A stretch of 64,000 bases of DNA. It comes from a marine gamma proteobacterium HTCC2080. GTDB lineage: Bacteria; Pseudomonadota; Gammaproteobacteria; Pseudomonadales; Halieaceae. The stretch covers positions 1 through 64,000 of the forward strand of contig AAVV01000013.1 of NCBI GenBank assembly GCA_000169115.1. The letters are read 5' to 3'. The translations under genes and the position numbers were made by a program. Shown here one piece after another: positions 1 through 64,000 of the stretch; position 1 is the first letter of the stretch, and each line of letters begins with the position of its first letter. The notes under the pieces were generated by a model. It was not told the origin of the DNA. It saw nothing but the letters and a program-made list of their open reading frames with translations, and made no database searches.

Positions 1-1520
1 TCTTCCCGGTCGTAGCGCAGGGCGACCGATAATTCCATGGACTCAGTCAGATCGTAGTTTATCGATCCGAAGGCCGCCATGACGGTCGTATCGAACGTGT
101 CGTTCACCATCGCGTCTGTAAACTGGTTGTAGATCGTAGTGGGTACGTTACTCGCGGCATTGGGCCAGTTACTTCCATCGTCCCGCAGCTGTGAGACCGC
201 CTGGTATCGTTCGATGTCGAGGTAGTACAGACCTGCTTGCCAGCGGAGTCGCTGATCCGAATTAGAAGTCAGCTGAACCTGAAAACTCATGTCTTCCTGA
301 AAGCGTTCCTGATACTGATATCCGTCACAGGTCGTCGGGCTGTAAGGCGGTAGAACTTGTGCTCCGGGCGCAGAACCAAAGATAAATGTGGGTGCGGGTA
401 GAGCCGTAACACCGCCGGGTACTGACGGGGTGTAAGACGGTGTCAGTGCATCAAGCGAGTTGGTACAGGCTGAGGTCGCACCATAGAAACCAAAGGCTCC
501 CGAAGTGCCGTCAGCAATAAAAGTATCCTCGGTATCACTGTAAAATCCCCAGGCGGTAAGTGTCGCCCAGTCCATATCCCAGTCGGCTTTAACCGAAAAT
601 TCGAGGACATCCTGTTCATTGACTGGCCGCACGTTACCTGCGAACACAAACTCATGTGTGTTGACGTCTTGATAGAAAGATTCAACACCCGGAGTCCCGA
701 ATCCTAAGAACGGCGGCAGCGCGAATGCGGCATTAAACGTGATCGCTGCACCCTCAGATTTTCCGTAACGCAATTTGGTATCGATAGATAGATTATCTGT
801 AGGGTCGAAGACCAGTCGACCTTGTACAGAGTAGTTTTCCGCATCATCGACGACATTGTCGTTGAGGAAGGAGTTGCTGTAGAAGCCATCGGTGCTGCGA
901 TAGTCAGCAGTCAATCGACCAGCGACGTTTTCACCCAGGGGTCCAGCGACGGTAGCAAGGCCGGTATAAGTACTGTCTTCGGCCATACTGATTCGGACAT
1001 CACCTTCAAACTCCTGGGATGGCCGCTTCGTTGACATGATAATGGCGCCAGCAGCGGCTGAACGACCGTACAAAGCGCCTTGAGGCCCTTTTAGAATTTC
1101 TATTTGCTCGAGGTCGGCATACTCACGGTTGAAGGCATAAGTGTTGATATACAAGATGCCGTCAATAATCAGTGCGAAGTTTGTCTCCGCGTCCCGTGCG
1201 CCGTTAATGCCTCGGATGGACACCGAAGAGTCACCGGTTTCGACCGTGTTGACAAAGCTTACCCCCGGAGTCTGAGAAATAAAGTCCTCAGCCCGTTGAA
1301 TGCCCATGTCATTGATTTGTCCCGCGGTGAAGGCGGTAACAGTACTCGGCACGTCCTGAAGTGACTCACTTCGTGCTCGAGCGGTAACCACTACTTCCTC
1401 GAGCTGTGCGTGGGCAAAGTTAGGTAACGCGAGGCTGCCGCCGACGGTTGTCAGTGCGGCGAGCGCTACCGATAGATGGTTTTTTACTGTCGCAGGTCTT
1501 TTTTGAGTGGGGTTCTTCAT
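1..1520 (-). CDS. TonB-dependent outer-membrane receptor (partial, C-terminus beyond window)
   Basis: The reverse strand reads without a stop from an ATG at 1520 to the window edge, about 506 residues. It opens with a signal peptide (MKNPTQKRP, then a hydrophobic stretch ending near FAHA), followed by a TonB box-like LEEVVVTAR and a plug domain with the ISQTPGVSF, SVSIRGINGA and EILKGPQGALYGRSAAAG signatures. The start of the beta-barrel follows. A GGAGG lies upstream of the ATG. Such receptors take up siderophores, vitamins or large organic ligands using TonB energy. It lies 127 bp downstream of two CoA-transferase genes on the same strand, so its substrate may be a compound activated to a CoA ester, but that is only inferred from position. 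The barrel end is not visible. Confidence 0.9.
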   Translation of the reverse strand, partial: MKNPTQKRPATVKNHLSVALAALTTVGGSLALPNFAHAQLEEVVVTARARSESLQDVPSTVTAFTAGQINDMGIQRAEDFISQTPGVSFVNTVETGDSSVSIRGINGARDAETNFALIIDGILYINTYAFNREYADLEQIEILKGPQGALYGRSAAAGAIIMSTKRPSQEFEGDVRISMAEDSTYTGLATVAGPLGENVAGRLTADYRSTDGFYSNSFLNDNVVDDAENYSVQGRLVFDPTDNLSIDTKLRYGKSEGAAITFNAAFALPPFLGFGTPGVESFYQDVNTHEFVFAGNVRPVNEQDVLEFSVKADWDMDWATLTAWGFYSDTEDTFIADGTSGAFGFYGATSACTNSLDALTPSYTPSVPGGVTALPAPTFIFGSAPGAQVLPPYSPTTCDGYQYQERFQEDMSFQVQLTSNSDQRLRWQAGLYYLDIERYQAVSQLRDDGSNWPNAASNVPTTIYNQFTDAMVNDTFDTTVMAAFGSINYDLTESMELSVALRYDRE

Positions 1521-1647
1521 GTCCACGGATCCTCCAGTAAGCTTATGGGAAGTGGCTTTATTGGTTGTTGTTCTTCCAGTAAATACTGTCTTACCGGAGG
1601 CTTGGATTACTCAGGCGAGCATCGCCCACAAACATTTGTACGTACAA

Positions 1648-2820
1648 TTACTTCAGCACCTCCAATATCGCCTCACGTTGCGCTGGGGTCAAGTCCAAAT
1701 CGTCAATGATATCTGAGGTATTTCCACCTACTTTGGGCAGCACGGTACTGATTTCAGCCGGTTCTTGCCTAAATTTTAGTGGCGTTCCAATGTGGTCATT
1801 GCCCTCATCGTCTTGAAAGCGCATGTTCCTTGCGAGCACATGCTCGGCTGTCCAAGCCTCGTGAAGGTCAAGGACGGGGCTCCAGCAAATGTCCCGGCCG
1901 TCGAACCATTGATCCCACTCGCTTAAAGTTTTGCTGCGAAATGCTTCGCGCAGAAAGCGTATGGCGGGTTCATGGCCATTGCCCGCAGGCCCGGCGACAG
2001 CGGATATAAAATCGGGGCGCTCTAACCCGTCAAACAATGCGCTAACAAATTTGTGTTCTCCGCCGCCCAGTGCCAAGAACCGGTTGTCGGCTGTCCGGTA
2101 AACATTCAGCATGGCGCCGCCTCCATGGCTGCGCTCAGACAGTTGATTGGGCGCTCGTTTGCCGGCAAAAACGGGGCCTATGATGTTTGGCGACGCCGCC
2201 AGCACCGACTCGTGCATGCTGATGTCTAGGTAATCGCCTTCGCCGGTGGTCTCGCGTCGCAGCAGGGCCATGAGAATGCCTGACAGCGCTGCCCATGAAG
2301 CAAGCATGTCTGATATGGCCACGCCGATAATCGCGGGGCCACTGTCTCCCTCAGGGGAGCATGACAGACTCAAAACACCTGAGGCCGCAACGGTGGCGGT
2401 GTCATGAGCGGGTTTATCGCGCCAGGGCCCGGACTGACCAAATGCTGAAATAGAGCAGTAGACAATCTTGGAATTTAAAGCCCTTACGGCTTCCACTCCA
2501 AAGCCCAAGCGATCGGCCACTCCAGGTCGAAAGGCCTCGACGAGTACGTCAGCGTTCTTAATGAGTTCGGCGAGTGCGGCTCTCCCAGCTTCAGACTTTA
2601 AATCAAGGGCGATGCTCTCCTTGCCGCGCTGGGTATTTCGAAACATCACAGTCTCACCCCCCTGTTGCCAGGGAAAGGCCTCAGCCGATCGCGTGGGTTC
2701 TGGCGACTTCGGATTTTCAACCTTGATAACCCGTGCGCCATGATCCGCCATCATTTGGGTGGCGGCTGGGCCCGGCAGGAACAGCGACAGGTCGATAACT
2801 GTGACGCCCTCAAGTTTCAC
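1648..2820 (-). CDS. CaiB/BaiF family (family III) CoA-transferase
   Basis: This 390-residue protein has the N-terminal family III signature (VIDLSLFLPGPAATQMMADHGARVIKVE), the GKESIALDLKS and VLVEAFRPG motifs and ISAFGQSGPW. Family III enzymes move CoA between carboxylic acids in the cytoplasm through an aspartyl-CoA thioester. An Asp is present in KPAHDTATVAASG, where the catalytic Asp of formyl-CoA transferase is expected. Length is normal. It follows a second CoA-transferase gene by 9 bp, so the two are probably co-transcribed and may form a heteromeric enzyme or act on related substrates. The substrate cannot be told from sequence. Confidence 0.92.
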   Translation of the reverse strand: MKLEGVTVIDLSLFLPGPAATQMMADHGARVIKVENPKSPEPTRSAEAFPWQQGGETVMFRNTQRGKESIALDLKSEAGRAALAELIKNADVLVEAFRPGVADRLGFGVEAVRALNSKIVYCSISAFGQSGPWRDKPAHDTATVAASGVLSLSCSPEGDSGPAIIGVAISDMLASWAALSGILMALLRRETTGEGDYLDISMHESVLAASPNIIGPVFAGKRAPNQLSERSHGGGAMLNVYRTADNRFLALGGGEHKFVSALFDGLERPDFISAVAGPAGNGHEPAIRFLREAFRSKTLSEWDQWFDGRDICWSPVLDLHEAWTAEHVLARNMRFQDDEGNDHIGTPLKFRQEPAEISTVLPKVGGNTSDIIDDLDLTPAQREAILEVLK

Positions 2821-2829
2821 GAGGCAGGC

Positions 2830-4023
2830 TCAGTTGGTAATGCCGTCAGATGACAGTGCCTCTAATGCAGAGGCATCGAGACCCAGTAAGTCGCCCAATA
2901 TTTCCGTATTGTGTGCCCCGATTTCTGCCCCTGGCCAGTCGGTTCTCCCGGGGGTCTCGGAGAGTTTTGGAGCGATCGCTGGAATCTTTAAGGGCGTGCC
3001 GTTGACGTCTACTGACTCAAACATGCCCCGGGCGTTGTAGTGGGGGTCGGTCATCATATCTTCAACGCTGTAGATAGGTCCTACAGGGACTCTCACAGAT
3101 TCAAGACGTTCAATGATCTCTTTTGAGGTATTGGCTGCGCACCAGTCGGCCAATGCCTGGTCAATAGCTTCCTGATGCACGACTCTGCCTGGGTTGTGCT
3201 CCAGCGCCGGGTCGTTTGCCATGTCCTCGCGTCCTGCTTCTTTCATGAGGCGTTTAAATATTGAGTCGCCGTTCCCGCCAATAACCACGTGCTTGCCGTC
3301 TGCGCAAAGATAAGTGTTGGTGGGAACGATGCCGGTAATGGTGGTTCCAGAGGGTTCGCGAACCACGCCGGCACCGTCATATTCTGGAACGATACCCTCC
3401 AGCAGGTTGAAGACGGCCTCATAGAGAGCGACGTCAACGACCTGTCCTTCACCAGACTTACTGCGTTGAATAACCGCTAGCAACACGCCAAGCGCAGCGT
3501 GTATGGCCGCCGCGGTATCGCCCAGGGAAATATTCGGACGGACCGGGGCTTTTCCAGGTTCGCCATTAATGTATCTGAAGCCACCGTAGCCTTCCGTTAC
3601 CGAAGCGTAGCCTGGCTTAGAGGAAAACGGACCGGTTTGGCCGTAGCCAGAAATGCGGGTAAAAATAATTCCCGGGTTTACGGCCTTAACTTTCTCTGGG
3701 CCCAACCCCCACTCTTCCATAGCGCCTGGCCGGAAATTCTCCACGACAATATCGGCCTTACACAGCAAATCGAAGGCCAGCTCTTGGCCCCGCTTAGATT
3801 TTAGGTCGAGGGTGACGCTTTTTTTGTTTCTTGCGAGAGAGTGGTACCACAGTGACATGCCGTCGCGAACCTCCCGCCACTGGCGTATGGGGTCTCCCGT
3901 GGGTGGCTCAACTTTAATAACCTCAGCGCCAAAGTATCCCAAGATTGTGCCAGCAAACGGACCTGCTAATAACTGACCCATTTCAACAACGCGTAAACCC
4001 TCTAGTGGACGTTCACCGGCCAT
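2830..4023 (-). CDS. CaiB/BaiF family (family III) CoA-transferase
   Basis: About 397 residues from the ATG at 4023 (MAGERPLEGLRVVEMGQ). A GAGGAA stands 6 bases upstream of this ATG. An ATG two codons earlier (4029) abuts the GAGGAA directly, and the frame stays open further upstream without family similarity. Motifs LLAGPFAGTILGYFGAEVIKVE, VTLDLKS, VVENFRPGAMEEWG and RISGYGQTGPF identify the family. At the place of the usual catalytic Asp it reads KPGYASVTEGYGG, with Ala. This resembles a known sub-group of CaiB-like proteins, so the active Asp may lie elsewhere (for example in ISLGDTAAA) or in the partner protein. It leads the minus-strand operon. Confidence 0.92.
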   Translation of the reverse strand: MAGERPLEGLRVVEMGQLLAGPFAGTILGYFGAEVIKVEPPTGDPIRQWREVRDGMSLWYHSLARNKKSVTLDLKSKRGQELAFDLLCKADIVVENFRPGAMEEWGLGPEKVKAVNPGIIFTRISGYGQTGPFSSKPGYASVTEGYGGFRYINGEPGKAPVRPNISLGDTAAAIHAALGVLLAVIQRSKSGEGQVVDVALYEAVFNLLEGIVPEYDGAGVVREPSGTTITGIVPTNTYLCADGKHVVIGGNGDSIFKRLMKEAGREDMANDPALEHNPGRVVHQEAIDQALADWCAANTSKEIIERLESVRVPVGPIYSVEDMMTDPHYNARGMFESVDVNGTPLKIPAIAPKLSETPGRTDWPGAEIGAHNTEILGDLLGLDASALEALSSDGITN

Positions 4024-4584
4024 ATTCATTTCCTCAGTAGGTATGCAAAACCCTTGTGGGTTTTGCTCGGACTCACACAACACGGGCATTGACTGCCCAG
4101 AACACCCTCGACAGAACGACTTTACGCCGTAGGGTTGTCGGTGGTTCTCAGGCGCGACCAAAACATATTACTGAGTTTAGGCCTTGGACGTCCACGAGCA
4201 TTCAATGCGTCTTAATTTTAGGGTTTAGATTTTAGATAGGCACTGTCAGCAGACAGGTGCAGCGGTAACCAGCAGACAGGTGCAGCGGTAACAATTGCGA
4301 AGGCGTCTTTTTAGCGGGCGGGAGTTTGGCCTTGCCATCTGAAATGGACACGCTGCTTTGCCAATTTGGGTAGATGCATTGCTGCAGCGCGCTGCGTGCT
4401 GCCACCTGCTGCAACGCGTAATACATTTCGGTGCATCCTTTGAATGGCCCAGAGCGTAGCGTTATGGCCCCTAAGTTTTATAATATTCGAGCTGGGGTCT
4501 GTGCCGCTGGCGTTAGGCCAATACAGCGCAAGGCGACAGTAGCTAAATTTTTGGAAAAACAATCTCGAGGATGCTCTGCTTTAC
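4024..4584. other. Intergenic region with 2x23-bp tandem repeat
   Basis: This is the divergent gap between a minus-strand CoA-transferase and the plus-strand cupin gene, so it should hold promoters for both. The only clear structure is a perfect two-copy 23-bp tandem repeat at 4247-4269 and 4270-4292. I see no convincing ORF or RNA gene. Confidence 0.5.
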
Positions 4585-5256
4585 ATGAAATTGCATGCCG
4601 ATTTAAGCCGCCGTGCGGTAGTTAATAGCCTTGATCTAGATTGGCTGCCATCGCCTATGGTGGGTGTATACCGGCGGATGCTGGATCGCATAGGTGGTGA
4701 AGTGGCCAGAGCAACCAGTATTGTTCGCTATGAACCTGAGTCATTTTTTTCATCGCACACACACAGTGGTGGTGAAGAGTTTTTAGTGCTCGAAGGTGTT
4801 TTTTCTGATGAACACGGCGATTACGGCCCGGGGACGTATGTCCGAAATCCGGTGGGTTCAAGCCATACGCCGTTTTCCAAACAAGGCGGTACAATATTCG
4901 TAAAGCTACAGCAGTTTCATCCCCTCGATCAAACGCCGGTGTGCGTTGATACCAAAGCGGCATGCTGGCAAGGCGGTTCAGTTGACGGTATTACTGCGCT
5001 GCCATTGCATCAGTATGAAAATGAGATTGTGTCGCTGATTAAATGTGGACCCGGCGTTAGTTTTCCCGACAGTGTGCAGGCAGGAGGTGAGGAAGTGCTG
5101 GTTCTAGACGGTGTTTTGAGTGATGAGCTTGGGCACTATGAAAAAGGTACTTGGATACGAAACCCACCGGCCAGTCATCAGCAGCGCTACAGCAAGCAGG
5201 GCTGCCTGCTCTACATAAAAACCGGACACTTAGCCGCCTCATCAAAGGTGGGTTAA
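4585..5256 (+). CDS. ChrR-like double-cupin protein
   Basis: This 223-residue cytoplasmic protein has two consecutive cupin half-barrels. Each has a GGEE(F/V)LVL(E/D)GV(F/L)SDE core followed by G.Y..GT(Y/W)(V/I)RNP and a late SKQGG/SKQGC strand. This is the pattern of the C-terminal cupin domain of the anti-sigma factor ChrR and of stand-alone ChrR-like cupins. The first domain has HTHSGGEE, a good metal-binding set. The second has DSVQAGGEE and lacks the paired His, so it may not bind metal. The N-terminal zinc-binding anti-sigma domain of ChrR is absent and no ECF sigma gene is next to it, so an enzymatic or sensing role is possible. GAGGATG lies about 11 bases before the ATG. Confidence 0.8.
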   Translation: MKLHADLSRRAVVNSLDLDWLPSPMVGVYRRMLDRIGGEVARATSIVRYEPESFFSSHTHSGGEEFLVLEGVFSDEHGDYGPGTYVRNPVGSSHTPFSKQGGTIFVKLQQFHPLDQTPVCVDTKAACWQGGSVDGITALPLHQYENEIVSLIKCGPGVSFPDSVQAGGEEVLVLDGVLSDELGHYEKGTWIRNPPASHQQRYSKQGCLLYIKTGHLAASSKVG

Positions 5257-5577
5257 GCGCCGAAGCGAAAACGTCTGAGCCGGGCATGTCCTACTAGCTC
5301 TGCGAGTTAGAATTCCCTATGCTTGCCTCGGTCTCGCAACAAGCTTGGTGCGTAAACTGTCAACGCGACCTGGCAAATAGAACAACGTGAAATGTCATCG
5401 ACGCGGTTAATACAGGGCTGGCCTGTGGCAGGGTCTTCACCGCCCAGTTGCCCCAGCCCGTGCAGACGAATCCGCTCGGATAGTCAGCAGTTTTGAGATA
5501 GAAGCGATCTGCGAACGGTTCGATCGCCGCGGGTTGTTATTATTGGACGTTTTGCTCTCGGGCACTAATGGAGTGTT
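5257..5577. other. Intergenic region, no gene recognised
   Basis: This stretch lies between the cupin and hydrolase genes. Short plus-strand frames (for example around 5345-5390 with a CVNC pair) are interrupted by stops, and I found no family match. No terminator with a T-run is evident. Confidence 0.35.
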
Positions 5578-6546
5578 ATGAACACGGTGGTAACTAAAAT
5601 TCCCGACCTCGCGAGTGAGCTGCCTCCCGATGCCAGCGCTGTCCCCGATTGGTTAGAACACGCCCTGCAAGCACCCCGAGAAGAAGGCTGGGTAGACTCG
5701 GGCGGCTGCGCTATTCACTACTTTCGCTGGGGTAATCCCGAGAATCCCGGTCTGTTATTGATGCACGGGTTTTTGGCTCACGCACGTTGTTTTGCCTTTA
5801 TCGCGCCGTTTCTTGCAGAAAATTATCATGTTGTCGCTTTTGATCTTTCTGGCATGGGCGATTCTGGTGTGCGGGAGCATTATTCCGATGCTGTCCGCGC
5901 GGCCGAAGTTGAGGACGTTGCAAGGGCTACTGGGTTGTTTGAACATGAGGTAAAGCCTGTAGTGATCGCACACTCTTATGGCGGCCATGTGGCACTGACC
6001 GCTATGGCAGACCGATACAAACTGTTTGGCGGGTTGATCATCTGCGACTTGATGGTCCTGCGCGCTGAGCGCTTAAGAGCGCATTTTGGAAAAAATAAGC
6101 CGCTGCCCTCTGATCCAAAACGCCCCAATCGTATCTACCCCGACTACGAGACCGCAAAGGGCCGCTTCGTGCTATCTCCGAAGCAGCCCGTCAATGTTCC
6201 TAGTCTGTTTGACTACATGGCGTATCACTCTTTGAAGGAAGTAGAGGGGGGGTGGTCTTGGAAGTTTGATACTAGCGTTTTTCGCAGCGACTTTGGTCAA
6301 GAAGAGCGCATGTTCGGGCAAGGCAATATCATAGCGAGGACGCCGGGAAGGAAGGCCGTTGTTTACGGACAGGATAGTGTTTTGTTTGATGATGATTCAG
6401 CGGTTTATCTTCGGGAGTGCGGAGCGAGAGACGTGCCGATTATAGGTATTCCCGGGGCGCGGCATCATTTAATGCTGGACGAGCCTATTGCCTTTGTCAG
6501 TGTGCTGCGCGGAATTTTGGCGCAGTGGGCGGTGCCTACTGACTGA
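5578..6546 (+). CDS. Alpha/beta hydrolase
   Basis: This 322-residue protein has the alpha/beta-hydrolase order: oxyanion strand LLLMHGFLAH, then VVAFDLSGMGDSG, the nucleophile elbow VIAHSYGGHVALT (Ser of HSYGG), and a late His in PGARHHLMLDEP. An acidic member may come from VVYGQDSVLFDD. It has no signal peptide and should be cytoplasmic. The substrate is unknown; the family includes esterases, haloalkane dehalogenases and C-C hydrolases. The ATG follows GGAG by a few bases. It stands alone between the cupin gene and the convergent greB. Confidence 0.88.
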   Translation: MNTVVTKIPDLASELPPDASAVPDWLEHALQAPREEGWVDSGGCAIHYFRWGNPENPGLLLMHGFLAHARCFAFIAPFLAENYHVVAFDLSGMGDSGVREHYSDAVRAAEVEDVARATGLFEHEVKPVVIAHSYGGHVALTAMADRYKLFGGLIICDLMVLRAERLRAHFGKNKPLPSDPKRPNRIYPDYETAKGRFVLSPKQPVNVPSLFDYMAYHSLKEVEGGWSWKFDTSVFRSDFGQEERMFGQGNIIARTPGRKAVVYGQDSVLFDDDSAVYLRECGARDVPIIGIPGARHHLMLDEPIAFVSVLRGILAQWAVPTD

Positions 6547-6662
6547 GTCAAGTCTGGGGTGCTGGGTAGAAGCAGGGATGCTGCGTTACCGCGGTGCATT
6601 GTGTCCAAGGCTCATCAAGCTTCAGGGATCTTCAGCTGTTCAGCACGATGTTGGGTGAATAT

Positions 6663-7172
6663 TTACTCGGACTCGTCAGCGTACCGAACCTCAATGAGAT
6701 GCCACGTTTTCGGTCCTGAAGGACTTTCTATGACGACCTCTGCATCGATAGGTTTGCCCAACAAGGCACGGCCCAACGGAGAGTCACAGCTCAGCTTTTG
6801 CGCACTTATGTCGAATTCATCGGGGCCAACGATACGCCATTGGTGTACTTGGCCTTCAGTATTTTCCAGAGTCACATAGGCTCCAAAGTAGGCCTTCTCC
6901 GGGTCGGTGGGCCCAGCGGTTACAACGATAAGTTCATCAAGGCGCTTGCGTAAAAAGCGAACTCTGCTGTCGATCTCCCGAAGCCGCTTTTTGCCGTAAA
7001 TATAATCTCCATTCTCAGAGCGATCGCCATTAGCAGCGGCAGCCTGAACCGCGGCCGTAACTACCGGCCGCTCAACCTTCCAAAGTTCCTTGAGCTCTTC
7101 GCGTAAGCGTTGCTCGCCTTCTTGCGTGATGTAGGGGGAGCCTTTTGGCCTTGGTGGGCGGTAACGTGACAA
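6663..7172 (-). CDS. greB: Transcription elongation factor GreB
   Basis: This 169-residue protein starts at a TTG (7172) with GAGGAG 8 bases upstream. It has the GreA/GreB N-terminal coiled coil that enters the RNA polymerase secondary channel, with the acidic tip GDRSENGDYIYGKKRLREIDSR, and a C-terminal FKBP-like domain (SPLGRALLGKPIDAEVVIE). The YIYGKKRLREIDSR segment and the basic N-terminus (RYRPPRPKGSPYIT) are typical of GreB rather than GreA. It rescues backtracked polymerase by stimulating transcript cleavage. It converges with the upstream hydrolase gene. Confidence 0.95.
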   Translation of the reverse strand: MSRYRPPRPKGSPYITQEGEQRLREELKELWKVERPVVTAAVQAAAANGDRSENGDYIYGKKRLREIDSRVRFLRKRLDELIVVTAGPTDPEKAYFGAYVTLENTEGQVHQWRIVGPDEFDISAQKLSCDSPLGRALLGKPIDAEVVIESPSGPKTWHLIEVRYADESE

Positions 7173-7423
7173 ATCAAGACTCCTCGCTGTTCATTTCGAA
7201 ACTGAGCGCCCGAGCAACACCATAGCTTCACAAAGCATTAACCATAGCAGGGTTGGGGGCGATCTAGCCTATCGAGGGTAGCCGGTGTTTGTGACGAAGT
7301 TGCGATGCTTGCTTAGCCCATTCAAAACCCGTGACGGGGCCGAGTGCCCCGATGATCTGAGTCCAAAACTACTGACGGTATGCCCCTTGACGAGGCAGAT
7401 CCAGTCATTACGTTAATTGTATT

Positions 7424-7442
7424 GCAAATAAGAATGATTCGC
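7424..7442 (+). promoter_or_regulatory. Candidate Fur box
   Basis: The 19-bp stretch GCAAATAAGAATGATTCGC matches the Fur consensus GATAATGATAATCATTATC at 12 of 19 positions by eye, including the core AAGAATGATT. It lies about 80 bp before the first gene of an imelysin/TonB-receptor operon, a gene set commonly under Fur control. Flanking DNA is AT-rich, as expected for a promoter. Binding is inferred. Confidence 0.55.
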
Positions 7443-7520
7443 TTTAAGATTACATTTTAGTTAAATAAAACCATACAACTTAAAAGATTTGAGACAAACG
7501 GAATTAAGAAGGGGTTGCCG

Positions 7521-9179
7521 ATGACAAGTATAAGTCGAAAATTGAGCGTTATTTTTCCAGCGTTGCTTTTATCGTTGGGTTTGGTCGCTTGTGGGGGCGG
7601 CAGTGACTCGCCTCCACCGACCCCGCCCCCCGTCCCGCCGGCAGAAGAGCCGGTAGAAGATCCAGATACTGATGGCGACGGCATTGTAGACGCCGAAGAC
7701 AATTGTGTTGAGACCGAAAATCCCGGGCAGGAGGACAGCGACGTTAACGGTAAGGGCGATGCCTGTGATCCTATGCCTCTGGTTTACGCCGCCGTTGGTT
7801 ACGTTGGCGATGGCACTGACGACGGCGTCAGTTACACGGGTCAGACTGCGAGACAAGTCCTACAACTCGGTCTTGTTGGTTATATGGAAGACTTGCAAGA
7901 GAGCCCCGGGCAGGCAGAGGAAATTTCAGCGGCTTTACGGTTCTATATGACCGGCGACGGAGCCGATGAAACTGACCACGGGTTTGCCACGAAAGGCAGC
8001 GACCCGGTCATACCAGGTCCCACTTACGGCGATATCAGTACGGGTAAAAACCTCAACGGAAAAATTGCCGGAGGTAGCTTAGCGGGTACGGGTGAGACCG
8101 AAATGTTAATCGACGATGAGTTCTTTGGTTGGAGTGCAGGGCTGGACGCTACGCCACTTCCTATCGAGCTGGTCTACGTGTGGATGGACTCACTAGCAGC
8201 AGAAGCGACAGACGAGGTGACGCCGGCGGTCACAGTAGCCAGTGGAGAAGAGATCCTTATTGGTACGCCCATGATTTCAAGCACTGGAGTTCATTATCGG
8301 CAGCTGATTCAGAAGTTTTTATCGGTAGCGGTGAACTTTTCCCAGGGCACAAATGACTATCTCCAAGCCGACTTCCCCAACATGCTGGGTGAGGAAAAAC
8401 CGGGCAAAGGTTACTCGGCAGGTGCCCACGACTACGACGAGGCTTTCGGTTACTACGGCGCCTCGAGGGATCTCAATGACTACACCGACGATGAGGCTGC
8501 CGGCAAAGGCGGGCGCGCTGAATATGGCAATGGCTATTACGACTCAAACGGCGATGGCTTAATCGACCTGAGAAGTGAGTTTATTTTTGGCCATGCGCAA
8601 AACTGCGCAAAGCGTGATCGAAAAAAGAATGCCGAGGGCGTTGCTTATACCGACTATTCCAAATCGGCAATGGACGCTTTTTTGGTGGGTCGTCGAATTC
8701 TTCAAAATGCTGAGGAAGCCGGGGAGCTGACGGTTGAGGCAGATGCCGCATTGCAGGGTCAAATCGAAATCGCTGCAATGACTTGGGAAAAGTGTATTGC
8801 GGCCACGGTTGTCCATTACATCAATGATGTCTCAGATGATATGGCTGACTTTATCCCGCCTTATTACGCCGACCTTTCCAATTTCATCAATTTGTCTAAG
8901 CACTGGGGTGAGATGAAAGGGTTCGCTTTGGGTTTGCAGTTTAGCCCAGTGTCTCCCTTTCGAACCGGCGAAACAGGGAAGGATGTCGCAGATCTGAAGC
9001 GAGTGCTGTCGCTCATGGGGGACGCGCCGGTGTTGGCCGATGGTTCCCAAGGAGGTCAGCCTGCCACCACAGCTTCTCCTTCAGATGCCATTCAGAACTA
9101 CTTAACAGGCTTGCAAGAGGCGCGGGACATTTTGGCAGAGGCCTATGGATTCGAGCCGGAAGTGGTTGAGATTTGGTAG
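7521..9179 (+). CDS. DUF4856-type lipoprotein with calcium-binding repeats
   Basis: 552 residues from the ATG at 7521, with GAAGGGG six bases upstream; an in-frame TTG two codons earlier is less likely. The N-terminus is a lipoprotein signal (lipobox LVAC, then GGGSDS and a Pro-rich linker). Next comes a thrombospondin type 3-like Asp-rich stretch (DTDGDGIVDAEDNC ... GKGDACD), expected to bind calcium. The remainder resembles DUF4856, a family often encoded beside imelysins (SYTGQTARQVLQ, KHWGEMKGFALGLQF). It should sit on a membrane facing the periplasm or the cell surface. It heads the operon behind a Fur-like site, so a role in iron acquisition is likely; the molecular activity is unknown. 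Confidence 0.85.
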   Translation: MTSISRKLSVIFPALLLSLGLVACGGGSDSPPPTPPPVPPAEEPVEDPDTDGDGIVDAEDNCVETENPGQEDSDVNGKGDACDPMPLVYAAVGYVGDGTDDGVSYTGQTARQVLQLGLVGYMEDLQESPGQAEEISAALRFYMTGDGADETDHGFATKGSDPVIPGPTYGDISTGKNLNGKIAGGSLAGTGETEMLIDDEFFGWSAGLDATPLPIELVYVWMDSLAAEATDEVTPAVTVASGEEILIGTPMISSTGVHYRQLIQKFLSVAVNFSQGTNDYLQADFPNMLGEEKPGKGYSAGAHDYDEAFGYYGASRDLNDYTDDEAAGKGGRAEYGNGYYDSNGDGLIDLRSEFIFGHAQNCAKRDRKKNAEGVAYTDYSKSAMDAFLVGRRILQNAEEAGELTVEADAALQGQIEIAAMTWEKCIAATVVHYINDVSDDMADFIPPYYADLSNFINLSKHWGEMKGFALGLQFSPVSPFRTGETGKDVADLKRVLSLMGDAPVLADGSQGGQPATTASPSDAIQNYLTGLQEARDILAEAYGFEPEVVEIW

Positions 9180-9240
9180 TCAATCAAGACTACGCGAACG
9201 AAAATTATTGGGCGTTATAACCATTGACGCTCGAATTTCA

Positions 9241-9272
9241 GGCGCCGCAAACCGGCGTCTTTTGTTGTTTTT
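9241..9272 (+). terminator. Intra-operon terminator-like hairpin
   Basis: A 7-bp stem (GGCGCCG, loop CAAAC, CGGCGTC, one G-T pair) is followed by a T-rich tract (TTTTTGTTGTTTTT). It lies between the DUF4856-type gene and the imelysin gene, 19 bp before the latter's ATG. It could lower expression of downstream genes relative to the first gene, or end a short transcript. Confidence 0.6.
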
Positions 9273-9290
9273 AGTTTGAGGACATTTGGA

Positions 9291-10583
9291 ATGTCAAAGA
9301 GGTTGAGTGGCCTGCTGTTTTATTGCCTGATGATATTTGCGGTTACGGCTTGTACTGATAGTGGGGGGGATGTAGCCCCCACGCCAATTCCTGGTGACGG
9401 TACGGCCGGTGGTGATACGCCAGACGACCCTTCGGGTGGCAGCGGGTCTGGGGAATACTCAGTAGCAGAAATGTTAACGGCTTATGTCGATGAGATTGTG
9501 GCACCAAATTACGCGGCCTTGGTGTCTTCGGCACAAGCTATGACGGATTCTGAGGGTGAGCTTCATGCCTATTGCGACGCTATCGGAACAGAAAATGAGT
9601 CTGTAACCCATTCAATTGCGCAAGATCAATGGCGAACCCTAGCGTCACAAGTGCAGCGTGCCGAATTACACGCGATAGGGCCCGCTGCGGAAAACGCATT
9701 CAGTCTGCAATATCGCCTCAATTCGTACATGTTTGGTTCATTGAGTACCTGCGGTGTTGACGGTATTGCGGCGTTGGTGGATGAGAATTTTGACATCGCT
9801 AACCGCTCAATTAATCAGCGCGGCATCGGAGCTTTGGAGTATCTCCTGTTTAATGAGACGCTAGAGCACTCCTGTCCCCCTCAGGCTTCTGCAACGCAGA
9901 GTTGGAATGAACTGAGCTCCGGGCAAAGAAAGTCGAAGCGCTGTGAAGCGGCAATGCTTATTGCCAAAGATATTGCTGAAGCGGCTGAAGCTATCGCGAC
10001 CCGCTGGGACCCCAGTGGCGGTGATTTCCGAGCGATTTTCTTAGCTGAAGATCGCTTGTCAGAGAGCCTGCAGATAACCACCGATGGCCTTTTTTACATC
10101 GAGGAGGGGGCAAAGGATGCAAAGCTGGGTAACCCCTTAGGCATTATTGAGGCCTGCTCTTCGCTGACCTGCCCTGAGCAAATTGAATCTCCGTTTAGTA
10201 GAACGTCCCTTCGTCAAATTATTAATAACGTCAAGGCATTTGAAACGATTTTTGTCTCCAACGAAGCCACAGGATTTGACGCGCATATTGTCAGCGAGGG
10301 GTTTCCCGAGGTCGCCCAGCGGTTTGTTGATAATTTGTCGGAGACACTTGCCTTAGCTGAGAGCATTGACGTTTCACTCTCAGAGCAGGTTCAGCTTGTA
10401 CAAACGGCCTCGGATGACGCGGAGTGTGCCAATGCATTCGCAAATCCAGACAGCCCTTCCGATCGATTCCCCACTTGCACGCTTTACGGACTGATTAAGC
10501 GAGTAGTTGACGACTTGAAAATTGATTTTGTCACTATCGTCAATGTTTCTGTGCCGGGTGGCTCTCAGGCTGACAACGATTAA
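9291..10583 (+). CDS. Imelysin-like lipoprotein
   Basis: 430 residues from the ATG at 9291, with GAGGA 8 bases upstream; a TTG five codons earlier is in frame. It has a lipoprotein signal with lipobox VTAC and a Gly/Pro-rich linker. The body fits the imelysin (peptidase M75-like) fold: a helical first half with INQRGIGALEYLLFN and a second half with REAIFLAEDRLSE-like and LKIDFVTIVNVS segments. The family's GxHxxE motif reads GIGALE here, so the His is missing. Members are iron-regulated, membrane-anchored proteins thought to take part in iron uptake. Its stop overlaps an ATG (10583) in the frame of the downstream TonB receptor. Confidence 0.85.
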   Translation: MSKRLSGLLFYCLMIFAVTACTDSGGDVAPTPIPGDGTAGGDTPDDPSGGSGSGEYSVAEMLTAYVDEIVAPNYAALVSSAQAMTDSEGELHAYCDAIGTENESVTHSIAQDQWRTLASQVQRAELHAIGPAAENAFSLQYRLNSYMFGSLSTCGVDGIAALVDENFDIANRSINQRGIGALEYLLFNETLEHSCPPQASATQSWNELSSGQRKSKRCEAAMLIAKDIAEAAEAIATRWDPSGGDFRAIFLAEDRLSESLQITTDGLFYIEEGAKDAKLGNPLGIIEACSSLTCPEQIESPFSRTSLRQIINNVKAFETIFVSNEATGFDAHIVSEGFPEVAQRFVDNLSETLALAESIDVSLSEQVQLVQTASDDAECANAFANPDSPSDRFPTCTLYGLIKRVVDDLKIDFVTIVNVSVPGGSQADND

Positions 10584-10618
10584 TGCAAATTTTAAAAACT
10601 GATGAATGTGAGTTAAGC

Positions 10619-12766
10619 ATGAAGTGTTTAGTGGGTGTCGTTGCGCTAGTTAGCGTAGGTGCAGCTTTTGCAGAAAATTCTGTGCTTGAGGAAATCACCA
10701 TTATTGGCAGTCGCACAGATGCTCGAGAAATCTCGGGCTCTGCCTATGTGATCAACGAGGAAGACCTTGAACGTTTTGACTATATCGATCTCAAGAAAAT
10801 CCTGGCCCAAACCCCGGGGGTCTATATTCGAGACGAAGATGGGTACGGGCTGCGTCCCAATATTGGAATCAGGGGTGCTGCTGCGGAGCGAAGTCAAAAA
10901 ATCACGCTTATGCGCGATGAGATTCTAATTACGCCTGCGCCGTATTCCGCTCCCGCGGCCTATTACGTGCCTAATGTGAGCCGCATTTCAAGTATGGAGG
11001 TGGTAAAGGGCCCAGCAGCTGTTACCCATGGCCCTCACACCGTAGGGGGGGCAGTGAATTTGGTCTCTGCTCCTGTTCCTAGCGCTGCTATGGGTGTGGT
11101 AGACCTCAGCTACGGCTCTGATGGCTATTACAAGGCCCAAGCCGCCTATGGAAACATGAAAGGTAATTTCGGCTACCTCGTTGACGTCCTGACTTACGGC
11201 GCCGATGGCTTTAAGAGTATTGACGGTCATGGTGACTCTACGGGCTTTGAACGCTCTGACTTTGGCATCAAGCTGCTTTATCAGAATCCGGAATCACCTC
11301 GTGATCACAAGGTATCCCTGTTGATCGAAGGGGGAGAGGAGGGGGCTGATGAAACGTATTTGGGACTCGCCGACGCCGATTTTATAGACAACCCCTATCG
11401 ACGCTATGCCGCATCGCAGCTGGCACGATTCGAGTCTGAGCATATTAATGTGCTCTTAAATTACTCACTGTCCCTGACCCAAAAAACTCGCTCTAATGTG
11501 AAGATATATTGGAACGATTTTGATCGATCATGGAACAAGTTGGATGGCTTTTTGGCCGGTCCAACGCTGCAAAAGGTTTTGCAAGCGCCGACTCAGTATC
11601 AGGATCAGTATTTTGTATTAACCGGACAGAAAAACTCTGCCCTGAAAGACGATGAAATTTTGGATGTCACCAATAATGATCGAGCATATGAAAGTAGCGG
11701 CATCCAGTGGTCAATTTCAGATCAAAGAACTCTTGGATCTATTACCTTATCGTCTCGCGGGGGTATTCGGCTGCATCAAGATCAAGTGGAGCGAAATCAT
11801 CAGCCAGCCACTTACTTAATGACCAACTTTCAAATGATTCCCGATGCGGTGCCAAGAGAGGCAAAGGTCGTGAATAAGGCCGAAAGTGAGGCCTTGGCGG
11901 TTTATGGCATCACCCGAATCAGCCTCGGTGGATTTTCCATAGATCTGGGTGTCCGGCATGAAGACATTGACGGTGAGGTCTTCAATCAGCTGACTGGCGA
12001 ACGGTTGAAACGCTCTCAAGCATTAACCTCACCATCGATTAGTGGTATCTGGGAGGTTTCGGACAATATGTCTTTTTTTGGAGGCATCTATGAGGGTTTT
12101 TCTCCTGCGGGGCCTGGATCAGATGCCTCCCACGAGGACAGCACGAATTACGAAATTGGTGGACGCTTTAACAACGGCGGCAGTGAATTATCTTTGGTCG
12201 GTTTTTATAGCGACTACGGTAATCTCATCGGTCGCTGCCGTGTCAGCGACACCAGTTGCGAGCCGGGTTCAGAGTTTAACGGTGGTGAAGTTGAGATTTT
12301 TGGCGCAGAGTTATCCGCACTTCATACTTTGGTAATTTCAGAAAGTCTCTCGCTGCAGGGTGCCCTAAGTTATACCTATAGCGAATCTGAATTTGCCACT
12401 ACGTTTTTTTCAGGATTCCCGCAGTGGGGTTTGGTAAAAGCTGGAGACGAGGTTCCCTACATTCCTGAGAGCGTGGGCAGTCTGCGCATTAGCCTGTTAG
12501 GGGACCGCTGGCACATAGACAGCACCCTCGACTTTCAGTCACAGATGCGAGAGGTTCCTGGCGCAGGTGCCATTACCGAAGAATTGCATAGCGATGGGTT
12601 TGCCATTTTGGACCTCAGCGCCACTTACGACATGACAACCCATGTTTCTCTGCAGGCGTCTTTACTTAACGTAACTGACGAAGCTGCGATAGTGTCTCAC
12701 CGTCCGTTCGGAGCTAGACCTAACCGTCCTCAATCAATTGTTGGACGCATTCGCTATTCGTTCTGA
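10619..12766 (+). CDS. TonB-dependent receptor, FecA-like
   Basis: From the ATG at 10619 the protein has 715 residues and starts with a clean signal peptide (MKCLVGVVALVSVGAAFA). An in-frame ATG at 10583 overlaps the imelysin stop and would add 12 residues. Plug-domain motifs are EEITIIGSR, QTPGVYIRDEDGYGLRPNIGIRG and EVVKGPAAVTHGPHTVGGAVNLVS; the barrel ends in GRIRYSF with a terminal Phe. The RPNIGIRG and GPHTVGGAVN forms resemble FecA-like iron-complex receptors. Translation is probably coupled to imelysin. The ligand is probably an iron chelate, judged from the operon. Confidence 0.92.
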   Translation: MKCLVGVVALVSVGAAFAENSVLEEITIIGSRTDAREISGSAYVINEEDLERFDYIDLKKILAQTPGVYIRDEDGYGLRPNIGIRGAAAERSQKITLMRDEILITPAPYSAPAAYYVPNVSRISSMEVVKGPAAVTHGPHTVGGAVNLVSAPVPSAAMGVVDLSYGSDGYYKAQAAYGNMKGNFGYLVDVLTYGADGFKSIDGHGDSTGFERSDFGIKLLYQNPESPRDHKVSLLIEGGEEGADETYLGLADADFIDNPYRRYAASQLARFESEHINVLLNYSLSLTQKTRSNVKIYWNDFDRSWNKLDGFLAGPTLQKVLQAPTQYQDQYFVLTGQKNSALKDDEILDVTNNDRAYESSGIQWSISDQRTLGSITLSSRGGIRLHQDQVERNHQPATYLMTNFQMIPDAVPREAKVVNKAESEALAVYGITRISLGGFSIDLGVRHEDIDGEVFNQLTGERLKRSQALTSPSISGIWEVSDNMSFFGGIYEGFSPAGPGSDASHEDSTNYEIGGRFNNGGSELSLVGFYSDYGNLIGRCRVSDTSCEPGSEFNGGEVEIFGAELSALHTLVISESLSLQGALSYTYSESEFATTFFSGFPQWGLVKAGDEVPYIPESVGSLRISLLGDRWHIDSTLDFQSQMREVPGAGAITEELHSDGFAILDLSATYDMTTHVSLQASLLNVTDEAAIVSHRPFGARPNRPQSIVGRIRYSF

Positions 12767-12775
12767 TTATTCATC

Positions 12776-13687
12776 ATGCTAGATGCCGCACAATTGATCA
12801 TTACGCCGCTGCTATATGTCAACGACCCTGCCAAGCGGCTTTTTTGGATGCATATTTTGGGTTCAGTTGTTCTTGCTGCTTGGTACTTTAGGGCCGAATC
12901 ACCGGACTTGGGCCCCGCGGCTCTTGCTCGTCGCTTGCTCTGTAAAAAATATTGGTGGAACGCCTCCACACGCATTGATTACGCGCTGTTATTTTTCAAT
13001 GCGGTTCTCAAACTCGTCGTGTTTATTCCGATACTGGGAGGCCAGCTGGGGATAGCGCTCATTACCGCTCGCGTCTTGCACCTTCATGTTTTGGACGCGC
13101 CGCAAATTTCCGCAGGCCCAATTTTTGTGTCGCTGAGTTTTACTTTGGTGGCTTTTGTCTTTGATGATGCTACCCGTTTCCTCACGCACCTAGCCATGCA
13201 CCGTAACCCGTTCTTGTGGCGCATTCACCGGCTTCATCACTCTGCAACGACGCTGACTCCGTTTACTGTTTTTCGAACTCACCCCCTCGAAAGCTTCATT
13301 AACTACTTGCGATCAATTGTTGCTTTGGGGCTGATTTCTGGGGTGTTTATTTGGGGCTTTGGTGCGCAACTTCAGGTTTGGGATATTTTGGGCGTAAATG
13401 CGTTGGGGTTTTTACTAACCTTGGCAGGGTCTAATCTGCGGCATAGCCATATTCCCTTGGGGTTTGGATCATTCGAACGTTTTATCATTAGCCCGGCCCA
13501 GCATCAGCTTCATCATTCTATAGACCACGGACACGGCAATTTGGGTGCCTACCTCGCCCTTTGGGATCGGTGGAATAAGTCTTTTATCTGGGGCTCTTCG
13601 GCAGACAACCTTACATTCGGGCTCAGCGATTATGAGGAAAAGGCCTCGCCCAATAGAGAGTTGCCCGTGGGTGATTTTCCCCACTAG
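12776..13687 (+). CDS. Sterol desaturase / fatty acid hydroxylase superfamily membrane protein
   Basis: This 303-residue integral membrane protein has the His clusters of the di-iron fatty acid hydroxylase family: HLAMH (HxxxH), HRLHH (HxxHH), RHSH and HQLHH (HxxHH), between several hydrophobic helices. Family members hydroxylate or desaturate lipids at the inner membrane. It begins 9 bp after the TonB receptor stop, so it belongs to the same operon. An iron-dependent oxygenase in an iron-uptake operon may modify a lipid or ligand, but the substrate is unknown. Confidence 0.88.
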   Translation: MLDAAQLIITPLLYVNDPAKRLFWMHILGSVVLAAWYFRAESPDLGPAALARRLLCKKYWWNASTRIDYALLFFNAVLKLVVFIPILGGQLGIALITARVLHLHVLDAPQISAGPIFVSLSFTLVAFVFDDATRFLTHLAMHRNPFLWRIHRLHHSATTLTPFTVFRTHPLESFINYLRSIVALGLISGVFIWGFGAQLQVWDILGVNALGFLLTLAGSNLRHSHIPLGFGSFERFIISPAQHQLHHSIDHGHGNLGAYLALWDRWNKSFIWGSSADNLTFGLSDYEEKASPNRELPVGDFPH

Positions 13688-14110
13688 CTTTTGATCTCCG
13701 GCGCTACAGTAAGTCGGTATAGCCTGCTGTAAGGAGAGTTTTGGGTAGGTTAAATAAGCTGTGCCATTGGATTACGGGATCATTGCTCGGCGTTAATAAC
13801 CGCACCCTAGTTGCGTCAAAAGTTATTATGTTGGTCACGGTTAGCCTGTGACAGCTTACAGGTAACGGCTAATAAAACCTTGGCTTAGCCCAGCCTCTGA
13901 GACTCTTGAGGTTTTTAGTGCGCTCAAGACCGGCCACGCGTACAAACCGCGGAGCTCCCTCGGTGTTTTCATAAATTCTCGCACCTCAATAGACAAGCCA
14001 CTGAGGGATAAAAAGCGAACCTAATGTCGGATGCGAGAAATCTAACCCTTGCAGTGAAAATCAAATGTATTGATGCTACGGGTAAGATTAAGCGATACGA
14101 CGATGGAATT
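13688..14110. other. Intergenic region, no gene recognised
   Basis: This lies between the iron operon and the M23 peptidase gene. Short dyads occur near 13847-13873 (TTAGCC with GGCTAA; CCTGT with ACAGG) without a T-run. The frame of the peptidase ORF extends upstream to 14024, but that part lacks protein features. Confidence 0.4.
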
Positions 14111-14968
14111 ATGATCATTGATTTACTCCAGCGGGTTTCTGTGTGGCGGGTTTTCGCCATGCTGATGCTCTGCTGTGGTGCCCCCGCAGCCGTTGCCAAC
14201 TGCGTAGAGTTGTCGGGAGACGCTAGGCAGGGGGGCTTGTTGTGGGGACAAGTGGCACCGACTGCGCTTGTGACCGTGGATGAAACTTTAATATTGGTCA
14301 TGCCCAGCGGAGCGTTTGTTTTGGGGTTAGGGCGCGACGCACCCAAAGAGCAGGCGCTCTCAATTGTCTACGCTGGTGACCGCTGCACCCAAACCGTGGC
14401 AGTCGCGCAGAGACAATACAACATTCAGCGCGTTGAGGGCGTTCCCCAAAAGACCGTCACGCCTCCCAACGATGTGCTCGAGCGGATTGCTCGAGAGCGC
14501 GCGCTGGTTCGCAAGGCTAAAGCTCAGCGTATTGAGCGTCCCGAGCTGCTAGAAGCCGTACAAGCGGGGCTTTCTTGGCCTGCAACGGGCAGAATCAGCG
14601 GAGTTTACGGCAGCCAGAGATTTTATAATGGCACTCCCGGTTCACCCCATTACGGTGTCGATGTGGCGGTGCCCACGGGGCATCCTGTTGTGGCCCCGGG
14701 TCCTGGGGTGATTACTTTGGCGGAGGTCGACCTTTTCTACTCTGGGGGTACGATTATTCTCGATCATGGGTATGGGCTGTCTTCGTCCTTTCTGCATCTC
14801 AGTAAGCTTCATGTAGCGGTGGGCCAAGAGGTGCAGCGGGGCGACCTTATCGGTGAGGTTGGGGCTACTGGACGCGCCACAGGCCCACATTTAGATTGGC
14901 GAATGAGTTGGTTGAATCAACGGGTCGACCCTCACCTGCTTGTTCCGGCCATGCCGCTTCCAGACTGA
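14111..14968 (+). CDS. M23 family metallopeptidase (LytM-like), exported
   Basis: 285 residues from the ATG at 14111, chosen because it opens a signal peptide ([29 protein letters not shown]); the ORF could begin at 14024. The C-terminal LytM domain has [28 protein letters not shown], with zinc ligands His180 and Asp184 in HYGVD, and [12 protein letters not shown] near residue 260. The second motif is normally HxH but reads HLD here (His260, Asp262). The N-terminal half lacks recognised SPOR or LysM domains. It should cut peptidoglycan cross-links or activate an amidase in the periplasm. Confidence 0.88.
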
Positions 14969-15044
14969 TCGTTATCAACAGGTGCGAATTGCACCTGCAG
15001 TCCCGTATAATTCCCGACCGTCTATTGTCACCAGAGGATTTCTT

Positions 15045-15230
15045 GTGCTCGATCCCAAACTACTTGAGATTTTGGTCTGCCCCGTCTCTAAGGCGCCCCT
15101 GGAGTACCAGCCTGAGCAACAGGAGCTCGTCTGCCGTGCTAGTGGGCTCGCCTACCCCATCCGCGATGACATTCCCGTTATGCTCGAAAGTGAAGCGCGT
15201 AGCTTAAGTCTCGAAGAGCGTGAACGGTGA
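15045..15230 (+). CDS. Trm112-family (YcaR-like) small protein
   Basis: A 61-residue protein that starts at the GTG at 15045 with AGAGGA about six bases upstream. It shows [20 protein letters not shown] ... [20 protein letters not shown], the classic Trm112/UPF0434 zinc-ribbon-like fold, although only the first Cys of the first pair is kept (CPVS) and a single Cys is in the second (LVCR). These proteins are small partners or activators of methyltransferases; the E. coli relative YcaR lies near lipid A and KDO genes. Its end overlaps the region just before the HIT gene. Confidence 0.88.
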
Positions 15231-15240
15231 TCAGAAGCTT

Positions 15241-15597
15241 ATGAGTGATACGATTTTTGGCAAGATTACTCGTGGTGAAATTCCCAGCGAATTTTTGTAC
15301 GAGGACGAGCACTGCGTTGTCATTCAAGATATTCACCCACAAGCGCCGACGCACGTTTTAATCATTCCCAGAAAGCCGATTCCCCGATTGGTCGATGCAC
15401 AGCAGAGTGATTCAGAGCTGCTGGGGCACCTGCTACTGGTAGCGGGTAAAGTCGCAAATGATTTGGGTGTGGGTGAAGGTTTTCGATTGGTGATTAATAA
15501 TGGCGCCGATGGCGGGCAGACTGTTTTTCACTTGCATCTTCACATACTGGCAGGTCGCAGCATGGCTGAGGGTGAGCTGGCGGGTGGCCTTGCCTGA
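15241..15597 (+). CDS. HIT family protein (HinT-like purine nucleoside phosphoramidase)
   Basis: A 118-residue protein from the ATG at 15241. It has DTIFGKITRGEIPSEFLYEDE at the N-terminus, VLIIPRKPI, and the histidine triad HLHLHI (HxHxH) near the C-terminus. HIT hydrolases of the HinT branch cleave AMP-NH2 and aminoacyl-adenylates in the cytoplasm. It begins 10 bp after the Trm112-like gene, so the two are probably co-transcribed. Confidence 0.93.
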   Translation: MSDTIFGKITRGEIPSEFLYEDEHCVVIQDIHPQAPTHVLIIPRKPIPRLVDAQQSDSELLGHLLLVAGKVANDLGVGEGFRLVINNGADGGQTVFHLHLHILAGRSMAEGELAGGLA

Positions 15598-15634
15598 ACC
15601 AGCTGTGTTGGGTTACCCGGGTTCTTAACGGGTG

Positions 15635-15793
15635 ATGCATTTAACCAGTGCAGCAGTGTCTGAGTATTATGCCCAGTTGCCCGACCGTGAGAGCAATAAA
15701 GACTGTCGCGCTGAAGTTTTAGAAGTAATCGATAAAAAGGGCTTTGAGCCCAATGTATTCATGGCCGTGGGGCCAAATGAGAGCTTGCAATGA
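15635..15793 (+). CDS. Small hypothetical protein overlapping alaS start
   Basis: A 52-codon frame ([15 protein letters not shown] ... [13 protein letters not shown]) ends in a TGA that overlaps the alaS ATG as ATGA. It fills most of the gap between the HIT gene and alaS, and its codon choice looks coding. There is no strong ribosome binding site, and a GTG one codon earlier is also possible. I do not recognise the family. The overlap suggests translational coupling to alaS if the peptide is made. Confidence 0.4.
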
Positions 15794-18390
15794 AAACAGC
15801 TGAAATACGTGAAGCGTTCCTTTCCTACTTTGAAGAACAGGGCCACACTCGAGTAGAGTCAAGTTCCCTCGTGCCCCATGACGACCCGACACTGTTGTTC
15901 ACCAACGCGGGAATGAATCAGTTTAAAGAGACTTTTTTGGGGTTGGAAACCCGGGCTTACCAGCGAGCTTGTACGTCACAAAAATGTGTTCGTGCAGGTG
16001 GCAAACACAACGACCTTGAAAATGTCGGTTACACCGCGCGCCACCATACCTTTTTCGAAATGTTGGGCAACTTTAGCTTTGGGGATTATTTCAAGCGCGA
16101 GGCCATCAACTTTGCTTGGACCTTTCTGACTGAGGTGTTGGAGTTACCCAAGGAGCGCCTTTGGGTGACGGTGCACATTTCCGATGACGAGGCGGCGGCC
16201 ATTTGGATTGATGAAATCGGCATTGATCCCAGCTGCTTATCACGCTTAGACGAAGACAATTTTTGGCAGATGGGTGACACCGGACCTTGCGGGCCCAGCT
16301 CCGAAATATTTTACGACCATGGCGCCCATGTGCCCGGCGGGCCTCCTGGCAGTGCCGACGATGACCTCGATCGCTACATTGAAATTTGGAACCTTGTGTT
16401 CATGCAGTTTAATCGGGATGGTGCGGGGGAGTTGCATCCGTTACCAGCGCCTTCTGTTGATACAGGCATGGGGTTGGAGCGTATTGCTGCGGTCTTACAG
16501 CACGTGCATTCCAATTATGAAATAGACCTGTTTCAAACCTTGATCAAAGCCACCGCCTCCGCTCTTGCTGTTGCCGATCTGGAAGAGAAATCATTGCGTG
16601 TGATATCGGATCACCTGCGCTCCTGTGCCTTTTTAATTACCGACGGTGTGGTGCCTAGCAATGAGGGCAGGGGGTATGTGCTGCGCCGCATTATTCGCCG
16701 CGCGGTGCGTCACGGCAACAAATTGGGCGCTACCAAGCCTTTTTTCGCGGCACTGGTGCCAGTGCTAGTCGCTGAAATGGGCGCAGCTTATCCTGACCTT
16801 CAGGCGAGTGAGAGCGCCATTGTGAAGGCGCTTCGTGCCGAAGAAGATCAGTTTGCGCGAACCCTAGACAATGGCATGGCTATTCTTGAAGAGGCCCTGA
16901 GCGGTCTTCAGGGCGCTGTACTTCCTGGTGAGCTTGTTTTTAGGCTCTACGACACTTACGGGTTCCCGGTTGATCTGACAAACGACATAGCTCGCGAGCG
17001 CAACCTTACCTTAGATGTGGAAGGTTACGATGAGGCTATGGCCCAGCAGCGCAAGCGCTCTCAGGAGAGCGGCAGTTTTAAAGTTGACTACAACGAGTCA
17101 GTCACAATCCCCGGAGAGACACAGTTTACCGGCTACGACAGTACCGAAGGCTCGGGAACCATTTTGGCCCTGTTGGCTGAGGGTGAGATGGCGCAGTCAT
17201 TGGCTGCGGGTGAACGGGGTGTTGTGGTTCTCAACAGCACGCCTTTTTACGGCGAAAGCGGGGGGCAGGTAGGTGACTGTGGCTTGCTGCAGGGCGAATC
17301 GAGCCGCGCTGATGTTACTGATACAACTAAGGCTCAGGGGCATCACTTTCACCATGTTCATGTGACTTCAGGTTCCTTAAACGTCGGCGATGTCTTGGCC
17401 GCGACTGTCGATAACGAATTGCGTCAGCGCATTCGCTTGAATCACTCGGCAACGCATTTACTTCATGAGGCCTTGCGCCGGGTTTTGGGTGACCACGTGG
17501 TACAGAAGGGCTCATTGGTTGATTCTGAGAGACTGCGGTTTGATTTTTCTCATGGTGAGGCTGTGAGTGCTGCGCAAATTGACGAACTTACCCAAATTGT
17601 TAATGAGCAAATTCGGGGAAACAGTGCCACGACGACGCAGTTAATGGATATGGATAGCGCCGTTGCAGCGGGTGCCACCGCCTTGTTTGGGGAAAAGTAC
17701 GGTGATGAAGTGCGGGTATTGTCTATGGGGTCGGAAGGCTTTTCGGTGGAGCTTTGTGGCGGTACTCACGTTGATAGAACCGGCGATATTGGCCTGTTGT
17801 TGGTAACTGGAGAGTCTGGCGTGGCTGCTGGGGTGCGAAGAATAGAAGCCATCACGGGCCAGGCTGCTTTGGTGCAAAGTTTAGCCAGCAGTCAGCGGGT
17901 GGTCGATGTGGCTGAGGTTTTAAAAGCTACGCCAGCTGCCGTTGTCGAAAAGGCCGGCGTATTACGATCAGAAGTACGTGAATTGGAAAAAGAAGTGGCG
18001 CGCTTGAAGCAAAAGCTGGCCACTTCATCTGGGGGCGATCTCACGCAGTCAGCGGTTGAGGTGGGGGGCATAAAAGTGTTGGCCACCCAAATAGAGGGTG
18101 CCGATGTGGCAACGCTTCGCGATACCCTTGATCAATGTAAAAACAAACTTGGTACGGCGGTGGTGTTATTAGCCGCGGTAGAGGGCGACAAAATATCCTT
18201 AGTCGCAGGTGTCACCAAAGATGTCACCGACAGGGTGCGAGCAGGCGATGCCATTAAAGAATTCGCTGGCCGCTTGGGTGGCAAAGGCGGAGGCCGCCCT
18301 GATATGGCTCAAGGGGGAGGCACCGATGTGGCTGGCTTACCCGCGGCGTTAGCCGCAGTACCAGACTGGGTTGCATCACAGCTTGCTTAG
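15790..18390 (+). CDS. alaS: Alanine--tRNA ligase
   Basis: 866 residues, the usual bacterial length. The aminoacylation domain starts with [29 protein letters not shown] and carries TNAGMNQFK and [13 protein letters not shown]. The editing domain has [11 protein letters not shown] and [13 protein letters not shown], whose His and Cys residues bind zinc. A DHHA1 C-terminal domain ends with [18 protein letters not shown]. It charges tRNA-Ala and clears Ser- and Gly-mischarged tRNA. The order alaS-lysC-csrA is conserved in many Gammaproteobacteria. Confidence 0.98.
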
Positions 18391-18514
18391 TTGACTGGCT
18401 TGGCGCGTTGTTAGGAGCAGCCCGCCTTACCGACGATCGTGCATGCCTCGCTTACGTAACGGTGCTTATGTGGTATGATCCGCGCCCAATTTTAACTGAC
18501 CGGCACGGGTTTTC

Positions 18515-19750
18515 ATGGCCCTAATAGTTCAAAAATATGGTGGCACCTCGGTGGGCTCCGCTGATCGCATCGAGCATGTTGCCGATAAGGTTGCGGGCTT
18601 TCATCGCGACGGCCATGACGTGGTGGTTGTCGTCTCAGCAATGTCTGGGGAGACGAACCGTCTCATCGAACTCGCGCATTCCATAGAAGAGTATCCCCAG
18701 CCCCGTGAGCTCGACATGCTCGTGTCTACCGGTGAACAGGTCACGACAGCATTGCTGAGCATGGCGCTCCACAAGCGCAAGGTGCCTGCGCGGTCTTACA
18801 ATGGCTCGCAGGTGCGTATTCTGACCGATACTGCCCACACCAAAGCACGGATTCAGCACATTGATGGCCACCGTTTGCGGGCTGATCTCGATCAGCGGCG
18901 GGTCGTGGTTGTGGCCGGCTTTCAAGGTGTCGATCCCGACGGCAACATAACGACGTTGGGACGAGGGGGTTCAGATACAACGGCGGTAGCACTTGCTGCG
19001 GCACTGTCGGCAGATGAATGCCAAATTTATACCGATGTAGACGGGGTTTACACGACAGACCCTCGGGTTGAATCAAGCGCTCGACGGTTGGAGAAAATCA
19101 CTTTCGAAGAGATGCTGGAGCTTGCCAGTATGGGTTCCAAAGTGCTGCAAATACGCGCTGTGGAATTTGCGGGTAAGTATGCGGTGCCGCTAAGGGTTCT
19201 CAGCAGCTTTAAAGAAGGTCCTGGTACTTTAATCACCATGGAAGAGGACGCAGATATGGAAGCGCCAACAATAGCGGGCATTGCGTTCAACCGCGATGAG
19301 GCCAAACTCACCGTGCTCGGTGTGCCCGACACGCCCGGGGTTGCCTACAAAATTTTAGGGCCAGTGGGTGAGGCTAATATTGAGGTCGACGTGATACTCC
19401 AGAACACTGGAGAAGAAGGTCATACGGACTTCACGTTCACTGTGGCGCGCAACGACCTCGAAAATGCGAGAAAAATTCTTGAAGATTTAGTGGTGCAGTT
19501 GGACGCGAAAGAATTGCGTGCCGACGCAAAAATTGCCAAAGTGTCGATTGTTGGAGTGGGGATGCGATCACACGCAAACGTTGCTGCACGAATGTTTAAG
19601 GCCTTGTCAGAGGTGGGCGTTAATATCCAGATGATCAGCACGTCGGAAATAAAGATTTCGGTGATTATCGAAGAGAACTATTTGGAGCTCGCCGTCAGGT
19701 CTTTGCATTCCGCGTTTGGTCTCGAGCACAATCCCGAGGGCAACGGCTGA
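18515..19750 (+). CDS. lysC: Aspartate kinase
   Basis: 411 residues with the kinase start MALIVQKYGGTSVGS, substrate-binding VSTGEQVTTALLSMAL, LGRGGSDTTAVALA and YTDVDGVYTTDPR. Two ACT domains follow (TVLGVPDTPGVAYKIL and KVSIVGVGMRSHANVAARMF), which sense lysine and threonine. It phosphorylates aspartate at the head of the lysine, threonine and methionine pathways. The 124-bp gap after alaS is too short for a lysine riboswitch and shows none, so control is probably allosteric. Confidence 0.97.
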   Translation: MALIVQKYGGTSVGSADRIEHVADKVAGFHRDGHDVVVVVSAMSGETNRLIELAHSIEEYPQPRELDMLVSTGEQVTTALLSMALHKRKVPARSYNGSQVRILTDTAHTKARIQHIDGHRLRADLDQRRVVVVAGFQGVDPDGNITTLGRGGSDTTAVALAAALSADECQIYTDVDGVYTTDPRVESSARRLEKITFEEMLELASMGSKVLQIRAVEFAGKYAVPLRVLSSFKEGPGTLITMEEDADMEAPTIAGIAFNRDEAKLTVLGVPDTPGVAYKILGPVGEANIEVDVILQNTGEEGHTDFTFTVARNDLENARKILEDLVVQLDAKELRADAKIAKVSIVGVGMRSHANVAARMFKALSEVGVNIQMISTSEIKISVIIEENYLELAVRSLHSAFGLEHNPEGNG

Positions 19751-19757
19751 GATCGGC

Positions 19758-19763
19758 TATAAT
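19758..19763 (+). promoter_or_regulatory. Candidate -10 box of a csrA promoter
   Basis: A perfect TATAAT stands 44 bp before the csrA start, just after the lysC stop. No good -35 is visible at the usual distance (the hexamer reads CGAGGG), so it may be weak or depend on an activator. Confidence 0.35.
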
Positions 19764-19806
19764 GATTGAGTAAATTCATAAAAAGCAGCAAACAGGGAAG
19801 TTCGAG

Positions 19807-20019
19807 ATGCTGATACTAACAAGAAGAATGGGTGAATCCCTGGTGATTGGTGACAACATCACCATTACAGTGCTGGGTGTTAAGGGTAATCAGACCCGCC
19901 TGGGTGTAGACGCGCCCCGGGACGTTTCGGTACATCGGGAGGAGATTCTTAACCGGATTCAAGCCGATAACCCCTCAGAAGACGATGAAAGCGACGGAAA
20001 TACCCGCGATAGCGACTAA
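19807..20019 (+). CDS. csrA: Carbon storage regulator CsrA/RsmA
   Basis: A 70-residue RNA-binding protein with the CsrA start [16 protein letters not shown] and the core [16 protein letters not shown] and VSVHREEI, with the RNA-contacting N-terminal Leu-Thr-Arg-Arg and VHREE regions intact. The acidic C-terminal tail ([16 protein letters not shown]) is longer than in E. coli CsrA (61 residues). It binds GGA motifs in mRNA leaders and controls translation and stability. GGGAAG lies about 8 bases before the ATG. tRNA-Ser and the repeats follow directly. Confidence 0.97.
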
Positions 20020-20065
20020 AGCAGTGTTTTTCCGCGAATTCACTATGGTAGGATTCGCACCCTCC

Positions 20066-20156
20066 GGAGAAGTGGCCGAGTGGCTGAAGGCGCTCCCCTG
20101 CTAAGGGAGTATACGTTAATCGCGTATCGAGGGTTCGAATCCCTCCTTCTCCGCCA
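20066..20156 (+). tRNA. tRNA-Ser (GCT)
   Basis: A 91-nt class II tRNA with encoded CCA. The acceptor stem pairs GGAGAAG (20066-20072) with CTTCTCC (20146-20152). The anticodon stem CTCCC/GGGAG holds loop CTGCTAA with anticodon GCT at 20100-20102. A long variable arm (TATACG...CGCGTATC) and the T-loop GGTTCGAATCC follow. It reads AGC/AGU codons. It lies 46 bp after csrA and its 3' end is the first element of the 186-bp repeat. Confidence 0.97.
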
Positions 20157-20160
20157 TCCA

Positions 20161-20195
20161 AACAAAAGACGCCCCTCTGGGGCGTTTTTTTGTTT
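20161..20195 (+). terminator. Rho-independent terminator after tRNA-Ser (repeat copy 1)
   Basis: Stem ACGCCCC, loop TCT, GGGGCGT, then seven Ts; an A-rich stretch upstream can pair with the T tract. It lies a few bases after the tRNA CCA. Confidence 0.9.
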
Positions 20196-20346
20196 GGGGC
20201 TTTGACTATGGGATGAGAACCCTCGGGTTCGACAAACTCTGCCTAGGGCAGAGTTTGGACGCGGAGCCGTAAGGCGCAGCGCCCTGGAGTGGTTCGAGCA
20301 GCGGAGGCAACGCTGCTCGAATCAATCCCTCCTTCTCCGCCATCCA

Positions 20347-20381
20347 AACAAAAGACGCCCCTCTGGGGCGTTTTTTTGTTT
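20347..20381 (+). terminator. Rho-independent terminator (repeat copy 2)
   Basis: An exact copy of the terminator 186 bp upstream, again directly after a copied tRNA 3' end. Confidence 0.85.
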
Positions 20382-20539
20382 GGGGCTTTGACTATGGGAT
20401 GAGAACCCTCGGATTCGACAAACTTTGCCTAGGGCAGAGTTTGGACGGGGAGCCGTAAGGCGCAGCGCCCTGGAAGGGTTCGAGCAGCGGAGGCAACGCT
20501 GCTCGAATCAATCCCTCCTTCTCCGCCATCTAAGGTAAG

Positions 20540-20565
20540 AAGCCTCCCAAGTGGAGGCTTTTTAC
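20540..20565 (+). terminator. Rho-independent terminator ending the repeat array
   Basis: Stem AAGCCTCC, loop CAAGT, GGAGGCTT, then Ts; weak pairing of flanking A/T bases extends it. Its sequence differs from the two repeat terminators, so it marks the original boundary after the last copied tRNA end. Confidence 0.85.
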
Positions 20566-20685
20566 TTTAGGGGTTGAGTTGGCCGCGTGGTGAGCGCTTT
20601 TGTAGTGAAAGTGTACGCATCAAGCGCAGTATGCTCATCAGCTTTTGCTTCTTTCAATCGGCCGCTCTGGCTGCTAGACCTCTGA

Positions 20686-20762
20686 TTTTAATAAATTTTT
20701 TTAAAACGTCATACTTCAGTTCAAGTTGTGGCTGGTGCTCCACGCCCCACAATTTATTAAAA
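20686..20762. repeat. Long inverted repeat in the leader of the first giant gene
   Basis: Perfect 12-bp arms TTTTAATAAATT (20686-20697) and AATTTATTAAAA (20751-20762) enclose 53 bp that include a smaller GTGG/CCAC dyad. It lies about 160 bp before the giant gene start. It may be an operator or structured leader; no protein is seen here. Confidence 0.6.
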
Positions 20763-20919
20763 AACACAATCTTTAGCATTAAGCGACAGTTTTTAACAAA
20801 GCCATTAACTTTCATGCCTCAACTCACTACCCTGCGGCGGCGGGAATTTAGGTCCCATGGTCGCGTTTACCTCGGCTGTAAACCGGCGTTGTTCTGTGAA
20901 AAAGGGTGTTGAAGTTTAT

Positions 20920-23900
20920 ATGGTTAATCTGATTTTAAAGTTAGCAACACTCTACCTTTTGGCCTGCGCCTCGTTAACGTCGGCTGAAACCTTGGTGGTA
21001 GACGAGAGCAACCATAGAGGCTGGACCTTTTTCGCAAATCCCGCTGTCGATGTTGCGGGGGAGGCGCCGGTTGTGGGCATCGGCGACCATGCAGGCGGAG
21101 CGGCATCGCTCAACTTCAGCCTCAATGGGAGTGAAGACAAGAGCAGTCGGAATGCGCGCCTTTTAGCAAGTGATTTTCCTGCCGCGGGTTTGACAAATAT
21201 TACGACGCTAAGGGACCTGGACCTCTCGAAATTTAGCTGGCAAGTGCACCATAGTGATCCGGGCAACTACCCCATATTCAAAGTGGTAGTTGACGTCCCT
21301 ACCAATATCGATGAGGACACTGAGCATGACGCTATTTATTTCAGACATCAGAATCAGGCGGTTAAGCCTAACCAGTGGGACCTTGTAACAGTCGGCCCGG
21401 ACTCGATATTTTGGAGTGCTGGTCGGACAACCGACGGTAAACCATCCAAAGGCACATTCGCTGCATGGCTGGAAGTCATAGGCGATTATCCAATCTACAA
21501 AATTGCATTCGAGCTTGGCAATCCTAAAGAAAGCTATACCTCCTACATTGATTACATCGAGATAAATGGCACGAAATTTGACTTTGAGACATCGCCACCT
21601 TTGCCCCCGAGCGCCCCGACTGACTTGGTTGCCACAGCCGGCGACGGCCAGCTAGACATTGCGTTTACCCCAGCCGACGACAACGGCACGGACATTACCG
21701 ACTACCAATACAAGCGAGACGATGGCAGCTGGACCGCCGCAGGGACAACCGGCTCTTCAATTACCATACCCGACCTCACCAATGGCAAAGACTACGTCGT
21801 ACGTCTGCGAGCGATCAGTGCCGCGGGTGAGGGAGAAGAAGCGCAGATTCTGGCGGCACCTCGAGGCACCGCTGGTGACGTAACACTGCTCGTGACGTCG
21901 GATAACCTCCGTGGTTTTAGTTTGGCGCACTTTACGTCTGAGTATGTGCAAGCACGCGATAACGTGGGCATGGATGACGGATTTGGTGGCGCAAGCATCA
22001 ACGCGTCTTTGGAAGGACAGGGCGCCGACAGGTGGGGGCTGTTTCTCGACCCCGCACAGTTCAAAGGTGAAGAAATAAGTCAGGGCGGGCGCAAGGCCGA
22101 CCGGTTGCAAGACCTGACTAGCTTAAGCTACCGAGTGTGGCACGACGGCGAGGGCTACTACCCGAAGCTGGGGTTTCGCATGGAACGAGAGGCCCCAAGC
22201 GACGATGGCAAGACCATCTCGCAGCTCAATCTAAAGATGAATCAAATGCCCAGCCTGAACCCGGGATGGAACACGGTTGAGATCAAATTCGCCTCGACCC
22301 CATTTACTATTTCGTATCTGTCAGAAGGGGAAACTGCGGAAACGAGAACTTTGTCCGAGTGGATCGCTGAATACGGCGACCGTCGTATTCAGCTGTTTCG
22401 CTGGCAAACCGGCGACGGCAACGCAGATCGCAACACCACGCAGCAAACCTATGCCGATTACATAGAAGTCAACGGCGTGACTTATGACTTCGAGGGGACC
22501 CTGCCTGAGGTGCCGGATGAGTGCTCGAGTGCGGACTGGGCAGTGGTAGAGGCCTCAGATGCCAGCAAACAGGCCTTCCGATGCGTCGCAGACGAACTGA
22601 CATACGAGTATGCGGATTTTCACGTTCTAACAACGACCGGTAACGGCGCGGATATCTGCCAGAGCTCGCTGCCGATTAACGTTAACAACCAAGACAATGA
22701 CGCCTTGTTCTGTAGCGAAGCAGAGGGTGTTGTCAGAGCGGTATTTGATTGGGACAACCGAAGTATCGAACCTGGCGGTAAGGGGATCAGGCTTACTTGG
22801 CTCAACACCGTCAGCCACATTGGCTCCAGGAAAAAAGGCAGCACACCTTGCGGTAGCGCGGGTGAAACGGTGGCTGGTCGGTGTGCCAATCAACTGGCGC
22901 ATGGACAGAGGGCGTTTGTCGAAATGGCAGGTGCGGGCGGTCCGGCGATTGCTGAGCTGGATACCAGCAATCTGCAAAGTTTCAGGGTCATGTTCGGGTC
23001 AGCAGCACAATTTAACGAAGACATTAGTCGTTGGGATACTAAGGCCATCAAAGATATGGGATACATGTTTCACCAGGCGAAAGCCTTTAATCAAGACCTT
23101 CCTTGGGACACCAGCGGGGTTAAGAATATGGAAGAAATGTTTCGGGGCGCGTCGGTGTTTAATGGTGATGTATCGCTGTGGCAAACCGGTGTAGTCACAA
23201 ATATGAACTACATGTTCCGAGAGGCCACGGCGTTTAATCAAAATATAGGTACATGGGACACGGCGAACGTGACCGGCATGTACAACATGTTTCATAAAGC
23301 CAGATCATTCAATCAAAACATTGGTCAGTGGGATACGAGCAAGGTCACGACCATGCACCGAATGTTCGATCGGGCGGAGTCATTTAACCAAGATCTGTCC
23401 AAATGGGACATCGAGAACGTTACCGACAAAATCGATTTCGATGCGCTCGCCACCGCCTGGTGCGGAAAGACCTTTCCTAACAACGGTCGCCCTATTGGGA
23501 TTACTCCTCAGCTAAGTGATAGCTGTTTGGCGGACTCCGTTTCCGAGTGCAGCGCGGTAAGCGTAGACGAGTGGGCGCTGGCTTCGAGCGACCCCGAGTG
23601 GATCTGCCGAATCGATGGCGAGCCCTATGAGTACGCCGACTTCCATATTCTGACCACCATCGATAGCCAACCAGACGTGTGCTCGACGCCCGCCAACTAC
23701 CTACCCACGGACGACAACAACGGCGCCGGGCTGTTTTGCCAGCAGCGCGGCAGCGATGTGCGGGCGCTGTTCGATTGGGGCTGGGGACAGAATGATCAAC
23801 GCTGTAGCGTCGCAGTGTTAAACGGAAACGAGCAGTACTCCTGTCTGTACTGGTTGAAATCGGCAAGCCAGTTTGGGTCGCGCGCCGCCCTCCCTGGTGA

Positions 23901-26900
23901 TATTCCAGGCCTAACCGTTGCGGGCCGGGTGCCCAATCAGCTCGCAGACGGTAAATACGCCTTCGCCCGGTTTGCCGGCGAGGGTGGCAGTGGCTTCCAA
24001 AGCCTCGATACCTCTAACCTGACCTCGCTGAGTTATGCGTTTGCCCGGGCAAAGAGCTTTAAAGAGGACATCAGTGCCTGGGACACAGCAAAGGTTACCG
24101 CGTTGAACAGAGCCTTTTGGCTGTCCGACTTTGACCTGCCCATCCCAACCAATGGCAGTGCTTGGGATGTGAGCCAAGTGAGCAACTTCGATGGGGCGTT
24201 TGCTCAGAGCGCCTTCAATCAGGATCTCAGCTCCTGGGATGTTGGCAACGCTAGGCTGCTCTCGGATATGTTCAAAAATAATAAGCGCTTCAACCAGAAT
24301 CTGAGCGCATGGGCCGACAACCTCACGCAGCTCGCGACCTTGAAGAATATGTTTAGGAATGCGTCGGCCTTTAACAACGGCTTGACCGATGCGAGCGATC
24401 AGCCACTGAACTGGGGGGACACCCCTAAGCTCACGAACATGGACTATGTCTTTGCCGATGCGAAATCGTTTAATCAGCAGATCTTCGCCGACGGCGCCAG
24501 TACGGCTAAAGTTGAGAGGATGTCAGGCGCTTTCAAAGGTGCAAGCGCTTTCAATCAGGACCTGTCGGGTTGGAACGTTACGAAGGTAACGGACTACAGT
24601 GACTTTGACACCACTACCGACGTCTGGTGCGGTCTTGGTTTTGACAACCGCGGCCGGCCAAGCGATTGGGTCCCCACCGATACGGTGGGATGCCTTAACG
24701 TGGTGTTGCAGGCGCCGTTAAGCAGTAGCGTGGGCGATGAATTTGATTATGTCGTCCAGTATTACAACCAGTCCGAGCGCGACCTGATCAACGGCGCCCT
24801 GACGTTAGTGGTGCCCGCCGGCATGACGATCTCTGATGCGGGTAACGGCAATATCAATGGTTCGCAGGTCACCTGGGCCGGGGTCGATGTGCTGGCAGGC
24901 TCATCCGCTGATGGCGCCGGCGGTGAACGACGAGTGGGTGTCACGGTGGATGCTGGTACTGCAGACGGCGCGGCACTTGAGGCGTCCGCCACCCTTAGCG
25001 ACGGCGCGGCGACCACGGTGAATGATATTGCTCGTACGGTGATCAGTGCGAAGCCAGTACTGATAACGCAGATCAGTGCGTCCCAGCAGGTCGCGCCAGG
25101 AGAGCTTATCCAGTATGCCCTGTCGGTCAGTAACGAAGGGCAGAGCACGGCTACCGGCGGTCAAGTCACGCTCTCTTGGGAGGGTGATGCACCGTTTACG
25201 ATCCAAGATCGTGGTAGCGCCAGCTGTGCAACAGCAACATCATGCAGTTGGTCAGGCGACTTGTCATCTCAGGACACGCGCTCTCAAACGGTACAGGTGC
25301 GTGTGGGCACCACTGCGATCTCAGGCCAAACGCTTCGCGCGAGTGTCTCGGCGTCTGCGAGTAATGCCGTCGCGGATGAGGGCAATACCGCATCGGTCAC
25401 AACCGAGATTAGTGCTTTGCCGCTTCCCGCACTCAGTGTAGGGCTTACCACCCAGCCTCAGGGCGTGCTTACGGTCGGTGAGCAGTTTGTTGCTTTCTTT
25501 GACATGACAAATACGGGCAGCGGAGTGGCTGAGTCAATCACAGCGACCCTAGAAATACCGAATGACGTCACGTACGTCGGAGGTGTTGCTGGCGGTGGAG
25601 AGGGCGTTTTTGACGACACAACGAATAGCGTGACATGGACCTTATCCAGCCTCGCGCCCTCGGGTTCGGCGAATTTTGGGGTAACGCTGAAAGCGCCGGA
25701 GGTGTTTGGTGGGATCATTTTAAAAGCCGACGCGGCGACGCAAAAGGATGGTCAACAGATCACAGCCAGTGGTGAGATCGCGCTCCACGTAACGGGAGAT
25801 GCGGTGCTGGATCTGCAACTGAGCCTGGATCCTTCCGAGCAAGTGTTACCCGGGGACGCCCTCGAGATGGCATTGCAATTCCAAAATATCGGTAGCGACA
25901 CCGCCTTTGCGGCGGTGGTTGATACGGAGACACCGGCAGATACGACCCTCTTTACTTGGCCTGACTATGCGCAATGCACGACTGGCGGTGCAGGTGGAGA
26001 GTGCACTGTAGGTTACGCAGGTGAGATGCGTTTGCCCTTGGGAGATGTCGAGGCAAAAGAAAACGCGGTGGCAAACATTCAGGTTTTAGTCAGTGAGGTC
26101 ACCCAAGCGGCGCAGATTTCGGCGGCGGCGACGCTCACGGGCACTGATCGCGATGGTGAAGCGCTTGCACAGCAGGCAGCGAGCAAAAGTGTGAGCGTGG
26201 CAGCGCTTAATGAGGTGGTGTTGACGGTGAGCCAGCAGGCAGATCGGCAAACCGCTGCGCCCGGCCAGGTCATTGTTTACGAGATTACTTACCAAAATGG
26301 GGGCAGCAGTGACGTCAGTAATGCGGTGCTCGCTGGCGTGTTACCAGCAGATACGCGGCTACTAAATCTCTCAGGTAACACTCTAACCGATGACTCTGAC
26401 GGCGGGACTTCTAGTTGGCGATTGCCATTGGACACCTTGGCACCCTTTGATAGTGGCACGGTGCGCTTAGAAGTTGAAGTGGCAGGTAATGCTGAGCCGG
26501 GGACCTTGCTCAACAATCAGGTGACCCTCAGCGCAGCGGATGACACGCAGAGGGCTGAAGCGGCCCCAGTGACTGTGGTACCCGCCGGTGCTCCTATTTT
26601 GGAATCTTCCATCAGTAATCCGGAAGCCACGGTGCCCGGTGGTTCTTTCAGCTACGCACTGCACTATGCCAACACGGGCACCCTCGCTGCCGCGAATACC
26701 CCATTGCAAATGCAAGTGGAGAAAGGGTTGGCCGTGACCGAATGTGATGGATGCACCACCCAGAGGGAAAATGATACGGGGGTGCTATTAAGCTGGTCTT
26801 TGGGTTCGGTCGAAGTGGGCAGTGGGACCAAACAAATTAGCGTGACAGTGGATCCTGGTGTTACTGCCAACTCCGAGCTTCATGCCATCTCTTACATCGG

Positions 26901-29334
26901 TGAACCGCAAAACGGCAGCCGCGCGACGGGGACGGTGAGCGGCAAACTCGACGCGCAGAGCGCGCGCCGCCGCGCGGGCGAGGCCGGTCTTCGAGAGGCG
27001 CCTTCGTCAGCCGAACTTGAAGGGCCGCTTGGGCTATCAGTCATTACCGTTGGGAAACAGGACTCACCGGCCCTGGGTGACCTGACGATCGCCGCACCAG
27101 ATCGGGCGGTGGCCGGTGATCAGGTGGCGGTAGTAGTGAGCTTTGCCAACACAGGCGGCGCGGCGGCGACCAATGTGACGCTGTCTGCTACCGTGCCAAC
27201 CCATTCTGCCGTCGACAGTGTCGAAGGTGGTGTGTGCAGTGCGACCCCCTGTCTGGCGGGAGACACCATTACTTGGACCATCGGCGATGTCAGCGCTGGG
27301 AGCACTCGCACCGTGAGTTATATTCTGACCATTGACAGCAGCGCAGTGGACGAGGTGATTCAACATGGTGTGGCGCTAGACAGCACCGAATCTCTTGAAG
27401 AGTCGGCCTTTGCTCAAACCGCTGTTCTCGACGCCATCTTATCGGTCGCGATCGGGGTGGCAGACGCGGGTGGGGCCAATGCAGAGGCGAGCTATGTCAG
27501 TGCAGGAGACACGCTGACCTACACCCTGACCCTACTGAACGATAGCCCCGTCGCCCAAAGCAACCTGACCGTCGTGAACCAGCTGCCGCCTCTCATTGCA
27601 GCCTGCGGTGCGGCTTGTGTGTCAGGAGACGCCAGTGGCGCCGCAGTGAATGCCGAGACAGGCACGCTGACGTGGTCGGGCGTCAGCCTCGATCCAGATT
27701 CCGATGTGTCGCTCGATTATCAGGTGGTCATTCCTGCCGGCATGGCAGATAACACTGCCTTGGTAAACAGCGTGAGCGTGAGTAAGAGTGCCCGGCTATC
27801 CGGCAGTGATAGCGCGACCGTGACGGTGTTATCAAAAGCGGCACTTTCTGTCTCGATGACAGCGCCTGCGGTGTTGCAGGACGCTGCGCAGGGGTCGTTG
27901 ACATTGACCGTTCGAAATACTGGCACTGTCGGGACGGCGGCGACGCTCCGTTACGTCTTACCCAGCAATGCGACGATGGTTGATAACGCTGGGGCATCCG
28001 TATCGGGTCCCGCCTACACCTGGAGCCTCGATAATTTGGCCCCGGATGCGTCGGACTCTCGCGTCATCACGATTGCGGCCGCTGGGGCTGCCGACACGAC
28101 ATTGCTCCATGTAGCGACAGTGACCGGGAGCGGAACCAGCGATAGCACTGAAGCCAGAACGGTGATCGGTGTCCGCGAGGAGTTGGCGCTATCGCTGACT
28201 GCGCCAACATCTGCAGATACCGACACTGGATTTACCGCCAGTCTGTCGGCACAGAACACCGGCAACGCAGCCGCTAACGGCACGATTGTGACGCTGACGT
28301 TGCCGACTGGTTTTACTGCGACTGATCTGGCAGGCGGGACACTTGATTCTCAGATGATTCGCTGGACGCTGGATCTGACGGCTAATGCAACCCAAACCCT
28401 GAGTCCGACGATCATGGCACCGACGGCGCCGGATAGTGGCGTATTGCTGGGAGGGCTCACCGCAATCAGCGGTAAAACGCAGAGCGCCAGCGCCACGGTG
28501 CGGGTTACGGCTCCGGCTGCTGCGATGATTTTGGCGAGCGCCCAGTTCTCTGCTGTCGAGGCAATGGCGGGCGAGACCGTGAGCCTCAGTGCAGGCCCTA
28601 CCAATATTGGAGATGCGGCCGCAGGCGAGATCACCAACATTGTGACATTGTCGAGCGGTCTGGCACCGGTAGAGACCAGTGGCGCTACTTGGAGCAGCAC
28701 TGATCGAACACTGCGCTGGACCACCAGTTCACTCGCGGCACGGGCGTCAGACCTGAGACAGCTCACCTTGCAGGTTGAGGAGGCCGGCCCGCTGAGTGCT
28801 GATGTGAGCAGCGGTGGGGCGAGAAGCACAGCGACGATGGTTCGCGCCTCGCTTGAGCAGGTCGACATGCAACCCATTGCTCCTGAGTCGAACTGCAAGC
28901 TATCCGGCAGGCCGATAGTGCAGGCGGCCCCGCCGCCGCCCGACGGTATGACGCTTGCGTTCGCGAATGCCGTGGGCTTCTCGGTGATCGACTGTGGTCG
29001 CGATCCAAATACGGATTATCCGGAGAGAATGAGGATCACCATCGATATGGGAGGGCCGATTCCAGCGGATGCGCAGCTCTACAAGATCGCGGACTCAGGC
29101 GCTTGGAGCGTGATTGCTGCAGCGGATATTGAGGGCCAGACGGTTACTTATACCCTGAGCGACGATGGTGAGCTCGATCAGGATCAGACCCCTGGCATCC
29201 TGAGAGACCCGGTGGCGTTAGCCTACCCAGCAGGTAAGCTGCCTGTAGTGCCTGTTCCGCTTCCTTTGTGGCTACTCGCCGCCCTCATGGGCTTGGTAGG
29301 CTGGCTGGGCTACCGGCGCTTACGGCTGGCGTAG
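20920..29334 (+). CDS. Giant exported surface protein (BspA-like repeats, DUF11-like repeats, C-terminal anchor)
   Basis: About 2,804 residues from the ATG at 20920, chosen because MVNLILKLATLYLLACASLTSA is a signal peptide; the ORF is open from 20857. Approximate order: two related beta-rich domains (22-215 and 321-527, each ending YIEING/YIEVNG.. FDFE/YDFE) around an FN3-like domain (227-319); a Cys-containing module (535-681) and 25/26-residue repeats (W.T..V..M..MF..A..FNQDI); a second module (877-1024) with repeats to about 1227; then about a dozen DUF11-like domains (NTG.G.A....TLPS) to about 2644; a choice-of-anchor U-like domain (TYTLSDDGELDQD); and a tail [10 protein letters not shown], hydrophobic helix, RRLRLA. 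It is probably displayed on the cell surface for adhesion or ligand binding. Its paralogue follows. Confidence 0.9.
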   Translation: MVNLILKLATLYLLACASLTSAETLVVDESNHRGWTFFANPAVDVAGEAPVVGIGDHAGGAASLNFSLNGSEDKSSRNARLLASDFPAAGLTNITTLRDLDLSKFSWQVHHSDPGNYPIFKVVVDVPTNIDEDTEHDAIYFRHQNQAVKPNQWDLVTVGPDSIFWSAGRTTDGKPSKGTFAAWLEVIGDYPIYKIAFELGNPKESYTSYIDYIEINGTKFDFETSPPLPPSAPTDLVATAGDGQLDIAFTPADDNGTDITDYQYKRDDGSWTAAGTTGSSITIPDLTNGKDYVVRLRAISAAGEGEEAQILAAPRGTAGDVTLLVTSDNLRGFSLAHFTSEYVQARDNVGMDDGFGGASINASLEGQGADRWGLFLDPAQFKGEEISQGGRKADRLQDLTSLSYRVWHDGEGYYPKLGFRMEREAPSDDGKTISQLNLKMNQMPSLNPGWNTVEIKFASTPFTISYLSEGETAETRTLSEWIAEYGDRRIQLFRWQTGDGNADRNTTQQTYADYIEVNGVTYDFEGTLPEVPDECSSADWAVVEASDASKQAFRCVADELTYEYADFHVLTTTGNGADICQSSLPINVNNQDNDALFCSEAEGVVRAVFDWDNRSIEPGGKGIRLTWLNTVSHIGSRKKGSTPCGSAGETVAGRCANQLAHGQRAFVEMAGAGGPAIAELDTSNLQSFRVMFGSAAQFNEDISRWDTKAIKDMGYMFHQAKAFNQDLPWDTSGVKNMEEMFRGASVFNGDVSLWQTGVVTNMNYMFREATAFNQNIGTWDTANVTGMYNMFHKARSFNQNIGQWDTSKVTTMHRMFDRAESFNQDLSKWDIENVTDKIDFDALATAWCGKTFPNNGRPIGITPQLSDSCLADSVSECSAVSVDEWALASSDPEWICRIDGEPYEYADFHILTTIDSQPDVCSTPANYLPTDDNNGAGLFCQQRGSDVRALFDWGWGQNDQRCSVAVLNGNEQYSCLYWLKSASQFGSRAALPGDIPGLTVAGRVPNQLADGKYAFARFAGEGGSGFQSLDTSNLTSLSYAFARAKSFKEDISAWDTAKVTALNRAFWLSDFDLPIPTNGSAWDVSQVSNFDGAFAQSAFNQDLSSWDVGNARLLSDMFKNNKRFNQNLSAWADNLTQLATLKNMFRNASAFNNGLTDASDQPLNWGDTPKLTNMDYVFADAKSFNQQIFADGASTAKVERMSGAFKGASAFNQDLSGWNVTKVTDYSDFDTTTDVWCGLGFDNRGRPSDWVPTDTVGCLNVVLQAPLSSSVGDEFDYVVQYYNQSERDLINGALTLVVPAGMTISDAGNGNINGSQVTWAGVDVLAGSSADGAGGERRVGVTVDAGTADGAALEASATLSDGAATTVNDIARTVISAKPVLITQISASQQVAPGELIQYALSVSNEGQSTATGGQVTLSWEGDAPFTIQDRGSASCATATSCSWSGDLSSQDTRSQTVQVRVGTTAISGQTLRASVSASASNAVADEGNTASVTTEISALPLPALSVGLTTQPQGVLTVGEQFVAFFDMTNTGSGVAESITATLEIPNDVTYVGGVAGGGEGVFDDTTNSVTWTLSSLAPSGSANFGVTLKAPEVFGGIILKADAATQKDGQQITASGEIALHVTGDAVLDLQLSLDPSEQVLPGDALEMALQFQNIGSDTAFAAVVDTETPADTTLFTWPDYAQCTTGGAGGECTVGYAGEMRLPLGDVEAKENAVANIQVLVSEVTQAAQISAAATLTGTDRDGEALAQQAASKSVSVAALNEVVLTVSQQADRQTAAPGQVIVYEITYQNGGSSDVSNAVLAGVLPADTRLLNLSGNTLTDDSDGGTSSWRLPLDTLAPFDSGTVRLEVEVAGNAEPGTLLNNQVTLSAADDTQRAEAAPVTVVPAGAPILESSISNPEATVPGGSFSYALHYANTGTLAAANTPLQMQVEKGLAVTECDGCTTQRENDTGVLLSWSLGSVEVGSGTKQISVTVDPGVTANSELHAISYIGEPQNGSRATGTVSGKLDAQSARRRAGEAGLREAPSSAELEGPLGLSVITVGKQDSPALGDLTIAAPDRAVAGDQVAVVVSFANTGGAAATNVTLSATVPTHSAVDSVEGGVCSATPCLAGDTITWTIGDVSAGSTRTVSYILTIDSSAVDEVIQHGVALDSTESLEESAFAQTAVLDAILSVAIGVADAGGANAEASYVSAGDTLTYTLTLLNDSPVAQSNLTVVNQLPPLIAACGAACVSGDASGAAVNAETGTLTWSGVSLDPDSDVSLDYQVVIPAGMADNTALVNSVSVSKSARLSGSDSATVTVLSKAALSVSMTAPAVLQDAAQGSLTLTVRNTGTVGTAATLRYVLPSNATMVDNAGASVSGPAYTWSLDNLAPDASDSRVITIAAAGAADTTLLHVATVTGSGTSDSTEARTVIGVREELALSLTAPTSADTDTGFTASLSAQNTGNAAANGTIVTLTLPTGFTATDLAGGTLDSQMIRWTLDLTANATQTLSPTIMAPTAPDSGVLLGGLTAISGKTQSASATVRVTAPAAAMILASAQFSAVEAMAGETVSLSAGPTNIGDAAAGEITNIVTLSSGLAPVETSGATWSSTDRTLRWTTSSLAARASDLRQLTLQVEEAGPLSADVSSGGARSTATMVRASLEQVDMQPIAPESNCKLSGRPIVQAAPPPPDGMTLAFANAVGFSVIDCGRDPNTDYPERMRITIDMGGPIPADAQLYKIADSGAWSVIAAADIEGQTVTYTLSDDGELDQDQTPGILRDPVALAYPAGKLPVVPVPLPLWLLAALMGLVGWLGYRRLRLA

Positions 29335-30022
29335 TCTGATATACGGTCCCTCCCGTCATCTAGCGGGAGGGCACTCTTGTGATCGAAGAACACATCTCGC
29401 TAGCAATGGCCCGACTACACAGCACTGAGTTCCCCGAAGGAAGGGGGTTAGCGCGCCAATTTTTGGGTATCCGTCGGGGTATCGGCGAGGTGAGCTTTCC
29501 CGGAACGCAGCAATAGCAGCGGTTTGAGCTCGAAATGCGATTCCCATCACCCGCTCCAACTCAGCAGCATAGAACGTCACAGACGCTCTTTTTTCTAAAA
29601 TACAATAGCTTAAGGTCGCGCTGGCCACACTACAGGTTATGGCAAATTACGTGTGCTTTTGCTGGGGATATAGGTCCGATGGGTTAGGCATGGGGTTTCA
29701 CACCCGCGGGTTGTAGCAATGGCTCTCGCAGGCTACAAGGTATCCAAGGCCAGCCTATACGGGGCCAGACTATCTGATCGTCACGGTAAACACGGCACTC
29801 CGAATACAGCTTCAGCGTTGCTTGGTATGCCGTCCATACCCAACAATTGTTGTCCCTCGAGGACTGTTCAAAAGGTGACATTCGTTCGTGAGCTGCTTTA
29901 TTGTGCGGTTTGGCGGTAGCCAAGTGCCGATAATTTTTGGACAATTAACGTGCCATTTTTTTGCGCGTGTCGAAGCATTTTATGCCGCCTAACGCGTCGT
30001 TCAAAAACAACGAAAATGTCCG
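29335..30022. other. Intergenic region between the giant genes
   Basis: 688 bp separate the paralogues. It begins with the hairpin at 29348-29371. Two minus-strand frames (29356-29628, 90 codons; 29684-29944, 86 codons) have no recognisable features and are probably chance. It must hold the promoter of the second giant gene if that gene is not read through. Confidence 0.4.
29348..29371 (+). terminator. Hairpin after the first giant gene
   Basis: A perfect 8-bp stem CCCTCCCG/CGGGAGGG with an 8-nt loop lies 13 bp past the stop. No T-run follows, so it may act as a weak terminator or protect the mRNA 3' end. Confidence 0.45.
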
Positions 30023-33000
30023 ATGGGTGTATTCATGAATCAGACCAATACCACCAGCCCAACAGAGGGCTGTGTCGATCACGATTCGCGGCCACCGGCA
30101 TCTCGTTACATCACCAGCACGCTGTCGGTGCTCAGCAGCCGCATTGGCGCGGCCATGAGTTTTCTGGCGGCTAGCTTGGCGCGTATCGCTGCGCCCGCGC
30201 AGGTTGTTGATTCGAGGAGCCACCCCCACCATTCGAGCAGCGTAATTAAAACATGTTTGGCAACTCTGCTATCCGCAGTGGCCACCCTTTGGATGAGTGC
30301 GGCGTTAGCACAGGCAACCCCCCCGGACAGCGGAACCTCTGCCGCTGATGTCATTGAGAATTTAGCCCGCTGGCGAGAGGATCCCCAAACTAATGCCCAA
30401 GCGCAGACGGCCCTTTACTACATGATCCCGGGTAATAGCTGCGATTCTCCACCGTCGGGGACGGGTACCGTCGATGGCCACCAAGACGTGACCACGGGTG
30501 TGATGACACCCACCTATGGGTTCCCGGCGCAGGCCGACCCCTGCACCGTCGGTGTTGGCCAAGGCCGTAACCTTTCCGCCTGGAACAGAATGGTCAGAAT
30601 CAAATTTAAAAATACGCCAGAGGCGATAGCACTTTGCAGCGACGTCAATGCGCTTGTTTGGGAAATAGCCACGGAATCTGCGACAGGACAGCTTAACGCT
30701 CGCGAATGCGACACGAACCGCTTTCTGAACTTTAAAATCCCTGACAACGTGGGCGCGGCGGAATACGACTTATTGCTGCAGACTCAAGGCGGCACGCAAA
30801 TTGTATTGGGGCAATGGGACGGTGACGGAGAGTGGAACCTTGAATCGCCGCCTGCTTGCGATACGGTTGATTGGCAAGAGGTTGAATTGTCTGAGGCCAC
30901 TAAGGACGTCTTCCAGTGCACCGTGGATGGCACGCCGTACGCCTACGCCGACTTCCACATTCTCACCACCGACGGCAGTGATGTCTGTGCCGCGCGCGAT
31001 ACCTATTTGCCGACGGCTGAGGGTACCTACAAAGGCATCTTCTGTAGTCATACAAACTCTAAGCTCCGAGCCATTTTCAATTGGAACAACGGTGCAAGAG
31101 ACAAAGAGTTGGCGTGGCTAGTGAATGTGGACCAAATCGGCTCTAGAACGAGAGCCGGCGTGGCTTGTGGGAATTTTGGTAAGACTGTTGCGGGCCGGTG
31201 CGCGAATCAACTTAGCGGGGGCAAGAGGGCGTTCCAAGCCATGCTCGGTGAGGGCGGCGCAGGAATTCGTAACCTAGATATCGCCAACCTGACGAGCTTG
31301 GAAGAGATGTTTTATAAGGCGTCAAACTTTAACGAAGACATCACCGATTGGGATGTCAGACACGTTAATAATTTGCGGCGACTGTTTGAGAAGACCAGCT
31401 TCAATCGCGATATCGGCGTCTGGGACACCAGCTCCGTAGACAATATGTCCTCGATGTTCAACGGGACTCCGTTCAATCACGATATCGGCAGCTGGGATAC
31501 GTCGAACGTTACCACCATGGTGTACATGTTCACTAATACGGATCAGTTTGATCAGGACATTAGCCGGTGGAACACGTCGAACGTAGCCAACATGGCTTAT
31601 ATGTTTAGGAATACTGCAAGGTTTAATCAAAACATCAGCACCAAGTCAGTGACGGAGGAGGGCGGGACGTCTTACACAGCTTGGGATGTATCAGCGGTCA
31701 CCAGCATGGACAGCATGTTTGACGCGGCAAAAGCATTCGATCAGGACATCGGTAATTGGGACACAAGCGCGGTTGTGAACATGAAAAAAATGTTCAGTCA
31801 AGCAAGCGTCTTCAATCAGGGCATTGGCGGTTGGAATACGGCTAGCGTGACCGATATGCAAAATATGTTCTCCAGTGCTGAAGCGTTTAATCAAGACATC
31901 GGCAGTTGGAATACCGCAAGCGTGACCGATATGCAAAATATGTTCTCCAGTGCTGAAGCATTTAATCAGGACATCGGCAGTTGGAATACGGCTAGCGTGA
32001 CCGATATGGAAAACATGTTCTTCAATGCTGAGGCGTTTAATCAGGACCTGTCAGGTTGGAACGTCACAAGTATCGCATCTGAACCCTCGGACTTCAGGTC
32101 AGGCGCAAGCAATTGGAGTGGCGTCGACCCTGATACTCAGCAGACGTGGTGCAACAAAGGCCAACCCCAGTGGGGTACCGATGGTGCACAGTGTGCGCTG
32201 CCGCGCTGTAGCGAGGTGACCGAGAGCGAATGGGCGCTGGCTTCGAGCGACCCCGAGTGGATCTGCCGAATCGATGGCGAGCCCTATGAGTACGCCGACT
32301 TTCATATCCTAACTATCAATGGCACGGATGTCTGTGCCAATCCGGTCGATCAGCTGCCAACCGAAGACAATGATGGCAAGGGTCTTTTTTGCTCGAGTGA
32401 CGACGGTACCAACGCCGTTCGCGCTATCTACGACTGGGACAATGCCTACGATGGTGAAAAGCCACCTATTGCGTTGTCATGGTTAATCTCAGTTGAGCAG
32501 ATCGGATCTCGCGGGGGGGGTAATTGTGGCGAGGCGGGAACAACCGTCGCGGTGCGCTGCGCAAATCAGCTTAAAAGTGGGCAAAGGGCATTCCGAGGCA
32601 TGGGCGGAAAGGGTGGAGAGGGCATCAGGAAGTTAGACGTCACCAACCTGACAGATCTCAGCTACATGTTTTTTATATCTGCATTTAATGATGATCTCAG
32701 CAAGTGGGACACCAGAGATGTGGGAGACATGCGCGGTATGTTTGAGTCCGCCTCCGTTTTCAATCAGAGCATTGGTGGTTGGAATACCAGTAACGTGCAC
32801 GCCCTGAGCGGTATGTTCAAAAACGCAACCGCTTTTAATCAGGACCTTAGTGCGTGGGGAGACAAGCTCACGCGACTCCACAGTATTGAAAATACGTTTA
32901 GAGGCGCATCGGCCTTTAATAACGGTGCAGCAGCCGGTGAGAGCGGTCAGCCTCTCAACTGGGAGACGCCCACTCTCCGGAAAATGAACTATGCCTTCGC

Positions 33001-36000
33001 CGACGCTCAAGTATTCAATCAGAAAATTTTTGCGAGTGGCGCCAGTACCGCTGCTGTCGACAATATGTCGGGGGCCTTTAAGCAGGCAATAGCCTTCAAT
33101 CAGGACATCGGCGGTTGGAGCACTGCTGCAGTCAAAAAGATGAACTCAATGTTCCAAGACGCGCGTGCCTTCAACCGTGATCTATCAGATTGGAAAGTGG
33201 GTTCGACGGAGCAAAAGACCGATTTTGATACGGACGCAAGTAATTGGTGCGGTCTGGGTTTTCGCAACCGTGGCCGGCCTGATGAGTGGCCCGCTGCTCC
33301 AGCTATTGGGTGCAGCCTGAACCTTAAGATTGACGCGCCAGCTAGCGCTGTTGCGGGCTCTGAGGTTGAGGTTCTGCTCCGCTACTCCAACTCATCGCAA
33401 ACCGATGTTGAAGGCGGCACACTGTCATTCTCGGTGCCGAACGGTATGACGGTCGTAGATGCCGGTTCGGGAACCCATTCCGGTAATACGGTGACTTGGT
33501 CCAATCTTAAAGTGCCCGCCGGGACTGCCGAAGATAGTGGTGGGGCCAAGCGCGTAACCGTCAAAATCGATGCTGGCGTGAGCGAGGATGATGAGCTGGT
33601 GACCGAGGCAAGCCTGACCGATGGGTTTGGAATCTTTGTCAACGACCTTGCTATGACTACCGCCACTTCAAAAGCCGTTTTATTAACAGAGCTCTCCCGC
33701 AAGGGCGGTGATGATTATGTCTTACCGGGTGATGTGATCTCGTATTCGGTAACGGTGGAGAATGTAGGGTTGTCTACCACCCAGGGTGGGCAGCTCACGG
33801 TATCGTGGTCTGGTGGCGTGCCTTTCAGCATCGAGAATAAAGGCGGCGCTAACTGCGAGACCGGCGAGTGCGTGCTTGGGCTCACTTTAGGGGTCAGCCA
33901 AAAAGCGTGGGTAACGATCAACGTGCGAGTGGGAGCCGATGCGGCGCCTGGCGGTGTGCTCACGGCAACAGCCTCGATGCGCGCCGACAATGCCGAGAAC
34001 TCGATTGACAGCACCGCCTCGGTTACCACCGAGGTCCTAGCGCTGCCATTGCCCGATTTGAATGTTGACTTGGCGACGCTACCGCAAAGCGTGGTCGATG
34101 TGGGCGCGCAGTTCACAACGTTTGTTGACCTGAGCAATACGGGCAGCGGGCCGGCAGGCTCGACGACGGTGACGTTGGATATTGGCAGCGCGACCTATGT
34201 CGGTGCGGCTGTCGGTGATGCGCCTAGCTACGACAGTAATAGTAACGCAGTGACCTGGACGGTCAGCGATCTTGAGCCTTCCGAGCTCAAAGGGTTGGCG
34301 GTTACGTTGAAGGCGCCGCAAGCCGAGGGTGCTGTCATTCTCAAATCGGAGGTGAGCACAACGACGACGGCGGGTGATGTCATCTCTGACCGCGCCTCTA
34401 GACCGCTGCGTGTTACCGGCGCTGCGGTCTTGGATCTGCAGCTGAGCCTTAATCCTAAAGACCAGCTGTTGCCGGGCGATGTGCTCGATATGGCTTTCAG
34501 ATTCCAAAACATCGGTAATTCCCCGGCCGCGGATGCGGTGCTGGCCACCGATACGCCGGTCGATACCACGCTGTTGGCGTGGCCTGACTATGCGACTTGT
34601 GCTGGGAACGACTGTTCTGAGGGCTATGTAGGCGCGATCAGCCTCAACCTGGGTACGGTGAAGGCCAAGGAGAATGCACTTGCGAGCCTCTCGGTGTTGG
34701 TCAATGAGACCGCTAAGGAGCAAACGCTCTCGGTAGCGGGCAGCCTTACTGGTAAGAGTACGGCGGGTGATGCCCTGGTGCCTCAGGCGGCGGACGCGAG
34801 CGTGCGGGTGGCGGCGATCACTGAGGGCGTGTTGGCCGTGAGTCAGCGGGCTGACAGGCAAACAGTGGCGCCCGGTCAGGTGGTGGTCTATGAGATCACC
34901 TATCAAAACCTATCGAGTGAGGCGGCGAGTAACGTCACGCTGACCGATGTGTTGCCCAGCGAGACGCGGTTGCTCAATCAGACCGGCGGCACGGTGACGA
35001 TCGACCCTGTGACCCAAGAGACAACTTGGCAGTTAACAACCGATCGATTGGCGCCACTGGAGACCGGTAAGGTGCTCTTGCAGGTTAAAGTGGTGGGTAA
35101 TGCCGTGCCCGGCACATCACTCAATAATAGTGTGAGCTTAAGCACTGCAGACAGCACGGTGTGGGCTGACCCGGCTGAGGTGAAAGTCGTCGCCAGCGCC
35201 GCGGTGCTGGAGTCCTCGATCAGTAATCCAGCGTCTACGGCGCCGGGTGACTCGTTCACGTATGCGTTGCGGTTTGCGAACACGGGCACCCTTGCAGCGA
35301 GTAATACAACCTTGCAGATGCAGGTCGAAGACGGGGTGACGGTAACAGACTGCGATGACTGCTCGAAAACAGAAGGCGGTCGTTTGAGTTGGCCCCTGAG
35401 TTCGGTAGCGGCCGGCACGGATCAGACTAAGCAAATCACGGTGCTGGTGGACCCGAGTGTTGCGGCGAACTCTGAGCTCCATGCGATCTCTTACATTGGC
35501 GATAGCCAAAGTGCGGGTGCAGTGGGTGTGAGTGGCAAGTTGAGTGCGCAGCAGCAGCGCCGCAGCGGCTCGGCGAGTGCTACTCAGACGGCATCGGCGG
35601 CTGAACGCGCGGGACCCCTTGGGGTGTCGACCATCAGGGTGGGTGAGAAAGCGTCTCCGGCCTTGGGCGGGTTGAAGCTGGTCGCCCCCACGCAAGTGGT
35701 GGCAGGTGATCCAGTGGCCGTGACGGTGAGCTTTGGTAATACGGGTGGCGCGCCGGCGACGGGTGTGACCTTGACCAGCACGGTGCCTGATAACTCGACC
35801 CTCACCAGTGTTGAGGGCGGTAGCTGCAGTGCAGATCCTTGCGGTCCGGGTGAGACCATCACTTGGAACGTGGGTGAGGTCGCGGCTGAAAGCACGCGGG
35901 AGGTGAGTTATAGCCTCACCGCCGACAGCGATGCGGCTGGCAGCGTCATTGGCCATCGGGTTGTTCTCAACAGTGCAGAGTCGCGAGAGGCATCTGCTTC

Positions 36001-37954
36001 GGCCAATACCGATGTTGTGGCTGAGAAGCTATCGGTCTCTATTGCAGTGAGTGACGCTGCGGGGAACGACGCAGAGGGCAGCATTGTCAGTGTGGGCGAT
36101 ACGCTGACCTACGAGTTGACCTTGCTGAACAACAGCCCCACTGGCCGCAGTGGCATCACGGTCGTGAATAGTGTTCCCCCAGCGGTCGCGGCTTGCGGTC
36201 AGGCTTGCATAGGAGGCGACGGTAAAGGCGCTGCGATCGATGCTGAGGCCGGTACGCTGACGTGGTCAAACTTTGAGCTTGATGCGGGAGCTGAGGTGAC
36301 GCTCAACTACCAGGTCACAATACCTTCGGGTCTGGCAAATAATACGCCGTTGATCAACACCGTCAGTGTGAACACGGCTACGCGCTTTGACGACAGTGCC
36401 CGGAGCACCGTTACGGTGGCTTCTCAGGCGGAGTTGATCTTGTCGATGACGGCACCGGGCGTGTTGCAAGACGGTGCGCAAGGTGGCGTGACGTTGAGCT
36501 ACCAAAACACGGGTGCGGCGGCGACAGCCGCCACCCTGCGGTACGTGTTGCCCAGCAATGCGACCATGATCGACAGCGACAACGCCACGGTCTCTGGATC
36601 GGCTTACACCTGGAATCTGGGTGATGTGGCTGTGCAGGGTGCGGGAAGTCGGGAGGTCACCATTGAGGTCAGTGGGGCTGTCGGAGACAGCTTGCTGCAT
36701 ACGGCGAGTGTGACAGGGACTGACACGAGCGATACAGCGGAGGCCACGACGGTCATTGGCTTGCGTGAAGAATTGGCGTTATCGCTCAGTGCACCGGGCT
36801 CAGTGAATACCGGCGCCGGGTTTACCGCGAGTCTGACGGCGCAGAACACCGGCAATGCTGCGGCGACTGCGACGGCGCTCTCGTTAACGTTGCCGGCGGG
36901 CTTTACCGCCAGTGCTTTGGATGGCGGGACCCTCGACAGTACCCTCGACAATGAGGTGGTTCGCTGGAGCGTTGACTTGGCCGCGGGGGCGTCGGTGACC
37001 TTGAGTCCGACGGTTACCGCGCCTAGCGCCGCGGGTAAAGCGGTATTGCTTGCAGGTCTGACAGCCACCAGTGGCAAGACTCAGAGCGCGAGTGCGGACG
37101 TGCAGGTGACGATGGCCGCATCGGCGATCATCACAGCGGGGGCGCAGTTCAGTGTGCCTGAGGCTAAGGCGGGTGACAGCGTCACCTTGATAGCCGGCCC
37201 GGTGAACGTGGGCGGTGTGGCCTCAGGGACGATCACCAATACGGTGACCCTGTCTGCAGGTCTGACAGCGACCGCGTTCGATGGTGCGAGCTGGAATGCG
37301 GGCACGCGTGTGTTGAGCTGGGCCACCAGCTCGCTGGTCTCAGGAGGCAGTGACTCTAAGACCTTCACGGTACGTGTGGAGGATGCGGGGGCGCTGACGG
37401 CAACCGTGAGCAGTAATGGCAATGAGGGCACGGCGAGGATGATCCGCACCTTCCCGGAGGAGGTGACGATCACACCAGAGAACCCAGACTCCAGCTGCAA
37501 GATCTCGGGTCAGCCAGTAGTCGCGGCTGCACCGACACCACCAGCGGGCATCACACTCTCGTTTGCCAACACGGTGGGCTTCACGGTGATCGACTGTGAT
37601 CGCAACCCGAGCACCAGTTACCCGGAGAAGCTGACGGTGACAATTGACGTCGGTCAGGACATTGCGGCTGACGCCCAGCTGTACAAGGTCTCCGATGCGG
37701 GTGCTTGGGCTGTGATCGAAGATGCGGTGATCACGGGCCAGACCGTGACCTATAGCATTACCGACGATGGGGATCTGGATCAAGACAAGACCCCGGGCAC
37801 GCTGCGAGATCCGGTCGCACTGGCGTTTCCGGAGGGCGATGCACCACCGCCTGAGGTTAAGCCGATCGTACCTGTTCCACTACCATTATGGCTCTTAGGG
37901 GTAGTGGCAGCGTTGATCGGCCGGCTGGGTGTTCGACGGTTAAAAATAGCCTAA
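30023..37954 (+). CDS. Giant exported surface protein, paralogue of the upstream gene
   Basis: 2,643 residues; an ATG at 30035 is an alternative start. The export signal is not at the very N-terminus: about 73 polar residues come before the hydrophobic stretch [20 protein letters not shown] with cleavage near AQA (98). Then a unique domain (100-275), the Cys-containing module (279-425), BspA-like repeats (423-693), a second module (729-872) with repeats to about 1073, DUF11-like domains (1100-2486), a choice-of-anchor U-like domain (2490-2610) and a tail [10 protein letters not shown], helix, RRLKIA. It lacks the FN3 and two beta-rich domains of its neighbour. Both are probably surface adhesins or ligand-binding proteins. 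Confidence 0.9.
31831..32055 (+). repeat. 75-bp in-frame tandem repeat (3 copies)
   Basis: Units at 31831-31905, 31906-31980 and 31981-32055 encode 25 residues each ([20 protein letters not shown] followed by QDIGS). The first two are nearly identical at the DNA level; the third diverges in its second half. This is recent expansion of the BspA-like repeat inside the second giant gene. Confidence 0.92.
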
Positions 37955-37998
37955 ACCGTCGTAAGTCCGTCTTAGAGTCGAATTTTAGTCGAAGACTT

Positions 37999-38024
37999 AA
38001 GCCCCGTTCCCGGGGCTTTTTTTT
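37999..38024 (+). terminator. Rho-independent terminator after the second giant gene
   Basis: Stem AAGCCCCG, loop TTCC, CGGGGCTT, followed by a run of eight Ts, 45 bp past the stop codon. Confidence 0.93.
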
Positions 38025-38359
38025 GAGGGCCTCAGGGTGTGTTCGTTTCGTCTCAACGAGGGGCCAACCTATTTTTCGGTGTTAGGTGTAGAGGCGCTGC
38101 GTGGGCTTGGTCGGTGAGGTAGGCGTTTGCGCTGGGTCTGGGCTAGGCTCTCAGGCGGCGGTTTTGTGCGACTGAGAGGACGATAACGTCAGGCGCCGAA
38201 AAAAGTGGGCAGTGTGTAATGAGGGAAAATTGCGCCCGGCAATAACGTTTTGGCGCTCCTTGTGAAACTAGCTACAAAAGCCGCGACATCAATTTTTTTG
38301 AGCGCACCCACATCGACCCCGAGGCCTCAGCTTCATCATGCCCCTGTGGTGATCGCAAG
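38025..38359. other. Intergenic region, no gene recognised
   Basis: A convergent gap between the second giant gene and the minus-strand flavin reductase gene. I see no ORF, RNA or repeat here. Confidence 0.4.
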
Positions 38360-39007
38360 CTATTTTGTAAATAGCTTGGAGAGGCCCGAAAGATCCATGT
38401 TGCCAATTTCTTCAGGACGCTCTTTGGTGATCTCATGGCTCAATACGCCGTAATCCATGTAACCCATCCGTGTCAGGGGTTGCATGCCCACAGTGTCGAC
38501 AAGACCGTCTTTAATAAACGCATCGTCAATGTGTACTGCAACTACCCGTCCTAAGATCAGGCTCCAAGGAATTTCCTTCCCTGACACATGGGGTAATTCT
38601 ACTGTCTGTAAGTATTCGCATTCGAGGTGTGCACGGGCTTCGGCAACTCTGGGTACTTTTACGCAGGTAGAGGCGACGGCAGTCACGCCGGCAAGCTCAA
38701 ATTCGTTGACTGTGCTGGCTACATGGGAGGATGAAATATTGACGGCATCAATTAAATCAACCGAGGCAAAGTTGTAAACAAACTCACCGGTTTCTTCAAT
38801 GTTGTTTTGAGAGTCTTTGCGCATGCCACTGGAAAATCCAACGATCGCCGGTGACGTGGCGAGCAAATTGAAGAAACTGTAGGGGGCAAGGTTAGGTATG
38901 CCATCGGCGCTGATTGAGCTGATCCAGCCAATGGGTCGTGGTGCGACCAAAGCTTTGAGAGGGTCGTGGGGGAGTCCGTGGTCATTGGCTGCCATTTCAT
39001 AATACAT
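38360..39007 (-). CDS. Flavin reductase family protein (FMN-binding split barrel)
   Basis: A 215-residue protein with LKALVAPRPIGWISSISADGIPNLAPYSFFNLLATSPAIVGFSS, the N-terminal signature of the flavin reductase-like/DIM6 group, then EFVYNFAS and LILGRVVAVHID. Members bind FMN and reduce flavins for partner oxygenases or act as oxidoreductases. It is cytoplasmic, stands alone, and its partner is not evident. A heptamer repeat lies about 105 bp upstream in its promoter side. Confidence 0.9.
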   Translation of the reverse strand: MYYEMAANDHGLPHDPLKALVAPRPIGWISSISADGIPNLAPYSFFNLLATSPAIVGFSSGMRKDSQNNIEETGEFVYNFASVDLIDAVNISSSHVASTVNEFELAGVTAVASTCVKVPRVAEARAHLECEYLQTVELPHVSGKEIPWSLILGRVVAVHIDDAFIKDGLVDTVGMQPLTRMGYMDYGVLSHEITKERPEEIGNMDLSGLSKLFTK

Positions 39008-39113
39008 GCTGCAGGTCTCATTAGTTTTGTACTGCGAAGGTTAGCAGTAAACCGCTCATCTGACGGTGATAGGTTGCAGCTATCTGCAGCCAAGGCACTA
39101 TGTTGGTCTGTCA

Positions 39114-39155
39114 CCACAAACCACAAACCACAAACCACAAACCACAAACCACAAA
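39114..39155. repeat. Heptamer microsatellite (CCACAAA)x6
   Basis: Six perfect head-to-tail copies of CCACAAA, followed by a broken seventh. It lies upstream of the flavin reductase gene on its 5' side, and about 380 bp before the pit gene. Confidence 0.95.
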
Positions 39156-39465
39156 CCAAGAAGCATCAGTAACTTGTACATAACAGATCTAGTCGTTGCT
39201 TAAATTCACTCGGCCTAAAGTCGGAGCAATAAAAAGTGTTATCAGCAAGTCTTGCGAGCATTGATAACCTTTGTGGGCCAGGGAGGCGTTGCCGCTAGGA
39301 AACTGATCAAATCGAGCGTTGAAGCGAGGGCGGGCAAGGTCACAAATGATGCTCTATGTGATTTTTATTTGTGGTGATTTCGTCCGGAGATATTGCCAAT
39401 ATCCAAAAAAATATAATAAAAACAATATTTTAGGAAATTTTAATTATTTTTTTTTGATGGGGCAA

Positions 39466-39500
39466 TTGTAATCTAGCTGTAACATTTCAACCGCTATACT
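39466..39500 (+). promoter_or_regulatory. Pho box and -10 box of the pit promoter
   Basis: Two 7-bp direct repeats with 4-bp spacing, TTGTAAT (39466-39472), CTAG, CTGTAAC (39477-39483), match the PhoB consensus CTGTCAT-N4-CTGTCAT. A TATACT -10 box (39495-39500) follows by 11 bp, the normal spacing at Pho promoters, where the Pho box replaces the -35. The upstream region is very AT-rich. This suggests phosphate-starvation control of the genes downstream. Confidence 0.8.
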
Positions 39501-39537
39501 GCGCGTCAACACAGGGACCATATAGGGATCTTAGATC

Positions 39538-40818
39538 GTGGAAATCATTGCTTCTCATGGTGTTGTACTGCTAGCACTCGCGTGTGCTTTTGGCTTGTTT
39601 ATGGCTTGGGGGATTGGCGCAAACGACGTCGCCAATGCCATGGGAACCTCGGTTGGTGCCGGTGCCCTCACACTTAAGCAAGCGATTGTCGTTGCGGCGA
39701 TCTTTGAGTTTCTGGGGGCCTATCTCGCTGGCGGTGAAGTGACCTCGACAATACGCAAAGGTATTGTGGATCCCTCCCTCCTAGCAGAAACTCCCGAGCT
39801 ATTAGTTTATGGCATGTTGGCTTCATTGCTGGCGGCGGCGACTTGGCTTGCTGTTGCCAGTATGCGGGGTTGGCCGGTTTCAACAACCCATTCAATCGTG
39901 GGTGCTATCGTGGGTTTCGCTGCTGTTGGCATATCAGTGGATGCGGTTGCTTGGGGCAAGGTAGGCGCTATTGCGGCAAGTTGGGTTGTTTCTCCACTGC
40001 TCTCCGGCACCATCGCCTTTTTGCTTTTCATGTCTGTTAAGCACTTTATTCTTGATCACGAAGATACCTTTGCCCGTGCTCGAAAGTATGTGCCTGTGTA
40101 CATGTGGCTCGTTGGATTTATGATCAGCATGGTGACCCTGCTAAAGGGGCTGAAGCACATTGGCGTAGAGATCGACCTGGGTATGGAGTCGAAATTTACC
40201 AATGCCATGGTGCTGTCAGTTTTCACGGGGGCAGCCGTGGCCATGTTGGGTGCGTTTTTGTTACGCCGTATCAAATCAAGTGATGGTGATATCAACAGTG
40301 CGGAAAACGTTGAGCGCGTGTTCGGCATTCTTATGATCTTCACCGCGTGTGCCATGGCCTTCGCCCACGGCTCAAACGATGTGGCAAACGCCGTTGGCCC
40401 TCTGGCTGCAGTGGTCAGCACGATTCAATCGGGAGGCCAAGTGGTGGCCAAATCAGGGCTGCCCTGGTGGGTGCTCGGCGTTGGTGCACTCGGTATTGTT
40501 GTGGGTTTAGGTACTTACGGGTGGCGAGTAATACAAACAATTGGACGCAAGATTACTGAATTGACCCCCAGTCGCGGATTCGCTGCGGAGTTGGCGGCAG
40601 CGACGACGGTGGTGTTGGCATCGGCGACAGGGCTCCCTATTTCTACTACCCACACATTGGTGGGAGCAGTGCTCGGTGTAGGTCTAGCCCGGGGCGTAGA
40701 GGCCCTGCACTTGCCCACCGTTGGCGCGATCGTTACCTCTTGGGTGATCACGCTGCCGGCGGGAGCGACCTTATCCGTGATATTCTTCTTTATCTTACGA
40801 GCGATCTTTGGCGGCTAA
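39538..40818 (+). CDS. pit: Inorganic phosphate transporter, PiT family
   Basis: 426 residues with about ten membrane segments and the duplicated PiT signature: GANDVANAMGTS near the N-terminus and GSNDVANAVGP in the second half; both halves also carry G.P.STTH (WPVSTTHSIVGAIVG, LPISTTHTLVGAVLG). It carries phosphate (as a metal complex) with H+ or Na+ across the inner membrane. It starts with GTG at 39538. A PhoU-like gene follows 164 bp downstream, an arrangement common for Pit transporters. Many Pit genes are not PhoB-activated, so the Pho box is of interest. Confidence 0.95.
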   Translation: MEIIASHGVVLLALACAFGLFMAWGIGANDVANAMGTSVGAGALTLKQAIVVAAIFEFLGAYLAGGEVTSTIRKGIVDPSLLAETPELLVYGMLASLLAAATWLAVASMRGWPVSTTHSIVGAIVGFAAVGISVDAVAWGKVGAIAASWVVSPLLSGTIAFLLFMSVKHFILDHEDTFARARKYVPVYMWLVGFMISMVTLLKGLKHIGVEIDLGMESKFTNAMVLSVFTGAAVAMLGAFLLRRIKSSDGDINSAENVERVFGILMIFTACAMAFAHGSNDVANAVGPLAAVVSTIQSGGQVVAKSGLPWWVLGVGALGIVVGLGTYGWRVIQTIGRKITELTPSRGFAAELAAATTVVLASATGLPISTTHTLVGAVLGVGLARGVEALHLPTVGAIVTSWVITLPAGATLSVIFFFILRAIFGG

Positions 40819-40982
40819 CGGGAGCGATGAGTTTGGCTTTTGGACGATCGGTCGTCCGAACAAAGGCGCATCACAATGTCTGGGCGCTGGCTTCACGAAA
40901 TGTTGTTGGCGTACCTAGATCGAGCAGTGCAACTTTGCATCATTTGGTCAATTAGTGTTTTATAAATTTGAGGGGCAACATC

Positions 40983-41663
40983 ATGGAAGTTAGGTCTGCG
41001 ATATCTGAAGTGATTAGCAGTTCACCACTAGCCATGCTGGATGAGCATGTCAAAGCTTGTGCGAAGTGTGTCGCTAAATTACCCGATTACTTTGACGCTG
41101 CTCAGGCGGGGAAGTGGGCAAAAGCGGCGAAAGTACAGGCGGAAATCGTTGATCTTGAAGGCATCGCTGATGATCTCAAGCGCAACGTTCGTCGAAATAT
41201 GCCGAGAGGCATTTGGATGTCGGTCTCTCGCTCAGACCTTCTTGAGTTGGTGCGAATGCAGGACACCATGGCCAATCACACGAAAGACGTGGTTGGCCTA
41301 TCGTTGGGCAGAGAGCTCGCTTTCCCCGCGCCATTAGAGAAATCGTTAGCCAAGTACATTAAGACTATTGTCGATTGTGTGGGCTTGGGGGTGGAGGTGG
41401 TCACCGCTACGCGAGAGTTGTCGCGAACTGCGTTTGGCGCCCGTCAAGTGAAGGTAATTATGACGAAGTCGCTGGCTGTAGAGAAGCTAGAGCGTAAGTC
41501 TGACGAGATGCAAACAAAGCTGCGCTCCAAGCTGAAAGCTCATGAAGAAACAGTGTCGCCCGTCGATGCGATTTTTCTCTACCAGCTACTGTCTCAAATT
41601 GGGGAAATCGCCAATAGCGCAGAAAAAGTCGCGCACCGCGCACAAATTATTGCCAACAGCTAG
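40983..41663 (+). CDS. PhoU-like protein (DUF47, TIGR00153 family)
   Basis: 226 residues from the ATG at 40983 with GAGGGG eight bases upstream. It is helical and shows the DUF47/TIGR00153 pattern: a three-helix bundle with ADDLKRNVRRNMPRGIWMSVSRSDLLELVRMQDTMANHTKDV and LERKSDEMQTKLRSKL ... QIGEIANSAEKVAHR. Such proteins resemble PhoU, bind metal, and are usually encoded next to Pit transporters, which they are thought to regulate. It is cytoplasmic. Confidence 0.92.
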   Translation: MEVRSAISEVISSSPLAMLDEHVKACAKCVAKLPDYFDAAQAGKWAKAAKVQAEIVDLEGIADDLKRNVRRNMPRGIWMSVSRSDLLELVRMQDTMANHTKDVVGLSLGRELAFPAPLEKSLAKYIKTIVDCVGLGVEVVTATRELSRTAFGARQVKVIMTKSLAVEKLERKSDEMQTKLRSKLKAHEETVSPVDAIFLYQLLSQIGEIANSAEKVAHRAQIIANS

Positions 41664-41679
41664 CAGCGTCTAGACAGTG

Positions 41680-41719
41680 AAGGCTTGGCTCGTGAGCTCC
41701 ACTCCCGGGCCTTTTTTTT
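41680..41719 (+). terminator. Rho-independent terminator after the pit operon
   Basis: A 9-bp stem (AAGGCTTGG with CCGGGCCTT, two G-T pairs) closes over a loop with a small CTC/GAG dyad and is followed by eight Ts. Confidence 0.75.
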
Positions 41720-42249
41720 GCGCGTAATCTGGCGCGAATCCTTCACGTTTGCACTATGAGTTGGCTGCTAGATACAAAGTTCTAGATATAGAGCTCAAGA
41801 AACAACGCGGCGCAGCAGGCAGCACGGGAGCGATGATTGTCTGTGCCCTGAGACTTACTGACAATCTCCTCTTTATTTTTTCGACGCTCTGCCATTTGGC
41901 GTCGTTATGTCCTCGTAAATTAGCTGTCCCGTTGGATTATCGTGTTGGCCATTGGCCATTGGCCACTGGCGATTGGCGAACGAGAGCGCTGCCTAATATA
42001 TGTTGCGTCCCGTCTGGGCCGGCTAATCACAAGAATTGGTCATTTACCCAAAGCCCAATATTGCTAGAACTTAAGTGCAGTGAGCGGCGGCATAGGCGCC
42101 CTTAAGCTGTGCAAATCAGGTCTTGGCAGGCAGGTATAAAAGGTAACTTTCCCAGATATTTTCCAGAAAAAGTGAAAAGTTTTCGCGCTGTAATATTAAT
42201 GCAACAAACTTGTCATATTTTGCGGCAAACATTGATGAGGAAGTGTCCA
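41720..42249. other. Intergenic region with heptamer repeat and porin promoter
   Basis: Degenerate TTGGCCA heptamers occur at 41945-41979: three perfect copies, then CTGGCGA and TTGGCGA. The end of the region holds candidate Pho-box elements. A plus-strand frame at 41749-42105 shows no protein features and is probably chance. Confidence 0.55.
42188..42227 (+). promoter_or_regulatory. Candidate Pho box of the porin gene
   Basis: CTGTAAT (42188-42194), ATTA, ATGCAAC (42199-42205), AAAC, TTGTCAT (42210-42216), ATTT, TGCGGCA form four heptamers at 11-bp period. The first and third match the PhoB repeat well, the second and fourth poorly. The encoded protein is a phosphate-selective porin, which supports the reading. 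It lies close to the start codon (23 bp away), so the true transcription start is uncertain. Confidence 0.5.
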
Positions 42250-43722
42250 ATGACTTTTCAACAACAAGTGGTAAAGACGTTTGCGCCAATGCTGTTTGTG
42301 TCGGTTCTTGGTGCGCAAGGCGCGCAGGCCGCGGACAGAGAATTACTGGAAATACTTCTTCAAAATAACGTAATAACGCAAGAACAGTTTGACCGATTAG
42401 TCGATAAAGAGTCTTTGACCACGGCAGACATTCTAGCTCCTGCACCTGAGTCCGTGGTGGTCGTGCGCGAAGAGGAGCTGGAAGTCGATGTTTCCTTGGA
42501 TGAAAACATTCAGATGGCTATTGATGAGGCAGTTGCCAGTGCTGTCTCTGATGAATCACCGATCAAAGCTAGCTACGGATCAAAGGGTTTTCAACTCGCG
42601 ACTCGTGATGGAAACTTTGCGACTAACTTGCAATGGCGAGCCCAGTTTCGCTATAGCAACCCCTTTGGTTCTGATCCGCGCCAGGTGAAGAATTTTAACG
42701 CAGACAGTACGTCTAGCTTTGAGCAACGACGTCTGCGCATGAAGATTGGCGGCCACGGCTTTCAGCCGTGGATTAAGTACTACTTCGAGGTTGACCTTCA
42801 GCCCGCTCGAGACGTCGATGCTGATGCCATTTCTTCCGGAGCACGTGTCATTGATTGGCGTGTCGATTTGGCGAAGTGGGATTGGGGCGGTATTCGTATG
42901 GGCCAATGGAAGGTCGACTTTAACCGTGAGAGGGTTGATTCCTCGGGACGTCAACAATTTGTAGAGCGGTCAATCGTGAACCGTATTTTCACCGTAGATC
43001 GCCAAGTGGGTGTTCAGCTTCGTGGGCGCTTATTTGAGGGAAGTGGCGCTGACCTTAATTACTATGCTGGCGTTTTCAATGGAGAGGGTCGCAGCGTTAA
43101 AAACAGTTCTGACGAACACCTCTACGTTGGTCGGTTGCAATGGAATTTTCTGGGGCGTCAGTTGAAGACGCGTCAAACCGACGTCGAGTTTACAGAGCTC
43201 CCCACAGGCTCATTCGCGGTCGCGGGACTGACCAACGAGGGGCCTTGTACACGTTGGTCATCATCGGGCTGTGGCAACCTAGACGGTTTTGCCAAACCCG
43301 TTGCTGCGCAAGACGATCAATTTAAAATCGAGCAGGGCCTGCAGGAATTTGCCTTTAAGTACCGAGGGTTTTCGGTTCAGCAGGAATGGCATCGCAAGTT
43401 TATTACAGACCGTGTCGAAGGAACCGAGAGCGACCTGACGGGTGCCTATTTTCAAGCGGGATACTTTTTCCACAACTGGATTGATGCGATACCCGCGCCA
43501 CTGGAATTCGCGGCTCGATATGCTTACGTCAAAGAGCCAAACAAAGCTGATCGCATGCTATACAACGAGCGAGAGGAATTTACTCTGGGCGCGAACTGGT
43601 TTTTCAATGGCCACAGGAATAAGTTGACCTTTGATTTCTCGCACCTGACTCTAGACGACACATTGCTGATGCAAAAAGAGTCGGAGAACAGAGTCCGTTT
43701 GCAGTGGGACGTTTCTTTCTAA
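42250..43722 (+). CDS. Phosphate-selective porin (OprP/OprO family)
   Basis: 490 residues from the ATG at 42250, with GAGGAAG seven bases upstream; the ORF is open from 42109. A signal peptide (ending QGAQA) is followed by a short helical stretch LLEILLQNNVITQEQFDRL, typical of OprP-like porins. The barrel then shows FQLATRDGNFATNLQWRAQFRYSNP, RRLRMKIGGHGFQPWIKYYFEVDLQ, IRMGQWKVDFNRERV and a C-terminal NRVRLQWDVSF with terminal Phe. It should form an outer-membrane channel for phosphate or polyphosphate, feeding the upstream Pit transporter. Confidence 0.93.
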   Translation: MTFQQQVVKTFAPMLFVSVLGAQGAQAADRELLEILLQNNVITQEQFDRLVDKESLTTADILAPAPESVVVVREEELEVDVSLDENIQMAIDEAVASAVSDESPIKASYGSKGFQLATRDGNFATNLQWRAQFRYSNPFGSDPRQVKNFNADSTSSFEQRRLRMKIGGHGFQPWIKYYFEVDLQPARDVDADAISSGARVIDWRVDLAKWDWGGIRMGQWKVDFNRERVDSSGRQQFVERSIVNRIFTVDRQVGVQLRGRLFEGSGADLNYYAGVFNGEGRSVKNSSDEHLYVGRLQWNFLGRQLKTRQTDVEFTELPTGSFAVAGLTNEGPCTRWSSSGCGNLDGFAKPVAAQDDQFKIEQGLQEFAFKYRGFSVQQEWHRKFITDRVEGTESDLTGAYFQAGYFFHNWIDAIPAPLEFAARYAYVKEPNKADRMLYNEREEFTLGANWFFNGHRNKLTFDFSHLTLDDTLLMQKESENRVRLQWDVSF

Positions 43723-44351
43723 GGCGCCTGCTAGGCTGGGGGCGCTCTTGCAGCCCCCGGTAGATCTACTCCCGGGGAACGCGCTCCAAAGCATAAGTGC
43801 TTTCGCAACTGAAGTGGGCCGTTCTTACCAAGACATGGTTTGTGTTGTGGGGCTTACTAAATAGCCCGGTAGATTCACCCCCAGAAAACGCGTACCTAAA
43901 GCTCAGGCGTCCTCGTGCATAAGCGCTCTCGTCAATGTGCTGCTATACGCCCCAGTTTAGTTTTAAGCGGGAGCTTCTTAGCGGCACAGTTTCAAGGGCA
44001 TCGCGTCACTCTCCTTATTTCAGGTGTATCTCGGTGCTTTTGCCGGGTTATTTCGATGGGGCTTAGATGCGTATTTCGGGTTTAAAACTGAGGTTGTTTG
44101 ACGGTCTTAACGAACGCGGTGTGATTGGCCGCGGGTCTTTTTTTGGTGTCGTATTAGGCAGACGCCTAGATTTCAGCGCTTGTGGGAATGTCGACCCTAT
44201 CAGAGACCTAGAATGATGAGTGGCAGGTCTTAAAGTGAGTCTCGGGGCTATCTAGCGCATGTAAGCCGCATTTTTTCCACACTTTACAATGTCTCAACGG
44301 GATGAATCAGGGTACCTTTCCCCCCCTAAATTTTTATTACGGGAGTGCTGC
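43723..44351. other. Intergenic region with hairpin and diverged direct repeat
   Basis: A GGGGGC/GCCCCC hairpin (43738-43758) follows the porin stop without a T-run. A diverged direct repeat, starting CCCGGTAGAT, occurs at about 43756-43809 and 43865-43936. Near 44120-44150 a CGCGG/CCGCG dyad precedes seven Ts and could be a terminator. No ORF is recognised. Confidence 0.45.
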
Positions 44352-46088
44352 GTGAGCGCCAAAATTAAAGTCGAAAAGCCCTTGGTGGTTTTGCACGGTG
44401 ACGAGATGGCGCAAATTGCCTTCGAGCGCATTTTGGAGCAGTTCGTGCGCACCCGTCTCGCTATCGATTTGATCGAGGTCGATTTGTCTGCTGAAGAGCG
44501 GTTTACCAGCAACGGGCAAGTGGTCGTAGAGGCGATTGAGGCGCTGAAGACGCACGGTGTGGGTATAAAAAATGCGGGAATGACGGTAAACCGCGCTCAG
44601 CTCGATGCGCTGCTCGAACGTCACCCCGCTGTCAACGAAAGTGCACTCGATAAGCTCGCGACCAAATCACCCAACGGAGCCATTCGAAAAGGTATCAGTG
44701 GCAACATCACCCGCGAAGATATTGAATTTAGAAATTTAAAGAGTGTGCGTCCGCAATGGATCGATCGAGATATTGAGGTCGATACCATGGATACCGGTGG
44801 CTTGGACTTCAGTTACAGCGAGCTGTCAGAGGCAACTGGCGTCGCCAAGGTGATCTTCGTGGGCGCCAGTGGCGATCCGGTGGAAGTTCACAGGCGCAGT
44901 CTGAAAAAGGGTGACCCCTGGATGCTGGCAACGAACGCCATTAAAGAAGTACAAGCCTGGGCCCACCACTTTTTTCAGCGTGCTATTGCTGAGGGTCGTG
45001 ATATTTATCTGGGCCTCAAAGATACCGTGGTCCCGGGTTATGACGGTGTTATGCGTGCCGCTATCGAAGATATTTATGAGCGCGACTATAAAGAAAAAGT
45101 GGCGGCTGCCGGTCTGTCTTATTTTTATGAGCTGATCGATGCACAGGCTGCACGTATCATTTCTAACCCGCCTGAACGCGCTCTGTGGGGCGTGCCCGAC
45201 AACGTCAGCGGTATGAAGCTATATAAGCTGGTTCAGCAGTTAAAGCGCTATGGTCTACCGGAGCGCAAAGCCCACGTATCGATTTCACGAATGAGTGCTG
45301 GTGGTGGCGATCAGTATGGTAGCTACAACATGCCAGCACCGGAAGATGGCGTGATTAAAGTTTTGGTTGATGGTGTGGAGAAGCACGCACGGACGGTTAA
45401 GGCTAGTGATCCTATTTTATTTATGTCGAATGATCGCGAGGCCATTAAAGATTGGGTGGAGCAAGTTTTTCTCGACTCGGCAGTTAACAAGAAAGAAATT
45501 TACTTTGGCTTGAAGCGAGAGTTCGTTCAATACGACGAGGTCTACAGCTCAATCATTTTAGAGTTACGCCAAGAGCTGGCGGCTCTTGATACGCCCCCAC
45601 CGTCCTTCATGATTATGCGACCGTCACGGCAGTTGAGCAAAATGATTTGCGATCCGCCACGTTGGGGACTGTATCCCGCACAAAACCTTGATGGCGATAT
45701 TTTCTCTGATATTTCTGCAGCACTCGGTGGCAGCCTCGCCACGGCGAGCTCCATCATTATTAGTAAAGATGGCACCAAGCTGTTTGAAGCGCCTCACGGT
45801 ACAGCTCATGATCTTTATCTACGCTACCTTGAAACCGATGGCAAAGAGGCCAACTTCAATTCCTCAGCGCTGATTTTTGCCGTTGCTAACGCTCTTGAGG
45901 AGCTGGCAGGACGAGAAAATAACGAGGCACTAAATGCCTATGCGAGTAGCTTAAAAGCTGCCCTCATTGAAACGGTATCACAGGGGACTATTACGGGTGA
46001 CCTAAAGGGCAAAACCCTCAATCCAGAAGCAGAAACTGTGGTCGATATGATTGGGTTTCTCGATGCTGTGGAGGCCAATCTAAAGTAG
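44352..46088 (+). CDS. Isocitrate dehydrogenase-like protein with internal duplication
   Basis: 578 residues from the GTG at 44352, with GGGAG about seven bases upstream. N-terminal (KPLVVLHGDEMAQIAFERIL), substrate-binding KSPNGAIR (105-112) and C-terminal NLDGDIFSDISAALGGSLATASS, HGTAHD segments match the eukaryote-type NADP-isocitrate dehydrogenase (about 410 residues). The extra ~150 residues appear as a second copy of the middle segment: residues about 164-281 and 333-445 align (RDIYLGLKDTVVPGYDGVM with KEIYFGLKREFVQYDEVYS). GDQY with the catalytic Tyr is kept only before copy B (319-322), while Asp263 (LID) is only in copy A. It probably oxidises isocitrate or a related acid; activity is uncertain. 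Confidence 0.8.
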   Translation: MSAKIKVEKPLVVLHGDEMAQIAFERILEQFVRTRLAIDLIEVDLSAEERFTSNGQVVVEAIEALKTHGVGIKNAGMTVNRAQLDALLERHPAVNESALDKLATKSPNGAIRKGISGNITREDIEFRNLKSVRPQWIDRDIEVDTMDTGGLDFSYSELSEATGVAKVIFVGASGDPVEVHRRSLKKGDPWMLATNAIKEVQAWAHHFFQRAIAEGRDIYLGLKDTVVPGYDGVMRAAIEDIYERDYKEKVAAAGLSYFYELIDAQAARIISNPPERALWGVPDNVSGMKLYKLVQQLKRYGLPERKAHVSISRMSAGGGDQYGSYNMPAPEDGVIKVLVDGVEKHARTVKASDPILFMSNDREAIKDWVEQVFLDSAVNKKEIYFGLKREFVQYDEVYSSIILELRQELAALDTPPPSFMIMRPSRQLSKMICDPPRWGLYPAQNLDGDIFSDISAALGGSLATASSIIISKDGTKLFEAPHGTAHDLYLRYLETDGKEANFNSSALIFAVANALEELAGRENNEALNAYASSLKAALIETVSQGTITGDLKGKTLNPEAETVVDMIGFLDAVEANLK

Positions 46089-46225
46089 GCCTGAATTGGT
46101 TGCACTAGGTAGGGCTCGTTAGGGCAGAGGTAGACCTGCGCAAAGCAGGCCTGTACCTTCCGTACGTATCACGAGCAGGCGAAGCGGCACCGTTTTGGCA
46201 GCCGCGGGAGAAACAGGAGGGCACT

Positions 46226-47758
46226 ATGGGGCAGCGAAGGGAGCTTTTCTTCAGACTTCTAGTGTCATTGGGTTTGTGCCTTGGGGCACCGATTCCAACC
46301 CTAGCCGACACGCTTATCGTCAATGCGCTGGTGCTTGATGGTACGGGCAGTCCGGGCCAGCGAGGCAGTATTCGAATCATTGGCGACCAAATTTCGGACG
46401 TGGGAAATTTGACGGCGCGCGCTACCGATACCCTAGTTGATGCTCAAGGCCTTGTGCTGAGCCCCGGGTTTATCGATACCCACAGCCACGCGGACGAGCA
46501 CTTACTGACTCAGCGCAATGCTGCACCTAAAATCACCCAAGGCATTACCACGGTTATAGTTGGTCAAGATGGCAGTTCGCCCTATCCCCTGAAGAATTTT
46601 TTTCAGGCCCTGGAGCAGACCCCCGCCAAGATCAATGTGGCGGCTTATGTGGGCCACAACACGTTGCGCGACGCCGTAATGGGCAAAGGCAACCGGGAGG
46701 AGGCGACCCCGTCACAAATGCAATCGATGGCTAGCTTACTGGGATCGGAGCTGAATTCAGGGGCCATTGGCTTATCGACGGGCCTGGAATATGAGCCCGG
46801 TATTTACAGTTCTCGAGCCGAGGTTTTATTGCTGGCACAGCAGACCGCTCAGCGGGGCGGTCGCTACATTAGTCATTTGCGTAGTGAAGATCGTTGGTTC
46901 GAGGACAGTATCGAAGAGATTATTGAGATAGGGCGGGTTACCGGTATGCCCGTGCAAATCTCTCATATTAAACTCGCGATGAAGCGTCTCTGGGGAAGTG
47001 CCCCTGTGCTACTAAAACAATTAGATGCCGCTCGCGATGAGGGTATCGACATTACGGCAGATATTTACCCTTATACCTTTTGGCAGTCGCACATGATGGT
47101 GTTGTTGCCCGAAAGAGACCCCCTCGATATGTCAGCTATTGATCTGGTCATGCGAGAGCTTGCTCCGCCTGAAGGGATTATTTTCACGCACTTTCCTGCA
47201 GAACCTAGCTATGTGGGTAAAACCCTTGTCGAGATTGCAGGTTTGCGTAACGAAAGTCCGGGAGAGGCCTTTTCTCAATTGGCACAACAATCGATTGCCT
47301 ATGAAGAAAAAACCGGCCAGTCAGGCGATATGATGATTGGTACCAGCATGGACGAGGGCGACTTACGCGACCTTATGGCTTGGCCTCATACCAACATTTG
47401 TACTGACGGCGGTTTACAAGATCGTCACCCTCGGGGCGCGGGTAGTTTTCCCCGGGTGCTCGGTTATTACGCGCGAGACGCCGCACTCTTTTCCCTCGAA
47501 AGCGCGGTGCAGAAAATGACCGCATTGCCCGCACAGCATTTAGGGATGAAAGATCGAGGCATGATCAAGCCCGGTTACAAGGCTGATTTGGTGCTGTTCG
47601 ACCCTGCAACCGTTATCGATCGTGCGACGACATCGGAGCCGTTTTTAGCCGCCGTGGGTATTAGCGATGTTTGGGTCAATGGCACGCGGGTTATGGAAAA
47701 CGGGCACCCGACTGAGGCTTATCCTGGTCGCGTTGTTCGTCGAACGAGTACCCCTTAA
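46226..47758 (+). CDS. Exported N-acyl-D-amino-acid deacylase (D-aminoacylase)
   Basis: 510 residues with a signal peptide (LLVSLGLCLGAPIPTLA). It is an amidohydrolase: GFIDTHSHADEHLL with the first metal-binding His residues, TQGITTVIVGQDG, YISHLRSEDRWFEDSIEEII, MPVQISHIKLAMKRLWG, and late DGGLQDRHPRGAGSFPRVLG. These match D-aminoacylase, which removes the acyl group from N-acyl-D-amino acids. A secreted form should act in the periplasm. AGGAGGG lies before the ATG, and its stop overlaps the dgcN start by one base, so the two belong to one operon. Confidence 0.88.
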   Translation: MGQRRELFFRLLVSLGLCLGAPIPTLADTLIVNALVLDGTGSPGQRGSIRIIGDQISDVGNLTARATDTLVDAQGLVLSPGFIDTHSHADEHLLTQRNAAPKITQGITTVIVGQDGSSPYPLKNFFQALEQTPAKINVAAYVGHNTLRDAVMGKGNREEATPSQMQSMASLLGSELNSGAIGLSTGLEYEPGIYSSRAEVLLLAQQTAQRGGRYISHLRSEDRWFEDSIEEIIEIGRVTGMPVQISHIKLAMKRLWGSAPVLLKQLDAARDEGIDITADIYPYTFWQSHMMVLLPERDPLDMSAIDLVMRELAPPEGIIFTHFPAEPSYVGKTLVEIAGLRNESPGEAFSQLAQQSIAYEEKTGQSGDMMIGTSMDEGDLRDLMAWPHTNICTDGGLQDRHPRGAGSFPRVLGYYARDAALFSLESAVQKMTALPAQHLGMKDRGMIKPGYKADLVLFDPATVIDRATTSEPFLAAVGISDVWVNGTRVMENGHPTEAYPGRVVRRTSTP

Positions 47759-48762
47759 TGGAGCTCGATTTACCTGCACCTCATTTGCTTTTCTTAGGTG
47801 ATATCACTAACCCATTGGATGCCAAGACCGCGGTTGGGCTTCGCGATTGGCAGCCAGAGCGGTGTGTGGGGCAATGGCGCCTTCCGGGTTGCACCGTAGA
47901 TCTTGGGCTGCCAGATATGACTCCGACCGCTGCGGTGGCGGCAGGTGCGAAAAGTGTTTTGATTGGTGTTGCGCCTTTGGGGGGAGCACTGGCGCCATGC
48001 TGGATATCACCATTGGTCGATGCGCTGGCCAGTGGACTCAGTATTGTCAGCGGATTGCACCAAAACTTAGAGGGGCTACCCGCACTGTCTCGGGCCGCCC
48101 GCGCAGCGCGACAGCAGCTTATCGATGTGCGTGTTGCTCCGGAGAATATTCCTCTTGCCAGCGGCCAGCGTCGAACAGGTAAACGTTTGCTAACAGTCGG
48201 GACAGACTGCTGTGTGGGGAAAAAATATACGGCTCTCGCGTTTGCCAAAGCGTTGAAACACCGAGGGTTTCCGAGCACATTTCGTGCAACCGGGCAAACC
48301 GGCATTATGATCGCCGGTGGGGGTATCCCCATGGACGCTGTAGTTTCAGATTTTATCGCAGGCGCCGCAGAGTGCTTGAGCCCTAATGCTGCTGAAGCAC
48401 ACTGGGATATTATTGAAGGCCAGGGCTCATTGTTTCATCCGGCGTATGCAGCTGTAACTTTGGGGCTGCTCCATGGCAGTCAGCCCGATGCATTACTGCT
48501 GTGCCACGAGGCGGGTCGGACGGCGATTGATGAATATGAAGCCTTTGAAATTCCAGATTTAAAAACCTGTATTAATCGCTATGAGCAGGCCGCGTCGTTA
48601 ACAAATGAAATGGCGCGTGTGGTGGGTGTGAGTCTCAATACCTCGACGCTCAGTACTGAGGAAGCGAAGCGGGTGTGTGCTGAGGTGTCTGAACAGACAG
48701 GATTGCCCTGTTTGGATCCGATGCGAGACGATTTGGCACCCTGGGTAGCCGTTCTAACCTGA
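47758..48762 (+). CDS. dgcN: D-glutamate N-acetyltransferase-type protein DgcN (DUF1611)
   Basis: 334 residues of the DUF1611 family: an N-terminal Rossmann-like domain (DLGLPDMTPTAAVAAGAKSVLIGVAPLGG) and a P-loop-type C-terminal domain with GTDCCVGKKYTALAF, RATGQTGIMIAGGGIPMDAVVSDF, and IEGQGSLFHPAYAAVTLGLLHGS. In marine bacteria DgcN acts with DgcA: it acetylates D-glutamate so that DgcA can racemise it. The next gene is indeed a DgcA-like epimerase. Confidence 0.85.
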   Translation: MELDLPAPHLLFLGDITNPLDAKTAVGLRDWQPERCVGQWRLPGCTVDLGLPDMTPTAAVAAGAKSVLIGVAPLGGALAPCWISPLVDALASGLSIVSGLHQNLEGLPALSRAARAARQQLIDVRVAPENIPLASGQRRTGKRLLTVGTDCCVGKKYTALAFAKALKHRGFPSTFRATGQTGIMIAGGGIPMDAVVSDFIAGAAECLSPNAAEAHWDIIEGQGSLFHPAYAAVTLGLLHGSQPDALLLCHEAGRTAIDEYEAFEIPDLKTCINRYEQAASLTNEMARVVGVSLNTSTLSTEEAKRVCAEVSEQTGLPCLDPMRDDLAPWVAVLT

Positions 48763-48831
48763 TGGATGGCCTGTGATGAAGGGGCTTAGGCTGGATTTTA
48801 ATTGCGTCAGGACGCTGTGGAAGGAGGCGAG

Positions 48832-49806
48832 TTGAAACTCAAAATCACACCGCGTCAATGGACCATGACCGCTCCATTTGTCACCGCAGGGGAAACGGTT
48901 TCTGAAATCGATGTCTTGCATATTGAGCTCAGTATTGATGGCATCACAGGTAGAGCTGAGACCATGGGGGTCGATTATCTGGGCGAGACGATCACCTCCA
49001 TGAAGCACGAGTTAGGACGACTTAGTGAGGCGACTCTAGCGTCATTAAACAGCGCTGATTTACAGGCTCTGCTTCCTCCGGGGGGGAGTCGCAATGGACT
49101 AGACTGCGCGCTGTGGGATTTGCGGTCAAAACATACGTCCAAGGGTATTGCTGCCCTCACAGGCATACCGCTGAAATCCGTTGAGACGCTGTATACCCTG
49201 TCCCTTGATGATCCGGAAAACATGGCCAGATGTGCCCGGGATGCCGCCCATCTAAAACACCTCAAACTTAAGTTAAACGCCAACGATACGCTTGGGTGCC
49301 TAGAGGCCGTGCGCGGCGCCCGCCCGGACGCTAGTATCGTTATCGACGCCAATGGCAGCTGGCCTGAAAGCTTACTGTTGACCTTGGGAGACGATTTGCA
49401 GCGGCTAAACGTTGCCCTGCTCGAGCAGCCCCTCGCGCCCGATCAGGATTTTCGCCTCGAGAATTTAAATTACCCTGTACCGCTGTGTGCCGATGAGTCT
49501 TGTCAGGCAAGCGGCGACCTCGAACGTGTTGCCAACTGTTATCAGGCGATTAACATCAAACTCGATAAATGTGGGGGCCTTACCGACGCGCTGCGTATGC
49601 GAGATTGGTGTCGTCAGTACGGTAAGCAGGTCATGGTCGGAAATATGCTGGGCTCATCATTGGCTATGGCGCCGGCAATGGTCGTGGCTCAGGGTGCTAC
49701 ATTTGTCGATCTCGATGGCCCTTTGTGGCAGTCCAGTGATGTGCTGCCTGAGCTGCAGATTATTGATGGGGTCATTCGCCCCCCCGCTACCGAACTCTGG
49801 GGGTAG
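48832..49806 (+). CDS. dgcA: Enolase-superfamily epimerase DgcA (N-acetyl-D-Glu racemase / dipeptide epimerase-like)
   Basis: 324 residues from the TTG at 48832, chosen because AAGGAGG lies five bases upstream; the ORF is open from 48802. The mandelate racemase/muconate lactonising group signature is complete: LKLKL (catalytic KxK), IDANGSW, LLEQPL, CADES (three metal ligands), and INIKLDKCGG (second catalytic Lys). The sequence fits L-Ala-D/L-Glu epimerase-like proteins and DgcA. The pairing with dgcN points to D-glutamate use; dipeptide epimerisation is the alternative. Confidence 0.85.
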   Translation: MKLKITPRQWTMTAPFVTAGETVSEIDVLHIELSIDGITGRAETMGVDYLGETITSMKHELGRLSEATLASLNSADLQALLPPGGSRNGLDCALWDLRSKHTSKGIAALTGIPLKSVETLYTLSLDDPENMARCARDAAHLKHLKLKLNANDTLGCLEAVRGARPDASIVIDANGSWPESLLLTLGDDLQRLNVALLEQPLAPDQDFRLENLNYPVPLCADESCQASGDLERVANCYQAINIKLDKCGGLTDALRMRDWCRQYGKQVMVGNMLGSSLAMAPAMVVAQGATFVDLDGPLWQSSDVLPELQIIDGVIRPPATELWG

Positions 49807-49821
49807 CGCTTTTCAACAGGA

Positions 49822-50421
49822 TCAGCCAAGTGCACCCTCAGTGCTAACGGGGCTATCCTCGACGAACTGAATCAGCTCCGGGAAAAAGTCCATGAAATCT
49901 GCACGCAGCGCATCATGATTTTGCTGCAGCTCAATGATCCCACGGCCTAAGTGACTGGGGCGTTTTAACCGGCTCTCAATGCCACACAGCGCTTGATGAA
50001 TGCCATTCATCTGCTGGTAGCTGCCGAGTAAATCGTAATGAATCATATAGTTCAGCGTAGGTTGCATTTTGTCCGGTGCAAAATGGCTGTTCTGTTTTAA
50101 ATGAGCGTACACCTGAGTCGTGAAGCTGTTGAGTGGCTGGTCGCTAAAACTGACCCACTGAGTAGCTAGAAAGTGATCATAAAAAACATCGATCAAAATT
50201 CCGGCATAACGTCTGAACTCGGGGCTAATGCGGTTCTTACTGCGCTTTACGATAGTGTGTGCATCAGTAAAAGAGTCGACACGGCGGTGCTGAACAATGG
50301 CAGCGCGCAGCGGTTTGGGTATCGCCTCGTCAACGGGGCCTTTGACAAAGTCTCCCATAAGACTGCCCAGCAAGCTGTTTGAAGTTTTATCGGCGAGGAG
50401 CAGGTGGGCTAGGTAATTCAT
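49822..50421 (-). CDS. acpH: Acyl carrier protein phosphodiesterase
   Basis: 199 residues that begin MNYLAHLLLADKTSNSLLGSLMGDFVKGPV and carry AIVQHRRVDSFTDAH and LIDVFYDHFLA. These His/Asp motifs are those of AcpH (DUF479), a distant HD-type hydrolase. It removes the phosphopantetheine arm from ACP. It is cytoplasmic and converges on dgcA. Confidence 0.93.
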   Translation of the reverse strand: MNYLAHLLLADKTSNSLLGSLMGDFVKGPVDEAIPKPLRAAIVQHRRVDSFTDAHTIVKRSKNRISPEFRRYAGILIDVFYDHFLATQWVSFSDQPLNSFTTQVYAHLKQNSHFAPDKMQPTLNYMIHYDLLGSYQQMNGIHQALCGIESRLKRPSHLGRGIIELQQNHDALRADFMDFFPELIQFVEDSPVSTEGALG

Positions 50422-50574
50422 GCTGTGCTTAGGGTCAAGGGCTTGAGGTGTTTTTGGGACGAGCGGCTGTAATTGTCTGGAGGCCTTTACTCAAAGCCGC
50501 AGAAGAGGGCACAGTTTTGAAAACAAAAAAGCGCTCCGAATGTTTCTCGATTGAACGGGTTGAGGTTTTGGCGA

Positions 50575-51489
50575 TCATGCCTTTAGAGCCTCAAGGTGCG
50601 CCACGACCGAAGTGCCCAGTGCCTGCAGGTCGTAGCCGCCCTCCAAGGCTGAAACGATTCGTCCCTTAGCATACTGCTTTGCCAAGGCAACGATTTCTTG
50701 GGTTATCCAGAAATAGTCATCTTCCAGGAGTTGTAACTGCGCTAGGGGATCGGCTTGATGACCGTCAAACCCTGCTGACAGCAGAATTAAATCGGGCTGA
50801 TGGTCATGGATGGCAGGCCACCAATCACGGGCGATGGCTTGGCGAAAGGCATTTCCGGCTGTTCCTGATGGCAGCGGTGTATTCACAATATTAGGCCTAT
50901 CGACCTCGTGAAATCGACCGGGATAAAAGGGGTGCTGAAAGCTAGAGCACACCAAAATATTGGGGTTGTCCTTACACAGGTCGACGGTGCCATTACCGTG
51001 ATGCACATCGAAGTCGAGAATCGCGACTTTGCGAATGCCGCTAATTTTTAAGGCGTTTATGGCTGCAATCGCAACGCTGTTCAGTAGACAAAACCCCATG
51101 GGGCTATTGTGCTCGGCATGATGTCCGGGCGGACGGACCGCACAAAACACTCGTTGGTCTCTACCGGAGATGACGTCGTTGACGCCCTGCCATACCGCTC
51201 CTGCGGCATGTTCAGCGGCTGCTAGGCTGCGGGAACTCATCCATGTGTCGGGATCTAAGGCCTCTAGACCTTCATGAGGTCTTTTTTCTTCAAGCGATGA
51301 AAAGTAATGAAGGTCGTGAGCAATGTCGACTTGGGCGCTGCTAATCTTTGGCGCAGAAATTAGCGGGAAGTCATTGCTAACTCCTGTGTCTTCCAAATAT
51401 TTCAAAAGGTGCACTAGCCTATCGGGCCGCTCGGGATGACCTGGGGGAACCTCATGTTCGATGCAACTTTGATGAGTATAAATCAGCAT
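50575..51489 (-). CDS. Histone deacetylase family hydrolase (acetoin utilisation AcuC-like)
   Basis: 304 residues with the class II deacetylase signature: HPERPDRL near the start, VRPPGHHAEHNSPMGFCLLNSVAIAA (tandem active-site His), ILDFDVHHGNGT (zinc ligands Asp and His), SAGFDGHQADPL (second Asp) and ALEGGYD. Bacterial members deacetylate polyamines or protein lysines using zinc. The substrate is unknown. It lies 153 bp before acpH on the same strand. Confidence 0.93.
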   Translation of the reverse strand: MLIYTHQSCIEHEVPPGHPERPDRLVHLLKYLEDTGVSNDFPLISAPKISSAQVDIAHDLHYFSSLEEKRPHEGLEALDPDTWMSSRSLAAAEHAAGAVWQGVNDVISGRDQRVFCAVRPPGHHAEHNSPMGFCLLNSVAIAAINALKISGIRKVAILDFDVHHGNGTVDLCKDNPNILVCSSFQHPFYPGRFHEVDRPNIVNTPLPSGTAGNAFRQAIARDWWPAIHDHQPDLILLSAGFDGHQADPLAQLQLLEDDYFWITQEIVALAKQYAKGRIVSALEGGYDLQALGTSVVAHLEALKA

Positions 51490-51960
51490 GATTGGTACGC
51501 TCTAAACCTCTGCCGCTTTTGGGTCGTGTGACGTAGAGTGTATTGGCAAAAGGTGTGTCTCTGAAAGCGATCTCTGTAAAACCCGTGTCGGTAGCAACAC
51601 TCGCGATGCAAGGGCAGCAAAACAAGACGCTGCGGGTTGTGGTCTGTTGAATATATAGTTTGAGCGCAATAGAGGCATGGGTTTCCCCAAGAAAAAATTG
51701 AGAGCACTGATGGGCGGGTTGCAGAGCCCCCTCCGTAACGTTTTTTCGACAGGCGTTATGATTTTCAGTCTTAGCGTAACGCGATAAGATTTGCTGCGCC
51801 CACTTGCTGGTAAATATCCTGATCAGACCAGAACGCTGTCGGTATTTTTTTCGCATCTGCGCAGTCAAAATTGGCTGCTGACCATACATTGTTCGGCGAA
51901 TTGCGCATAATGCCTCAGGCCGCGTGAGTCATGCGGCAAAAAATTTAGTGGAGGGTGTCT
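51490..51960. other. Intergenic region between divergent hydrolase and galE genes
   Basis: This region should hold promoters for both neighbours. Minus-strand frames at 51452-51889 (145 codons) and 51483-51707 overlap the hydrolase start. The first shows fragments faintly like uroporphyrinogen-III synthase (IFTSKWAQQIL, CIASVATDTGFTEIAF), but the spacing does not fit, so I make no gene call. Confidence 0.35.
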
Positions 51961-52944
51961 TTGCACTATTTGGTAACAGGCGGCGCAGGGTATATCGGTT
52001 CGCACCTAGTACTTGCCCTCGTAGAGGCCGAGCATCGGGTGACGGTGCTCGATGACTTTTCCACGGGGCACCGCTGGGCGACCGAGGGTCATGAAGTGAT
52101 CGAAGTCGATATTCGAGATTTGGCGGCTTTGCGCAGCGCGCTGTTGCATCGGCATTTTGATGGGGTCTTTCATTTTGCTGCTAAATCTCTGGTGGGAGAG
52201 TCTGGCCAGAAACCTCTGTTGTACTATCAAAACAACGTCAGTGGCACCGCCAACCTGCTGGAGGTTGCGCTTGAGAGTGGCTGGGGTCATTGTGTTTTTT
52301 CCTCAACGGCAGCTGTTTACGGAAGCCCCCAAGCGCGCGTGATAGCTGAAGAACACCCGTTAAACCCCGTCAATGTTTATGGCGAGACTAAGCTAGCCAT
52401 GGAGCAGATGCTGTCTGCGGTTCACAAGCAGGGGGCAATGCAGGCGGTGTGTTTGCGCTACTTTAATGCTGCAGGGGCTGCCCCCGACGCCCATAGAGGC
52501 GAGTGGCATGAGCCTGAAACACATCTTATTCCGAACATTTTGCGCAAGGCCGCGGGAGAAGACCGCGCACTGACTATTTTTGGCGACGACTACGACACGC
52601 CTGATGGCACGTGCATTCGCGATTACATTCACGTTCTTGATCTGGCTCAAGCCCACCTCAAGGCGATGACAATGCTACACCGCGAAGGGGGTTTCCATAC
52701 GCTCAACCTTGGCAGTGAGGCGGGGTACTCGGTGCGTGAGATTCTTGAGGCCTGCGAAACAACAGTCGGACGGCCAATAACCCATGAAATAGGGCCTCGC
52801 AGGCGGGGCGATCCAGCGCGACTCGTGGCAGATGCCAGTCGGGCCGGGCAGATACTCGATTGGCGAGCGACTCGAAGCCTAGGTGAGATTGTTGAATCCG
52901 CGTGGCTGTGGGAGCAAGAGCGCCAGAATTTGCAGGCGCGCTGA
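51961..52944 (+). CDS. galE: UDP-glucose 4-epimerase
   Basis: 327 residues from the TTG at 51961, which has GGAGGG five bases upstream; a GTG at 51955 overlaps that site. The extended SDR fold shows the NAD site VTGGAGYIGSHLV, DIRDLAALRSAL, FSSTAAVYG, the catalytic YGETK and RYFNAAGAAP. It interconverts UDP-galactose and UDP-glucose, closing the Leloir pathway. It faces the GH42-galK-galT operon tail-to-tail. Confidence 0.96.
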   Translation: MHYLVTGGAGYIGSHLVLALVEAEHRVTVLDDFSTGHRWATEGHEVIEVDIRDLAALRSALLHRHFDGVFHFAAKSLVGESGQKPLLYYQNNVSGTANLLEVALESGWGHCVFSSTAAVYGSPQARVIAEEHPLNPVNVYGETKLAMEQMLSAVHKQGAMQAVCLRYFNAAGAAPDAHRGEWHEPETHLIPNILRKAAGEDRALTIFGDDYDTPDGTCIRDYIHVLDLAQAHLKAMTMLHREGGFHTLNLGSEAGYSVREILEACETTVGRPITHEIGPRRRGDPARLVADASRAGQILDWRATRSLGEIVESAWLWEQERQNLQAR

Positions 52945-53001
52945 TAGCGTGTTTCTTCGGAATAGGGTTGCTTGTTGCCAGTGACGCCGCTTTGGCGATG
53001 C

Positions 53002-54999
53002 TTATTCAGACCGCCAAATACAGAATCCTCGGGGCGGCAGCTTGGCACTGCCCGCTAGGACTTGGGCGCTAGGTGGGGCGTCTAAGGTGTGAGCTTCTTT
53101 ACCGTAGTTAAAAGCAAACGTGACTGAACCTCGGGTCATCATGCGCACGTCTTCGGGTAATTCCTGAATCACTATCTCACGCTCTGTCAGCAGATCCCCA
53201 AGCAACTGGCGCAGGAAGGCATCGTCAGTAAGGGTGGCCAGATACAGGCATCGCCCCTTGCGAACCAAAGCGGGCCGCTTGTCCTGATAAAAGGCTTCTA
53301 TTGTGGCATTTGTGACGGCAAGGTCCTCACACCACAAACGACTTTGAAATACCTTGCCCTTATATTCAAAGGGTTCCACCACATCGGGTCGCAGGGTTTC
53401 GACCGAATTAACCTGTAAATCTAACCATGACTGGAGCACACCGGGCGCGCGATTGGTAGGAATCTGAAACTCATCAGTTTTGGCGCCGCAACGCGGTCCA
53501 AACAGTAAAGTCGCGTCGGATTGCTCACAAGCCTCAAGCAATGTGTCTGAAACTATGGGCATAGAGGCTACAACGACCAATGCATATTGCGATAGATCAG
53601 CTGACGGACTCACAATATCGACGGTGACATTTAGCTGACGCAAAGCTCGATAAAACTGAAACGTCACTCTGTGGGCTTCAACTTCTCGGCCCTGCTGTTC
53701 AATGTCAGAGACCCACTGTGCACTGACATCAGTGACTAGCGCTACGTGAGCCCGTGGCTGCGGCAGCGAGGCGTTTTCAAGTGTCTTAAGTGCTGCGACG
53801 ACGGTCTCGATTTCCTGCCAGGCATCGCTGCGAGACCGATCGGGTCGCAGGAGCCCGGCATGCATTTGCTCCTGAGCAAATTGCGCCTGGCGCCAGCGGA
53901 AATACGACACGACATCGGCGCCATGGGCGATAGCTTCAAGGGTCCAAAGCGTGACCATGCCAGGTGCTGGTCGGGGATTTGATGGCGCCCAATTCACCGG
54001 ACCAGGTTGCTGCTCCATAATCCAGAAGCCACGATCTTTGAGACCTCGGCATTGATCAAGGTAGTAGGCGGTATAGTCAGGGTGACCGGTGCGCATATAA
54101 CGTCGCGCCAACTCGGGTTCATCACGACCCAGTAAAAACTCACTCCGTCCTAGGGGATAGCTGTCATAGCTGACAAAATCAAGCGGCGCTGCCAGCGAGA
54201 AGCAGTCAGTTTGAGTATCCTTCATAGGAATGAAGTTGTGGGTTATCCACTGATTACTGGCATGGTCTCTAATGGCGCTACAACAGGCATCGTGGAAACG
54301 TAAAATTTGATCTGAGGCAAAGCGCCGATAGGCGATTTGATGGGCTGGATTGGTTTCGGTCACAGTCCCGAAGGGCAGTTCAATAGCGCTAAAGCTTGGG
54401 TATTCCATTGACCAGAACACATTGCCCCAGGCCGTATTCAAATGGGCGATGGTTCCATAACGTTCTTGGCACCAGCCTTGAAAGGACTGTCGTGCACTGT
54501 CAGACCAACTGTGGGCGGTGTCGTGGCAGCACAGTTCGTTATCGGTTTGCCAACCAATAACTCGGCTATCGTCGCCATAGCGTTTCGCTAAAATGGTGGA
54601 AATTCGCACGGCCTCGTCGCGATACTTGGCACTGGAGAAGTCATAGTGGCGCCGAGATCCAAAGCCGCGTTCGCGACCACTGATGGGGTCCTTGGGGAGT
54701 ATTTCTGGGTACTCATCGATGAGCCATTTTGGCGGGGTCGCCGTTGGGGTGCAGAGCACCACTTTTAAATTTTCGGCTGCGAGGGTTGCAATGGCGCGAT
54801 CCAACCAGCCGAAGTCAAATTGATCACGCTGTGGTTCAAGTCTCGACCAGGCAAATTCGCCAATTCGTACACAGCGTAACCCCAAGGCACGCATTTGCGC
54901 AGCGTCATCGGCCCAGTCTTGCTCGGGCCAGTGCTCGGGGTAATAGCAAACCCCCAGTGCTAACTCGGAAAAGCCGCCGACAAAATGTTGCTCAGCCAT
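53002..54999 (-). CDS. Beta-galactosidase, glycoside hydrolase family 42
   Basis: 665 residues from the ATG at 54999, with GGAGG nine bases upstream; an upstream open frame reaches 55089. It has [41 protein letters not shown], the acid/base Glu in [11 protein letters not shown] and the nucleophile Glu in [14 protein letters not shown], followed by the GH42 trimerisation and C-terminal beta domains. No signal peptide is seen, so it should hydrolyse galactosides in the cytoplasm. It is the last gene of the galT-galK-GH42 operon and overlaps the galK end by 8 bp. Confidence 0.95.
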
Positions 55000-56131
55000 T
55001 GTTATTAACCTCCAGCCCAGCGCCTGCTTCGCAGACAAAAGTGGTTGCCTTAAGACCTGTTTTTTGGGTGTAGTTACGTTCAACTGCACTCAGAAGTTGG
55101 GGTACGTCATCGCGGTGGCAAAGGCATACTACTGCGCCGCCAAATCCTCCTCCGGTTTGGCGTGCGGCGACCCGATTGCCTAATTCAGCTTTGGCAATGG
55201 CCACTAGAGTGTCGGTCGCGGGTACGGTAACTTCATAGCGGTTAGCGAGAGAGTTATGTCCCTGTGCTAGCTGCTCAGCGACTGCCGCTAAGTCGGCTTG
55301 CTGCAGCGCTGCGGCGGTTGTCTTGACCCGTTGGTTTTCTCCTAGGACATGGGCGGCACGAAGGTATTGTTGAGTCGTCAGCTTGTCTCGACAAGCAGCG
55401 AGTTGTTCAGTATTAGCAGCTCTCAGTGACGGTATGGCCATTGCCACACAGGCCGCTTCGCAGTCAGCTCTCCGAGCATTGTATTCGCTATCAACAAGTT
55501 TGCGTGGGTAGTTTGAATCTAGGATAACAATTGACCACTGCCCGGGGATTGTCACAGAGCTTGCTTCCAAAGACTGGCAGTCAAGGAGTAACGCTGCGCC
55601 TGGCTGAGCCTTGGTCGATATCAGCTGATCCATAATGCCGCACTGGCAGCCAATATAAGCATTCTCGGAAAGCTGGCCGAGCTTGGCAATTTTTGCACCG
55701 TCAATATTCCAATCGAAAGCGCTGTTGAGGGCGCCCAGCAGGGCGATTTCGAGTGCCGCCGAAGAAGAGAGCCCACGTCCCTGAGGAACGTCGCTCCATA
55801 GGGCCAGGTCAATGCCCTTGGTCACATAGCCTTCACTTTGTAGGGCCGCCACAATAGCCCTAATGTAATTAGCCCAAGGTAGGTTGCTGGGCTGGTAGTC
55901 ATCGCAAGCTTGGAAGTTATCAATTTGGTCGGGATACTCTCGAGAAACTGCGGTAATTGTGTTGTCTTCTCGGCGCCGCCACGCAACGTGGCAACGAAAC
56001 TGCAAAGCACAGGGTAAGACCCAGCCGTCGTTGTAATCGGTGAACTCGCCGATCAAATTAACCCGCCCGGGTGCCGAGGCCGTGCCCTGGGGTGACACGC
56101 CAAAGTGTTGTTTAAATAAGGTGACGCTCAT
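54992..56131 (-). CDS. galK: Galactokinase
   Basis: 379 residues from the ATG at 56131, which overlaps the galT stop as ATGA; an ATG two codons earlier is possible. GHMP-kinase motifs are [31 protein letters not shown] (ATP-binding) and [14 protein letters not shown]. The usual galactose-contacting His in GEHTDYN is Phe here. It phosphorylates galactose at C1. Confidence 0.95.
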
Positions 56132-57255
56132 GGGCATTTCATCAGCTGCTGCTTAATCGGCTCTGCCAGTTGCCGCAGTTTATGGGCAGCCGACTCAACG
56201 GTTAAATCTCTCTGAGGCTCGCCCAGCATTTCATAACCCACCATGTGTTTCTTAATGTTTGCAGACCGCAACAGCGGAGGGAAGAAATGTGCGTGCAGCC
56301 GCCAGTGTTTATTTGGCTGGTCAGAGGGTGCGTTATGCCAGCCCATAGAATAGGGGAATGAGCATTCGAAGAGGGCATCGTAGGTGCGATTTAGAACGGC
56401 CAACGCCTCGGCAAGTGTCTCCATATTGTCCGGCGTGAGCTCACCAAAGTCGGTTTGATTTCCTTTAGTAAGGAGTAAAGTTTCAAAAGGCCACGCTGCC
56501 CAATATGGAACAACAATTAGCCAGTCGGAGTTTTCGAAGACGACGCGTTCATTGAGCCGCGACTCCCACTGTTGATAATCTGCGAGCAGAGCCGAACCGT
56601 TTTCTTGAAAATAGTCTAATTGGCTTTGATCCTCGGTGGCGATGGTTGAAGAAAGATGGGCATGGGCCCAAATCTGGCCGTGGGGATGAGGTTGGGAGCA
56701 ACCCATTAGCGCCCCCTTATTTTCGAACAGAGTAACGCAGCGATACTTTTCTGAAAGTTCGCGGTAGGACTGCTGTATTACCTCGAGGACGCGAAATAAT
56801 TCGCTTTGGCTGAAGTCTGCCAAAGTTCTATCGTGGCGGTGATCAAAGCAAATTACGCGGCACTCGCCCTCTGCGGCTTCTTCCCTTATGAACACGGGGC
56901 TAGCGTCGTTTACTTCACCTGTTGCCTTTGCCTGTTCCCGTTCTTCATGTGACTCAGGGCCCGTCAGTGCAGAGAAATCGTTGCTGAACACATGGGGCCC
57001 GCGGTAATCAGCATTAAACGTATTATTCGCGCGCTTGGTTCCCGGGCAGAGGGGGCAATTGGGATCAAACGTCAGCCTTTCCTCTAAATCAGGTTCGGCT
57101 GCTTCCCCGGACCAAGGCCGATTGCCGCGCTGAGGGCTAACTAGCACCCAGTCGCCAGTTAATGCATTTTTACGACGGTAGCTCTTTGTCTGACTCAAAA
57201 CTTCTCCGGGTGATGTCGATGACAACGTGTCATTGCATTCCAAGTGCAATGCCAT
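56128..57255 (-). CDS. galT: UDP-glucose--hexose-1-phosphate uridylyltransferase
   Basis: 375 residues from the ATG at 57255 (GAGGA four bases upstream); a GTG at 57306 would add 17 residues without similarity to the family. It has NALTGDWVLVSPQR, CPLCPGT (zinc), VFSNDFSAL, the active-site HPHGQIWAH and NAPSDQPNKHWRLHAHFFPP. It exchanges UMP between UDP-glucose and galactose-1-phosphate. First gene of the operon, divergent from the GH36 gene. Confidence 0.96.
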   Translation of the reverse strand: MALHLECNDTLSSTSPGEVLSQTKSYRRKNALTGDWVLVSPQRGNRPWSGEAAEPDLEERLTFDPNCPLCPGTKRANNTFNADYRGPHVFSNDFSALTGPESHEEREQAKATGEVNDASPVFIREEAAEGECRVICFDHRHDRTLADFSQSELFRVLEVIQQSYRELSEKYRCVTLFENKGALMGCSQPHPHGQIWAHAHLSSTIATEDQSQLDYFQENGSALLADYQQWESRLNERVVFENSDWLIVVPYWAAWPFETLLLTKGNQTDFGELTPDNMETLAEALAVLNRTYDALFECSFPYSMGWHNAPSDQPNKHWRLHAHFFPPLLRSANIKKHMVGYEMLGEPQRDLTVESAAHKLRQLAEPIKQQLMKCP

Positions 57256-57361
57256 GAGTCCTCGTCTGGGAGTGTATCTGATGCAGGGTGTCACGGTATG
57301 CTTCACGCTGTGAATTGACGCGACGATTTTGTCATAAGATTTTAGAGTAGAGTCTAGTGCC

Positions 57362-59500
57362 GTGGGAATGGAAAACTCCGAATTCCAACCGTTTTACCAA
57401 TTAAACAACAGTGACACATCGGTGTTGGTAGATTGCCGCCAACGTTTACCTGTTATTTTCTATGTAGGCCCGCGGTTAGAACACTTTGATGTCGCTAATT
57501 TAGCGTTGCTTGATCGCCATGAGGCGCCCGCTTCGGTACCAGCGGAGCCTTCTATTGCCTTGTTGCCAGACATCACCTCAGGGTGGCTCGGTCATCCGGG
57601 TATCGCCGTTCGTAGGGGGCTGCAAGGTTGGCAGCTGCACTGCGTATTACAACGGGTCACTCAGTCTCAGTGTGATGGCCTTGTGCTGACAGCGACCTGC
57701 GCGGCAACCCAGGTCAGTGTGCTTTACGAATTAGCGCTCCCCACCGCTGGTGACGCACTTTCTATTGCGGTGTCAGTCGTTAATGACAGCAGCTCTGAAA
57801 TGTTGAGTTTGGACGAATGCAATCTAACCTTGCCCATTCCCGATCATTTTTCTGATTTCACAGATTTCAGCGGACGCTGGGGCCTTGAATTTCAATCTAG
57901 GACTCAGTCTTTACAGCAAGTTGCGTATTCCAGAGAGAATCGGACAGGGCGCACTTCACACTCGGGTTCAGCAAGTGTTGTCGTGCACGAAGAAAGACTC
58001 TCAGCAACCCATGGCCATACCTTTTCCTGTCATTTAGCTTGGAGTGGCAATCATTGTCTGCGAGTCGAGCAGCTAGTGGATGGTCGCCGTTATTTACAGC
58101 TGGGCGAGTTATTAGCGCCAGAGGAAATCGTGCTGAGTCCGGGCACTGCTTATAGCGCGCCTGTTGTCTGGTGCTGCTTTTCAGCTGGAGGATTGACGGG
58201 TCTCTCACGTTGTTGGCATCGCCTTATCCGAGCGCAGTTCCCCACCGTTGCTAAGCTGCAACAAAAACCACGTCTGGTTCAGATCAATACGTGGGAAGGT
58301 CACTATTTTGATGTCAACGAATCAAAGCTACTGGGTTTGATTGATCAAGCAGCACAGTTGGGTGTAGAGCGGTTTGTACTCGATGACGGTTGGTTCTGTG
58401 GGCGCAACGATGATAAAAGTTCCTTAGGAGATTGGTGGGCAGACACTAAAAAACTACCCCGGGGTTTGACTCCGCTGGTTGAGGCCTGCAGCCGCAATGA
58501 GATGGAGTTTGGTTTATGGGTTGAGCCTGAAATGGTGAGCCCAGACAGTGATCTTTATCGTAGCCATCCCGATTGGATTTTAAGTCATGAGTCTGCACCG
58601 CAACTGTTGGCTCGACATCAACTAGTTTTGGACCTCGCCCGTCCCGAGGTGGAGGCTTATATTTTCGATTCCCTCTCCACGCTCCTCAGTCAACACCCTA
58701 TTCGCTATCTTAAATGGGATATGAATCGCGATATTCATCAAGCGGGGAACGCGCTGGGTCATCCTGCGGTGAGTGGTCAGACTCGAGCTCTCTATCGATT
58801 ATTGAACCGCGTGAAGACTGCCTTTCCCGAGGTAGAAATAGAGGGGTGTGCGTCGGGCGGGGGGCGTGTGGACTGCGGTGTTTTAAATTATGTCAGTCGA
58901 TTTTGGCCCTCCGATACCAACGATGCCCTTGATCGGCTCAGTGTTCAGAGGGGTTTTTCCTTGTTTTACCCGCCCGAGTTAATGGGCTGCCATATTGGCC
59001 CCGAGACCTGCCATCTCACCGGGCGACAACACGACCTGACCTTTCGGGCCGGGGTCGCATTTTGGGGGCACTTGGGTATTGAGATGGATATCACAACGCT
59101 GAGTGACCATGATCGAGCGACTATGATGTTACTGATTGAGCTTTACAAAAATCACCGACAGCTCTTGCACAGCGGTCAGCCACAACGCCTCGATAGACCG
59201 AAAGAGGAAATGGGCTGGGGGGTGGTGTCTACGGCGCAAGAGGAGGGGCTTTTTGGACATGCTCAGCTGATGAGTGCGCTTCGACCATTTCCTGTGCGGT
59301 ACCGCTTTCAGGGGTTGGATAAAAGCGCACACTATCGAGTGCAATGCATCTGGCCGCCCATTGATAGCGAGTTTTTAAATGACCATGTGGCATCTCTGCA
59401 AGAGCAAAAGCTGTCGGGTGATGTGCTCATGCAGTTAGGTATTGCGCTACCCATTCGTAAGCCCGAGAGCGTACTCATTTACTATCTGAGCAAGGCTTAG
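57362..59500 (+). CDS. Alpha-galactosidase, glycoside hydrolase family 36
   Basis: 712 residues (GTG at 57362; an ATG two codons later is also possible). An N-terminal beta-supersandwich leads to the barrel with INTWEGHYFDVNESKL, FVLDDGWF, GLWVEPEMV, the nucleophile in LKWDMNRD, ASGGGRVD and the acid/base region RFWPSDTNDALDR. It lacks a signal peptide and should release galactose from raffinose-type or melibiose-like sugars in the cytoplasm. The 106 bp shared with galT probably hold divergent promoters. Confidence 0.95.
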   Translation: MGMENSEFQPFYQLNNSDTSVLVDCRQRLPVIFYVGPRLEHFDVANLALLDRHEAPASVPAEPSIALLPDITSGWLGHPGIAVRRGLQGWQLHCVLQRVTQSQCDGLVLTATCAATQVSVLYELALPTAGDALSIAVSVVNDSSSEMLSLDECNLTLPIPDHFSDFTDFSGRWGLEFQSRTQSLQQVAYSRENRTGRTSHSGSASVVVHEERLSATHGHTFSCHLAWSGNHCLRVEQLVDGRRYLQLGELLAPEEIVLSPGTAYSAPVVWCCFSAGGLTGLSRCWHRLIRAQFPTVAKLQQKPRLVQINTWEGHYFDVNESKLLGLIDQAAQLGVERFVLDDGWFCGRNDDKSSLGDWWADTKKLPRGLTPLVEACSRNEMEFGLWVEPEMVSPDSDLYRSHPDWILSHESAPQLLARHQLVLDLARPEVEAYIFDSLSTLLSQHPIRYLKWDMNRDIHQAGNALGHPAVSGQTRALYRLLNRVKTAFPEVEIEGCASGGGRVDCGVLNYVSRFWPSDTNDALDRLSVQRGFSLFYPPELMGCHIGPETCHLTGRQHDLTFRAGVAFWGHLGIEMDITTLSDHDRATMMLLIELYKNHRQLLHSGQPQRLDRPKEEMGWGVVSTAQEEGLFGHAQLMSALRPFPVRYRFQGLDKSAHYRVQCIWPPIDSEFLNDHVASLQEQKLSGDVLMQLGIALPIRKPESVLIYYLSKA

Positions 59501-59565
59501 AACGTTGCATTTTTTTAACTGTTCTACGCGATATGGGGGTCGCTTTAACCCCGCCGCGCAATCGA

Positions 59566-61038
59566 TTAAGTCTGAGGGGTTGTCCCGTCGCTTGAGGGAT
59601 CAAAAAGAATGGCTGGGGCCCATTGAGGTGTGGCACCAAACACAAAACGACTGACCAGCAGTGCGGAAAATACGCAAAAAATAACAGTGATAAACATCAT
59701 ATGAATGTAGTGGAAAGGCGCCCAAACAAAGGAGAAAAATCCGTACAGTAAGACCCCCAACACCACGGCAATAATGGCGGCCCCCGCAGAAACCCCACGA
59801 AATAACAGGCCTACAATAAAGGCGGAAAGAATCGGCATGCTGAGTAAACCGTACAGCTCCTGAACTAAATTAATGATGCTTTCGGCTTGGGCATAAATCG
59901 GCACCATGGCTAGGCCTATCAATACAAAGCTAACGGTGATGATCAGATTGAGTCGCCGGAGGTTGGGTTCTGGTGCAATGTAGCGCTCGTGAATGTCGCA
60001 AACGTACAACGCGGTGGATGAGTTTAAAACACTGTTTACGCTGGTCAGTACGGCGGCGGCGATGGCGGCTGCGAAGGCGCCTGATAGCCAAAGCGGCAGT
60101 ACCTCTCCCACAATCTTGCCAAAAGCGGCATCTCCAATATCGCCATAGAGCTTGAAAGAAACGATGCCGGGTATGACGACCATGGGGGGGATGATTAGCA
60201 AGCGTATGGCCGCAGCGGCGATAACGCCTTTCTGGCCCTCCTCAGCGGTAGGCGATGCCATGGCCCGCTGGGTAATGGTTTGGTTGGTGCCCCAATAGAA
60301 AATTTGTATGAATAACATGCCCGTTAACAAGGTATGCCATGGAATAGGCGAGTCATTGCTGCCGATCAGGGTTAACCGTTCGGTGGGGATACCAGAAAAA
60401 TCAAAGTCGATGGCTGCCAGGGCTAAAAAAACCACAACCATTCCTAGCGATAGCAACAGCACGCCACTGTAAGCGTCGGAAATTGCGACCGCGCGCAGGC
60501 CGCCCAACACCGCGTAAGCGGCCCCAACAACCGCAAAGGCGGTGGCAATGACAATAATGGGAAGCTCAACGTTGAATAGCGTTTGCATAAAAAGCGCGCC
60601 GCTATACAGCATGGCGGGAATAAAAATGAATAAATTCCCGAGTAAAAACAGTAGCCCAATAAGTGCTCGAATACGGTAGTCGTCGTAGCGCTTCTCCAAA
60701 AGCTCAGTAGTGGTGGTGCATTGATAGCGGTAGTAAACCGGCAGGATGACTTTAGCGAGAATAATCAGACCGACAACGGCTGATAATTCCCACCACGCGA
60801 GCAACGCCATTTGATTGCCGTTCATCCCAACTAGCTGATCGGTACTGAGATTGGTAAGGGTGATAGATCCGGCGACGACGATCCAGCTGAGGCCACGACC
60901 TGCAAGAAAGACGTCGTCTCGAGTAGATGTTGTTGGATTGAGATGAGCGGTGTCTTGCAAACAGCGGCGCCAGGTTAAGCCAGCAATTAAAGCGGTAATC
61001 GTAATGAAAACCAAAATTTGCAGTGGATCAATAGGCAT
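59566..61038 (-). CDS. Sodium:solute symporter (SSS family), probable galactose/galactoside transporter
   Basis: 490 residues with about 13 membrane helices. SSS signatures are DDVFLAGRGLSWIVVAGSITLTNLSTDQLVGMNG, YRYQCTTTTELLEKRY and AVLTSVNSVLNSSTALYVCDIHERYI. It is most like the sugar branch (vSGLT-type). Na+ drives uptake at the inner membrane. Its position beside GH36 and the Leloir genes argues for a galactose or galactoside substrate. It converges on the GH36 gene. Confidence 0.93.
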   Translation of the reverse strand: MPIDPLQILVFITITALIAGLTWRRCLQDTAHLNPTTSTRDDVFLAGRGLSWIVVAGSITLTNLSTDQLVGMNGNQMALLAWWELSAVVGLIILAKVILPVYYRYQCTTTTELLEKRYDDYRIRALIGLLFLLGNLFIFIPAMLYSGALFMQTLFNVELPIIVIATAFAVVGAAYAVLGGLRAVAISDAYSGVLLLSLGMVVVFLALAAIDFDFSGIPTERLTLIGSNDSPIPWHTLLTGMLFIQIFYWGTNQTITQRAMASPTAEEGQKGVIAAAAIRLLIIPPMVVIPGIVSFKLYGDIGDAAFGKIVGEVLPLWLSGAFAAAIAAAVLTSVNSVLNSSTALYVCDIHERYIAPEPNLRRLNLIITVSFVLIGLAMVPIYAQAESIINLVQELYGLLSMPILSAFIVGLLFRGVSAGAAIIAVVLGVLLYGFFSFVWAPFHYIHMMFITVIFCVFSALLVSRFVFGATPQWAPAILFDPSSDGTTPQT

Positions 61039-61150
61039 GAGCTTTCCGCTTGTTATTGGGGAGACTGGGTTAACCAGACTAACAGTCAGCCCGTGTTTAA
61101 AAAATCATGTTGTCGAGGTGGGCTTGTCACTGTCTAAAAAGGCAGGGTGA

Positions 61151-61999
61151 CTACCAAGCGCTGTCCGCAATGGTAATGCGGTGCAGTAGGCGATCGTAGC
61201 CGTCGTAGCCTCCGGTTGCGGCGTGCAGCAGCGATCGGTTGTCCCACATGACGAGCATATTAGGCTGCCATTGGTGTCGATAAAGAAACTGCTCTTGAGT
61301 TTGGTATTGGTAAAGCTCCATGAGCAACGCTTGTGCTGTCTCAAGATTCATATCGGAAAAGCTTTGAATGTAGGCTGCCGATGAAAACAGCGCCTTTTTT
61401 CCGGTTTCGCGATGGGTTCTGACCAATGGGTGGTTGCAGGTTTCTCGGGCGCTCTCGCTGGGCTTTATGGTCATACTGCGCCCGTTGCTTTGGTCTTGGT
61501 CGCCGTAGGCGCCGTCCGGGGCATAGCCCAAGGCGGCTGAGTGGATAGCCGTGAGATTTTCCACGCGTTCTCTTAGTGAATCAGGCATTTCGTCAAAGGC
61601 TTTTACTTGATCTGCAAATAGCGTGTCGCCGCCGTGAGGAGGAATAGTAATACTGAGGAGCATAGTTGCCGCTGGGGGTATCGGCATGAAACTCCAATCG
61701 CTGTGAAAGGTCTCTGCAAAAATTGAGGTTGTTTCATCGGCCTTGCGTTGAATCGCGCAAATGTTGGGGTAGCCATCGATATGGCCAAAAAATGGATCCT
61801 CACCAATTTCACCAAAGTACTGACTCACCCGCTCTAGATCCTCGGGACTTAGACGTTGATTCGGGAAGGCTACAACTTTGTGCTGCAGCCAGTGACTGCG
61901 TATTTCGGCGATCGAGTCCTCGGAAAGGTTTTGAGTTAAATCGACGCCCGTAATTGATGCACCACAAGATGCCTGACTGGCAGTAACGGTTAATGGCAT
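61151..61999 (-). CDS. TauD/TfdA family dioxygenase
   Basis: 282 residues with the family start GASITGVDLTQNLSEDSIAEIRSHWLQHKVVAFPNQ, the iron-binding FHSDWSF (HxD), a distal His in WDNRSLLHAATGGYDG and the 2-oxoglutarate-binding Arg in LLHRITI. These Fe(II)/2-oxoglutarate enzymes hydroxylate small organic acids, sulfonates or similar substrates in the cytoplasm. It lies in line with an SDR and a CoA-transferase on the same strand, which suggests a shared catabolic route, but the substrate is unknown. Confidence 0.93.
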   Translation of the reverse strand: MPLTVTASQASCGASITGVDLTQNLSEDSIAEIRSHWLQHKVVAFPNQRLSPEDLERVSQYFGEIGEDPFFGHIDGYPNICAIQRKADETTSIFAETFHSDWSFMPIPPAATMLLSITIPPHGGDTLFADQVKAFDEMPDSLRERVENLTAIHSAALGYAPDGAYGDQDQSNGRSMTIKPSESARETCNHPLVRTHRETGKKALFSSAAYIQSFSDMNLETAQALLMELYQYQTQEQFLYRHQWQPNMLVMWDNRSLLHAATGGYDGYDRLLHRITIADSAW

Positions 62000-62082
62000 A
62001 GGGCCCTCCTTATTTTTATAGGCGTGTAAATGCCAACGAACTGATGCGAACTGTCTGGATTTTTAGGTTAGGGTATCAGAAG

Positions 62083-62880
62083 TTATCCACTCTCATGGTT
62101 CCACCAGGCGAGGTCAGAGTGCGCCCGGAGGTCTGCTTCATGAGTCCAAGCCGACCGATGTTGATGCGCGAGATGAAAATAGGTCTCCGCTATTTCTTCT
62201 GGTAGAAGTAGGCCGTCTTTATCACCGCCACGGGCCTGCCTCAGCGCGGCGAATTGTTCTTCTCCCAGCATTTTCCCTAGGGTGTCAGGCGCATCTACCG
62301 CCCCGTCAATAATGACATGAGCGACGTGGATTCCCCGTGATGCGTATTCGGCATTTAACGTTTGGCAGAGCATTCGTCGCCCGCCCATTGCCGCGGCATG
62401 TGAATGCTGGCCAGCGTTACCTCGTACCGCCGCCGTGGCAGATGTCACCAGTAGTGTGCCACCGCCGCGAGACTCCATGGCGGGAATAACAGCTTTGGCC
62501 ACTCGAAATAGGGCGAGGCACGCCATTCTCCAGCCGAGTTCAAAGTTCTTGAGTGTTGTGGCTTCCAGCGATCTATTGCCAATCTGTGCGCCAAGATTAA
62601 ATAAGACGGTATGTATGGGCCCTATTTCTTCAACAGAAGCGATTAGATTTTCCAAGGCATCGTCTTCCACCGCGTTGAGTAAATGCCCAGAGGCGGACCC
62701 GCCCTCGGATTGAATGCCATCAACAAGGGCTTGCAGTCCACTCGCATCGCTACGTCGGCACAGAGCAGCGTGGTAACCCTCTCGAGCAAACCGGTTGCCG
62801 ACACTGCCACCTATACCTGCGCCAGCCCCAATGATTAAACATACTTTCTTCAAAATAGCGTCCTCTGGTGTTTCTTTCAT
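62083..62880 (-). CDS. Short-chain dehydrogenase/reductase family protein (non-canonical active site)
   Basis: 265 residues with a Rossmann start VCLIIGAGAGIGGSVGNRFAREG and NLGAQIGN (the NNAG region). The Ser is present in VTSATAAVRGN, but the usual YxxxK is replaced: the aligned segment reads QHSHAAAMGGRRML, with no Tyr or Lys in place. The C-terminal half (ASRGIHVAHVIIDGAVDAPDT) fits a sub-group with this feature. It starts directly at the CoA-transferase stop. It may use another mechanism or act as a non-catalytic SDR. Confidence 0.88.
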   Translation of the reverse strand: MKETPEDAILKKVCLIIGAGAGIGGSVGNRFAREGYHAALCRRSDASGLQALVDGIQSEGGSASGHLLNAVEDDALENLIASVEEIGPIHTVLFNLGAQIGNRSLEATTLKNFELGWRMACLALFRVAKAVIPAMESRGGGTLLVTSATAAVRGNAGQHSHAAAMGGRRMLCQTLNAEYASRGIHVAHVIIDGAVDAPDTLGKMLGEEQFAALRQARGGDKDGLLLPEEIAETYFHLAHQHRSAWTHEADLRAHSDLAWWNHESG

Positions 62881-64000
62881 TTACTCCACGTTCAACGTTT
62901 TGTTGCGTATTAGCGTCTCGATCTCCTCGACGTCAAAGCCCAACTCGGTTAACAGGCTGACCCCATGCTGACCCAGCTTTGGGCCTGGGCCTGCGATGCT
63001 ACTGGGTGTATCGCTGAATTGTGCGGCAGGACGCGCTTGTCGAACTTCACCAAAGCCCGGGTAATCAATACGACTAATAGAATCGTTTGCGTTGATTTGC
63101 TCATGGTCTAGCAGTTCGGTTCGATCCAATAGCGGGGCACAGGGCACGCCTTCATCTTCAAATCGTTGCAAAATATCAGCGCTAGGCCATTTGTAAATTT
63201 CCGCGGCGGTCAGCGCTTTGCGTTCCCCTGCATTTTTAAATCGTGCAGAAGCGGTAAGAAAACGCTCATCTTCTATCCAATCTTCACGGCCGAGTGCCCG
63301 ACACATGCCTAACCATTCTTTGTCCGATATAACACCGGCCGTGATACAGCGATCTTGGGTCTCATAGATTAGATCCATTGCTCCGCCCGCCTGCTTTGGA
63401 TCAAACTCACGCTCAGCATAGGTGAGTCCGCCCATACCTTCGGGCCAAAAAAATGACAACATGGTGTCTAGCATGGAGAGACGGATGTGCTGTCCGCGCC
63501 CGCTTTTTTCCCGTGCGTACAGGGCGGAGCTAATGGCTTGCGCTGCTGTCAGTGCAGTGACCTTGTCGGCTAAAATAATGCGAAACATGTTGGGTTTGCC
63601 CGTCACACGATCGGCTTGTATGTCTGTGGCGCCAGATAGCGCTTGGATGATGGGATCGTAAACCCGTTTATCCGCATAGGGTCCCTGATCGCCAAAACCG
63701 CTAATTGAGACGTAAATTAATCGCTCATTAGCCCTGCGCAGCACCTCTTCGCCAAAGCCCATACGATCGATAGCACCCGGGCGAAAATTTTGAATAAAGA
63801 CATCGGCGTCTTTTGCCAGCTTCAGCAAAATGTCTTTGCCCGCATCCGACTTTAGATCGAGGGCAATGGATTCTTTGCCACGATTGCAGGAGAAAAAAGC
63901 CGGTGTAATGTCATTGTGCTTGGAGCCAATGTGCCGCATCTGTTCGCCGCTAGTGGGCTCTACTTTGATGACTCGTGCGCCTTGATCTGCGAGCATCATG
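62881..64000 (-). CDS. CaiB/BaiF family CoA-transferase (partial, N-terminus beyond window)
   Basis: About 372 residues are visible, starting inside the family's first signature (MMLADQGARVIKVEPTSG); the 20-25 residues before it lie outside the window. GKESIALDLKS, IQNFRPGAIDRMGFG and SISGFGDQGPYADKRVYDPIIQALSG follow, with the usual catalytic Asp in VYDP. It abuts the SDR gene. It probably activates or transfers CoA in the same catabolic pathway. Confidence 0.93.
   Translation of the reverse strand, partial: MMLADQGARVIKVEPTSGEQMRHIGSKHNDITPAFFSCNRGKESIALDLKSDAGKDILLKLAKDADVFIQNFRPGAIDRMGFGEEVLRRANERLIYVSISGFGDQGPYADKRVYDPIIQALSGATDIQADRVTGKPNMFRIILADKVTALTAAQAISSALYAREKSGRGQHIRLSMLDTMLSFFWPEGMGGLTYAEREFDPKQAGGAMDLIYETQDRCITAGVISDKEWLGMCRALGREDWIEDERFLTASARFKNAGERKALTAAEIYKWPSADILQRFEDEGVPCAPLLDRTELLDHEQINANDSISRIDYPGFGEVRQARPAAQFSDTPSSIAGPGPKLGQHGVSLLTELGFDVEEIETLIRNKTLNVE

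Follow-up and report, generated by a model that had tools for sequence, protein, structure and literature searches.

The tandem repeat behind tRNA-Ser(GCT) of the marine gammaproteobacterium HTCC2080: a TLR array almost certainly homologous to the TLRs of Escherichia coli

Introduction

In Escherichia coli, tRNA-linked repeats (TLRs) are defined by a stretch of 18–19 bp that repeats, without change, the end of the tRNA or rRNA before it (PMC8144298). They have been known since 1978 and 22 of them are on record, located at ten loci; this 2021 paper describes TLRs as being without known function and then proposes one for those linked to rRNA (PMC8144298). One of their products, rttR, is an annotated ncRNA in E. 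coli MG1655 and is listed as REP-bearing in PMC12306157. In the literature, transcription and processing of TLR RNA have been shown only for the E. coli relatives, and our literature search, which was thin on subscription journals, yielded no publication dealing with TLRs beyond E. coli and related organisms.

Here we describe a TLR array behind the tRNA-Ser(GCT) gene of the marine gammaproteobacterium HTCC2080. It is located in the window, by which we denote the whole analysed stretch of 64,000 nt (contig AAVV01000013.1, positions 1 to 64,000, forward strand). What appeared to be a local curiosity represents a large family with a defined anatomy, namely a structured core whose two ends both match the tRNA it follows (15 anticodon types in the tested set). 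This anatomy provides testable predictions on transcription, processing and recombination, together with covariance models for finding further units. The presence of the core in roughly one of every three gammaproteobacterial genomes surveyed, the covariation of its stems, its matching to the tRNA and the gene blocks found between units are new.

Results and Discussion

The tRNA-Ser(GCT) locus

In the window, lysC (18515–19750) is followed by csrA, and tRNA-Ser(GCT) begins 46 nt past the latter. Compared by LysC, the closest relatives with a name are Halieaceae records, which makes this family the probable source of the window. The locus comprises the following features (R2 is a covariance model described below):

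19807–20019, + strand: csrA, the upstream neighbour (PF02599)
20066–20156, + strand: tRNA-Ser(GCT) (ARAGORN, Rfam tRNA); its last 19 nt, 20138–20156, are repeated by each unit
20157–20342, + strand: TLR unit 1, counted from the terminator to the CCA of the copied tail; the corresponding direct repeat is 20138–20323; R2 match at 20210–20342, 140.8 bits
20343–20528, + strand: TLR unit 2; R2 match at 20396–20528, 134.4 bits
20510–20530, + strand: end of unit 2, where a third copy of this tRNA end agrees with the repeat start over 21 nt
20541–20563, + strand: second, different terminator-like hairpin 3' of the array, read directly off the sequence

A first-pass annotation of the same DNA had described a tRNA-Ser(GCT) followed by a 186-bp tandem repeat, and this description holds: besides the tRNA prediction by ARAGORN, a repeat search returned the direct repeats 20138–20323 and 20324–20509 (186 nt each, 97% identical), and TRF reported a period of 186 with 2.1 copies at 20138–20530 (score 751). 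Two copies are thus placed directly 3' of tRNA-Ser on the plus strand (20157–20528). The tRNA end with which each repeat begins had been given as an exact copy of 16 nt; the copy is indeed exact, but its length is 19 nt (AATCCCTCCTTCTCCGCCA), and this copied tRNA 3' end, the defining feature of TLRs, is present with 19 of 19 nt in both units. The units differ at exactly five positions, where about five had been estimated (20227 G/A, 20239 C/T, 20262 C/G, 20289 G/A, 20290 T/G). One of these changes retains pairing within a stem, as had also been claimed, the C to T exchange at 20239 turning a C-G pair of hairpin S1 into U-G; those at 20227 and 20262, by contrast, break one pair in P0 and S2, respectively. 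A chance repeat was ruled out by the exact 19-nt end, the 97% identity over 186 bp and the existence of relatives.

Anatomy and folding of the unit

From one CCA to the next, the unit consists of a terminator-like hairpin, an anti-T-arm with hairpin P0, the four hairpins S1–S4 and the last 19 nt of the tRNA. In unit 1 these elements are arranged as follows (A6 is the family alignment introduced below):

20158–20197, + strand: terminator-like hairpin, preceded by an A run and followed by a T run; both directions are possible on paper
20210–20232, + strand: anti-T-arm GGGATGAGAACCCTCG and T-loop mimic GGGTTCGA; hairpin P0 pairs 20217–20221 with 20226–20230
20233–20257, + strand: hairpin S1, 11 bp; both sides of all 11 pairs vary across the family
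20260–20281, + strand: hairpin S2, two short helices (fold and A6 covariation)
20282–20292, + strand: hairpin S3, best paired of all stems in the family; its form in unit 1 is irregular
20295–20319, + strand: hairpin S4 (inverted repeat, fold and A6 covariation)
20324–20342, + strand: copied 3'-terminal 19 nt of tRNA-Ser, from the T-loop to CCA; 20325–20329 can pair with 20210–20214 to give the closing stem Pout

Because A and T runs flank the hairpin at 20158–20197 on both its sides, a consensus terminator scan reported it on the minus strand only (two terminators found against 1.2 expected from shuffles). The anti-T-arm strand 20210–20225 is 88% complementary to the T-arm of the tRNA at 20128–20143 (inverted-repeat search). 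Judging from sequence and comparison, every unit is able to fold into a closed, structured domain, in which the anti-T-arm can pair both with the copied tRNA end (Pout) and with the T-arm mimic (P0) around the four covarying hairpins. The predicted fold of unit 1 reaches -100 kcal/mol (z -7.2) and that of unit 2 a z of -5.6; none of 200 shuffles equalled either of them.

Relationship to the TLRs of E. coli

Two covariance models, both free of E. coli sequences, were used for comparison: R1 was built on eight same-genus units, and R2 on 60 rows of an alignment designated A5. The first-pass annotation had called the locus rtT-like, and both models bear this out by matching E. coli rtT. R1 recognized all four rtT units (L103) over their full length with 25–26 bits, and R2 matched the same four with 31–37 bits. 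R2 furthermore matched the TLRs of lysV and lysQ (28 bits) and the stretch after the 5S gene of rrnB, the reported RrB region (29.6 bits); its matches to the short TLRs of the argQ operon were weak (11.5–18.6 bits), it missed the short TLRs inside the lys operon, and it had no match in the glyVXY, leuQPV and metZWV operons.

The resemblance extends to the details of the unit. In both organisms the 18–19 bp of the tRNA 3' end close each unit, units are arranged in tandem (178 bp in E. coli, 186 bp here), the anti-T-arm carries GTGAG/ATGAG, GGTTCGA precedes S1, S3 is a CCCGAAGGG hairpin, and the last hairpin is followed by AATCC...CCA; the window unit and the E. coli tyrT-V unit also agree in the plan of their predicted folds. 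Unlike their E. coli counterparts, the window units are attached to tRNA-Ser(GCT), occur in another bacterial order and next to csrA, have longer S1 and S4 stems and score below the thresholds of the Rfam family RtT. We consider the locus to be a TLR array that, by sequence and predicted structure, is almost certainly homologous to the E. coli TLRs. The Rfam model (RF00391, threshold 45 bits) recovers rtT of E. coli (four units), the lys-operon TLRs and a tRNA-Tyr unit of another gammaproteobacterium (L232; 46.9 bits, compared with 66.9 bits for R2), but has no match in the window or in L001, and the window units are absent even from its matches up to E = 10. The locus is therefore filed as a TLR and not as a member of RtT. 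When 20050–20600 was compared with Rfam at E ≤ 10, the tRNA alone exceeded its threshold; sX4, sR-tMet and others, all below threshold, were taken as chance or tRNA matches.

The E. coli elements RrA, RrB and RrF share the order RNA end, terminator, element with the array, but they are linked to 5S rRNA, and for them binding of CsrA and Hfq is in print. A scan at a maximum of one mismatch did not find a copy of the annotated 5S end. The shorter E. coli TLRs between tRNA genes (argQ-argZ-argY, L274; lys operon, L279) keep S2, S3, S4 and the tRNA tail and, as judged by eye, are without P0 and S1.

Units in the window genome and within the genus

A DNA search with 20157–20565 as query matched 16 of 58 genomes, the window's included, and some of these matches consisted of the tRNA tail alone. 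R1 detected units in 27 of 57 same-genus genomes (window's included; several of the 57 are incomplete) and in 12 of the 17 complete ones. Since a match is restricted to this part of the genus, the TLR unit is dispensable. An absence of the unit from related genomes, which the first-pass annotation would have counted against its own reading, was not observed, as these 27 genomes and others far beyond the genus carry it. Same-genus cores also occur behind tRNA-Ser(GGA), Phe, Arg and Lys, where complete copies carry the tail of their own tRNA at the end; decayed, truncated units are present in G065, G059 and G018.

In the window genome, three of 38 tRNAs are accompanied by a repeat of their 3' end (at most 3 mismatches in 18 within 700 nt of the tRNA): Ser-GCT with its two units, Val-GAC with one unit of the same core, and Met-CAT. 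R2 identified three units in this genome, every one of them behind a tRNA, and yielded no match on the remaining tRNA stretches, Met-CAT included. The latter tRNA is followed by a second, different type of TLR (L105; G000:C17:110000-111100), whose two units of 118–119 nt carry the tRNA-Met tail at their end, copied with 2 mismatches in 18, and are not matched by R2.

Distribution, tRNA matching and covariation of the wider family

Genome surveys with R2, performed with strict filters and rough E-values, detected the core in 109 of 293 same-order genomes (47 of 118 genera), in 94 of 274 gammaproteobacterial genomes (79 of 222 genera) and in 27 of 200 genomes drawn from the phylum; 17 of these 27 lie outside the class, 16 of them in one family. 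At all nine new loci from the phylum search (seven outside the class), a same-strand tRNA is located just upstream.

The match between unit and tRNA was assessed on 58 loci, which are the best-scoring ones per genome and thus lean to good units. A same-strand tRNA lies upstream of 47 of them, in 46 cases within 400 nt; of the twelve left out, eleven have no same-strand tRNA upstream in the stretch examined, and one is 622 nt away from a tRNA whose tail it matches. Among the 46 tRNA-adjacent units, 36 end in the 18-nt tail of their own tRNA with no more than 2 mismatches (median 0 over the 46), compared with a permutation maximum of 14 and with a single one of 1634 control pairs between different amino acids. 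The 46 units represent 16 anticodons and the 36 matching ones 15. Six of the ten units that do not match keep the first 8–12 nt of the tail and then diverge. The anti-T-arm fits its own tRNA as well, with at least 11 of 14 matches in 31 of the 46 units, as opposed to 15% of 1634 pairs with other tRNAs.

Covariation of the stems, for which the first-pass annotation had pointed to related genomes, is evident in the alignment A6 of 88 units. Changes on both sides affect 34 of 40 pairs, 90.7% of the cells pair, and the covariation score is 0.381 compared with 0.113 in shuffles (none of 500 as high) and at most 0.068 with the partner slid, all of these figures being inflated by the fitting of A6 to the structure of the model. 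S1 and S4 use many pair types. On this comparative evidence, we conclude that the structure of the unit is selected or maintained. The units could instead be an inert by-product, i.e., copies of tRNA ends that arose by slippage and persist because they are harmless, as might be suggested by their patchy presence within the genus and by the truncated copies described above. Independent slippage, however, would not give a core with covarying stems that recurs, in many families, next to tRNAs with 16 different anticodons, and we regard this explanation as improbable.

Mean core identity is 0.72 between units of the same tRNA in other genomes and 0.70 between units of the same genome behind other tRNAs. 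The nearest neighbour of 57 units belongs to the same tRNA type in another genome in 43 cases, to another tRNA of the same genome in seven, and to neither in seven. These values suggest that units are for the most part inherited at their locus and to some extent exchanged within a genome, for example between Ser-GCT and Ser-GGA in G063 and G010.

About 79 of the 88 S3 loops in A6 have the form C-GNA-G (e.g., CGAAG, CGCAG), the complement of which is C-UNCG-G. The C-GNA-G form is very stable in DNA hairpins.

Read-through RNA as the favoured explanation

The explanation towards which we lean is that the TLR array yields a read-through RNA with a tRNA-like processed end, because its closest studied relatives do so and because its structure covaries. 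RNA polymerase would sometimes pass the hairpin terminator behind the tRNA, and the tRNA-like 3' end of the unit would be cut and trimmed in the manner of tRNA ends. The product would be one structured RNA of about 130–190 nt per unit, formed in proportion to the transcription of the tRNA. The 186-bp direct repeats could be gained and lost via slippage or homologous recombination and the duplicated tRNA end might attract incoming elements, which would account for differences in copy number and for the genes that separate units in relatives. Being located behind a terminator-like hairpin, the unit may be mostly silent, which, like its dispensability within the genus, counts against this explanation. 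The first-pass annotation had also suggested a small stable RNA, a product known from E. coli relatives only. Among possible RNA roles, we rank a modest one in protein binding or as a processing substrate first.

Comparisons between the strands gave a divided picture. In 46 of 61 units, the sense strand of S1–S4 has the more favourable fold of the two strands by RNA energies (48 of 71 for tRNAs), which was counted in favour of an RNA; the full unit is without strand preference (31 of 64), and 27 G-U against 49 A-C wobbles in S1–S4 likewise count against it. The sense preference of S1–S4 is equally clear by DNA energies (52 of 61), so that folded DNA remains compatible with the data. As wobble counts and energies disagree, no strand conclusion was drawn. 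For RttR itself, a table row of PMC4606813 reads 97 ± 9%, with no change in the other columns, and was counted against an RNA role; the table reportedly stems from an overexpression screen.

The proximity of csrA raises the question whether the unit gives rise to a sponge RNA that binds CsrA and thereby acts back on the neighbouring gene, as RrA, RrB and RrF of E. coli. RrB, whose region is matched by R2, binds CsrA (PMC8144298), and in the apical loops of S1 and S4 no trinucleotide is more frequent than GGA, which occurs in 22 and 25 of 64 units, respectively, exceeding the shuffle maxima of 15 and 19. However, GGA occurs in either of these loops in only 26 of 64 units, and unit 1 of the window has a full GGA in neither of them (UAG in S1, GAGGCAA in S4), unlike RNAs of the CsrB/C type with GGA in several apical loops. 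Furthermore, the 19 tRNA-type TLRs of E. coli score below 0.01 in a CsrA-RNA predictor (PMC8144298). Since the core also occurs behind many tRNAs other than the csrA-adjacent one, the link to csrA is probably incidental, and we consider a role as CsrA sponge highly improbable.

Gene blocks between units

Several relatives have genes inserted between successive units of the same strand, at distances of 1–10 kb. Units are located at both ends of gene blocks in G066:C23, G063:C14, G035:C69, G069:C104, G030 and G077, and in other families around gene blocks in G462:C11 and G352:C30. G066:C23 contains five units and four gene blocks at a spacing of 1.2–9 kb, and in G030 and G077 two units flank a HigB/HTH pair behind tRNA-Ser(GGA). 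The cargo, named partly by eye and otherwise by Pfam, includes a TetR regulator, an MFS transporter, a CDP-alcohol transferase, parts of ABC transporters and HigB-type toxins with HTH partners. The occurrence of such blocks in several families points to a contribution of TLRs to the conversion of tRNA genes into sites of gene gain. The first-pass annotation had alternatively proposed that the repeat is a trace of repeated recombination at the tRNA end, a view supported by the varying copy number and by the units at gene-block junctions in some relatives.

The unit might accordingly act as DNA, its copied 19-nt tRNA end (and the T-loop mimic before S1) serving as a spare attachment or recombination site for tRNA-seeking elements and gene cassettes, with tandem units as empty cassettes or decoys. 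This is a serious rival to read-through RNA, although we rate it as rather unlikely, and the two are not mutually exclusive. In line with this reading, a 240-aa gene without a Pfam match is located beside a unit in both G066 and G063 (82% identity over 1064 bp) in differing contexts. G035 and G063 also share a 3.5-kb ABC-transporter block (88%), which stops at the T-loop and is followed by two different types of junction, and in G462 the last 15 nt of the tRNA precede the terminator of the second unit. Behind tRNA-Ser(GCT), the upstream flank on the csrA side is common to 11 of 15 loci (nine distinct records, as L023/L182 and L026/L179 appear to be duplicates), whereas the downstream flank is common, among those 11, only to the two duplicate pairs, with short downstream stretches (238–326 nt) for four loci. 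A shared csrA side next to an unshared other side bears the mark of an insertion hotspot. In G028, a phage-type integrase begins 109 nt past tRNA-Ser(GCT), where a TLR was looked for and none was found.

In having direct repeats beside a tRNA that flank gene blocks, toxin–antitoxin pairs included, some relatives resemble integron cassettes and tycheposons, which are tRNA-borne integrative islands. The window genome differs from both systems in encoding two tyrosine recombinases only, and recombination by the unit is here a candidate process. Its two PF00589 matches (299 and 349 aa) were taken as XerC and XerD by number and size, and G063, G068 and G003 likewise have just the two expected for this pair. 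No dedicated integrase therefore seems to be resident, even in G063 with its gene blocks between units, and this count weakened our working idea, derived from the gene blocks, of an integron-like system with its own integrase. Outside the genus, moreover, 40 of 51 neighbouring same-strand pairs closer than 20 kb are bare tandems at 154–203 bp, five are spaced at 227–369 bp and six at 0.5–19 kb (counted by hand across the order, class and phylum surveys, among the matches listed). One of the six wide pairs, in G758:C1, has a second complete tRNA-Ser before the third unit. One junction in G035 has a tRNA fragment but no unit, and several junctions start in the anticodon loop, which is absent from the unit; part of the blocks therefore used the tRNA itself. 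Lastly, an attachment site has no obvious need for four covarying hairpins.

A more specific and quite doubtful version would regard TLRs as a tRNA-anchored cassette system, in which the T-loop mimic and the copied tRNA tail, perhaps as folded DNA, form the landing and exchange site for gene blocks. Bare arrays such as those of the window and of E. coli rtT would then be cassettes without cargo, and XerCD, a helper integrase or RecA would move them in place of an integrase of their own. We continue to prefer the read-through RNA.

Several further observations concern mobile DNA. The 14.7-kb contig of G066:C23 with five units (L163) has identical 54-nt ends and could be a circle or a collapsed array. 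Four same-genus genomes encode a further tyrosine recombinase of about 300 aa, a possible helper, with scores that are similar among them (87–92 bits):

G035:C69:176688-177173
G066:C242:2191-2676
G077:C1:751229-751714
G006:C1:2086668-2087150

The G035 copy is located about 7 kb from the Val-type units of this genome. In a phage collection, 111 records match the query, none of them over 80% of its length, and the best 20 listed places cover the tRNA part only.

Other features of the window

An open frame of 2825 aa (20857–29334), with an fn3 domain in its first 720 residues, lies 3' of the array. TRF also reported a 75-bp repeat with 3.2 copies at 31804–32047 and the short tandem repeats ACCACAA (6.6 copies, 39113–39158), TTGGCCA (4.7 copies, 41945–41977) and a 23-bp unit with two copies at 4247–4292.
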